Virus record (IMG/VR): IMGVR_UViG_3300032224_000857
Span: 1-32,047 of that record
Reading direction: 5' to 3' (one strand)
DNA: 32,047 nt
From: a virus
Shown: positions 1 to 32,047 of the stretch, piece by piece
How positions within the stretch are numbered: position 1 is the stretch's first letter
How the letters are laid out: the number at the start of each line of letters is the position of its first letter
Program-made: the position numbers and the translations under genes
The notes under the pieces: generated by a model
The model's input: only the letters and a program-made list of their open reading frames with translations
Database searches by the model: none
Told to the model about the DNA's origin: nothing

Positions 1-16
1 TGTGCTCTTCCGATCT
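1..16 (+). other. Illumina adapter remnant
   Basis: The first 16 bases match exactly the 3' end of the standard Illumina read-2 adapter (ending GCTCTTCCGATCT). This is library sequence that was not trimmed before assembly, not phage DNA. Phage sequence starts at the G run at 17. Confidence 0.95.
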
Positions 17-49
17 GGGGGCAGTTTGAGGTTGGACGAGGCCGTGTAG
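17..49 (+). CDS. int: 3' end of the integrase gene, across the contig junction
   Basis: If the right end of the window is joined to position 17 with the five Gs seen here, the integrase frame continues from its Gln297 codon as GGSLRLDEAV and stops at TAG 47-49. The minus-strand gene that follows stops at 55, so the two genes would converge tail to tail with five bases between them, in keeping with the packing elsewhere. The joined protein would be 307 aa. The joining itself is inference; the shared end sequence is described under the findings. Confidence 0.7.
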   Translation, partial: GGSLRLDEAV

Positions 50-54
50 CGTGA

Positions 55-408
55 TCAGCATCTCCGAGCCTCTCGCATCTTGAGCAGGCAGATCAGCGCC
101 CAGTTGGCGGCATCCATCGCCGCGTTCTCAATGTCGACCGGCTGGCCGCTGGCGTAACGCTGGAGCCTGACCACGCAGTCAGACAGATCGCACAACGCCC
201 GACGCCAAGGCTCCACGCCGCATTTCGCGGATGCGGAGACGTTGGCAAACGGGTCGGCCTCGTCGCCGTACTGGGCGGTCTTCTCCAGGTGGAGCTGACG
301 CAGCTCCTCGATGAGCTCGAGGAACGGCAGCGAGCCCGGCCGCTCTGGTGCGCCCGGCTCCATGGCGTACGTGTCGCTACACATCGCTGGTCTCTCCGGG
401 TTGGTCAT
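55..408 (-). CDS. MazG-like phage protein
   Basis: This 117-aa soluble protein is the last gene of the leftward late block. Residues about 30-110 carry a pattern seen in small phage MazG-like/DUF1599-type proteins: a helix with LHLEKTAQYG, then DPFANV, then a W and a long helix with DCVVRLQRYASG, ending in a helix rich in A, L and W. MazG-like proteins hydrolyse or bind non-canonical nucleotides, but I cannot confirm catalytic residues here. The ATG at 408 is chosen over an upstream extension that has no phage character; the start overlaps the end of the phosphoesterase gene by 32 bases and no strong Shine-Dalgarno is visible, so starts a little downstream are possible. Confidence 0.65.
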   Translation of the reverse strand: MTNPERPAMCSDTYAMEPGAPERPGSLPFLELIEELRQLHLEKTAQYGDEADPFANVSASAKCGVEPWRRALCDLSDCVVRLQRYASGQPVDIENAAMDAANWALICLLKMREARRC

Positions 409-1276
409 GGAACGACGCCACCAGTTGGGTCTTGTCGCTGTTCCACCGCAGCAGCATCCACCAGCCGCCGAGCGGTCGTGCAGACATGCCCTTCTCAACG
501 GCCCACCCATCAGTAAGGCATTCCTGTTTGTATGTCGAGCTGCGAACCAAGTGGATTGGCGAGATCCGCGGAATCCCAGATGGCGAGAGCCGCTGACGCG
601 TGGCCTCGATCAGCGTCCGCTGGTGGATGTGGCCGGCGTGGACGCAGTCGGCGTCGGTGTCCACAAGATAGCGCGAGAAGTCGATCACGCCGCGTGTCAC
701 AGGCCCACCGCCGCCGTAGCCGTGGTGATACCAGAGCCGGTACAGGGCCGTCGTCCGCTCGCCGAAGATTCCCCGGAACAGCACCCAGCCCGCGTAGCCG
801 CCCTGGCGGACGCGTCCTCCGTTCATCCGCAGCCGCTCCACCAGCCGGGTCGTTAGGCATGTCTCCATGCGCTTGCGTACTGCCGTCTCATGATTGCCTG
901 GAGTGATCAGGGCCATCTGGTCCCGGTACGGCTCCAGCCACTCGGCGCACTGCGTAACGATGTCGTCGAAATAGTTGCCACGCTGGAACTCCGGTCGGAT
1001 GTCGTTCTTGCCGTTTGACCGTGGATCCCACTTGCCTCCCATAACGTCGAAGTGATCGCCAATCGACAGGACTGCGGCATTCACTCGCTTGGCCTGCTCG
1101 AGGTCGGCCGCCAGCTTGTCGCGGTCACACTTCACCGAGTCCCAGTGCCAGTCGCTTGTGAGCAGCACCCACAGTCTGGCCTTGAACGTCAGCCTATTTA
1201 CGCCGCCGTCGAGCGTCTCGATCGTCCACGGGTCGCTGGCGTTTCGCCGGCGTGTCGGCGTTGCAAGTCTTGCCAT
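377..1276 (-). CDS. calcineurin-like metallophosphoesterase
   Basis: This 299-aa protein has the full metallophosphoesterase motif series: SDWH at 41-44, GDHFD at 73-77, GNHE at 127-130, a His pair in YHHG at 183-186, and GHIH at 215-218. Together these residues bind the two metal ions of the family, so it is probably active as a phosphodiesterase or phosphatase on nucleic acid or nucleotide. The substrate cannot be read from sequence. Phages often carry such enzymes near recombination or tail genes. The ATG at 1276 is preceded by AAGGAGG at good spacing, which fixes the start although it lies 83 bases inside the preceding small gene. Confidence 0.9.
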   Translation of the reverse strand: MARLATPTRRRNASDPWTIETLDGGVNRLTFKARLWVLLTSDWHWDSVKCDRDKLAADLEQAKRVNAAVLSIGDHFDVMGGKWDPRSNGKNDIRPEFQRGNYFDDIVTQCAEWLEPYRDQMALITPGNHETAVRKRMETCLTTRLVERLRMNGGRVRQGGYAGWVLFRGIFGERTTALYRLWYHHGYGGGGPVTRGVIDFSRYLVDTDADCVHAGHIHQRTLIEATRQRLSPSGIPRISPIHLVRSSTYKQECLTDGWAVEKGMSARPLGGWWMLLRWNSDKTQLVASFHDQPGETSDV

Positions 1277-1424
1277 CCTTGGCCTCCTTGTCGGCAGGCC
1301 GCCGACGGTTTAGATACACCATTCCGTCTTCGTCTGGGCTTAGGCAGCCCTCGACCTGGTCGTCGTCTGGCTGGCCAAACCCGTCGGGGCTGCCCACCCA
1401 GAATCGCTTCGCCTTCTTCGCCAT
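1194..1424 (-). CDS. small charged hypothetical protein (76 aa)
   Basis: I do not recognise this protein. It is hydrophilic, starts with MAKKAKRFW, is acidic in the middle (PDDDQ, SPDEDG) and ends in a very basic tail (RDARRRRK). An AGGAGG Shine-Dalgarno sits just upstream of the ATG, and the gene fills the space between the tail gene ending at 1437 and the phosphoesterase. Its last 83 bases overlap the phosphoesterase in another frame, so the basic tail may partly reflect coding constraint from the other gene. Confidence 0.6.
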   Translation of the reverse strand: MAKKAKRFWVGSPDGFGQPDDDQVEGCLSPDEDGMVYLNRRRPADKEAKDGKTCNADTPAKRQRPVDDRDARRRRK

Positions 1425-1436
1425 CGTCGCCTCCTG

Positions 1437-1754
1437 CTAGATGGTGGCGTCGATAAATCCTGCCATCGCTGTGCGTGTCACGGTGCCGACCGTCCAGACG
1501 AGCTGCCAGCAAAACGTGCCGGCCCCGATGGCTGTAGTCTGCGTGTCAGTTAGGGCAACGTTGATCTTTCCAGCCGCGGCGTCTGGGATCGTGGTCGTGA
1601 ACGTCGCAACGGCGTTGCCAGTGATCGACGAATAGACGGTTGCCACGGCCGTGTAGTTGGCCAGGCTGATGTCAAAGTCGAGTAGCGCCGAGAAGTCATT
1701 TCCGACGGTCCATCGCAAATTCAGCGTGGCCGGAAGCTGGTCATACGTTGCCAT
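1437..1754 (-). CDS. baseplate/tail-fibre N-domain protein (BppU-like), short copy
   Basis: This 105-aa protein is predicted to be all beta strand. Its C-terminal half, around KINVALTDTQTT followed by a W-rich strand and an AGFID strand, matches the pattern of the 128-aa protein encoded at 6328-6714. Both resemble the small beta-sandwich found at the N-terminus of phage baseplate/receptor-binding proteins, and the job inferred is structural within the tail tip. Its start overlaps the stop of the preceding fibre gene (TGATG), and a GGGGGA-type ribosome site is present. Assignment to the BppU N-domain is by pattern only. Confidence 0.6.
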   Translation of the reverse strand: MATYDQLPATLNLRWTVGNDFSALLDFDISLANYTAVATVYSSITGNAVATFTTTIPDAAAGKINVALTDTQTTAIGAGTFCWQLVWTVGTVTRTAMAGFIDATI

Positions 1755-2395
1755 CAGTAGCTTCCCCCGTCCAGGCTCACGCCGTCGATCGAGCCGCCGG
1801 TGATGTTCACGTTGGAGGCTGCCTGCGTGGCCATTGTGCCCAGCCCGAGATTCGTCCTAGCCGTCGAGGCCGATCCGAGATCCGACAGGTTGCTTGAGGC
1901 CGTCAGCTTGCCGGCGAGGCTGTTGGTCACGGTGACGCTGAAACTGGCGTCGTTGTTCATTGCCGCGGCGAGCTCGGCCAGCGTATCGAGGGCTCCGGGG
2001 GCGGAATTGATCACGTTCGCCACGGCCGTGGACACAAACGCCGTGGTGGCGATCTGCGTGCTGTTCGTGCCGGCGGCCGCCGTCGGTGCCGTTGGTGTCC
2101 CGGTAAGCGCTGGCGATGCCTTGGGGGCGTATGTGGCCGTGGCCGTGGAGCTCGTTACGTAGCTGGCAAGCTGCGAGGAGACATCGACGGCCGCCACGGC
2201 AGACGTCACGTAGGCTTTCGTGGCGTAGCTGCCGGGGCCGGCGATCGCCACCACCGTGGCCGAGCCGCCGGAGCCCTGGCCGATGTACAAAATCTGATCG
2301 ACTTCGGAGTATGCCAGCTCGCTTTGCAAGAGCGAGCTGGGGGCTCCGCTTGCTCCGCCCGTAGCGCGCCGTCGAACACGAAAAGGACTAGCCAT
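1754..2395 (-). CDS. tail fibre protein with P2-type fibre repeats
   Basis: This 213-aa protein looks like a trimeric phage fibre. The N-terminus has an ELAYSEVDQILYIG strand typical of fibre modules that begin with a short attachment domain. The middle contains the classic segments SPALTGTPTAPTAAAGTNST and IATTAFV, then LDTLAELAAAMNND, all common in P2-like tail fibres. The C-terminus ends in a short LDGGSY tip, too small for a known receptor-binding head, so it may pair with the next proteins. GGAGGT lies eight bases before the ATG, and stop and start codons overlap with both neighbours. Confidence 0.8.
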   Translation of the reverse strand: MASPFRVRRRATGGASGAPSSLLQSELAYSEVDQILYIGQGSGGSATVVAIAGPGSYATKAYVTSAVAAVDVSSQLASYVTSSTATATYAPKASPALTGTPTAPTAAAGTNSTQIATTAFVSTAVANVINSAPGALDTLAELAAAMNNDASFSVTVTNSLAGKLTASSNLSDLGSASTARTNLGLGTMATQAASNVNITGGSIDGVSLDGGSY

Positions 2396-2652
2396 TAAAA
2401 GTTACCTCCGTCAAGTATCGGGTTGTTCTGCCACTTGTTATTTCCGCCGTACTGCAAAATGTCGCCAGGCTGGGCCGACACGATCTGGACGTTGCTGAGT
2501 TGCTCGAGCGGGCCGCCGGCGGCTCCCGCCGGCCCTTGCGGACCAACGCCACCGGCAATCGTCACCATTGCCGACGAGCTCGCCACGGTGGCCGATACGC
2601 CAGCCGGGGTGACGGTGGCTGAGATAGGCTGCGATGTTACAGATACTTCCAT
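2395..2652 (-). CDS. short collagen-like fibre protein
   Basis: This 85-aa protein has a beta-rich N-terminus, a short collagen-like stretch (GPQGPAGAAGG, about residues 36-46), and a C-terminal module QPGDILQYGGNNKWQNNPIL ending in DGGNF. The same kind of ending (DGGSY) closes the next fibre gene, and a DGGDY occurs inside the large fibre at 4649-6331, so these look like modular fibre pieces exchanged within the cluster. A GGAG ribosome site precedes the ATG. Receptor binding is inferred from position only. Confidence 0.65.
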   Translation of the reverse strand: MEVSVTSQPISATVTPAGVSATVASSSAMVTIAGGVGPQGPAGAAGGPLEQLSNVQIVSAQPGDILQYGGNNKWQNNPILDGGNF

Positions 2653-2669
2653 GTCACAACTCCATCACA

Positions 2670-3638
2670 TCACGAGATGCCCCACTTGGTCATCAGATAC
2701 GACTCAACGGCAGCCTTATTGGCATCACTAAGTGCCGTGTCGTAAGCCACAAGCTCGCAGATGTGCCCGTCAAACTCATTGCTTGGGTATGCAAACGAAC
2801 CGATGTACGTTTGTTCCGAGTTGGTGAGCACACCAGAGACGTTGGTGTTAGCTGTCCCAGCAGTACCGTTGAGCGATACAGCACCTCCGCTCGCGCCTAT
2901 CCGCAGTGTTGCAAGAAACGTGGTGTTCGCTGACACAGCAGATGCAGCAGACACGCTCTGCGCAGTCGGCCCGCCAGTAAACCAAATGCTCTGCAGTGAC
3001 GCATTTACCACGCGCAAATACTGGTAAGTGCGAGGCGACACGCTGCCATTGTCTTGGCTCATAATCATCGCCGTGGTACTAACAGACAACTTGCGAACAA
3101 CGGCAAACACTGTGACGTAACCGCTTGTGCCGTAGACGTTTCCTGAGAACGACAGTTTCGACGTTGACCCGTCAAACAGCAGAGCATCACGCGAATTGAT
3201 CGCGGCAGTTTTGCGCGTCGGGCCTGTGTCGCCTGTAGCGTGTCGACCATTTCCGCTCTTGTCCTGCCACCGCCTCACGATAGCGTTTGCCCCAGCAAGC
3301 GAGCCTCCGCTGGTAGCGTCGTACAGAGTCGACGCATCGGAGGCGTCCAGCCAGAGTTGCAGGCCACTAACGGAGGATGGTGTAAACGGCGACCACGTTG
3401 ACAGCGCAACACGCTTCCATGTGGACGCAGCCGTCGCAACGTAGAAAAACCCGTTGGCATTGTCATACGCAATCTGCCCCGCCGTCCCGCTTGCCGTCGC
3501 GGACGTTGGCACGGATGACCACGAAAGCCCAGAGCCGCTGGTGAGTTCCCACGCCGCCCCTGTCCACGACCAAGTTCGTCCGTTGGCGGTATATAGCTGA
3601 CCTACAGTTGGTGATGCTGGTGGGGAGACTGATGACAT
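2670..3638 (-). CDS. LamG/concanavalin A-like domain adhesin
   Basis: This 322-aa protein has two parts. Residues 1 to about 85 form fibre-like modules with repeated aromatic patterns (TWSWTGAAWEL, then AYDNANGFFYV). From about 92 to the end there is a laminin G/concanavalin-like jelly roll: LQLWLDASDAS, WQDKSGNGRHA, LLFDGSTSKL, a central GYVTVFAVV strand, and a terminal ELVAYDTALSDANK helix. These domains bind sugars or proteins, so this is a likely host-surface adhesin of the tail tip. AGGAG precedes the ATG. It forms part of the adhesin cluster with the FN3 and Ig-like proteins upstream. Confidence 0.8.
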   Translation of the reverse strand: MSSVSPPASPTVGQLYTANGRTWSWTGAAWELTSGSGLSWSSVPTSATASGTAGQIAYDNANGFFYVATAASTWKRVALSTWSPFTPSSVSGLQLWLDASDASTLYDATSGGSLAGANAIVRRWQDKSGNGRHATGDTGPTRKTAAINSRDALLFDGSTSKLSFSGNVYGTSGYVTVFAVVRKLSVSTTAMIMSQDNGSVSPRTYQYLRVVNASLQSIWFTGGPTAQSVSAASAVSANTTFLATLRIGASGGAVSLNGTAGTANTNVSGVLTNSEQTYIGSFAYPSNEFDGHICELVAYDTALSDANKAAVESYLMTKWGIS

Positions 3639-3647
3639 GTGTTACTC

Positions 3648-4640
3648 CTACGCGATGCTCATGGAAAAATCGGTGCCGCCCACAAAGTTGTACAGGTAGT
3701 ATTGCGTGCCGGCGGTGACGGATACCGCGCGGGTTGCGTAGGTGTTGTTGAGGCTATTGCCGGTCGCTAAGTTAATGTTTCCTGAGACACTCCTGATTTC
3801 CCACTGCCCCCAACCTTCTGACTGACTGACGTTCCTTGCACTAATTGTCAGAGTGCCGCTGGCTACGGCGGTGAATCTCCATTCGGAGCTGTCCGCATCG
3901 CCCCGCATAGTGCCAGCGGCTGGGCTGGCAGAAGTGCCTGAGCCACTAAGAGTCCACGATGTGTATGATCCAAGCGTGCCGCCAACGTACCTGTTGCCCA
4001 TAGTGATGCCACCACCCGCCGCAGGCGTCACCGCACTCGTCGCCGTGGAGTAGCTGCCCGTGCCAACACCGTTCACAGCCGCCACCCGAAACACATATGC
4101 CGTGCCGTTGCTGAGGCTAGTCACAGTCGCAGATGTCGCAGTAGACGCAGCCCGCGTGAATGTCGTCCAAGTCGATCCACTGTTGCTGCTGTACTGAACC
4201 GTGTAGTCGGTGATCGGCGTCTGTGCGGAGACGGTTGGCGCAGACCATGACAGTGCTACCTGCGCGTTGCCGCCGGTAGCCGTCACGCTGGTCGGCGCGG
4301 CTGGCAAAAACAACGCACGCAGCTCAACGTCAGTGCCGCCACCGCTCACGCCCGCCTCGATGTACGCGCCCGACCAGATGTACGCCCGAGCTGTATCCGT
4401 CGCCACATAAATCACGCCCGACGAGCCAGTGCCGGGGAACGCTGCAACCGTCGCGGCAGTGACGACGCTGCTGCCGCCGCCACCGCCGCCCAGCGTCACG
4501 CTGACGATGTTACCGGAATTGTTCTTAGTAAACGCGATGCCGTCTACCCAGTTAATAGCAAGTTCGTTCGCCTCAAGGTCGCTGGTCGTCGGCACCGCAC
4601 CCGTTGTATAGGACCGCTTCGGCCTAATCTTGTTGGACAT
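3648..4640 (-). CDS. fibronectin type III domain tail protein
   Basis: This 330-aa protein opens with a module common at the start of phage fibre proteins (DLEANELAINWVDG at 21-34), then a poly-Gly linker. Residues about 113-206 are a fibronectin type III domain (APTSVTATGG, ALSWSAP, ITDYTVQYS, TSLSNGTAYVFRVAAVNGVG). The rest is a beta-rich domain with several aromatic strands. FN3 domains on siphophage tails bind carbohydrate weakly on the cell surface. The start is the ATG with AGGAG upstream; a longer frame to 4733 would run into the previous gene and is rejected. Confidence 0.8.
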   Translation of the reverse strand: MSNKIRPKRSYTTGAVPTTSDLEANELAINWVDGIAFTKNNSGNIVSVTLGGGGGGSSVVTAATVAAFPGTGSSGVIYVATDTARAYIWSGAYIEAGVSGGGTDVELRALFLPAAPTSVTATGGNAQVALSWSAPTVSAQTPITDYTVQYSSNSGSTWTTFTRAASTATSATVTSLSNGTAYVFRVAAVNGVGTGSYSTATSAVTPAAGGGITMGNRYVGGTLGSYTSWTLSGSGTSASPAAGTMRGDADSSEWRFTAVASGTLTISARNVSQSEGWGQWEIRSVSGNINLATGNSLNNTYATRAVSVTAGTQYYLYNFVGGTDFSMSIA

Positions 4641-4648
4641 AACGTCTC

Positions 4649-6331
4649 CTATGCGTACACAGGTCGATTGACAGTGATTGCAGCCGTTGTGGCGGTCGTG
4701 GTGCCGTAGGAATTTGTCGATGTAACGACACACCGAACCGTGACCGCTCTGCTAATCACATACAGCGCCAGCGACCCGCCAGTATCTCCAAACGGTACGT
4801 TGCTATACGCCAGCACAGAATATAGTGAGCCCCATGTACTGCCACTCAGTGCCTGCCACTGCCGCGTAGTAGTGACACCGCCCAGAATTGTCTCTCCATA
4901 CTGCACGAATGCTAGGTTGCTCTGTGCGGGCCAGTTGACGGTGCTAGGCCCGTCGATGATTGTGATCTGCGGAGCGGTCGCCCATGTAATCGTAAGAGTG
5001 GCGGCGGACGAGGTGACCAGTGCTGCCCCCGTTGCCGTCAGGCGGCAGCGATAGGCGTCCTGGTTGTCAGCCACGTACCCAAGGCCGGTGAGAGACAAGG
5101 TGCTGCTCGTCGCCCCGGTGACGTTCGCCCATGTCGTGCCGGCCGCCTCGCGCTTTTGCCACTGATAGCTCAGTGTGCCAGAGCTGACGCTGGCAGTGAT
5201 CGAGAATGACGCCGTGCTTGACGTGTTGGCAATCGCGGCCGCCTGCGGCTGCGCGCTGATCGTGATAACGGGCGTGGCCGGCAAAATCACTGTCACATTC
5301 AGCGACGCGGAGTTGCTAGCGACCGTTGGCAAGCCATACGCACTTACAAGGCATCTGTAGAGCGTGTCGTCGTTTGATCCCGTCAAGCCTGTCAGCGACA
5401 GCGTGGTGGACGTTGCCGAGTCGATTGTGGTCCATCCGCTGCCTGCATTCTCCTGCCACTGGTACGCCACGGCCACGCCGGTCGATGCCGACGCGGCAAC
5501 CGTGAAAGATGCCGATCCGGTAGATCCCTGATTGATCGAGATGCTCACGTCGGCGGGATGCTGCGTGACCGAGATCGACGCCACCACGCCAACGTAGTCG
5601 CCGCCGTCCACGTCACCGGCACTGCCGGGAGTTGCCGCCGCCCACGCAGTGCCATTCCACGCGATAACCTGACCAGTGGTGGCGGACGACTGCGTCAGGC
5701 TGGAGAGAGCATGTGTGTGCGTCGAGGGGGCAAACGAGCTGGGCACGTTGGTGAGGTTCGCATAGCTGATTACCGGCGTGGCGTGGACGTGATCGCTCCT
5801 GCTGGCCGTCGAGGCCGTGCCCGCCGCCGCCGTCCCGAGAGGCGATGGCGTAGCGTCGGAGAGCGAAGCACCGCCGCCAGAGCCGTCGGCACCCCGAGGG
5901 ATGCCGAACGCCAGGGCGACGTTGGCACCGCCGTTGCTCGGCGTGGCCGTGACGGTGGCAGAGCTGCCAGCCGAGAGCGTGGACACTGTGGCGGTGATCG
6001 TGGGCGTGGGACCAGCGGCTCCGGTCGCACCGGCGGCACCGTCAGCACCACGCGGGATGCCGAACGCAAGCGACAGGTTTGCCCCGCCGTTGCTCGAGGT
6101 AGATGTGACCGTCGCCGAGCTGCCAGCAGAGAGGGTGGAGACGCTGCCGACTGTAATCGTGGTGGCCTGCGGCCCTGTCGGGCCTTGTGGCCCGGTGCCG
6201 CCTGGTGCTGCGGCCGCAGATGCGGCCACGCTCACAACGGCGTTCTTTGTCACGGCTGCCGAAATCGTGTCGCCGTTTGTGGCGACGACAGACGGCCCGG
6301 CCTTGCCGTTGACGGTGACTGTTACGCTCAC
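4649..6331 (-). CDS. large modular tail fibre with collagen-like and Ig-like domains
   Basis: This 560-aa fibre protein is built from modules. It has a beta N-terminus, a collagen-like GPQGPTGPQ stretch near 47-55, and two tandem copies of a roughly 35-residue unit, each ending AFGIPRGADG, with a 52-residue period (about 64-98 and 116-150). HxH motifs follow (HVH at 181-183 and HTH at 205-207), of the kind that bind metal in phage fibres. From about 253 there are three Ig-like domains with the YQWQ...W...YRC pattern. It is probably a side or central fibre for host attachment. Its start overlaps the preceding gene's stop by four bases. Confidence 0.85.
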   Translation of the reverse strand: MSVTVTVNGKAGPSVVATNGDTISAAVTKNAVVSVAASAAAAPGGTGPQGPTGPQATTITVGSVSTLSAGSSATVTSTSSNGGANLSLAFGIPRGADGAAGATGAAGPTPTITATVSTLSAGSSATVTATPSNGGANVALAFGIPRGADGSGGGASLSDATPSPLGTAAAGTASTASRSDHVHATPVISYANLTNVPSSFAPSTHTHALSSLTQSSATTGQVIAWNGTAWAAATPGSAGDVDGGDYVGVVASISVTQHPADVSISINQGSTGSASFTVAASASTGVAVAYQWQENAGSGWTTIDSATSTTLSLTGLTGSNDDTLYRCLVSAYGLPTVASNSASLNVTVILPATPVITISAQPQAAAIANTSSTASFSITASVSSGTLSYQWQKREAAGTTWANVTGATSSTLSLTGLGYVADNQDAYRCRLTATGAALVTSSAATLTITWATAPQITIIDGPSTVNWPAQSNLAFVQYGETILGGVTTTRQWQALSGSTWGSLYSVLAYSNVPFGDTGGSLALYVISRAVTVRCVVTSTNSYGTTTATTAAITVNRPVYA

Positions 6332-6714
6332 GGTGCCCTCGCCGTGAAATCGCCAGACAGCACGGTCAGCGTTACGCCGGACGTGTCAGTCCAGCGGAAA
6401 TACCAGCGGTATCCAACAGCCGGACTGAGCGCGACGGTTTGCGCTTCCGTCAAGCCAATGTTTACGGTGCCGCCGGAGAGCGAGACGGCCGACACGGTGA
6501 ACGTGGCGGCCGTGGCACCAACCGTATACGCCCCCGCCCCAAACGCTCCGTCACCATTTGAGAACGTCGGCGTGTAGACCTTCGCCTCAAGCGTGTACCC
6601 GGTCAGGTTGATCGCTGCCGAGCTCGAGGTGAACGCCAGGCCGACGTTGAGCTCGTCGCCCACCACGAACTCGATCGACATGTCTGCCGGGGTCTGGGAG
6701 AACGCTGTGGCCAC
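6328..6714 (-). CDS. baseplate/tail-fibre N-domain protein (BppU-like)
   Basis: This 128-aa beta-sandwich protein has the strand order expected of a BppU-type N-domain: GDELNVGLAF, LTGYTLEAKVY, TFTVSAV, GTVNIGLTEAQT, YRWYFRWTDTSGV and VLSGDFTA. It probably anchors the large fibre that follows, whose gene overlaps it by four bases. The start is a GTG with AGGAG at normal spacing. The 105-aa gene at 1437-1754 looks like a diverged second copy placed at the far end of the adhesin cluster. Confidence 0.7.
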   Translation of the reverse strand: MATAFSQTPADMSIEFVVGDELNVGLAFTSSSAAINLTGYTLEAKVYTPTFSNGDGAFGAGAYTVGATAATFTVSAVSLSGGTVNIGLTEAQTVALSPAVGYRWYFRWTDTSGVTLTVLSGDFTARAP

Positions 6715-6775
6715 GCCTGCACTCCTGCGGTGGGTTCAGGCTCTGAATTGTGGCTGCGGGCGTTGATCGTTGAAG

Positions 6776-7168
6776 TCAGGCCTCGCTGCCGGCAGTGGCT
6801 TTCCTGGCGTTGCTGATCGCCCGCCGCACCAGCATCCTGCCCGCCACGTCGAGGAACGGCAGGCCGCGCGCGGCGGCTTCCTCCCGCATGACCTTGACCA
6901 CCTCGTCAATTCGCTCTGGCTTGCTGCACTCGTCTGGCCCCCATGCGTCCATCTGTGCTGCCTTGGCGCGGCACTGGCACGTTGGCGTCGGCTCGATGCC
7001 GAGTCGTTTCAAGAGGCGGGATAGCTCGGTGCCGGGGCCGTTGGTTGGTGGGGGTGGCGGCTGGACGTCAGGCCGCCACGTCCCGCAAAGTTGGCGGGCG
7101 TTGAATCGCGGCGCGCCACACTCAATGCACCGCAGGCCAGCATCAAACTCACACAAGAGCATGATCAC
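6776..7168 (-). CDS. zinc-ribbon-like phage tail-region protein
   Basis: This 130-aa protein starts with a possible zinc-binding cluster (C6, C14xxC17, C28, then CQC near 64-66 and C80). Its C-terminal two-thirds has a pattern I have seen in phage proteins of this type: GTELSRLLKRLGI, a CQC with a following MDAWG, then helices EEAAARGLPF and LVRRAI. The function is unknown; its position between tail-tip genes suggests a structural or assembly role. The start is a GTG overlapping the previous stop (GTGA); the ATG at 7162 is an alternative. Neither has a strong ribosome site. Confidence 0.6.
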   Translation of the reverse strand: MIMLLCEFDAGLRCIECGAPRFNARQLCGTWRPDVQPPPPPTNGPGTELSRLLKRLGIEPTPTCQCRAKAAQMDAWGPDECSKPERIDEVVKVMREEAAARGLPFLDVAGRMLVRRAISNARKATAGSEA

Positions 7169-8175
7169 GAAAGCCTAATTGTCGGCGATATCGTGCAAGT
7201 TTCATATCCATACTGAAAGACCTTTCCTCCAGTGGTGGTGTATGTAACAGCAGGCTCGCGCAGGGTTTTCGCCGTCTCAATTCTTCCGGAATATGCCAGA
7301 TTTCGGAATACAGATATGCCGGTAGGTGGGTCAACAAATTCAGGGCGAGATATGTAAGGAGACTCCTGCGGCATCACGGCCACCAACTCGGACGGCGACA
7401 TAGAAACGCTTTGCGCGTTGATACCAAATCCGGCTTGGTAGTTGTATTTGCGTTGATAGCCGTCTCCGTTTCCGTAAACGACCTCAAACCCGACCTGGCT
7501 CGTATTCTTGGTATTGAAAAAATCACCTTCCCAAGCTCCCGAGAAACCAATCACCCGCTTGTTTTCTGTGTCCGACCACCATCCATTCGTTGCGGTCTGA
7601 TATGCGTACTGCGGCGTGAGAGATGCAATCTCGTACGTTTCGTATGGAATTTGAGTTGATATTGACGAGTCAGTCACTGTGTTTGATGTCACCACAGATT
7701 GCACGCTTTCGCTAGGCACCCAGTACAGCTTCCGCCTTAGTGACATCGCAAACCCAACGCCGATATAGCACTTTGAATTTGGTATCGTGTGGGCTCCGAA
7801 CCCAGTGTTTGGGGAGGCTGTCATTACTACCTGCGCTGACATCTCAAGCTCACCTCCGTCGCTGACGTAAGTGAAAAACAAGTTTTGGCCTCGCGTTGAC
7901 CTGGACACGTCAAGCGCCAGCGAGTGCTCGCCTGACGGGCTTACAGGTTGCTGCCAATAGCGGCAAGCAAAACTGGTTGGGATAACCTGCATGGAATTTG
8001 GCTGCACATATGTTTTATATGCAAGTGCGGTCTGAGCCGTTGTGGCCTCAACTCCAACAGGAAAAGTGTCTGGCAGGCTTACCGTGCACGAACGCGACAC
8101 AAGAGCGTCCCACGTAGAAATCAAGAACTCGGAGGTGCAGTTTTCGCAGCAAGGACTACAGCTTCCGCCAAGCAT
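7165..8175 (-). CDS. distal tail protein of unknown function (336 aa)
   Basis: I do not recognise a named family. The protein opens with a cysteine-rich head (MLGGSCSPCCENC), then is beta-rich throughout, with many aromatic residues and a long C-terminal part (PEFVDPPTGISVFRNLAY). By position, downstream of the tape measure, it should be part of the distal tail or baseplate. The ATG at 8175 overlaps the preceding stop (TAATG), which is preferred to a longer frame. Base composition looks clearly less GC-rich than the neighbouring genes, which hints at a separate origin. Confidence 0.6.
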   Translation of the reverse strand: MLGGSCSPCCENCTSEFLISTWDALVSRSCTVSLPDTFPVGVEATTAQTALAYKTYVQPNSMQVIPTSFACRYWQQPVSPSGEHSLALDVSRSTRGQNLFFTYVSDGGELEMSAQVVMTASPNTGFGAHTIPNSKCYIGVGFAMSLRRKLYWVPSESVQSVVTSNTVTDSSISTQIPYETYEIASLTPQYAYQTATNGWWSDTENKRVIGFSGAWEGDFFNTKNTSQVGFEVVYGNGDGYQRKYNYQAGFGINAQSVSMSPSELVAVMPQESPYISRPEFVDPPTGISVFRNLAYSGRIETAKTLREPAVTYTTTGGKVFQYGYETCTISPTIRLS

Positions 8176-8513
8176 TAGCCACACTCCGCAGCGATGAGAA
8201 TCCATTCGCCGGCCACGTAGGCAATCGCGCACTTTTTGCTGCCGGTGCCAGTGATGCTGGCAAAGTAGTTTTTTACGCCGGCGTACGTCACGCTCGACAA
8301 CGTGGCGTCGGTGACGGTCTTCGTGCTGCCTTTGTCCCAGGGCGCCGAGAACGTCCCGCGGACCAGGGCGTCATCGCCGGCGGCCGACTGTCGGCCTGGT
8401 GCACCGATCGACCGGTCGCCCTTCTCGACGGCCACGACGGCGCGAGCGATCCGCTGGGCGGCCTCCGGCGTGAAGGTCACTTTCCGCCCTGATTGTCGCG
8501 GAGGCTTGGCCAT
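8175..8513 (-). CDS. small tail-region protein (112 aa), unknown
   Basis: The N-terminal half is helical and basic (EAAQRIARAVVAVEKGDR); the C-terminal half is beta-rich and ends AYVAGEWILIAAECG. The pattern of an N-terminal helix joined to a small C-terminal beta domain fits a tail-tip connector, but no family is recognised. Stop and start codons overlap with both neighbours (TAATG), so it is translated together with the 291-aa protein before it. Confidence 0.55.
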   Translation of the reverse strand: MAKPPRQSGRKVTFTPEAAQRIARAVVAVEKGDRSIGAPGRQSAAGDDALVRGTFSAPWDKGSTKTVTDATLSSVTYAGVKNYFASITGTGSKKCAIAYVAGEWILIAAECG

Positions 8514-9388
8514 TAGCCTGGCGTCCCAAATACGGTGAAGCTGGTCTCTTTGTAGAGCTTGAACGTGAGCGCGTCGGGAGCCGAGCCAGCCGCCTTTGCC
8601 ACGCCGCTCGAGAGGGCCACGGGGTTCTTTACGGGCTTCTTGTCAGCACCAAGCACGGCGGCCCGCTGCGAGCCACCAGCCGTCGGCGTCCCAGACGAGT
8701 CGACGAGCTGATTGAATCCCACGTCCCACGGTTTGAAATCCCACGTCTCCGCCCGATAGCAGAACTCCCAGGTGGTCTCCCAGTAGGGCTTGGTCGTATC
8801 GTCCGAGCTCGAGGTGGCCTCCTTCTTGGAGGCACTCTTGAACGCCACCTTCCACGTCCTGGCCGGCGAGCTGTTCCACGTGGAGCTGTTCACCGTGTTT
8901 GACTGCGAACTGGCAATCGACGACCAGGCTAGATCCGTGTAGCACTTTGTTAGGTGGAGCGTGAACTCGCTCGACTCTCGCTCAGCCCCCTCCAACGGAT
9001 CTTTTGCGGAGTTGACAATCTTGTTGCCATCCTTGTCTTCAAACACGGGGATGGTAACCGTCGAACCGCTGCCAGACCAACTATCCACGGGAAGGCCTGT
9101 GGACGGGCTCGGCGTGTTCTCGACCGGCGGGATGTAATACCGCACCGTGATCGACCACATCATCCCGTCGCCGCTCTCCTCGGTGCAGTCAAACTCCATT
9201 GCTTTGTGACTGGCAAAGTCTGGATGCCCGGCGCCGAACACGATGCCGGGGGCGCGAGAGATCAGCGTCCGCGGCGTGAACGGTGAATCCACACGCACAA
9301 TCCACTTGCGGGTGAACGTGAACGACTCGCCGAACTTGCCGCTCACGCCAGTGCCGCGCGCGGTTTCGAGACATGCCACAACTGCCAT
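8513..9388 (-). CDS. distal tail protein (291 aa), unknown
   Basis: This is the first gene after the tape measure in transcription order, the usual place of the distal tail (Dit-like) protein. It is beta-rich with several W-rich strands (TFTRKWIVRVDSPF, WSITVRYYIPP, WKVAFKSASKK, WETTWEFCYRAETW) and a proline-rich loop near residue 90. No family is recognised with certainty, so the Dit-like role is inferred from position. GGGAG precedes the ATG; the stop overlaps the start of the next gene. Confidence 0.6.
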   Translation of the reverse strand: MAVVACLETARGTGVSGKFGESFTFTRKWIVRVDSPFTPRTLISRAPGIVFGAGHPDFASHKAMEFDCTEESGDGMMWSITVRYYIPPVENTPSPSTGLPVDSWSGSGSTVTIPVFEDKDGNKIVNSAKDPLEGAERESSEFTLHLTKCYTDLAWSSIASSQSNTVNSSTWNSSPARTWKVAFKSASKKEATSSSDDTTKPYWETTWEFCYRAETWDFKPWDVGFNQLVDSSGTPTAGGSQRAAVLGADKKPVKNPVALSSGVAKAAGSAPDALTFKLYKETSFTVFGTPG

Positions 9389-9391
9389 GCG

Positions 9392-11551
9392 TTACGCTCC
9401 CAGAATGCCGAAGGCTTCCATGTCGTCGCCCTCGGAGACGGCATCGCGGATCTGCTCGAGCACGCCGAGCTGCTGCTCCTGAACGTCTTCGCCGTTGCTT
9501 CGCATGAGGCGAAACATCTCGGCCATGCCCTCCTTAGAGCGACTGTCGGTGGCCTTTAGCGCTTCGTTCGACGCCCCAGTGAACGCCTGCTCCGCCGGAG
9601 GCTTGACCGGCACCTTAGCCGCCTCGGCCACGCTCTGGGCTTTCGCGTCTGCCTGTGCCTTTGCCAGGCCTTCCGCCAAGATCGTCGACAGAGGCCCGGC
9701 CCCCTGGAACTGGCCGACGCCTCCTGTCCCGCCCGTCAGCACGTTTCCGGCTGCCGTCACGGCCTTGCCGGCCGCGGCATCGGCCTCGGTCGACAGTTTG
9801 TTTGCAGAGTCTTCCATCGACTTGCCAAACTCGGCCCAGCCCGTGCCAGCCACAGAATCGGGAAGGGCGTTCATAATCGCGGCGCCGTTTGCGATCACGC
9901 GAGAGATCAGGGCGGCCACGCCCTTGAACACACTCTCGCCCACAAACCAGATTGCCTGCAGCCCAGACACGACCCGATTAAACACGTCGATCACCGTGCC
10001 GGCGTATTCAAACGCTGAGCCGATGCCGCTGATCATCCAGTCGGCGATGCCGGCAAGGAACTGGGCGCCCTTTATGATCCCCTCGCCAATGAACTGGCCA
10101 ATGTTTGCGCCGCCGATCCCTCCGATGAGATTCAAGAACGTGTCTGTGACGCCCTGGATGGCGGGAGCGAGATAGGCAACGACCTGGCCGACAATGCCCT
10201 GAACGGCCATCTGAGCCTTCGTGAACGCGCTGCTCATGGAGTTGACGCTTGCGGCCTGGTCGTTGGTAAGTGCCAGTCCGAACTTCGCCGCCTCATCTGT
10301 GGCAGATGCAATCGCACCGGCGCCGCGCTCAAACATGGGCAGCAACTCGGCACCGGCCTTGCCAAAGATCTGGAGCGCGGCCCGCGACCGCTCGGCAGCA
10401 GTCGGCAACGCAGAGATGCCGTCGGCAATCGCCCGGAACCGCTCGGCAGGCGACAGGCCGTTAAGCTGCTCCACGGACAGGCCGATGCCGGAGAAGGCTG
10501 CCTGTGCAAGTTTGGAGCCCTGAGCAGCGCTGACGAAAGCCACGTCCGCCTTTGTGGCAGCGGATGCAATTTGGTCCATTGACACGCCAGCCTGAGCACC
10601 AGCAAGACCAATTCCCGAGAGCTCGCCGTAAGTCATGCCGAGACGCTTGGCCAGGTCGCTCTGGCCGCTGATGACTTCAGCCTGGGCTGCGCCCATGCCA
10701 GCAAACGAGCGGACGGTATTGCCGACGGCCATTGAGATCTGGCCGAAGAGCTGGGCGGCGTTGATGGCAATCAGTGCGTTGAGCTTGCCGCCGAGCTTCT
10801 CGACGCCGGAGCTCGCCGCAGATGTGGCGGCAGCCAGCCCACGCGTGCCGCCGGTGGCCTGCCGCAGCTCGTCGTCGGCCCGATCAACGGCCCGCGAGTA
10901 TGTCTCCTGTGAAATCGCACCGGCAGCCAGCAGGCCGCGGAGCCGCTGCACCTCGTCGCCGTGCCGCTCCTCAGCCGTTCGCACTGATTGCGTTACCGCG
11001 GCCCCCTCGTTGAAGGTCTTCGCCATCATCTCCATCGCACGGCCGGCGTTCTCCATCTCCTGCCGTTCTCGCGCCGTGGCGCCAGTCAGGTCAGCCATTG
11101 CCCTGGCGTGGGTCTCTTGTGAGATCACGCCTTGCTCAAGGAGCGAGTTGGCCTCGGCAATCGACCGCGAAGCAGTTTCCTCGGCCGTCGTGTATTTCGC
11201 CGTCATTGCCGCACCGGCAGCGACGGCCGCACCTGTCGACTCTGCGGCAGCGCCAATCAATTCCATCTTGGTGGCAAACTCTTGGGCCGTGATCCGCCCG
11301 GACGCCAGGGCCTGCTGGGCAAGAAGCGCGAGACGCTGGAACTGGCCGAGCTTGGTGGCGGCCACCTCCGCCGCCGGCCCGACGGCACCGACGCCCTTGG
11401 CGGCAACGCTCTGCATTCCCTCGAAAAGACCCTTGAGCGTGCCGGCCTCGCCGCCGAGCTGGCGGAACGAGCGAATGGCATCCGACACGCCGGCCCGCAG
11501 GCCAGACGTGCTGGCCGAAAAGACGGCGGATACTTTGCCGATCGTTGCCAC
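9392..11551 (-). CDS. tail tape measure protein
   Basis: This 719-aa protein is the longest in the window. It has long Ala- and Gly-rich helices with repeated motifs (ITAQEFATKMELIGAAA, ISQETHARAMADL, ISQETYSRAVDRA), typical of tape measure proteins, and a more hydrophobic stretch around 450-570 (VAYLAPAIQGV, FIGEGIIKGAQFLAGIADW) that may interact with membrane at DNA entry. From the usual ruler relation (about 0.15 nm per residue) the tail would be roughly 100 nm. It directly follows the chaperone pair, starting at GTG three bases after their stop, with AAGGG upstream. Confidence 0.9.
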   Translation of the reverse strand: MATIGKVSAVFSASTSGLRAGVSDAIRSFRQLGGEAGTLKGLFEGMQSVAAKGVGAVGPAAEVAATKLGQFQRLALLAQQALASGRITAQEFATKMELIGAAAESTGAAVAAGAAMTAKYTTAEETASRSIAEANSLLEQGVISQETHARAMADLTGATARERQEMENAGRAMEMMAKTFNEGAAVTQSVRTAEERHGDEVQRLRGLLAAGAISQETYSRAVDRADDELRQATGGTRGLAAATSAASSGVEKLGGKLNALIAINAAQLFGQISMAVGNTVRSFAGMGAAQAEVISGQSDLAKRLGMTYGELSGIGLAGAQAGVSMDQIASAATKADVAFVSAAQGSKLAQAAFSGIGLSVEQLNGLSPAERFRAIADGISALPTAAERSRAALQIFGKAGAELLPMFERGAGAIASATDEAAKFGLALTNDQAASVNSMSSAFTKAQMAVQGIVGQVVAYLAPAIQGVTDTFLNLIGGIGGANIGQFIGEGIIKGAQFLAGIADWMISGIGSAFEYAGTVIDVFNRVVSGLQAIWFVGESVFKGVAALISRVIANGAAIMNALPDSVAGTGWAEFGKSMEDSANKLSTEADAAAGKAVTAAGNVLTGGTGGVGQFQGAGPLSTILAEGLAKAQADAKAQSVAEAAKVPVKPPAEQAFTGASNEALKATDSRSKEGMAEMFRLMRSNGEDVQEQQLGVLEQIRDAVSEGDDMEAFGILGA

Positions 11552-11553
11552 TG

Positions 11554-12218
11554 TCAGCCCTTCTGCATTTGCTCGCGGAATGCCGGGATCTTCATCAACT
11601 CACGTTTCAGTTCTTCCTCGGTCTGCGGTCTGTCGCGGTAGCTTGGCAGGAATCGCTCCTCGGCCTCTGGGTCTGGCTTCGCGCCCATGCCTGCCGCAGT
11701 CGTGAGCGACGTCCTGGCGGCCATTCGCCACGAGTCGCCAAACGGCTCGACCCGCCAGTACGCCATCCACTTCCGCAACTGCCGCAGCGTTAGCCGCTTC
11801 TTCCATTTCTCCGGGTCTGGTATTCCGAGCTCGAGGGCCAGCCGGTAGACGAACACGTCGTCCGGCCGGCTCCTCAGTTTTTTTCGAGTTCCTCAATTTC
11901 CGCATCGGTGATCGACAAGAGCTTCTGGCCGGCCTGCCAGATCTCGTGCATGGCCTTGGCGTTCTTCTTGCCGAGCTTCGCCACATCGGCATCGCTCGTG
12001 AACAGCCGGACGCCCTGCTCGTCGCACAGGAGGAGGCTGGCCAGCTTTGCCCGCCAGCTCGCCCGCTTGCCCTGGTTCGACGCGCAGTAGATCTCCCACT
12101 CGTCGCGGATGTCGGCCGTCGGGTCGAGGAGATACACCTCGCGGCCCCACGCCTTCACGTGCAGCTTTTGCGGCGCGCGGATGTCGTCGATCGCCAGAAT
12201 GTCTTCAGCCAAACCCAT
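11554..12218 (-). CDS. tail assembly chaperone GT fusion (by -1 frameshift)
   Basis: Like lambda gpG-T, the product begins as the 114-aa G-like protein and shifts -1 at the slippery heptamer A AAA AAC at 11883-11877, right before the G stop codon. Reading then continues through LRSRPDDVFVYRLALELG into the T-like domain encoded down to 11554. The T part carries LRQLRKWMAYWRVEPFG, a conserved pattern of lambda T-type and DUF4035-like proteins. The fusion would be 221 aa. The chaperones coat the tape measure during tail assembly, and the tape measure gene follows. The T frame has only a GTG at 11856 with no ribosome site, so separate translation is unlikely. Confidence 0.85.
11840..11883 (-). 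promoter_or_regulatory. programmed -1 ribosomal frameshift signal
   Basis: In the zero frame the last codons read GAA AAA AAC TGA, so the heptamer A AAA AAC (11883-11877) is correctly phased. Five bases after it a two-tier hairpin can form: AGCCGG (11871-11866) pairs with CCGGCT (11845-11840), and inside it GACGA (11862-11858) pairs with TCGTC (11852-11848). Slippery site, short spacer and stem are the three parts of a classic -1 signal. Confidence 0.85.
11874..12218 (-). CDS. tail assembly chaperone G-like protein
   Basis: This 114-aa mainly helical protein (LAEDILAIDDIRAPQKLHV, then an acidic C-terminus DAEIEELEKN) lies between the tail tube genes and the tape measure, the fixed position of the G-type chaperone. 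It ends at TGA 11876-11874, directly after a slippery heptamer. GAGGAA precedes the ATG at 12218; a longer frame to 12269 would run into the previous tail gene. It would be made in excess over the GT fusion. Confidence 0.8.
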   Translation of the reverse strand: MGLAEDILAIDDIRAPQKLHVKAWGREVYLLDPTADIRDEWEIYCASNQGKRASWRAKLASLLLCDEQGVRLFTSDADVAKLGKKNAKAMHEIWQAGQKLLSITDAEIEELEKN

Positions 12219-12228
12219 TGTTTCCTCG

Positions 12229-12618
12229 TCAGTTAAAACCCGAGAACTGGAACACTGCGGCCCACACAATCAACTCACCCTTGGCAAACTCCGCGTCAAG
12301 CGTTTCGAGAAACGCTTGGCCACTCAGGCTGGCCCCGGATCCCCACGTGAACAAAAGAGTGCCGGGCTTGCCAATGTTGTTTCTGGCAAGGTCTGGCGAT
12401 CCCAAGAACCGAGCCGTGATCGTGCCCGGCTCAATGCTCGTCACGTTGTATTGCTTGAGCACGCGGGCGTTCTGGCCAGTACCAACGACGGGCGATCGCA
12501 GATTGGTAACTTCGTGTTTGTTACCAACAGCAAACGTCGGGTTGGCATTCTGCAGCACGCCAAGCACCTGGCCGTTGAACGACAGGACGGCGCCCTGACT
12601 GCTTGGAATGTTTGGCAC
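12229..12618 (-). CDS. tail tube-like protein A
   Basis: This 129-aa beta-rich protein sits where the major tail protein is expected, before the chaperone genes. It begins MPNIPSSQG, has FNGQVLGVL and NARVLKQY strands, and ends GELIVWAAVFQFSGF. The 114-aa protein encoded next upstream has the same outline (MPxIxxSQG, SFN, RVL, GELI, AxF), so the two are paralogues. Which of them forms the main tube cannot be told from sequence. The start is GTG with GGAGGT six bases upstream. Confidence 0.7.
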   Translation of the reverse strand: MPNIPSSQGAVLSFNGQVLGVLQNANPTFAVGNKHEVTNLRSPVVGTGQNARVLKQYNVTSIEPGTITARFLGSPDLARNNIGKPGTLLFTWGSGASLSGQAFLETLDAEFAKGELIVWAAVFQFSGFN

Positions 12619-12636
12619 GGGTCACCTCCCGGCCAA

Positions 12637-12981
12637 TCAGGTGCCGGTGAGTTTGAACGTGGCGTTGCCCATGATCAGCTCGCCCACCGCCGCGGTCAGC
12701 TCGAAGTCCTCGCACACGGCACTCCCGCTGATGCCAAGAGTCGAGCAGGTGATCGAAGCGGCCGTGCCGCGAGCCGGTGCAGTCGTGCCCATGTACTCCA
12801 ACGTGATCTGGTCGCCGTCGACGAGCGGGGCGGCCTGCAAAACGCGAGTAGAACCGGCGGTCGCCGACAGCGGCGTGACGTCCACGTAGGCCTGGCTGCG
12901 CTTCACCTTCACGTTCTTTGCAACAAACGTGACGGAGTTGAAACTGAACGTCGTTCCCTGCGAATCAGCAATGGCCGGCAT
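12637..12981 (-). CDS. tail tube-like protein B
   Basis: This 114-aa beta-rich protein (MPAIADSQG, TFSFNSVTFVAKNVKV, STRVLQA, DGDQITLEYMG, GELIMGNATFKLTG) shares its layout with the following gene. Siphophage major tail proteins of this compact kind form the tube around the tape measure. Two adjacent copies may mean a tube and a decorating or cap subunit, or two tube proteins in alternation. GGAGGAG precedes the ATG at good spacing. Confidence 0.7.
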   Translation of the reverse strand: MPAIADSQGTTFSFNSVTFVAKNVKVKRSQAYVDVTPLSATAGSTRVLQAAPLVDGDQITLEYMGTTAPARGTAASITCSTLGISGSAVCEDFELTAAVGELIMGNATFKLTGT

Positions 12982-12984
12982 GGC

Positions 12985-13383
12985 TTACTCCTCCCAGCGA
13001 ATTTGGTACGTGTGATCGACTGTGTACGTTGGCTTGTCCTGGCCGTCGAGGTAGTCCGGCGAGCCGTCCGCCTCCTCGGTGATCAAGCACTGACGGATTG
13101 TCACGCCGTTAGACGTGCCGTTGAAGTTGTGCAGAGCAATGCGAACAGAGTCTGCCAGGGCCTTCACGCCGGAGTACGTGGACGCGTAGATCAGCACGCT
13201 GAAGGTTGCCGAAGGGTTGACTGTCAGCGGTGGCGGGGCTGGCATGGTTAGCTCCCGCTGTGTCGATGTGCGGCCGTAGATCACGTAGGGCAGGGCGGCG
13301 CCCTCGGGTGCCTCCATCGGCCACGCCAGACAGCCGCCGGCGGTCTCGATCGCAGACTTAAGCCACTGTTCTGGGTATGCCAT
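12985..13383 (-). CDS. tail terminator (DUF3168-like)
   Basis: This 132-aa protein matches the outline of DUF3168 tail-completion proteins: an N-terminal helix (EQWLKSAIETAG), a strand LPYVIYGRTS, a long strand ATFSVLIYAS followed by the helix GVKALADSVRIALHNF, and a C-terminal strand YTVDHTYQIRWEE. Such proteins cap the tail tube and join it to the head completion proteins. Its position between the HK97 gp10-like gene and the tail tube genes agrees. The start overlaps the preceding stop (TGATG). Confidence 0.75.
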   Translation of the reverse strand: MAYPEQWLKSAIETAGGCLAWPMEAPEGAALPYVIYGRTSTQRELTMPAPPPLTVNPSATFSVLIYASTYSGVKALADSVRIALHNFNGTSNGVTIRQCLITEEADGSPDYLDGQDKPTYTVDHTYQIRWEE

Positions 13384-13886
13384 CAGAATGTCTTTCCGGG
13401 GTTCTTGTCGCCCGCCACTTCCTTCGCAGCCTTATCCAGAGCGCTCAGCATTTCGCTCTTCAGCGTGGTCAAAGACGGCCCGGCGTACTGCTGCATAAAT
13501 CGATTGATCATTTCCTGCGGCCTGATGCCGCGGCGCGTGCCGTACTCCAGCCAGATCGCTTTGCGGCTGTTGAATCCTGCCTTGTAGCCCACAACGCCAT
13601 AGACCACGCCGTCAGCGTTGCGGCCGATGTACTTTGATTTGGTGGTGACGGCTCTCCGCAGAGCCCCGGTCGATTTGTTCTGCGGCACAAACGCACCCTT
13701 CCGCCGGCGGCCGCGGCGGACGCCAAGTGGCGGAGTAATAGACCGCAGGATCGGAACGCCGTCCTTGATCGTGCGCTTCATCGCTGCCTGCAAGTGCTTT
13801 TTGGCAATGTGCCTCGGCAGTGCCGCAAACCGACCCATAATGGCCTGGAGCTCTTGCTCGACGTTGTTTTCCCACCGCAGCAGCAT
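13383..13886 (-). CDS. HK97 gp10-like head-tail joining protein
   Basis: This 167-aa basic protein has the features of HK97 gp10-type tail completion proteins: an N-terminal helix (HIAKKHLQAAMKRTIKDG), a loop of basic residues (RRGRRRKGAF), a GALRRAVTTKSKYIGR segment, and the AIWLEYGTRRGI pattern, close to the typical W-LE-GT-R motif. The C-terminal helix (LSALDKAAKEVAG) completes it. It links the head closure protein to the tail terminator. The ATG overlaps the previous stop codon. Confidence 0.8.
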   Translation of the reverse strand: MLLRWENNVEQELQAIMGRFAALPRHIAKKHLQAAMKRTIKDGVPILRSITPPLGVRRGRRRKGAFVPQNKSTGALRRAVTTKSKYIGRNADGVVYGVVGYKAGFNSRKAIWLEYGTRRGIRPQEMINRFMQQYAGPSLTTLKSEMLSALDKAAKEVAGDKNPGKTF

Positions 13887-14218
13887 CAGGTCGCCTTCTC
13901 ATCGCACGTGAGCTCGTGCTCTTGCCGTGGGCCGATCTCCACAACCGACGAGATGTAGAGATACCGATCGCCTCGGCTCTTCCACCTCACACGCATCTTC
14001 CCGCTGACGCCTTCCACGTACTGGCAGCGAACGACCCACGTGGCCGAGCCGCCGATGCGGCCCTGCTTCTGTGTCTCGGAGTAGCTGATCGACTCGACGG
14101 CCGCCCGCCTGGTGGCGTGCGTCGACCAGCTCGAGGTCGCCTCCCCGAACGCGTTACGCGTCTCGGTCTGCTTCTCGATCACCACCGTCTCTCGGAGGCT
14201 GCCGGCTGGAATGGCCAT
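13886..14218 (-). CDS. head closure protein (SPP1 gp16-like)
   Basis: This 110-aa protein begins MAIPAGSLRETVVIEKQTE, then a typical NAFGEATSSWSTHATRRAAVE segment and a long strand region ending YLYISSVVEIGPRQEHELTC. This is the pattern of the phage head-tail joining family. It closes the connector after DNA packaging. The ATG at 14218 overlaps the preceding stop (TAATG) and has GGAGGTGG upstream; a GTG six bases earlier is less likely. Confidence 0.85.
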   Translation of the reverse strand: MAIPAGSLRETVVIEKQTETRNAFGEATSSWSTHATRRAAVESISYSETQKQGRIGGSATWVVRCQYVEGVSGKMRVRWKSRGDRYLYISSVVEIGPRQEHELTCDEKAT

Positions 14219-14811
14219 TACCACCTCCCGCTTACAGACTCGCTGGCCAGGAGCGTCTCAAACGCCATCGGAACCTCAGACGGGCTGTCGGCCGATGAGG
14301 CCTCGCGGTTGGCGTACAGGTGCCCCACGTACAGCAGGATCGCCGTGCGGAGCTGCGGCGAGATTGTTGCCTGCCCGGCCCAGTACGTGATCGTGAGCGT
14401 GGTAAGGTCCGACATCTGCGGAGCCGACGAGAAGCGGATCTGGCCAGCGTCGGCGTCGACGGTGTACGTGGACGAGCTCACGGCCGTGCTGTCGACATCC
14501 AGGGACACCGGATAGCTGCCTCCTGTCAGCACAGGCACCACCGGCAGGCGAAGCACCACAGGGCCGACGTTGTCAGGCCCGCGGGTCCAGCCTGTGCCGT
14601 CAGTCGCGTCAAACTTGGCCCGTAGCTGCTGCGGGGCCAGAGCCACGCCCAGCCGCCGCTCAATCAGCCGGCGGGCCGTGGCGATCATCGACACGATCAG
14701 CGTGTCGTCGTCTTCCTGCTCCGGCAGGAGCGACAGATGGGCCTTGGCCATTGCCAGCGAGACAGGCTCGACGATCGGCTGCGTGGCGACTGCGAGAGAG
14801 CGGAGACGCAT
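14218..14811 (-). CDS. head-tail connector (gp6-like)
   Basis: This 197-aa protein has the two-helix N-terminus of phage connector proteins (EPVSLAMAKAHLSL, DDDTLIVSMIATARRLIERRLGVAL), a beta middle, and a C-terminal helix (LRTAILLYVGHLYANREAS) which is the hallmark of HK97 gp6-like adaptors. It forms the ring under the portal. GAGAGGTGATCC precedes the ATG. It lies between the capsid gene and the head closure gene, as expected. Confidence 0.85.
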   Translation of the reverse strand: MRLRSLAVATQPIVEPVSLAMAKAHLSLLPEQEDDDTLIVSMIATARRLIERRLGVALAPQQLRAKFDATDGTGWTRGPDNVGPVVLRLPVVPVLTGGSYPVSLDVDSTAVSSSTYTVDADAGQIRFSSAPQMSDLTTLTITYWAGQATISPQLRTAILLYVGHLYANREASSADSPSEVPMAFETLLASESVSGRW

Positions 14812-14814
14812 GGA

Positions 14815-15000
14815 TCACCTCTCCAGCTTCGCTGTACGCTTCTCCGGCTCGGGGGCAACTGCACGCTCGACGATCGGGGCGTCGGTGGTTTCCACCGCGT
14901 AGCCCTCCTGCTCGAGCACCAGGGCGAAGTCGGGCAGCTTCTCGACGACGTCTCCGGCCTTGTGGCCCCAGCCGTCGCGGATGAATTTCATATTTGGCAC
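14815..15000 (-). CDS. small head-region protein (61 aa)
   Basis: The sequence reads KFIRDGWGHKAGDVVEKLPDFALVLEQEGYAVET with a charged C-terminus. Small proteins with this outline (a strand, GDVV, and a helix ending in a G-Y/A turn) often sit between capsid and connector genes; their role is not known. The chosen start is GTG 15000, which has AAGGAA at good distance; the ATG at 14991 is the alternative. The gene starts 25 bases past a strong hairpin. Confidence 0.6.
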   Translation of the reverse strand: MPNMKFIRDGWGHKAGDVVEKLPDFALVLEQEGYAVETTDAPIVERAVAPEPEKRTAKLER

Positions 15001-15025
15001 GGCGCGATTCCTTGGGGATAGAGAT

Positions 15026-15056
15026 GCGGCCGGGGGCATTTGTCGCCCCCGGCCGC
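15026..15056 (-). terminator. strong hairpin after the capsid gene
   Basis: A perfect 12-bp stem (GCGGCCGGGGGC at 15026-15037 with its complement at 15045-15056) encloses a 7-base loop in the only sizeable gap of the head genes. No U-run follows on the leftward strand, so it is not a standard intrinsic terminator. It could be a partial terminator or could protect the capsid mRNA, which would help make capsid protein in excess over the connector proteins. Confidence 0.6.
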
Positions 15057-15078
15057 GTCAGTTGTTCACGCTGCCGGA

Positions 15079-16299
15079 TTAGGACGCAGCCTTGGCGAGC
15101 CGGCTGACGAACTCAGGGGCATGGTTGGCCACGCCGAACCGGGTGTTCGCCACGTAGAGCACCTGGCGGTTCCGCATCAGGATCTCGCGGCCGGCTTCAA
15201 TTTCGAGGCCGCTGTCCTTGATGCCGATGACCGAGCTCATCGAGAAGTCGCCGTAGAGGGCCAGCGTCGTCGAGGGCAGGCCCTTGACGATGTAGACCGG
15301 AGCACCGAACACGGTGGGCACCACGCGGCCGCCGCCGACCGTTTGGGTCGTCTGCTGGGCCGACCAGATCTTCATCAGGTCAACAAAGCCGGCACGGCTG
15401 ACCACCCACGAGGCCGTTCCCATGATCGTCTCGTCTACCTTGCCGACAACGTCGGCAAGGTTGGCGAGGCTCGTGGCCGCGTTGGCAGCCACGGTGATGG
15501 TGTTTCCAGACGCCACCGCACCGGCAAGGCCGGTGATGGTCGGGCTGGAAGAGTTGCCGCCAAGCCACACGCCGTCGAACTTCTGGGCGTAGGACAGAGC
15601 GAAGCGCTCGGCAACAAGGCCGGCCACGTCGATCGGCGAGTCCTCAAGCAGGCTGCGAGACACTGCCACGCTGGCACGCATCTCGTAGAGGGTCAGATCC
15701 GACACGCTCGTCGACAGATCCTGATCGGTCGTCGCGGTGCCTTCACCGACGAACGATGCAGTTGCGTCGCCCACCTTCGGAAAGCTGATCTTGGCACCGG
15801 CAGGCCGGACCACCGTCGCAAGCTGCAGGCCAACCGACGCGTATTGCAGCCGGTTGACGATTGCACCGTACAGTTCGCCAATGACGTACTCGGCGCCCTT
15901 GGCGTCGTAAGTCGTGCTGGTCTCGCCCATCGCCCGGATTTCGCCGGTGTAGAGCTGCCGGAGGTAGCCGCCCACCAGGGCCGCAGCCTTGGCAGAGCTG
16001 AAGGCCTTGACGCCCGATCGGATGTCCGCACGGTCGCCAGTGACTTCGCCCTTCTCGACCGCGGCCCGGGGCTCGCTGTCGGAGACGTTGGTGAGCTTGG
16101 AGCGAGCCGCCGAGAGCCGGGCCTCGATCGCGTTCTCGCGCTCGACGACCACGTTCAGCTCGTCCGCACGCGTCAGCGCCCTTTCCAGGGCGGCCGCCGC
16201 AGCGCCGTCCTTGTCGTCGTTGGGGTCGACGTTTCGCAGATTCTCGATCTGCGGGAGAAGCGCGGAGATTTCGTCCTGGGCGAGGCGGAGCTTGTTCAT
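15079..16299 (-). CDS. major capsid protein, HK97 fold
   Basis: This 406-aa protein has an N-terminal helical, charged region (about 1-100) that fits the scaffolding-like delta domain of HK97-type capsid proteins; it includes LRLAQDEISALLPQIENLRN and the helix of ADELNVVVERENAIEARL. The shell domain follows, with IVNRLQYASVGLQL, ISFPKVGDATASFVGEG, LTLYEMRASVAVSRSLLEDSP and, near the end, the RQVLYVANTRFGVAN strand. The prohead protease in the head block would remove the delta domain. GAGGATAACC precedes the ATG. Confidence 0.92.
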   Translation of the reverse strand: MNKLRLAQDEISALLPQIENLRNVDPNDDKDGAAAAALERALTRADELNVVVERENAIEARLSAARSKLTNVSDSEPRAAVEKGEVTGDRADIRSGVKAFSSAKAAALVGGYLRQLYTGEIRAMGETSTTYDAKGAEYVIGELYGAIVNRLQYASVGLQLATVVRPAGAKISFPKVGDATASFVGEGTATTDQDLSTSVSDLTLYEMRASVAVSRSLLEDSPIDVAGLVAERFALSYAQKFDGVWLGGNSSSPTITGLAGAVASGNTITVAANAATSLANLADVVGKVDETIMGTASWVVSRAGFVDLMKIWSAQQTTQTVGGGRVVPTVFGAPVYIVKGLPSTTLALYGDFSMSSVIGIKDSGLEIEAGREILMRNRQVLYVANTRFGVANHAPEFVSRLAKAAS

Positions 16300-16383
16300 G
16301 GTTATCCTCGGGAATGTGGGTCGGTGTCGTGAACGACTCGCACACTTTCGCCGGTCTCGGCTGGCCGTCGAAGTTGGCCCGCT

Positions 16384-16656
16384 CTACGGTAGATTTTTTC
16401 TGCACTTTCCGTCTGGGCACGTGCCGCACTTACAGGCCCACCGGGAGCCGTCAGGCCGAACCGTGTAGCCTTTGCCGCCGCATGGGCAGGCGGCCGGCAC
16501 GGCCGGCTTCTCGGGCTCGCGGGCTGGCTCGACTGCCAGAGACGCGTAGGCCACGGTGACGCAACCAGCAGCTCGAGCACGCTCGGCCGCAATGCTCGAC
16601 GGGTCGTGCGAGGCCCACGCCAACAGGTACAGCAGCCAGTGCCACAGAGCGTGCAT
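16384..16656 (-). CDS. small membrane/zinc-knuckle protein (90 aa)
   Basis: The N-terminus (MHALWHWLLYLLAWAS) is hydrophobic and could insert in a membrane. A long Ala-rich helix follows, then a cysteine-rich tail in which C77xC79 and nearby pairs (CPCGGKGY, CKCGTCPDGKC) resemble a DnaJ-type zinc knuckle. The function is unknown. It is the last gene of the membrane-protein cassette before the capsid gene. GAGGTGGTAG precedes the ATG, and its coding sequence starts right after the previous stop codon. Confidence 0.65.
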   Translation of the reverse strand: MHALWHWLLYLLAWASHDPSSIAAERARAAGCVTVAYASLAVEPAREPEKPAVPAACPCGGKGYTVRPDGSRWACKCGTCPDGKCRKNLP

Positions 16657-16935
16657 CTACCACCTCGCATTCGATAGAACGAGATGGCCGTCGGTGCCAA
16701 CGACCGCGTGGGCAAGCTGCACCTCATCGGCATCCGGTGCCGGCTCGGCAAACAGCAGGGCTGTCAGGCCAAAGCGTGCAGCCACGCCGGCGACCTTCGC
16801 CAGGAATCGCAGCACGGGCCTGTCTGGCCGCGGCGGCTCTGGCCTGATCGGAGAGTCTGGAGCGGTGGCCAGCCACCACGTGGTAGCCACGACGATGACG
16901 GCAGCAACGGCCAGTTTCTTTTGGGAGTCAGACAT
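16657..16935 (-). CDS. membrane protein (92 aa) of the pre-capsid cassette
   Basis: A single N-terminal transmembrane segment (KKLAVAAVIVVATTWWLA) is followed by a proline-rich stretch (PIRPEPPRPDRP), a second moderately hydrophobic helix, and a short soluble tail ending HLVLSNARW. This looks like a spanin- or linker-type small membrane protein, but no family is certain. The ATG at 16935 overlaps the previous stop by eight bases; a longer frame reaching 17046 would run through the previous gene. Confidence 0.6.
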   Translation of the reverse strand: MSDSQKKLAVAAVIVVATTWWLATAPDSPIRPEPPRPDRPVLRFLAKVAGVAARFGLTALLFAEPAPDADEVQLAHAVVGTDGHLVLSNARW

Positions 16936-17158
16936 TCGATTCGCTCCAGAGTCGGTGAAGATACAAAACCACAACAGCCCCGATGATCGAGCCAATGAAC
17001 CCGGCCGGGCCTGTGCCGAATGGCAGGCCGCCGGCGACACTGCCAACCACGCCCACGGCGATCGTCGGCAGCCAGCCGGTCGGCAGCTTCGATGGAATTA
17101 GGGCCTGGGCCACGGTGCCCACGATCGCCCCAAAGATTGCCCATAGGATCAGGTTCAT
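16928..17158 (-). CDS. GlsB/YeaQ/YmgE-like membrane protein
   Basis: This 76-aa very hydrophobic protein has three membrane segments: LILWAIFGAIVGTVAQALI, LPTIAVGVVGSVAGGL and GFIGSIIGAVVVLYLHRL. The Gly-rich pattern with GAIVG, VGVVGSVAGG and GFIGSIIGAVV fits the transglycosylase-associated (GlsB/YeaQ) family of small bacterial membrane proteins. In a phage, next to a peptidase gene, it may act as a holin-like protein, but that is inference. The start overlaps the papain-like gene's stop (ATGA). Confidence 0.75.
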   Translation of the reverse strand: MNLILWAIFGAIVGTVAQALIPSKLPTGWLPTIAVGVVGSVAGGLPFGTGPAGFIGSIIGAVVVLYLHRLWSESNV

Positions 17159-18219
17159 TGTGCCAGCCCCCAGTCGGCATTTTCGAGTTTCTTGTATTCA
17201 AACGTCGTGCCCGAGATCGCCCACGAGTCGCCCTGACGCATGGCTGTCTCAATGTTCTCTCGACTCGTCCAGAACGAGCCGTCGGGCTGATCGCTCGGCC
17301 AGCGTGGCCCTGAGACCCACGACACATTCCAAGAGTTTTGGATGAGCGCACCATCGCGGCCGCCGCCGTTCTTCTGGTGCCGGATGCCCCAGACGAGCAT
17401 GGCGTGGCTCCACGACGTGCCGCGTGTCAGGAACCCGTCGGAGTCACGCTGCCGCGGCGTCGGGCCGTAGCCCACCTGCGAGCAGACGGCCACCGGGTAG
17501 CCCGATTCCAGTGCCGACGCCAACTCCTCCCACGTCTGCACCTGCGCGACTGCGTAACACTTGTTCTGGTGGGCCAGTTTGGCGAGCTCAAGCGGCACGC
17601 CCCGTGAGCCCCACTCACGCGAGAGCGGAATTGAGTAGCTCGTAAGATCGACAGCGTCGTATTTCTTTCGGAATAGCACGCCGCCGACATCCGGCGTCTT
17701 GCACTTGCCGGAGATCCAGCGAGCCGCGCCGAATCCGGTGGCGCCGTCGCCGCCAAACTGCGTGGGCTGGCCCATGCCAAACGTGCGGGCTCCGCCGTAG
17801 ATCGGCTCGGTGGCCACTGCCGTCGGCGGCTGGCCCTTGCCAGCGAGCCAATCGGTTGCCAGTGCTGTCTGGCATCCAAGCCCAAAGGCAAAGGAAACGC
17901 ACGTCCCGGCGTTGCCCTGGTTCCAGCACTGCCACGGCTCGCCATAGGTCCGCTGGTGGGCCTTGTTCGTGGCACGGTAGAGAAAAACGTCGAGGCCCTT
18001 GGCCTGGCGGACGGCGTCAGCCCCGGCCTCTTGGAAAGTCGGCCGGTCGAGCTCCTGCAGGAACGTCCGCACGCCCACGGGATCGGGCCGGTAGCCGAAC
18101 GAGTTGTCGACGCGCCGTAGGACGCGGTGCGTGTAGTGCTCGACGACGGCGCCAAGAATGGCCGCGCAGATCACAAACGCCAGCGCCGAGAATGTCCAGA
18201 CGGCCCTGCGGTGGGACAT
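17155..18219 (-). CDS. membrane-anchored papain-like cysteine peptidase
   Basis: This 354-aa protein starts with a basic stretch and one transmembrane segment (about 9-27), giving a type II anchor or signal. The rest holds the papain (C1-like) catalytic set in order: Q101 and C107 in WNQGNAGTCVSFA, H272 in SWSHAMLVWG, and N295 in IQNSWN. The Q-C-H-N spacing fits a real peptidase. It is not the prohead protease, which is a separate gene. Possible roles are cell-wall or envelope protein cleavage at lysis, or modification of the host surface. The ATG overlaps the previous stop (TAATG). Confidence 0.85.
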   Translation of the reverse strand: MSHRRAVWTFSALAFVICAAILGAVVEHYTHRVLRRVDNSFGYRPDPVGVRTFLQELDRPTFQEAGADAVRQAKGLDVFLYRATNKAHQRTYGEPWQCWNQGNAGTCVSFAFGLGCQTALATDWLAGKGQPPTAVATEPIYGGARTFGMGQPTQFGGDGATGFGAARWISGKCKTPDVGGVLFRKKYDAVDLTSYSIPLSREWGSRGVPLELAKLAHQNKCYAVAQVQTWEELASALESGYPVAVCSQVGYGPTPRQRDSDGFLTRGTSWSHAMLVWGIRHQKNGGGRDGALIQNSWNVSWVSGPRWPSDQPDGSFWTSRENIETAMRQGDSWAISGTTFEYKKLENADWGLAQ

Positions 18220-18464
18220 TACTCCGCCTCCTCGCCGATGCGGCGGAGCCGCGGCAGCACTCTCGGCAGCACCGGGCCGGGGCCGTCATGCCGACATTCG
18301 CAGGCCGAAGGGACCTCCTTCCGCAGCTCGCGGATCTCAAGCAGCAGTGAGTACAGCAGCACCGGGCACGCCACGGCGGACGCACCGACGCACAGTACGG
18401 TCGCCATGTGCATGATGTAGAGCGCGTTGTCCATCACTTCCCAGACGACATCGGAGATCTTCAT
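18219..18464 (-). CDS. small membrane protein (81 aa)
   Basis: It starts MKISDVVWEVMDNALYIMHM and has one strong membrane segment (about 15-45, ATVLCVGASAVACPVLLYSLLL), followed by a charged tail with a coiled-coil-like ELRKEV and a C-E-C pair. The topology suits a small holin- or spanin-like protein. GAGGAGG precedes the ATG; the start overlaps the previous stop by four bases (ATGA). Nothing more specific can be said. Confidence 0.65.
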   Translation of the reverse strand: MKISDVVWEVMDNALYIMHMATVLCVGASAVACPVLLYSLLLEIRELRKEVPSACECRHDGPGPVLPRVLPRLRRIGEEAE

Positions 18465-18922
18465 CGCACGGCCTCCTCGGCCGCCTGGGCCAGCTCGCGG
18501 AGGGCGGCGGACCACTTGCCACGGGCCGCCGCGTCGATCGGTCCACCGCTCGTGCCGACAGACTGGTCGAGGAACTTCCCGGCCGCTGCCGAGACATGCG
18601 GCTGATTGCGGGTGAAACTCTCGGGCAGGAACATGCCCTCGCTTGTGGCGATGCGGACGTCCTCGAGCTGTGCCGCGGTGGTGATCCGGGGGGCGGCTGC
18701 GGCGCCGTCCTTGTCGAGGGCCTCGGCTACGCCGCGACACAGGCCAGCAAACGCCGCCGCGTCTTCTGGGGCCGATGGGCCGATAAACTTACCGCGAAGG
18801 TCCAGCCGGCCGGCGGCGGGTGTCGGGCGGTGGGTAGGCCGCGGCCAATACTCCACGCAGGCCGCAAGCACCGCGCCGCCGGCCAATACCGCAACGACGA
18901 TGTATTTCTGTCGGTCGGTCAT
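18461..18922 (-). CDS. N-anchored periplasmic-type protein (153 aa)
   Basis: It has one N-terminal transmembrane segment (KYIVVAVLAGGAVLAACVEYW) and a soluble domain of helices (PEDAAAFAGLCRGVAEALDKD, LRELAQAAEEAVR). The Cys at about 22, after AGGAVLAA, lies at the end of the segment and could suggest a lipoprotein, but the LxxC spacing is not clean. The start is the ATG at 18922, overlapping the previous stop (ATGA); the much longer frame up to 19327 is a shadow of other genes. Confidence 0.65.
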   Translation of the reverse strand: MTDRQKYIVVAVLAGGAVLAACVEYWPRPTHRPTPAAGRLDLRGKFIGPSAPEDAAAFAGLCRGVAEALDKDGAAAAPRITTAAQLEDVRIATSEGMFLPESFTRNQPHVSAAAGKFLDQSVGTSGGPIDAAARGKWSAALRELAQAAEEAVR

Positions 18923-19188
18923 TTCTTCTCGCTCCCGTGCAGCAGGTCGAGCCACAGCGTGTCGACGGCCTTGGATGCTTCCTCGTCCAGCTTCTTGACG
19001 GCCGCCAGTTGGTCGCGGACCTCGAGCAGGCTGTCGATCGCCTCGCGGGCGTCTGGTGCGGCTGGCGTGGCAACAGGCTGCACGCGGAACAAATCCTCGG
19101 CACTTGGCAACGACGGCAGAGACTTTGCTCCACCCTTCGGCCAAAAAAGAAACGCGAGCGCCGCCAGGACGAGTACACCGGTGATCAT
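18919..19188 (-). CDS. small anchored protein with coiled coil (89 aa)
   Basis: An N-terminal membrane segment (ITGVLVLAALAFLFW) is followed by a proline-rich linker and a C-terminal helix with a heptad feel (IDSLLEVRDQLAAVKKLDEEASKAVDTL). This is the layout of an inner-membrane spanin or anchor subunit, but no family is recognised. AAGGAG precedes the ATG at 19188, which overlaps the stop of the preceding gene. Confidence 0.65.
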   Translation of the reverse strand: MITGVLVLAALAFLFWPKGGAKSLPSLPSAEDLFRVQPVATPAAPDAREAIDSLLEVRDQLAAVKKLDEEASKAVDTLWLDLLHGSEKK

Positions 19189-19541
19189 GTGGAACTCCTT
19201 GAGATTCTGAGCAGGGCCTCGACGGCACCAGCGGCAAGCGAAAGAACGAGCAGGCGAGCCGCCGGCCGCAGCAGCATCCACGCCGGCCATGTGGCCACCG
19301 GGACGGCCTTATCGGCAAGTGAGTCAAACAGCACGGCGGCAGCCGTCACGGCCACCTCTCGCTTCTGTGGCCCCGTGAGCGATGCCACAGCGTCCAGGCC
19401 CTCGACGGCCATCCAGAGCATCTGCACGAGAAGCCGGCCAAACTCCTGCCACGACAGCCCGTCTTTGGCCTGCTCGCGCGCAGACGCGAAGAACACGTTG
19501 AGCCGGGCCGACACGGTGGCGATCGACTCTTCTGCGATCAT
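19185..19541 (-). CDS. membrane-associated protein (118 aa) of the pre-capsid cassette
   Basis: The N-terminal half is a helical soluble region (ATVSARLNVFFASAREQA, WQEFGRLLVQMLWMAVEGL), and the C-terminal half has hydrophobic helices (AVPVATWPAWMLLRPAARLLVLSLAAGAVEALL). It may be a holin-like protein with terminal membrane helices. GGAG lies upstream of the ATG at 19541, which overlaps the stop codon of the zinc-ribbon gene (ATGA). The function is not known. Confidence 0.6.
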   Translation of the reverse strand: MIAEESIATVSARLNVFFASAREQAKDGLSWQEFGRLLVQMLWMAVEGLDAVASLTGPQKREVAVTAAAVLFDSLADKAVPVATWPAWMLLRPAARLLVLSLAAGAVEALLRISRSST

Positions 19542-19705
19542 CGCTTGCGGCTCCAGATCTCGGTGGCAGGAACCAATCGTTTCCGGCGGGCGTGGCAGCA
19601 AGTGCACTCCAGACGCTGGACCTGGTCGTCGCCGGCACGGCGCGACGTGATCACGCGGCAGCGGCTACCGCACTTGCGGCAGGATCTACTTGATTCGTGG
19701 AGCAT
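19538..19705 (-). CDS. zinc-ribbon protein (55 aa)
   Basis: This short gene has two cysteine pairs of a zinc ribbon: C9xxC12 and, after a loop, C34 with C36/C37; a His follows at 38. The rest is basic. Such phage zinc ribbons are often accessory DNA- or RNA-binding proteins. Its start (ATG 19705, with AAGG close upstream) overlaps the end of the prohead protease gene by 20 bases, and its stop overlaps the start of the next gene (ATGA). Both overlaps support a real gene. Confidence 0.7.
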   Translation of the reverse strand: MLHESSRSCRKCGSRCRVITSRRAGDDQVQRLECTCCHARRKRLVPATEIWSRKR

Positions 19706-20393
19706 TGACCTTGAGCCTCGCAGAGATCAGGCGGGCAGCCGCTGCCGTCAATGCGTAGGACCAGCGGCGACGCTTGTCGGCCTCGGCGTCGGCCTGCTGC
19801 TCGACGAGCTGCTCGAGCTCGTGGCTGGTCAGGTGCTCGGCACGCCACGCCTCCAGCGAGCGGAGGGCGGCCGACGACTGCGGGTAGGCTGGCCGGGTCA
19901 CGACAGAAACGTCGTACAGGTTGCCAACCTCGCTGATGGTCCGCACGGCCGAGCCGTCGGCCTCCTGCGTCCACGACTCGCCGCCGGGTGCCACCGAGAA
20001 CGCGAAGCTGGCCCCGTAGAGATCACCTCGACGGACGAGCGTCACGATGTCGCGGCCGAGCGTCGTGTCGGGAGGGCTGATTGAGTATGCCAGGCCTCGC
20101 TCGCTGATCGCCAGCTTGAGCGTATCGTTTGTGGTACGGCCGATCGGCTGGCCAACGTGGTCGAACAGGGCCACGACGTCCATTCCGCCGCGAGGGTCGT
20201 TCCGGTGGCGGCCGACGATCTTGTCGAATGCTGTGGGGGCAAAGACCTCTCGGAAATTTCCAAGGTCTTCGCTCTTGGAGTTGAACGGCGGGCTGATGCC
20301 CTTGATTGTCGGCGATGCCGCGGAGCGCTCGTCAAGCTCGATGGGCTCCAAGACCGTCGGGATGTAACGCCGTTCAATTTCTTGTTCAGCCAT
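19686..20393 (-). CDS. prohead protease, HK97 U35 type
   Basis: This 235-aa protein has the HK97 prohead protease pattern: GNFREVFAPTAFDK near 45-58, the catalytic His in ALFDHVGQP (H79), the catalytic Ser in YGASFAFSV (S129), and EVGNLYDVSVVTRPAYPQS near 155-173. It would cleave the capsid delta domain during maturation. The C-terminal helix region (about 175-235) is longer and more basic than the core needs. It follows the portal gene with an 8-base overlap, and is separated from the capsid gene by a cassette of nine genes. Confidence 0.9.
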   Translation of the reverse strand: MAEQEIERRYIPTVLEPIELDERSAASPTIKGISPPFNSKSEDLGNFREVFAPTAFDKIVGRHRNDPRGGMDVVALFDHVGQPIGRTTNDTLKLAISERGLAYSISPPDTTLGRDIVTLVRRGDLYGASFAFSVAPGGESWTQEADGSAVRTISEVGNLYDVSVVTRPAYPQSSAALRSLEAWRAEHLTSHELEQLVEQQADAEADKRRRWSYALTAAAARLISARLKVNAPRIK

Positions 20394-21720
20394 CGGTCGG
20401 CTCCATTTTCTGGATGTCCTGCGGCTCGATCGTGTCTGACGGAAACTGCGACCCGGTTGGTACGGCATCCGGCCCGGTGCCGGTGGCAGACGTGCCCAGC
20501 GGCGCGAAGCCGAGCTGCATGTACGTAGCGTTGGCCGCTTGGTTCTCCAGCAGGTCCAGGTCTTCAAGGTCACGCAGCTCGTTGGGCGAGATCGCGCCGC
20601 AGTTGAAGAGAAACTGGTACAGCGCCACGCGGGCCTGCGTGTCACCACGAAGTAGTGCCCGGCTGTCGAGGCGGCAGTAATGCCGGCCGTCCATCGGGTT
20701 GTCATAGGTTCTCAAAATCGAGCGGTCGATCGCGCCCTCGAAACGCTTCTGCCAGGGCAGCAGGCCAAACACGTGGGCTGTCACGAACTCTTGCTCAACG
20801 TTTGAGTATTTCGCCATCGCGTCGTCGCCCAGCAGAGTGGTCGGGATGCCGTAGACGCGGGCGATGTCTGGCAACATGCTCTTCCGAAGTTCCATGAACT
20901 GGTTCGCTTCGTTGCTGTTGCTGTCGATCGCCTTGAATTGCGTCTTCTTTGGCAGGATCGCGGTCGACCCTCGCTTCTTCGGCCCGCCGTAGATCTCCCG
21001 CCACTGGTCGCGGAACCGGGCCTGAGCCTCGGCCGGGATCTCTTCCTGCGTTTCGATCACGCCGTCGGGGCGGGCTGAGTTGTCCCAGAACGCAGCGGCA
21101 GCGATGTCGAGCTTGCGGGCCAGTGCCACGCTCGTGGCGCAGAGCTCGGCCGGGAGCTGGCCCTCGTAGCTGTTGTCCGAGAGCCAGCGGTAATGCACGA
21201 TCTCGCTCTGCTGAAAATCCTTGTACGTTCCACGCGGCAGCAGGTAACGGTAGATGAGCCCCTCGGCCCCCTTCATGCACGTCATGCGGCTCGGGTGCAG
21301 CGGCTCGACCGACGAGCAGAATCCGTTGTCGCCGGCGACGATCCGCGAGTAGGCCCGGCCGTACAGGGCGAGGTGGTACGACGTCGTCTCCTTGTACTCA
21401 AAATCGGACTGCCACGAGTTTGGCCGCCAAGTCAGCACGTCGTAGCAGGGCAGGTCGTGGCAGTGCGTCTTAGGAAAGCCAGGCCGCCGGCGGATGATCT
21501 CGGTCGGCATGCAAGCCAGCGAGCTGGCGATGAACCGCACGCAGGCGAGAATGCAAGTCACGCGGACGGCGACCTCGGCCGACATTGTGTCGGTCTGGAG
21601 AATCGCACCGATCGGCAGGTGGTCAGCCAGGGCACGCAGTGCGTACTGCTCGAGCTTCTTCTCGGCCCGCGGTGCCCGCGGCTTGGCCGTGGTCTTTTTC
21701 ACAGCTCGATTATTTGCCAT
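20386..21720 (-). CDS. portal protein, HK97 type
   Basis: This 444-aa protein has the features of HK97 family portals: TMSAEVAVRVTCILACVRFIASS near 45-68, PNSWQSDFEYKETTSYHLALYGRAYSRI in the wing region, a stem with RGSTAILPKKTQFKAI, YGIPTTLLGDD, and YSNVEQEFVTAHVFGLLPWQKRFE at the clip. The last 40 residues are less ordered. The start at 21720 overlaps the terminase end by 22 bases and lacks a close Shine-Dalgarno, with GGAGG further upstream. Confidence 0.9.
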   Translation of the reverse strand: MANNRAVKKTTAKPRAPRAEKKLEQYALRALADHLPIGAILQTDTMSAEVAVRVTCILACVRFIASSLACMPTEIIRRRPGFPKTHCHDLPCYDVLTWRPNSWQSDFEYKETTSYHLALYGRAYSRIVAGDNGFCSSVEPLHPSRMTCMKGAEGLIYRYLLPRGTYKDFQQSEIVHYRWLSDNSYEGQLPAELCATSVALARKLDIAAAAFWDNSARPDGVIETQEEIPAEAQARFRDQWREIYGGPKKRGSTAILPKKTQFKAIDSNSNEANQFMELRKSMLPDIARVYGIPTTLLGDDAMAKYSNVEQEFVTAHVFGLLPWQKRFEGAIDRSILRTYDNPMDGRHYCRLDSRALLRGDTQARVALYQFLFNCGAISPNELRDLEDLDLLENQAANATYMQLGFAPLGTSATGTGPDAVPTGSQFPSDTIEPQDIQKMEPTDG

Positions 21721-23312
21721 GAGTCCGCGCTCGCCTCCGGCTCCGCCGTCATCGAGACCGCCAGACCGCAGACGGCCGCGACGATCCCGTCTGTTTTCTC
21801 TTGGCTCCGGCCCTTGTCCGGTTTCATGTTGCCCTGGTGATCCACGTACAGGCAGACGTTCGACGCCATCCACTGCATGACCGGAGACGGGCACCTAAAC
21901 TTCTTCTCGTGGATCATCACCTCGAGCAGTTTGCTAGGCGCCGTCATGCGGCCAACCGACTGCCCGATAGCGTGCACTTCAAGCCCTGATCGTTGAAGTT
22001 GCGTGGCAACGCTGCCCAGGTTCCACGGGTCGGCGCCAACGCCTCGGCATGGATGCTTCTGAGAGTACGCGATGAGATCGGCAGCGACCTGGTCGTGATC
22101 GAGACGCACGCCCGGCGTCGTCCTGATCCAGCCTTCTGCGATCCATTGACGCAGCGGAACTCGCGCCTCCTTCTCACGGTCGGCAACGTTCTCCTCCGGC
22201 ATCCAGAACATGGCCTCGGCGTCGTAGCCGCCCTGGCCGTCGGGGAAGAGCGCCACGGCTGCGGTCAGGTCGAGGTGATCGGCCAGGTCAAGGCCGATGA
22301 AACACGACCGGCCCTCGAGCGGCTGCGGTGGCGGCACGACGCACGGTGCGTAAGCCTCTGGCGTGAACCAACGGTTATCAGGAGTGGTCCAAACATTCAG
22401 GCTGTATCTCAACCAGCGCGATCTCTTGACAGGGTTGGTCAGTGAGTCCTGCCAGTCGGCGCGGAACTCCTCCTCTGGGAAAGTAATGCCCATCGACGGG
22501 TTTGCACGGCGCCAAACTTCTGGATCGTCGAAGTTGTCGGTCGGCTTTGCCGCATAGATCAGGCCGAAGAATGTCGGGTTGGCGGCCGGGTTCTTCATGA
22601 CGAGTTCGGCATCTTGCCACCACTGGTAGCCTGGGCCTTTGCGGTCATCGCCGGCCGTGCTGATCGCTAGGACCAGGCCGTTTGGCGTGGCGCGCGTGGC
22701 GTAGGTCAATGCGCTGACGAGCTCGTCGGTACGGTGGGCGTGGATCTCGTCAATGATCACGCTGCCGTTCAATCCTTCGTTCCGCCACGAGTCGGCCGAC
22801 AGGCAACGGAGAATGTTGCCGTGCTTTCGGTTCCTGATGATCGACTTGGAGTCGACTACCTCGAGCACCTTGGAGAGCGGTGACGACTCGACCGATCGTT
22901 TCAGCATTCGGTAGAGAATCCTGGCCTGTTCACGGTCGACGGCTGCCGGGTAAACGTCGGCGTGTGGCATGTGCGACGTCAGCAGGTATTGGGCGAGCTG
23001 GCTCATCAGGAACGTTTTCGCGTTCTTCTTTGGGACAAACACGGCGCCGCGTCGGTAGCGGAGCCGGCCGTCGGGCCGCTTCCACCCGAACAGCGGCGCG
23101 ATCACGCGGTCGCGGTGCCACGGGATGATGGTGACCGGCTGCGGATCGCCACCGTCCTGGCTGGGAATGCGGCACAGGCTTTCAATGAACTCCGCTGGCT
23201 TGGCCGCAGCCCCGGCGTCCCACGTGTAGCCGGGCACGTACTCTGGCCGATCGGAGCCTGGCTCAACCGCAGAAGGCTTTGAGGGCTGCCTCTTCGGCGT
23301 CTTCTTCGCCAT
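21699..23312 (-). CDS. terL: terminase large subunit
   Basis: This 537-aa protein shows the HK97-like (Terminase_1) layout. The ATPase has a P-loop variant VPKKNAKT at 93-100, Walker B VIIDEIHAH near 185-193, and a coupling motif ISTAGDD. The nuclease half has acidic residues in GLDLADHLDLTAAV, GADPWN and a final DGIVAAVCG. It pumps DNA into the prohead and cuts it. The gene overlaps the small subunit by 50 bases; GGAGG lies before the ATG. Confidence 0.93.
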   Translation of the reverse strand: MAKKTPKRQPSKPSAVEPGSDRPEYVPGYTWDAGAAAKPAEFIESLCRIPSQDGGDPQPVTIIPWHRDRVIAPLFGWKRPDGRLRYRRGAVFVPKKNAKTFLMSQLAQYLLTSHMPHADVYPAAVDREQARILYRMLKRSVESSPLSKVLEVVDSKSIIRNRKHGNILRCLSADSWRNEGLNGSVIIDEIHAHRTDELVSALTYATRATPNGLVLAISTAGDDRKGPGYQWWQDAELVMKNPAANPTFFGLIYAAKPTDNFDDPEVWRRANPSMGITFPEEEFRADWQDSLTNPVKRSRWLRYSLNVWTTPDNRWFTPEAYAPCVVPPPQPLEGRSCFIGLDLADHLDLTAAVALFPDGQGGYDAEAMFWMPEENVADREKEARVPLRQWIAEGWIRTTPGVRLDHDQVAADLIAYSQKHPCRGVGADPWNLGSVATQLQRSGLEVHAIGQSVGRMTAPSKLLEVMIHEKKFRCPSPVMQWMASNVCLYVDHQGNMKPDKGRSQEKTDGIVAAVCGLAVSMTAEPEASADSWQIIEL

Positions 23313-23754
23313 GCTCTGTCGCCTCCGGCGGGAATCGGGTCTCGGCCGCCGGCGTCAGGCCGTACTCGCGCGCCAGGCTGACGAAGTCGCGGCGAGCGTC
23401 TCGCAGCAGCCTCGCCACTGGGTTGGCCTGCTGGCCTTTGTCCGTGCTTGTCATCCAGCCCTCGGCGGCGAGCTGCTCGGCGAGCTCGCGGCAGTCTGCG
23501 TAGATGTGAGAGAGCAGGGCGAGGCCCTCGACGTTGTCGGATCGCAGCCTGCCAGCGCCAGCCAGGCTGTCGGCGTGGGCCTTCCAGTAGGCGGCAGCCA
23601 CAGGGCGGGCCGCGACGTCCTTGGGGGCCTTTGGAGTGCTGCCGGGCTTGCCCTCGGGCGACACGGAAAGAGACTTGCCGATAGCCGCAACGCGGGCCAC
23701 AGCGGCCTGCGATCGCTTGCTGTTGGGGTCAGGATGTCGGCCTCTGCGGCCCAT
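23263..23754 (-). CDS. terS: terminase small subunit, P27 type
   Basis: This 163-aa protein has the outline of P27-family small terminases: a basic N-terminus (MGRRGRHPDPNSKR), APKDVAARPVAAAYWKAHAD, a helix LALLSHIYADCRELAEQL, and the DNA-binding-like NPVARLLRDARRDFVSLAREYGLTP near 108-132. It selects the packaging site and recruits the large subunit. GAGGTAAGT is just before the ATG. It is preceded by an HNH nuclease gene, a common pair in cos-type phages. Confidence 0.88.
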   Translation of the reverse strand: MGRRGRHPDPNSKRSQAAVARVAAIGKSLSVSPEGKPGSTPKAPKDVAARPVAAAYWKAHADSLAGAGRLRSDNVEGLALLSHIYADCRELAEQLAAEGWMTSTDKGQQANPVARLLRDARRDFVSLAREYGLTPAAETRFPPEATEHGEEDAEEAALKAFCG

Positions 23755-23862
23755 ACTTACCTCTGGTTTTGGCTTAGTTGGTCGGAAATTCGTGCGAAGG
23801 CAGCATGGGGCTTAAGTCGATCGTCGTTTTGCCAAACCGACCCACCCCCCCCCTCGGGCGCC
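23755..23862. other. intergenic gap, candidate cos region
   Basis: This 108-bp gap lies between the HNH gene and terS, the place where many HNH/P27-terminase phages carry the packaging cut site. It holds a run of ten Cs (23845-23854) next to ACCGACCCA. No coding frame stands out. The cos role is inferred from gene order only. Confidence 0.35.
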
Positions 23863-24171
23863 TCACGCGTAGCCTTTGCGTCGTTGTTCGTCACGCGTCT
23901 TCCTTCCATGACATGAGCTGCACAGCACTTGGAGGTTCATGTCAGCATCTGTGCCGCCGTCTTCGAGCGGCACGATGTGATCGACGTGTGCGTCCTTGCC
24001 ATAGCAGACCTCGTGGCACTCGCGGCACGTGAACGCATCGCGTACAAGAATGCGTTGACGCTTCGCGGTCCAGTCTGCCGACAGGTAATGCGCTCGCTCC
24101 TTCTGCGGTTTCATGCCGCGCTGGTGCGGTGGTCTCCAACGTGGGATTGCGTCTGGCATACGTGTATTCAA
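23863..24171 (-). CDS. HNH endonuclease
   Basis: The HNH motif is complete: CREC at the start of the metal site, HVDHIVPLEDGG with the catalytic histidines, NLQVLCSSCHGRKT with Asn and the second cysteine pair. The protein is about 100 aa. In HK97-like phages a HNH protein beside the terminase is needed for DNA packaging and cos cutting, so this is likely part of the packaging machine and not a homing nuclease. The frame begins at TTG 24171, overlapping the previous stop; an ATG at 24159 is the likely alternative. Confidence 0.9.
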   Translation of the reverse strand: MNTRMPDAIPRWRPPHQRGMKPQKERAHYLSADWTAKRQRILVRDAFTCRECHEVCYGKDAHVDHIVPLEDGGTDADMNLQVLCSSCHGRKTRDEQRRKGYA

Positions 24172-24464
24172 TCGAGATTGTGTTTGTCGTGGAACTTAGG
24201 GTGCATCAGCAGCAGTCGACGCTGATCGCACTCAGCACGTCTGATTGCAATCTCTTCTGGCGTTGGATCAACAGGCGGGCCGCGCCGTCCGCCTCGTCCT
24301 TGACCACGCCGCAGGTCTTTGATCTGGTCCTTCATGCGGGCGTAGATCAGCGACGTGCAGACGCCAGCAACGAACGCCATCTCCGAGCTCGTGCCGCCCC
24401 TCGCGTATGTCTTGCGAACGGCCGCCTCTTGCTCTGGTGTCAGGTACTTTTTGCGGCACTGCAT
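24168..24464 (-). CDS. small helix-turn-helix protein
   Basis: This protein of about 98 aa begins MQCRKKYLTPEQEAAVRKTYARGGTSSEMAF, with a helix-turn-helix outline up to about residue 50 (VAGVCTSLIYARMKDQI), then a basic linker and a tail DPTPEEIAIRRAECDQRRL. This suggests DNA binding, and I believe this small protein type is common in related phages, where its role is unknown. The ATG at 24464 overlaps the RusA stop; a GTG one codon earlier is also possible. Confidence 0.65.
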   Translation of the reverse strand: MQCRKKYLTPEQEAAVRKTYARGGTSSEMAFVAGVCTSLIYARMKDQIKDLRRGQGRGGRRGPPVDPTPEEIAIRRAECDQRRLLLMHPKFHDKHNLD

Positions 24465-24883
24465 CACGCGTCCTCTCGGATGGTGATGATTGTGCGAGGC
24501 TGTTCATTCCTCGCGGCGTAGCGTTTGCGGATCGACCAGAACACAACCTGGTCGTCGTCGCCCCACACGCCCGCGTCGGTCAGCGCGTCGGCGACGCCCT
24601 TCAGCACGTTGTCGCCGTCGGCGTTTGGCCAGGGCGGCGCGTCGGGCTTGAGATCGTGTTTCCGCCAGTGCGATGCCGGCCGCTGGAAGACGGCGTCGAC
24701 AACCAGGGCGGTCGGCCCGGTGATCGTCTTGCCGGATGACATCGCTACCAGCTTGATGGCCTGACGGTAGACGTGGATCGGGTGCTTCGTCGGCGTGTAC
24801 GCACGGCCGAATCCCCCGCGTGTTGAAACGCGTGGCCGCGGCTGGGGCACGGGCTGGCCTGGCACCTCGAGCACGATGTCCAT
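24464..24883 (-). CDS. rusA: RusA-type Holliday junction resolvase
   Basis: This 139-aa protein has the RusA pattern: GQPVPQPRPRVS near the N-terminus, a central strand VVDAVFQRP, NADGDNVLKGVADALTDAG with the catalytic acids and Lys (D89, D91, K95), and W.DDDQV (W107 to V113). It cuts recombination junctions and may trim branched DNA before packaging. AAGGAGG precedes the ATG. Confidence 0.9.
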   Translation of the reverse strand: MDIVLEVPGQPVPQPRPRVSTRGGFGRAYTPTKHPIHVYRQAIKLVAMSSGKTITGPTALVVDAVFQRPASHWRKHDLKPDAPPWPNADGDNVLKGVADALTDAGVWGDDDQVVFWSIRKRYAARNEQPRTIITIREDA

Positions 24884-24933
24884 CCGTCTCCTCCTTGAGA
24901 CGGTGACAATCGTGCATATTCGAGTTCACGAGT

Positions 24934-25077
24934 CTACTTGGCATTCATGGCCAGACCGACATTTGCCAGGGCGTAGCCAAACCACGCAATGGCCATGCCT
25001 GGGCTGCCTTTCGACCATTGGTCGATGGCAACCATCAGGTAGACAAACCCGACGCACAGGATCAGGGTAGAGCTCAT
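24934..25077 (-). CDS. 47-aa membrane protein
   Basis: A short hydrophobic protein with two membrane segments (LILCVGFVYLMVAI and GMAIAWFGYALANVGLAM) joined by DQWSKGSP. Small proteins of this outline occur in phage genomes near replication genes; the function is not known. The start is supported by GAGGAA about eight bases upstream of the ATG at 25077, and the gene fills a gap that is otherwise empty. Confidence 0.65.
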   Translation of the reverse strand: MSSTLILCVGFVYLMVAIDQWSKGSPGMAIAWFGYALANVGLAMNAK

Positions 25078-25119
25078 GTGACGATTCCTCGGTCGTAATG
25101 TTTTTGGGCAGACGTTTTG

Positions 25120-25437
25120 TCACAGGCGCTTCAGCAGCAAGCGGAGCGTGGCGGCGTATTCGTGAGGCGGGTCATCGTCACAGTGAATGTCTGCAAAGAA
25201 CTCAATCGCCTCGCGCTCCTCGTCTGTGAGCGTAAAATTCAAGCTGCAATGCTGCGTGACCGTGCCGCGGATGTGCGGGCACACCGTTTCGCAGCTTTCT
25301 GCTGCACCATTCCGCATCCGCTCGTTCTCAGCCACTAGCCGAGCGATGGTGTTCTCGCAGATCTTGAGCCGCCACCGCAGACGCGTGATGTCGTTGTCGG
25401 CGCCACGTTCCAGCAACGTGTTGTCTTTTTTGTCCAT
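25120..25437 (-). CDS. coiled-coil hypothetical protein (105 aa)
   Basis: The N-terminal half is a likely coiled coil (DITRLRWRLKICENTIARLVAENERM). The C-terminal half begins LTDEEREAIEFFADI and ends TLRLLLKRL, with an acidic middle. It may be a small regulator or scaffold; no function can be assigned. The ATG at 25437 is preferred, with GGGAG upstream; a GTG at 25446 is possible. Confidence 0.6.
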   Translation of the reverse strand: MDKKDNTLLERGADNDITRLRWRLKICENTIARLVAENERMRNGAAESCETVCPHIRGTVTQHCSLNFTLTDEEREAIEFFADIHCDDDPPHEYAATLRLLLKRL

Positions 25438-25458
25438 TGGCGACACTCCCTGTTGTTG

Positions 25459-26310
25459 TCAGCTCGCTTTGAGCTGCTCGATCATCTTCCGCCTGGTGGC
25501 CTCGAACCTCGCGGCCTCCTCGCCCGTGAACCCTTGGGCCGGTGGTTTGTCATCCGGGCCTCGATAGCCGCCTGCCGGTCGCTGTTCCCGTGGGTTGTCA
25601 AACTGCCCACCTAGAACCTTGTCGACGAAGCCGGCGGCCACGAGCTGCGGCAGCGTCACTGGGTCGCGGAAGTATTTGCACCGTGGCAGGGCCTCGATGG
25701 CCGCCAGGGCCTTCTCGAACCAGCCCTCCTCGGCCAGGCGGTCTCCGACCTTGTCCGGGGCCGTGGGAAGCTTCCAAGGCCGTCCTGTGCCTGCGGCCCA
25801 CGCCTTCCGTAGCGTGTCCCAGCCTGCCGGCTGCTCCGGTCCTTGCGCAGCACTTCCTGGGGAAGAAGAAGAATTTCTATCTCCTCTATCTCTTCTCTCT
25901 AGGGCGCGCGGCGCCACAGCCGGGGGCGCTACGCGCCCCGCACGGGGGCGCTGGGCGCCCCCGGCCTTGTCCACCTGGTGCCGGACGTTGGCAAGAGCCC
26001 GTGATTTAGCGGCCTGCGAGAACCGACGCTCCCATCCGGGGATCGCCACAGTTCCGTTCTCCGCGTCAATCACAAGCCAGCCCACCGACTCGACCTCCCG
26101 CCAGAACTCGTCGTCACCGCCGCACAGCTTCGCCAGCAGCCGGACTGACATCCGGGCCGTGCCGTCGGAGCTGTTGAGCGCCGCCCAGCCCCACAGCATC
26201 AGGAGCCGCCCGACGACCTGGTCCGGCTGCAGGCCGGTACGGTCGACGAGCTCGAGCACCTCGGGCTTGTGGGGCAGGCAGACGTCGTAGGGAATCCATT
26301 CACCGGCCAT
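25459..26310 (-). CDS. replication initiator-like protein with HTH domain
   Basis: This 283-aa protein has an N-terminal domain (about 1-105) with EWIPYDVCLPHKPEVLELV, DQVVGRLLMLWGWAAL, and a winged-helix part WREVESVGWLVI, as in phage replication organisers; a Ser/Arg-rich linker (about 115-160); and a C-terminal helical domain from about 165. The linker DNA carries three palindromic iterons and an A/T-rich purine tract, as lambda O does with its origin. It likely binds the origin and loads the host helicase, since no helicase gene is present. AAGGAGG precedes the ATG. Confidence 0.7.
   Translation of the reverse strand: MAGEWIPYDVCLPHKPEVLELVDRTGLQPDQVVGRLLMLWGWAALNSSDGTARMSVRLLAKLCGGDDEFWREVESVGWLVIDAENGTVAIPGWERRFSQAAKSRALANVRHQVDKAGGAQRPRAGRVAPPAVAPRALERRDRGDRNSSSSPGSAAQGPEQPAGWDTLRKAWAAGTGRPWKLPTAPDKVGDRLAEEGWFEKALAAIEALPRCKYFRDPVTLPQLVAAGFVDKVLGGQFDNPREQRPAGGYRGPDDKPPAQGFTGEEAARFEATRRKMIEQLKAS
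25862..25962. repeat. candidate replication origin: three palindromic iterons and an AT-rich tract
   Basis: Three copies of GGCGC-NNN-GCGCC start at 25903, 25925 and 25947, exactly 22 bp apart. The second and third extend to 7- and 8-bp arms (25923-25939 and 25944-25962). Just to the left, 25862-25902 is a strand-asymmetric A/T-rich stretch (pure purine-rich on the minus strand). Iterons at helical spacing plus an unwinding element inside an initiator gene form the lambda-type origin design. Confidence 0.7.
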
Positions 26311-26322
26311 CCGTGGCCTCCT

Positions 26323-27138
26323 TCAAAACTTTGAGAATTGCTCAAACTCGTCAAACGCTTCAGCTTTCTTACAACGAAGGCCCTTGCTGTAAATCAGAGC
26401 GATTGCGTCGTATGTCGCCAGCGCTCGCCCGTACTGCGAAGAGTCCCTGTCCTTGCCAAGTTTGTGGTTCGCATCGGCAGCCCTGACTACACCGTTGATC
26501 GACTTTTTCGAGAGCTTCTCGACAAGCCTGCTCATGTCGAAGTCAGGGTGTTTCTTTATGAACCAGCACATGCCCTCGATCATGTCGCCCTGCAATGCTC
26601 CATCCTCTCCAGGCCACGACCTGTCGAGTATGTGCAGTGCTGTGCGAAGACCGGTCGCACTGACCCTGACGAATGACCTCTCAAGCGCCTTGACGGCGCG
26701 GATGCAGGGCCACGAGGTGCTGTGATTGTCTAGTCCGAGCTTGAACCCCGCAGACTTGACGCAGTCTGCGATTGCAAGCGTCTGCTCGTCTCCTTCTGTG
26801 AGCTGAGCGCGAAACAACACAACCGCAGAAACGTTAGTCCGTTCTCTGTTTTTGAGCCGAAACACTCGTGCTTCGTGCTCTTGGCCATCGGACTGAAACA
26901 CATCGCAAGGGACCATCCCAATCCCAAGTTTTCGAGCGGCAGTAAGTCGTTGCATGCCATCAACCACCCAGTAAGAGCCGTCCTTCCGCTGCCCAACAGT
27001 AAGAGAGCCAAACGCATCTTGGTCCAAGTTCTTCGCAATTCTGCTGACACGATTTGGCACAATAGTCCGCTGATACGAGTCGGAGATGTTCAACTCGTCG
27101 ACTCCGATCTTCTTGTTTTCTGTCTTCAGTAGCCGCAT
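26323..27138 (-). CDS. ParB-like N-domain protein
   Basis: This 271-aa protein has a ParB/sulfiredoxin-like domain in its first half: DSYQRTIVPNRVSRIAKNL, SLTVGQRKDGSYWVVDGMQRLTAARKLG (the DGMQR box takes the place of ParB DGHHR) and KNRERTNVSA. The second half is helical, with a conserved look but no known domain. Such orphan phage proteins act as DNA-binding regulators or as NTP-dependent nucleases. Base composition seems less GC-rich than neighbours, which points to recent gain. AAAGGAGG precedes the ATG. Confidence 0.75.
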   Translation of the reverse strand: MRLLKTENKKIGVDELNISDSYQRTIVPNRVSRIAKNLDQDAFGSLTVGQRKDGSYWVVDGMQRLTAARKLGIGMVPCDVFQSDGQEHEARVFRLKNRERTNVSAVVLFRAQLTEGDEQTLAIADCVKSAGFKLGLDNHSTSWPCIRAVKALERSFVRVSATGLRTALHILDRSWPGEDGALQGDMIEGMCWFIKKHPDFDMSRLVEKLSKKSINGVVRAADANHKLGKDRDSSQYGRALATYDAIALIYSKGLRCKKAEAFDEFEQFSKF

Positions 27139-27180
27139 CGCGGCCTCCTTTCAGTTAACACAACAATCCTCGGCTGCACG

Positions 27181-27513
27181 TCAACGCGACGCCGCCGCTG
27201 CTTGCCATTCACGCTCCGCTCGCCCGCTCGAGCTCGTGACCGTCCGCCCCGTCTCAACGATCCTGCCCGCCTTGGCCAGCTCGGCGATCCTCTTGCCGAT
27301 CTGGTGCGGCAGCAGCCCGCACCGTGCCGCGATTCCGCTGGCCCCAGCCGGGCCGTCGAGCAGTGCCGCGAGGATCTGCCGCTGGTGCCGTGTTGCCAGC
27401 CCGCCGGCCTGTGCTGCCGCCGCGTGCGATGTCGCCGGGTCTGACGACCTGGCGGCAGCGAACAGCGGCAGGGACTCCTCGATCGGTGGCGTGATGTAGT
27501 GCGGCCTGATCAC
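27181..27513 (-). CDS. winged-helix-like DNA-binding protein (110 aa)
   Basis: It has a DPATSHAAAAQAGG segment, then a winged helix outline HQRQILAALLDGPAGASGIAARCGLLPHQIGKRIAELAKAGRIVETG, a pattern shared by many small phage regulators near the early genes. Likely DNA binding; the target is unknown. It starts at GTG overlapping the previous stop (GTGA) with AAGGTAG upstream, and is followed by the ParB-like gene. Confidence 0.7.
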   Translation of the reverse strand: MIRPHYITPPIEESLPLFAAARSSDPATSHAAAAQAGGLATRHQRQILAALLDGPAGASGIAARCGLLPHQIGKRIAELAKAGRIVETGRTVTSSSGRAEREWQAAAASR

Positions 27514-27659
27514 TTGGCTACCTTGCCTTTCTCTGCCCGCAAAACTGCCCAGACAACGCCACGCGTCACGCCCTGTCGGCGTGCAATCTGCTCGGCTGTC
27601 GCTCCCTGCTTGAAAAGCTCAAGGATCCGTTCCTTGCTCACTTGTGGCCGTCCTGGCAT
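27510..27659 (-). CDS. 49-aa helix-turn-helix protein
   Basis: A very small protein that is almost entirely one helix-turn-helix: SKERILELFKQGATAEQIARRQGVTRGVVWAVLRAEKG, resembling the N-terminal part of resolvase- or transposase-type HTH domains. GGAGGT precedes the ATG at 27659 at good spacing, and the stop overlaps the next start. It may bind DNA as a dimer or regulate early genes. Confidence 0.75.
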   Translation of the reverse strand: MPGRPQVSKERILELFKQGATAEQIARRQGVTRGVVWAVLRAEKGKVAK

Positions 27660-27821
27660 TTCAAACCTCCGTGTATTGGCCCCGTGACGTGGGGCATTCG
27701 GTCGAGTCACCGGGGAAGGCACACAAACCCGGCCTCGACTGCGGTGGTTACTCGCCACTCCCGCTCGGCGACCCATGCGGCCTGATGCACGGCCGCCGCA
27801 GCCAGGGCGGGCCGGTCGATG

Positions 27822-28142
27822 TCACTCGTAACGGATCACCGCGAACCAGCCGCGAGGCCCGCGGGCCACGCCCTGTTCCACGATCCGGTAGCGGCCACGC
27901 TGCGCCTCGCGCCAGAAACAGCACGACTCGATCGCCTGCTGCGCAGAGCTTGAGGAGAATCCCACTCCCTCCCGTTTTCCGTTAAGGAATCGGCAGTGGG
28001 CCATGCGGCCCGTGCGGGCGTTCTCGTCGGCCTGCTGTTGGGCCGTGATCGTCGTCGTCACCGTGAACACCTGCTCGGCCTGGGCCGTGGCAGCGCCCAT
28101 GAGCAGGGCCAGCGTCATCATCACCATGAATCTTGCGGACAT
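27822..28142 (-). CDS. secreted small protein (106 aa)
   Basis: The N-terminus is a signal peptide (MMTLALLMGAATAQA, cleavage probably after AQA near residue 22). The mature part has a pattern of short motifs: MAHCRFLNGKREGVGFSSSSAQQAI, then ESCCFW and a terminal VARGPRGWFAVIRYE. Three cysteines could form a disulphide in the envelope. I associate this motif series with planctomycete proteins from memory. A phage envelope protein in the early region could serve superinfection exclusion, but that is inference. GGAGGG precedes the ATG. Confidence 0.75.
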   Translation of the reverse strand: MSARFMVMMTLALLMGAATAQAEQVFTVTTTITAQQQADENARTGRMAHCRFLNGKREGVGFSSSSAQQAIESCCFWREAQRGRYRIVEQGVARGPRGWFAVIRYE

Positions 28143-28188
28143 ATCAGATCCCTCCGTGGAACAATCGAACCATGGGCAACGTGCCCGA

Positions 28189-28425
28189 CTACCACTCGCC
28201 GCCGTAGCGGCTTCTCATTCTGTCGATGTACTCGTCTTCTCTGCCGGCCTTGAACGCAGCGGCCGCGTGCTGGTTGCCGGGCTTGATCACCAGCGGAGGC
28301 CGGGCCGGCTCCTCAAGCACCTTGCCGAGATCCGTCTCGACCGTCAGCGGCTCCGCCTGGTCCTCTGCGGCCAGTCGCTTGCGGGCCTCCTCCACCGTCT
28401 CGAAATCGCGTAAGAACTTCGCCAT
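28189..28425 (-). CDS. small hypothetical protein (78 aa)
   Basis: A hydrophilic, charged protein (AKFLRDFETVEEARKRLAAEDQA, then a proline-rich middle and AFKAGREDEYIDRMRSRYGGEW). No family is recognised. AAAGGAA precedes the ATG, and the gene sits between the SSB-like and the secreted protein genes, all in the same direction. A helper role in recombination is possible but not shown. Confidence 0.6.
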   Translation of the reverse strand: MAKFLRDFETVEEARKRLAAEDQAEPLTVETDLGKVLEEPARPPLVIKPGNQHAAAAFKAGREDEYIDRMRSRYGGEW

Positions 28426-28435
28426 GTGATTCCTT

Positions 28436-28915
28436 TCAGAATGGGATGTCGTCCGACCCGATGGCTGGCGATGCCGCCTTGACCTTGGCGGCCGGCGTCC
28501 GTGCCGGTCGCTTCGCCACAGCGGCAGCCTCCTCGACGAGCTGCTCGATAGGCAGGAACTTGCCGACGTTCACCCACTGCCGGCCGTTCTTGTCGACCTT
28601 GTGGTAGAGCTCGGCCATGACACGCCGGCCTGTCAGATCGTCGAGCGGCGTGGCAGCCCACTCGGCTGCGTTCATTCCAAGCGACTCGGCCAGCGACCTG
28701 ATCAGAGCCTTGGCCCATCCCTGGCGCTTCTTAGCTCTTACCTTGACCCACCAGAAGCGTCGATCGTCGTGGGCGAGCTCGAGGTAAGCCTCGGCCTCGC
28801 TGTCCGCGGTCGTCACGATCTTGAGCTCGTGCACGCCCTCCGGCATGTCGATTTTCTCGCCGGTCGCCGCGGCCGCCACAGGCTGCTCGTCGTCACTGAA
28901 AACGTCCCAGTCCAT
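28436..28915 (-). CDS. SSB-like protein with acidic tail (DUF669-type)
   Basis: This 159-aa protein has a DUF669-like core: MDWDVFSDDEQP, a strand region HELKIVTTADSEAEAYLELA, WWVKVRAKKRQGWAKALIRSLAESLGM, and VMAELYHKVDKNGRQWVNVGKFLP. It ends GSDDIPF, the acidic tip by which single-strand DNA-binding proteins recruit partners. With the RecA-like ATPase gene just before it, it forms a recombination pair known from many phages. AAGGAAA precedes the ATG. Confidence 0.8.
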   Translation of the reverse strand: MDWDVFSDDEQPVAAAATGEKIDMPEGVHELKIVTTADSEAEAYLELAHDDRRFWWVKVRAKKRQGWAKALIRSLAESLGMNAAEWAATPLDDLTGRRVMAELYHKVDKNGRQWVNVGKFLPIEQLVEEAAAVAKRPARTPAAKVKAASPAIGSDDIPF

Positions 28916-28970
28916 TGGTTTCCTTTCCTGTTGTTGCTTCTTCTTCCCTGCCCGCATTGCAGTCCACGAG

Positions 28971-29930
28971 TCATGCCACGGCATTGACGGCCACCTCCGG
29001 CTCAATCTGCTGGTGGCGGATGCTGATCTGCTTGTCGAGTCGCGCCCTCTGTGTCGGGCTCAGGTCGCCCGTGGAGACAGCCTGGTCGGCCTCGTCGCCG
29101 ATGGTGCCGAGCTCCTCGACGGTGGCGGCGTTGTTCACACGCTCCAGCCAGCCGATCCGATGCTCAGTCGTGGAAGGCACCGCGGCAGGTCCGTGAACCG
29201 CCGCGGTGCTTGTCCCACCCGCCGGCAACGCTGCCGTCGGTTCTGTGTTCCCTGCTGCCAGCCACGCGGCGAGCTGCTTGCCAAGCTCTTCGCCGGCCTC
29301 GCGGATGATCTGGTCCTTGAGCCATGCGGCCCTGGTCTTCGTGATGATCAGCTCGTGGTCCTGCGTCACGTCGCCGACCACGGTGAACTCGTACTCCAGG
29401 CCGTCACGCTGGACCGGCTGCAGCCCGACCTTGCGGACCTGAGTCCGGCCGTTGACCTGTTCGATAACGTGCTCGACCTTGCTGCGGAGCGTGCAGATGA
29501 TGTGCAGCTTCGCGCCAAGGATCGCGTCGACCAACTGGTTGTGGAGCGGCGTGGCGTCACGCCAGCCTGAGAAGCTGCCCCCACCTGATCGCTTCGCGGC
29601 CTTGTCGACAAACTCAAGGATGCCGCCCTTGCCAGCCCATGCGTGGCTCAGGCTGTCGATGATCAGCACGTCGTAGCCGGCGGTCTCGGCCTGGGCGATC
29701 GCCTGGATGAACTTCTCGGCCTCGTAGCTGTCGAGCTCGTCGACGTCGAAGTCGAGGCCACGCTCGCCGCTGTAGAGGCTGGCCGAGCCGCGCTCTGTGT
29801 CGATCACCGCCACGCGGCCGCCGAGCCCGTAGGCGACCCGCAGGGCCGTCATCGTCTTGCCGCTGCCCGCCGGGCCGATGAGTCCAAGCCGAAGTTTTGC
29901 TGCCGCCTTTGTTGCCTTCTTGAAACCCAT
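28971..29930 (-). CDS. RecA-like ATPase, Sak4-type recombinase
   Basis: This 319-aa protein begins with an intact P-loop, GPAGSGKT (19-26), then a VIDTERGSASLY segment and Walker B VLIIDSLSH (88-96), followed by the Sak4/AAA_24 outline GGILEFVDKAAKRSG, HNQLVDAILGAKLHIICTLRSK and VGLQPVQRDGLEYEFTVV. Sak4 proteins are single-strand annealing or strand-exchange recombinases that work with SSB. The C-terminal 70 residues are a linker and helical tail. The start has AAAGGA upstream. Confidence 0.85.
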   Translation of the reverse strand: MGFKKATKAAAKLRLGLIGPAGSGKTMTALRVAYGLGGRVAVIDTERGSASLYSGERGLDFDVDELDSYEAEKFIQAIAQAETAGYDVLIIDSLSHAWAGKGGILEFVDKAAKRSGGGSFSGWRDATPLHNQLVDAILGAKLHIICTLRSKVEHVIEQVNGRTQVRKVGLQPVQRDGLEYEFTVVGDVTQDHELIITKTRAAWLKDQIIREAGEELGKQLAAWLAAGNTEPTAALPAGGTSTAAVHGPAAVPSTTEHRIGWLERVNNAATVEELGTIGDEADQAVSTGDLSPTQRARLDKQISIRHQQIEPEVAVNAVA

Positions 29931-30065
29931 GTCTGCGTCCTTTGCTACTGGTGAGAAAAGCCCGTTTCGCGTCGTGCTGGCGGGCTGGCGAATTGCGTCC
30001 CTGCTATGCCGGCTCCGCCGGCCATCCTTTCGACCGTGGCGTCCTGCCGCAGCCGGTCCTGTGAT

Positions 30066-30323
30066 CTAGAAGGGCAGCACGTTGCCAAGTGGCCACGGCC
30101 GCGGGTCGACCTCGACGATGTCCTCGACGGTCTCGACAAACAGACGGTTCCGCTGCTCGCAGACGTCCACAATCCGGCCGTCGTCAGACGATGCAGGCGA
30201 CCAGCCAGTGAGGCGGAATGAGATGTGGTCGCCGATGGCGTGGCAGTCGAGGGCTCGACGAGTGGGAGTCTGCTCGTGTAGCCCGCAGGCGGCGGCCAGG
30301 TATTCGTTGTGGTGAGCGTCCAT
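30066..30323 (-). CDS. small hypothetical early protein (85 aa)
   Basis: The protein reads as a mix of short helices and strands (HNEYLAAACGLHEQTPTRRALDCH, then a strand-rich half ending RPWPLGNVLPF). No family is recognised. A copy of the 20-bp repeat lies immediately before its AAGGAG ribosome site, so it may be controlled by the same factor as the promoter upstream. It is followed by a 135-bp gap with no convincing gene. Confidence 0.6.
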   Translation of the reverse strand: MDAHHNEYLAAACGLHEQTPTRRALDCHAIGDHISFRLTGWSPASSDDGRIVDVCEQRNRLFVETVEDIVEVDPRPWPLGNVLPF

Positions 30324-30335
30324 GCCTGTCTCCTT

Positions 30336-30355
30336 GTTGTCCTATCTCAAATTTG
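30336..30355. repeat. 20-bp operator-like repeat, copy 2
   Basis: The same 20-base sequence as at 30507-30526 with one mismatch; it includes the palindrome CAAATTTG. This copy overlaps the end of the 44-aa gene and the ribosome site region of the 85-aa gene, and lacks the promoter boxes of copy 1. Confidence 0.7.
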
Positions 30356-30476
30356 CCAGCAGCAGATTGAGTAGATGGTGAATCGTGCGTGCCAGCTCGG
30401 AATCCGTTCCAAGCTGCTGGCCGATGCTGATGAGCGTTAGTGCTCTGATCAGGCCATCAGTGTTTCCGTATCTCAC
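30342..30476 (-). CDS. 44-aa early protein
   Basis: A GTG start at 30476 with GGAGG six bases upstream lies about 20 bases after the predicted transcription start of the strong promoter. The product (VRYGNTDGLIRALTLISIG, then a helix HHLLNLLLANLR) is amphipathic and helical. A longer frame up to 30533 would start inside the promoter and is rejected. As the first gene of the leftward transcript it could be a small regulator, but no family is known. Confidence 0.6.
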   Translation of the reverse strand: MRYGNTDGLIRALTLISIGQQLGTDSELARTIHHLLNLLLANLR

Positions 30477-30500
30477 AGGCGTCCTCCTGACGCGGCGGGG

Positions 30501-30530
30501 ATGATAGTTGTCCGATCTCAAATTTGTCAA
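30501..30530 (-). promoter_or_regulatory. strong leftward sigma70-type promoter
   Basis: TTGACA (30530-30525), an 18-base spacer, then TATCAT (30506-30501). The spacer is copy 1 of the 20-bp repeat, so a bound protein would block it. This is the best promoter-like sequence that I see in the window and would start the leftward early transcript near 30494. Confidence 0.75.
30507..30526. repeat. 20-bp operator-like repeat, copy 1
   Basis: It lies between the -35 and -10 boxes of the leftward promoter and includes CAAATTTG, an 8-bp palindrome. The second copy is at 30336-30355, 171 bp away in the same orientation. The position fits an operator; the protein that binds is not known. Confidence 0.65.
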
Positions 30531-30564
30531 CACGCGAAAGGATCGGATTTTTCGCCCGTAAAAA

Positions 30565-30813
30565 TTAGGCCGATTGCCGATGGCCGGGGCGTCGCCCGCA
30601 CAGCTTACCGGCCGCCCTCAGCTTCTCGCGTTCTTTCGCAAGTTGCTGGATCTCGTCAGCGTCGTAGAGCCAGGCCCGCTTGGTGATCTGCTGGGACCAG
30701 ATCTCGCCGCGAACGGCCATGCCTCGGATGTGCGTTCCAGAGCATCCGTAGAGGTCTGCAGCCTCGGTAGTCGAACAAAGCTTTTTGGCAGGCAGTCTTA
30801 CGGGCATCTTCAT
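30565..30813 (-). CDS. excisionase-like MerR-type HTH protein
   Basis: This 82-aa protein has a MerR/excisionase-type DNA-binding outline: LCSTTEAADLYGCSGTHIRGMAVRGEIWSQQ, then AWLYDADEIQQLAKEREKL, typical of helix-turn-helix proteins of the excisionase type. It lies just left of the attachment site and divergent from the integrase, the common position of xis. The start is the ATG at 30813; the ATG at 30807 is possible. It may also regulate its own promoter. Confidence 0.75.
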   Translation of the reverse strand: MKMPVRLPAKKLCSTTEAADLYGCSGTHIRGMAVRGEIWSQQITKRAWLYDADEIQQLAKEREKLRAAGKLCGRRPGHRQSA

Positions 30814-30821
30814 GGCCCCAG

Positions 30822-30849
30822 AGTGTAGGGATGCTACTTTGCTGATCAA
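30822..30849 (-). promoter_or_regulatory. likely promoter of the excisionase-like gene
   Basis: TTGATC (30849-30844), a 16-base spacer and TACACT (30827-30822) resemble a sigma70 promoter with two mismatches in each box. Transcription would begin close to the start codon, so the mRNA would be leaderless or nearly so. Confidence 0.4.
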
Positions 30850-30879
30850 CACAATTTGCCTTTGCCTCCCAGACCGGCG

Positions 30880-30893
30880 TACGGTTCCAGTAG
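30880..30893 (-). repeat. integrase arm-type site, left copy (inverted)
   Basis: The 14-base sequence is the exact reverse complement of CTACTGGAACCGTA, found twice to the right of the tRNA remnant. Repeats in opposite orientation flanking a core fit integrase arm sites. Confidence 0.65.
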
Positions 30894-30898
30894 GCGAC

Positions 30899-30950
30899 TA
30901 CACCCCGCTGGGCTCGAACCAGCAACCTTCGGTTCCGTAGACCGATGCGC
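30899..30950 (-). other. attP: attP core: 3' part of a tRNA-Arg(ACG) gene
   Basis: Read leftward, the sequence forms the 3' part of a tRNA: an anticodon stem TCGGT/ACCGA (30945-30941 and 30933-30929) around CTACGGA, with anticodon ACG; a variable loop AGGTT; a T-arm GCTGG/CCAGC around TTCGAGC (30923-30907); and GGGGTGT (30906-30900) as the 3' acceptor strand. No 5' acceptor strand or complete D-arm is present. Phages that integrate at a tRNA carry such a fragment so that the host gene is restored after insertion. Confidence 0.85.
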
Positions 30951-30963
30951 TACTGGAACCGTA
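30950..30963 (+). repeat. integrase arm-type site, first right copy
   Basis: CTACTGGAACCGTA, directly beside the tRNA fragment; it repeats 22 bp to the right and, inverted, at 30880-30893. Confidence 0.65.
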
Positions 30964-30971
30964 GAAACCAC

Positions 30972-30985
30972 CTACTGGAACCGTA
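30972..30985 (+). repeat. integrase arm-type site, second right copy
   Basis: Second direct copy of CTACTGGAACCGTA, 22 bp (two helical turns) from the first, so proteins bound to both would face the same side of the DNA. Confidence 0.65.
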
Positions 30986-31100
30986 GATCCGGTTTTGCGG
31001 GGTGTTTGACAGTCCGCCCGTCATCCGGAGGATGGCACCACCTTTCCGCCCCATGAGGGGGCGTGGCGGGCGTCAGAGGGGCTGCAGGCGGCGGTCCCTC

Positions 31101-31121
31101 TGGCACACCAACGATGTGCCA
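31101..31121 (+). promoter_or_regulatory. inverted repeat before the integrase start
   Basis: TGGCACA, seven bases, TGTGCCA form a perfect 7-bp inverted repeat which ends two bases before the ATG. It could be an operator or an mRNA hairpin that hides the start of int; no ribosome site is visible upstream. Confidence 0.5.
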
Positions 31122-31123
31122 AG

Positions 31124-32044
31124 ATGTATTGCAACGCAGGGCCGGCAACGCTGTCAGCGTATGCCGCCAACTACAATCTCCTCCGCGATGTGCGGCCGGA
31201 GACCGTCCGCCAGTACCAGATCACCGCTCGCCTTTTCGAGCAATGGGCCGGGCACCCCGTGCAGCTCGTCAATCTCGACGAGGCCAGCGTCTCCGCCTGG
31301 CTGCGGGACTACGCCGCCTCTGGTGTCGTGCCGGAGACCGTCCGGTCGAAGAAGGTAGGCCTGTTGGCCTTGTGGCGGGCCGCAGCCGACGAGGGCCTGT
31401 GCGAGCCGCCCACACGCCGCATAAGGTCCGTAAAGGTACCGTACAAGGCACCCACGTGCTGGACATGGGAGGAGGTGTCCGCCCTCCTGACGGCCTGCCA
31501 GGGCCTCCAGCGATGGCATAAGACCGGGCTCCGCCGGTCGGCGTGGTTCGACCTAGCCATCCGCATGGCATGGGACACTGGGCTCCGCCAAGGCGATCAG
31601 TGGCGGCTGCCTGTCGCCGACATCCGGCCCGACGGGGCCGTCGGCCTGGTGCAGTCCAAGACGGGCAGGCCTGTTCTGTGCCAACTGTCGCCCTCGACCG
31701 TCGAGGCTCTGCGGGTCTCGCTCGAGGTGGCCCCGCGGCAGCTCGTTACGCCCTGGCTGTCATCGCACGAGACCTTCGACGACCAGTTCAAAAGATTGGT
31801 GACTCGGGCAGGCATCCGGCCGGGTACCTGGAAGTGGCTCAGGCGGGCCTCGGCCACCGATGTGGAGATCCAGAGACCGGGATCAGCAACGGCCCACCTC
31901 GGGCACGTTCCAGGTTCCAGAATCGCAGAGCGTAGCTACATCGACCCGGCCCAATTCTCACGCACCGCCATTACGCCACGCGAGCTCGTCGTCGCAGCGT
32001 TTGAAGCTAGGCAAGGGGGGGGGGGGGGGCCGTTTGTGGTTTGA
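31124..32044 (+). CDS. int: tyrosine integrase (C-terminus altered by a G-run artefact)
   Basis: This tyrosine recombinase has an N-terminal SAM-like binding domain (about 5-95; SAYAANYNLLRDVRPETVRQ), then the catalytic domain: Arg155 in TGLRQGDQ, Lys179 in SKTGRP, an HxxR-type box that reads KWLR (K237, R240), His261 in HLGH, and the nucleophile Tyr272 in SYIDP. Lys in place of the box His is unusual for textbook integrases, though I recall it in planctomycete-type enzymes. The last nine residues after Gln297 come from the G run and its degraded tail and are not real; the true end is probably at 17-49 of the window. Confidence 0.85.
   Translation: MYCNAGPATLSAYAANYNLLRDVRPETVRQYQITARLFEQWAGHPVQLVNLDEASVSAWLRDYAASGVVPETVRSKKVGLLALWRAAADEGLCEPPTRRIRSVKVPYKAPTCWTWEEVSALLTACQGLQRWHKTGLRRSAWFDLAIRMAWDTGLRQGDQWRLPVADIRPDGAVGLVQSKTGRPVLCQLSPSTVEALRVSLEVAPRQLVTPWLSSHETFDDQFKRLVTRAGIRPGTWKWLRRASATDVEIQRPGSATAHLGHVPGSRIAERSYIDPAQFSRTAITPRELVVAAFEARQGGGGGPFVV
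32015..32029 (+). other. 15-G homopolymer artefact
   Basis: A run of 15 Gs replaces the five Gs seen at 17-21. Long G runs near read ends are typical of two-colour Illumina chemistry, where no signal is called as G. Confidence 0.8.
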
Positions 32045-32047
32045 CAA
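32030..32047 (+). other. degraded copy of the window's left end
   Basis: The 18 bases after the G run match positions 22-39 at 14 of 18 places by hand alignment. They look like a low-quality read of the same sequence, which means the contig ends overlap. Confidence 0.7.

Follow-up and report, generated by a model that had tools for sequence, protein, structure and literature searches.

A length-variable homopolymer tract at the integrase 3' end of temperate phages: a candidate contingency tract at which contigs break

Results

Layout of the integrase locus

We analysed a viral DNA stretch of 32,047 nucleotides (the full record IMGVR_UViG_3300032224_000857, in the following called the window), which is classed as linear in IMG/VR and has no end repeats. 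It carries the gene set of a tailed temperate phage, i.e., terminase, portal, major head and tape-measure genes. A ParB-like protein (26326-27138) is encoded next to a replication initiation protein (25462-26310) in a plasmid-like module. Features around the integrase gene (int) and the two contig ends are listed in Table 1.

Table 1. Features at the contig ends and around the integrase gene (window coordinates).
Feature	Position	Strand	Remarks
Sequencing adapter remnant	1..16	+	TGTGCTCTTCCGATCT; non-phage DNA
Left poly-G remnant	17..21	+	5 G; truncated by fragment end
Alternative integrase C-tails	22..54	+	set by tract length modulo 3
Convergent gene	55..510	-	in three relatives, homologue located beyond int and tract
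Small helix-turn-helix protein	30565..30852	-	HTH_17, 21.9 bits (cut-off 27)
Inverted TACGGTTCCAGTAG copy beside the attP core, which it flanks with its partners	30880..30894	+	partners 30950-30965, 30972-30987
Probable attP core	30907..30952	-	3' part of tRNA-Arg(ACG)
Tyrosine integrase up to the tract	31124..32014	+	297 aa; reads on through the tract to 22-54
Poly-G tract	32015..32029	+	15 G as assembled; conserved, length-variable in relatives
Error-laden copy of 22-39	32030..32047	+	unreliable contig end, giving a false 306-aa ending

The integrase belongs to the tyrosine recombinases by catalytic-domain homology, fold and active-site residues. The profile PF00589 reaches 26.9 bits, just below its cut-off of 27.1, and PF02899 scores 23.3 bits (cut-off 22.3). 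The nearest fold is that of lambda Int (1z19; Z 15.3, 256 residues, rmsd 3.8), with which Tn1549 Int (6en2; Z 14.6) is tied. R155, K179, R240 and Y272 are invariant in 41 integrase sequences, while H261 is nearly invariant in 21, some having N instead; for these Arg, Lys, Arg, His and Tyr residues we assume the catalytic roles known from the family. Y272, the catalytic tyrosine by its family position, lies 26 residues before the tract, and residues 295-310 of the predicted model are disordered (pLDDT <50). The search for cultured relatives gave one weak partial match (27% identity) among 50,697 phage records.

The probable attP core matches the Rfam tRNA model with 24.9 bits, i.e., below the gathering threshold of 29. 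A tRNA-Arg-like core is conserved upstream of int throughout the integrase family, with a complete tRNA-Arg(acg) at this place in L137 and L178. We also considered the tract itself as attachment site and rejected this: the tRNA-Arg-like core shared by the whole family is found some 200 nt ahead of int, and the tract is 1.1 kb away. By its position, the HTH_17 protein could be excisionase-like. The convergent gene has no match in Pfam. Just past the int stop, six relatives (L007, L015, L016, L129, L155, L167) carry the palindrome TTGACGTATGTCAA or a close form of it, a possible operator.

Bacterial matches comprise three distant loci only, all from planctomycete MAGs and none with an end tract (0/3). 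Judged by these only bacterial matches, the hosts would be planctomycetes. A literature query on planctomycete phages and prophages yielded no paper on the topic among the matches listed.

Contig ends and their join

From the left, the window reads adapter remnant, GGGGG and CAGTTTGAGG. We take TGTGCTCTTCCGATCT for a piece of the Illumina TruSeq read-2 adapter, namely its end. It is absent from the rest of the window (whole-window search), and its last 12 bases have no match on either strand in 234 loci, i.e., no adapter is found at other contig ends. Of the 18 bases 3' of the right G run, 14 are identical to those that follow the left run, as an earlier note on this DNA had reported, and the other four are errors. 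This is the single best place on both strands; elsewhere at most 13 bases match (two places).

In IMG/VR, the integrase as query gave 44 loci and the convergent gene 55-510 gave 63. The proposal that both contig ends join is confirmed by relatives that pass directly from the right to the left end at the G run. That is, G001 aligns to window positions 29846-32028 followed by 17-2640, and G005, on the other strand, to 29778-32029 and 17-2640, both gapless at the G run. The integrase gene is indeed split across the junction, and its annotated 306-aa ending is a contig-end artefact. G003 and G005 are opened near window positions 7000-11500 with unchanged circular gene order. Given the continuity in G001 and G005 and the other openings in G003 and G005, the window map is circular or circularly permuted, with int split by the opening; in this wider form, the circular map of the earlier note holds.

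Among eight contigs compared, two match the window on both sides of the tract, five have a post-int stretch without match to the window for at least 1.3 kb, and G004 stops at the tract as the window does. Three contigs (L005/L053, L011/L051, L027/L054) have a homologue of gene 55-510 directly after int and tract, the last one showing int, a G31 tract and the homologue in series. Two exact patterns flanking the join retrieved no near-identical record of the same phage from the collection searched, which may lack the closest records.

A join at five Gs was said to give the integrase a natural ending, and it does: GGSLRLDEAV with stop 47-49, five bases from the stop of the convergent gene (55-57). 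For all three tract lengths modulo 3, however, the reading frame ends ahead of the convergent gene or adjacent to it, with the window tails SLRLDEAV (stop 47-49), AV (stop 27-29) and QFEVGRGRVA (stop 52-54). Since every tract length gives a natural stop, a length of five cannot be deduced from such an ending. Five is what one adapter-bearing fragment kept, while the right end has 15 Gs and relatives mostly 8-31. Exactly five Gs at the join are thus unsupported, as is the genome size of exactly 31,998 bp (17-32014) that depends on them.

The earlier note had the genome opened at a difficult G run. The break does lie in the G run, but the tract is hypervariable and as such more than a difficult spot. 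Contig ends within 60 nt after the int match are found in 9/87 loci, which is the highest count of all 60-nt bins and far above the neighbouring ones; 5 of the 9 show a run of 8-18 at this end. The opening point is likely technical, i.e., an assembly failure at a real homopolymer rather than a physical end. If the tract were instead a natural DNA end used as packaging terminus, this would explain why the adapter directly abuts the five Gs at the left end of the window and why several contigs stop in or just past the tract. We consider this very improbable: many relatives are assembled straight across the tract, the terminase large subunit gene is about 9 kb away and the other contig ends are free of adapter. 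Contigs of these phages break at one common place. Due to the break at the tract, such contigs look linear and carry false integrase endings.

Poly-G/C tracts in relatives

At the functionally equivalent site, right behind the last predicted helix, relatives carry G runs of 6-31 (mostly 8-31; for assembled runs longer than about 15, the length may not be exact). In one clade, the int end holds C runs of 9 to 18 on the coding strand, and three loci without end tract have G12-G17 between attP and int. One of the relative sets comprises the best 80 of 139.

For 84 viral loci (3 MAG loci dropped, near duplicates remaining), we counted 36 runs of at least 10 and 31 of at least 11 within the 100 nt at the int end, compared with 2 and 0, respectively, in the background of 896,330 bases from these loci. 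The 250 nt upstream of int in the 84 loci contain 3 runs of at least 12. Among 744 other gene ends, no run of at least 10 is found; the respective gene calls come from a crude codon model that leaves about 270 of 810 kb noncoding. In the three planctomycete MAGs with distant int relatives, 5 distinct runs of at least 11 are observed within about 12.2 Mb. That is, homopolymers are far above background at the int end, as is characteristic of a contingency locus.

The last 18 error-laden bases of the window could hint at a sequencing artefact, with the G run stemming from two-colour chemistry or amplification. Such an origin is scarcely credible, as over 30 loci, which stem from many samples, have internal G/C runs within conserved unique flanks, and one clade has its C runs on the coding strand.

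The gene calls used for convergent distances, C-termini and the gene-end control are based on the crude codon model, trained on the window, and loci with too little downstream sequence were dropped from the convergent-gene, tail and terminator surveys. In most G-tract loci, no more than about 45 nt separate the int stop from a convergent gene, which would fit a roadblock at this junction, i.e., a G:C duplex or G-quadruplex that stops colliding transcription. On the int strand, few tract rows (3/31) and few other rows (4/34) show hairpin-plus-T terminators, which is also in line with a roadblock. We nevertheless regard it as clearly unlikely. C-tract loci lack an adjacent convergent gene (nearest called minus-strand gene 384-825 nt away), some phages have the tract upstream of int instead, and convergent int junctions without tract exist. 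Other convergent junctions, which number only 4 as controls, show no tract (0/4). A replacement of hairpin terminators by the tract was considered as well and rejected, as the two classes do not differ.

Length variation and origins of the tract

Tract lengths differ between near-identical genes, as is expected for contingency loci (L151/L152, L154/L155, L141/L142, L120/L121). L151 and L152 have identical int DNA, yet 14 vs. 11 G. For L154/L155, L141/L142, L120/L121, L029/L138 and L143/L148, the tract lengths are 3-8 apart at 93-98% identity. Overall, the length differences of close pairs span 1-8, and some close pairs (L012/L134, L152/L154, L136/L139) show equal lengths.

We also placed the tracts on a tree of 76 integrases (rows with incomplete int dropped first, then 86 rows reduced to 76 by removing DNA at least 98.5% identical). 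Here, 29 rows have a G tract at the end, 9 a C tract at the end, 3 a tract upstream and 35 no tract. G and C tracts sit in separate clades. The tract labels require at least 11 changes (7 G-end, 2 C-end, 2 upstream), which in our reading correspond to roughly four gains of a G tract, one of a C tract and two of an upstream tract, plus losses. Read this way, the tree suggests that the tract arose independently several times.

Integrase tails

With the assembled 15 Gs, the integrase ending resembles those of L016 and L123. Frame use was read by hand for 16 main-clade loci with unbroken runs of at least 9 and readable downstream sequence (excluding the broken-run locus L126 and the G6 loci). The three frames are used 5, 8 and 3 times, such that none is clearly preferred, and all three are present within clades. 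The absence of a frame preference would likewise result from neutral drift. If the tract is a neutral microsatellite, G/C runs would arise and drift without function, because the disordered tail tolerates any sequence. In addition to the frame counts and the predicted disorder, interrupted short runs (L126, L128) fit this reading. Neutral drift is nonetheless rather unlikely in our view, although the most probable of the rival explanations: no run of at least 11 occurs elsewhere in 896 kb and none of at least 10 at the 744 other gene ends, and the tract originated repeatedly at one place, next to tracts upstream of the same gene.

The C-terminus -AG is found in 19/65 non-redundant integrases vs. 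13/795 other genes, with varying codons and stop codons; the int rows are not independent, so that the small Fisher p-value overstates the case. Excerpts of two papers describe a degron in mycobacteriophage integrases (PMC4557955, PMC8092301). We considered an ssrA-like degron in the tail, an idea that is weakened by the endings: the window tails end in -AV, -AV or -VA, the family mostly in -AG and host tags in -AA. The ssrA-like -AA C-terminus of a BPs-type degron is thus absent from the three window tails. All planctomycete ssrA tags found (28/28, from 30 loci) end in -AA, which counts against the ssrA form of the idea. Unlike in BPs-type mycobacteriophage immunity, the integrases here end in -AG, -AV, -AL or -RVA and not in -AA, and attP lies upstream of int within tRNA-like sequence.

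Discussion

A tract that may vary the integrase tail

The best explanation in our eyes is a circular or circularly permuted planctomycete phage with a simple-sequence contingency tract that varies the integrase tail; we give this reading an even chance of being correct. The assembler would have opened the genome within a real poly-G tract at the int 3' end. Slipped-strand replication would alter the tract length, and the length modulo 3 would decide between three short tails after the glycine stretch past the last helix. The join, the tract with its enrichment and the differences in length and frame between phages are observed; slippage within a single phage population, any effect on integration and the function as contingency tract are what we infer. 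Counterpoints to the contingency reading are the 35/76 tree rows without tract, the close pairs of equal length and the location at the extreme gene end, where a tract makes a poor on/off switch.

Tyrosine recombinases dock their C-terminus on the neighbouring subunit. The tail lies beyond the catalytic tyrosine and at the docking region, so slippage probably tunes the activity, assembly or stability of the integrase rather than switching it off. The outcome would be a mixed population of phages that are more or less prone to lysogeny.

More broadly, temperate phages of Planctomycetota could phase-vary their integrase, with the slipping tract as a bet-hedge between lysis and lysogeny. We put this forward tentatively and consider it somewhat less probable than the tail-varying tract itself. 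Each burst would then contain phages with differing integrase tails and a differing propensity for lysogeny. If true, a conserved contingency tract in the lysogeny enzyme would constitute a heritable, mutable bet on lysis vs. lysogeny.

Relation to known systems

Contingency tracts are known from bacterial surface and restriction genes. They are reported from Neisseria and Campylobacter, where they lie in the 3' parts of coding sequences as well as in promoters (PMC5084427, PMC6321876). In Neisseria, 3'-part repeats are reported to change the C-terminus while the protein stays functional (PMC5084427). The tracts studied here share with these loci the long G/C tracts and the lengths that vary between close relatives. 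They differ in their location at the extreme 3' end of the integrase of a presumably planctomycete temperate phage, where slippage is deduced from comparisons.

Regarding the enzyme, C-terminal truncation raises the activity of Tn1549 Int (PMC5871717), and deletion of the last helix blocks recombination by XerA (PMC3646895), as far as the excerpts of both papers go. Both share the tyrosine recombinase fold with the integrase of the window, and their C-terminal segments regulate activity. Their C-terminus is fixed, while here it is changed by a mutable tract beyond the last predicted helix. For N4-like Vibrio phages, the available part of a report lists homopolymers of up to 12 and suggests a role in slippage (PMC3670811). 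That is a general homopolymer count, whereas we find one conserved place in the integrase gene. Among the papers listed by literature searches whose scope leaves out most subscription papers, none was seen to describe a conserved tract in an integrase gene.

Further homopolymer runs

A second run in the window, 9 C on the + strand (23845-23853), lies upstream of gene 23263-23754, which precedes the terminase large subunit gene. Moreover, sigma-54-like sites (we assumed the consensus [TC]GGCA[CT]-N5-TTGC) run directly into C runs of 9-22 in 8/54 distinct matches, namely L063:8416, L068:8753, L073:8694, L077:8639, L078:3842, L085:8965, L094:8289 and L097:8845; the remaining 46 show no more than 4 C. 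The loci concerned are others that encode a homologue of window gene 55-510. The C runs form a second class of variable tracts, located downstream of the -12 element and ahead of the expected start of transcription.

Follow-up and report, generated by a model that had tools for sequence, protein, structure and literature searches.

Where does replication of an uncultivated freshwater phage begin, and how would its initiator recognize that site? The question is raised by a 32,047-nucleotide stretch of viral DNA (IMG/VR record IMGVR_UViG_3300032224_000857, positions 1 to 32,047; hereafter, the window), in which three palindromic repeats (iterons) and an A/T-rich tract lie inside a replication initiator gene. 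We conclude that this segment is very probably the replication origin of the phage, embedded in the initiator gene on the plan of phage lambda but with a different initiator family, and with a recognition helix and its iterons travelling together. The features of the locus are as follows.

25459–26310, minus strand: replication initiator gene, 283 aa (PHROG 2509 and PHROG 9474 profiles; relatives)
26032–26310, minus strand: N-terminal winged-helix-like domain, residues 1–93 (AlphaFold2 model, weak Foldseek matches)
25963–26016, minus strand: proposed recognition helix, residues 99–116 (model and covariation)
25990–25992 and 25978–25980, minus strand: proposed specificity residues 107 and 111, respectively
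25943–25963: iteron with 9-bp arms, CGGGGGCGC-TGG-GCGCCCCCG on the plus strand, first in gene sense
25923–25939: iteron with 7-bp arms, GGGGCGC-TAC-GCGCCCC
25903–25915: iteron with 5-bp arms, GGCGC-GCG-GCGCC, adjoining the A/T-rich tract
25862–25902: proposed DNA unwinding element, A/T-rich and strand-asymmetric (nearest-neighbour energy, composition)
25462–25824, minus strand: C-terminal domain, residues 163–283 (conserved block beyond the linker)

The encoded protein matches PHROG 2509 ('replication initiation protein') over residues 1–161, which comprise the N-terminal domain and linker (E 2.5e-23), and PHROG 9474 (replication initiation protein; E 5.4e-16). A Pfam search found no domain in the protein, C-terminal domain included, and the DnaT domain (PF17948) that is present in TL-2011b, VW-6S, and epsilon15 is absent from it. 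An AlphaFold2 model of residues 1–125 has pLDDT of about 85–95 across residues 11–90, and just about 58–70 in helix 99–116. Foldseek matches of the N-domain were weak (none at E ≤ 0.001), many of them MarR-type winged helices; fold searches of the PDB with the full and N-domain models returned weak matches alone (E > 0.04), and a PDB sequence search with the initiator returned none. In the models, a low-confidence linker is followed by the C-terminal domain, which presumably contacts the replisome, and it is this linker that encodes the iterons and the tract. The profile match and the linker position agree with the original prediction, which had placed the iterons in the linker of a replication initiator-like protein. 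The initiator is surrounded by phage early genes (e.g., RusA and a Sak4-like ATPase), with terminase and portal genes further left in the window. Positions 28971–29930 encode an AAA_24/PHROG 1366 ATPase with weaker Sak4 similarity, likely a recombinase. With the queries used, which a divergent loader might escape, no helicase loader of the P/DnaC type was recognized among the early genes of the window or its relatives; in cultured phages, homologues of the initiator have a DnaC-like loader or a P gene alongside. A prophage host was sought in two scans of genome contigs, neither of which found a relative.

The pattern GGCGC-NNN-GCGCC occurs three times in the window, with starts at 25903, 25925, and 25947, exactly as first predicted along with the 22-bp period. 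The centres of the interrupted palindrome (GGGGCGC-NNN-GCGCCCC) fall at 25909, 25931, and 25953, i.e., exactly 22 bp apart, and no further copy was found elsewhere in the 32,047 nt with up to one mismatch allowed. Arms of 5, 7, and 8 bp had been described; the first two lengths hold and the third is 9 bp. When codons of the window initiator gene were drawn at family codon usage, a 22-bp-spaced palindrome triple appeared in 9 of 20,000 synonymous reshufflings. The adjoining 41 bp, described as A/T-rich and strand-asymmetric, proved to be so in composition and stability: the tract is 63% A+T (32% for the gene), and by nearest-neighbour energy no other 41-mer in the window is as unstable. The window's most stable 41-mer begins at 25902, the far edge of the tract, such that the two extremes of stability are neighbours. 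The tract has two parts, a stretch at 25876–25902 that is purine-rich on the sense strand of the gene, and then AAATTC with a pyrimidine-rich TTC repeat after it.

To follow the segment in relatives, we used 79 loci from viral contigs, to which further ones were later added; judged by their contig sets, these would be freshwater phages. The 22-bp lattice and the tract are kept in about 70 distinct relatives (69 in the main set, plus further sequences). Independent evidence for the lattice comes from an unconstrained palindrome search, which recovered centres 22 bp apart at a fixed distance from the tract (a statistic filtered onto the 22-bp lattice is not independent); intermediate centres at 11 bp were also recovered, because half-sites alternate. 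Iterons usually number three, with four in some relatives (e.g., L027 and L040), and in L027 one base lost ahead of the array compensates for the extra 22 bp and preserves the reading frame. In 69 of 69 distinct sequences no 41-mer of the gene is less stable than the tract, and in 48 of 67 the same holds for the entire fetched locus. One relative (L113) has an unusually G-run-rich iteron variant (GGGGGGCG) and a partly eroded purine tract. Because 22 is not a multiple of three and iteron starts in the relatives occupy all three codon frames, protein selection cannot create the iterons. Codon usage in the tract differs sharply from that elsewhere in the same genes: AGA makes up 246 of 265 arginine codons (13 of 1,732 elsewhere), GAT 109 of 109 aspartate codons (127 of 1,341), and TCG none of 297 serine codons (269 of 681). 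The conserved lattice, the three frames, and the skewed tract codons together show that selection acts on the DNA; iterons and tract are conserved at this level. Both expectations stated for this segment, that the 22-bp palindromes recur in relatives and that the linker DNA is under selection, are thus borne out, with 69 distinct relatives keeping the lattice while the encoded peptide changes.

Across 243 distinct sequences, the half-sites occur in five versions.

Version A: GGGGCGC, 31 distinct proteins (close relatives)
Version B: NGTGCGC, 22 distinct proteins (close relatives)
Version C: NACGCGC, 5 distinct proteins (close relatives)
Version D: GTAACGC, far homologues including Rac YdaU, TL-2011b, CP2, and VW-6S
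Version E: TGTCCGC, far homologues including epsilon15, SPN1S, and phiPSA1

A purine-rich tract follows the half-sites in most far homologues with versions D and E, which largely track separate lineages. Residues 107 and 111 together match the iteron version in all 58 close relatives and predict it in 242 of the 243 distinct sequences, and K102, R104, and R110 do not vary in any of the aligned sets. The sole exception, from Vibrio phage 1.211.A (L250), combines D107/K111 with TGTCAC, not TGTCCGC; its outer TGTC agrees with D/K and its CGC core is altered. A second candidate mismatch (L187) was rejected as a counting tie. In four GTAACGC-type sequences (L081, L082, L083, and L084), a further palindrome, GGTAACGCT-NNN-AGCGTTAC, lies near initiator codons 49–56, in the part of the gene that encodes the winged-helix domain (peptide DGNAxSVT), and has no equivalent in the window.

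The flanking domains show a different history. Between pairs with different iteron versions, identity was 0.84 in residues 1–93, 0.54 in residues 94–116, and 0.74 in residues 163–283, and the two outer regions hardly track the iteron version. On a tree of these flanking domains, about 11 version changes occurred among the close relatives, of which strongly supported branches force at least three for A and at least three for B. In pairwise DNA alignments, well-conserved flanks enclose a block that diverges between about codons 104 and 138 and stops at the tract; for the window and L007, the swap is confined to about these codons. This distribution suggests that the iterons and the short recognition helix switch specificity as one exchangeable unit, a cassette of about 100 bp with the tract as its boundary. 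Two phages with different iteron versions (L253 and L256) share a 247-bp identical stretch beyond the tract, and another such pair (L197 and L249) has similar linker flanks. Given shared sequence past the tract in different-version phages, recombination seems to have used the purine tract repeatedly as a junction.

We lean slightly towards reading residues 107 and 111 as a recognition code that specifies the outer bases of the iterons (small/H with GGGGCGC, H/A with GGTGCGC, E/N with NACGCGC, T/V with GTAACGC, and D/K with TGTCCGC), in which one short helix reads the iterons, helix and iterons swap as the cassette of about 100 bp, and sequence allows origin specificity to be predicted across a large and mostly uncharacterised initiator family, with oriJ of Rac placed within ydaU. 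Helix and iterons are physically linked, and their covariation could therefore mean co-inheritance instead of contact. Specificity would then reside in another part of the protein, with residues 107 and 111 hitchhiking alongside the iterons in a recombining cassette, as would fit their distance of no more than about 50 bp from the iterons and the exchange of different-version pairs as one block; this is compatible with the origin reading. We regard hitchhiking as unlikely, although it is a serious alternative, since inside the block positions 107 and 111 are perfect and 108, 109, 112, 113, and 115 are not, while the flanking domains do not track the version. Moreover, among far relatives, versions D and E also differ at 107 and 111, and K102, R104, and R110 remain invariant. 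Independent pairs on strongly supported branches were concordant with residues 107 and 111 in three of three cases, a number too small for a significant sign test. Support for taking the covariation as specificity comes from the PLE satellites of Vibrio cholerae, in which the DNA-binding domain of RepA varies together with the iterons of the origin and has undergone repeated swaps, and cognate pairs are experimentally required (PMC8263062). As in the window family, it is the initiator's DNA-binding domain that covaries with the iterons; however, the PLE origin is intergenic and its unit is the whole RepA_N domain, whereas the proposed window origin is intragenic and the covariation traces to one helix.

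How the segment would work as an origin can be proposed by analogy with lambda, in which O dimers bind inverted-repeat iterons inside gene O and open an adjoining 40-bp A+T-rich region (PMC5043065; PMC7466680). Annotated iterons of lambda and lambdoid phages (e.g., Stx phage) are likewise interrupted palindromes with 20–24 bp spacing. As for O, initiator dimers should bind each palindromic iteron, here with the winged-helix region at the N-terminus and basic helix 99–116, and three dimers set two helical turns apart should stack along the same side of the DNA. The resulting strain should open the adjacent A/T-rich tract, at which the helicase would be loaded. We infer that K102, R104, and R110 read or clamp the common CGC core, and that 107 and 111 read the outer bases. 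Because the helix is adjacent to the iterons in the gene, recombination could replace both jointly, so that specificity would shift with the match intact. The segment resembles lambda ori in its position midway along the initiator gene, its interrupted palindromic iterons, and its adjacent A/T-rich region of about 40 bp, but it differs in having GC-rich iterons spaced at exactly 22 bp, and no P-like neighbour was found. The window protein shows no sequence match to the lambda O family (PF04492, PHROG 277): it had no PF04492 match up to E 10, whereas lambda O itself scored 5.7e-36. The 'lambda-type' label given initially is therefore valid for the plan only, i.e., iterons inside the initiator gene and an adjacent tract. 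A turn in cumulative GC skew had also been anticipated here, but the skew lends the origin reading no support: the cumulative curve has no minimum at the site, and values are slightly positive on its left and negative on its right.

If replication began elsewhere, the palindromes could be initiator sites for autoregulation or incompatibility control, as their location within the initiator's own gene might suggest. We consider this improbable: the iterons lie mid-gene, distant from the promoter, and an operator has no need of the window's lowest-stability 41-mer, which stays beside the last iteron in relatives. A terminator, an RNA regulatory hairpin, a mobile palindrome, and low-complexity coding sequence are all very improbable readings of the repeats. 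The hairpins are GC-rich and lie within a low-complexity linker of a high-GC gene; however, they have no trailing U-run in either sense, the repeats occur in three frames, the pattern has no near copies elsewhere in the window, and these readings are disfavoured by the conserved lattice, whose versions vary together with the protein helix. Scarcely credible is a partition or operator site for the product of the DUF6551 gene directly upstream of the initiator (26323–27138), which has a ParB-like N-terminus, since this apparently variable neighbour occurs in one of the 65 relatives' loci having at least 1.2 kb of upstream sequence and the iterons are kept regardless.

The origin reading may extend to cultured phages. 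Initiators of PHROG 2509/9474 (Rac YdaU, epsilon15, TL-2011b, CP2, phiPSA1, and VW-6S) have an N-domain homologous to that of the window and the invariant K102, R104, and R110, and distant members (Rac YdaU, epsilon15, phiPSA1, and CP2) contain inverted half-site arrays in the same linker, mostly with purine-rich tracts. Unlike in the window, their half-sites are GTAACGC or GTCCGC, often 11–12 bp apart in mixed orientation, their C-domains are DnaT-like (PF17948) or others, and several have an adjoining DnaC-like loader. Rac has an active origin, oriJ (PMC3945230). The Rac ydaU gene (L248) encodes the same helix and contains GTAACGC sites and a purine tract, which leads to the prediction that oriJ lies inside ydaU; its position relative to ydaU was not found in the open literature.

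An origin within an initiator gene is a known kind of arrangement. Apparently new are the spread of such origins through PHROG 2509 members of uncultivated freshwater phages, a GC-rich lattice of exactly 22 bp, and an exchanged cassette in which two residues covary with the iterons, although earlier mention in the subscription literature is possible. For several hundred phage genomes whose initiators lie outside the lambda O family, both the position of the origin and the pairing of initiator with site could be predicted. These sequences would constitute a natural specificity-switch series on which a protein–DNA recognition code could be put to the test by changing two residues. If true, origin specificity would be predictable from the initiator sequence, and the cassette would explain how phages exchange replication specificity without an initiator/origin mismatch, with a bearing on modular phage evolution, replicon incompatibility, and satellite parasitism.
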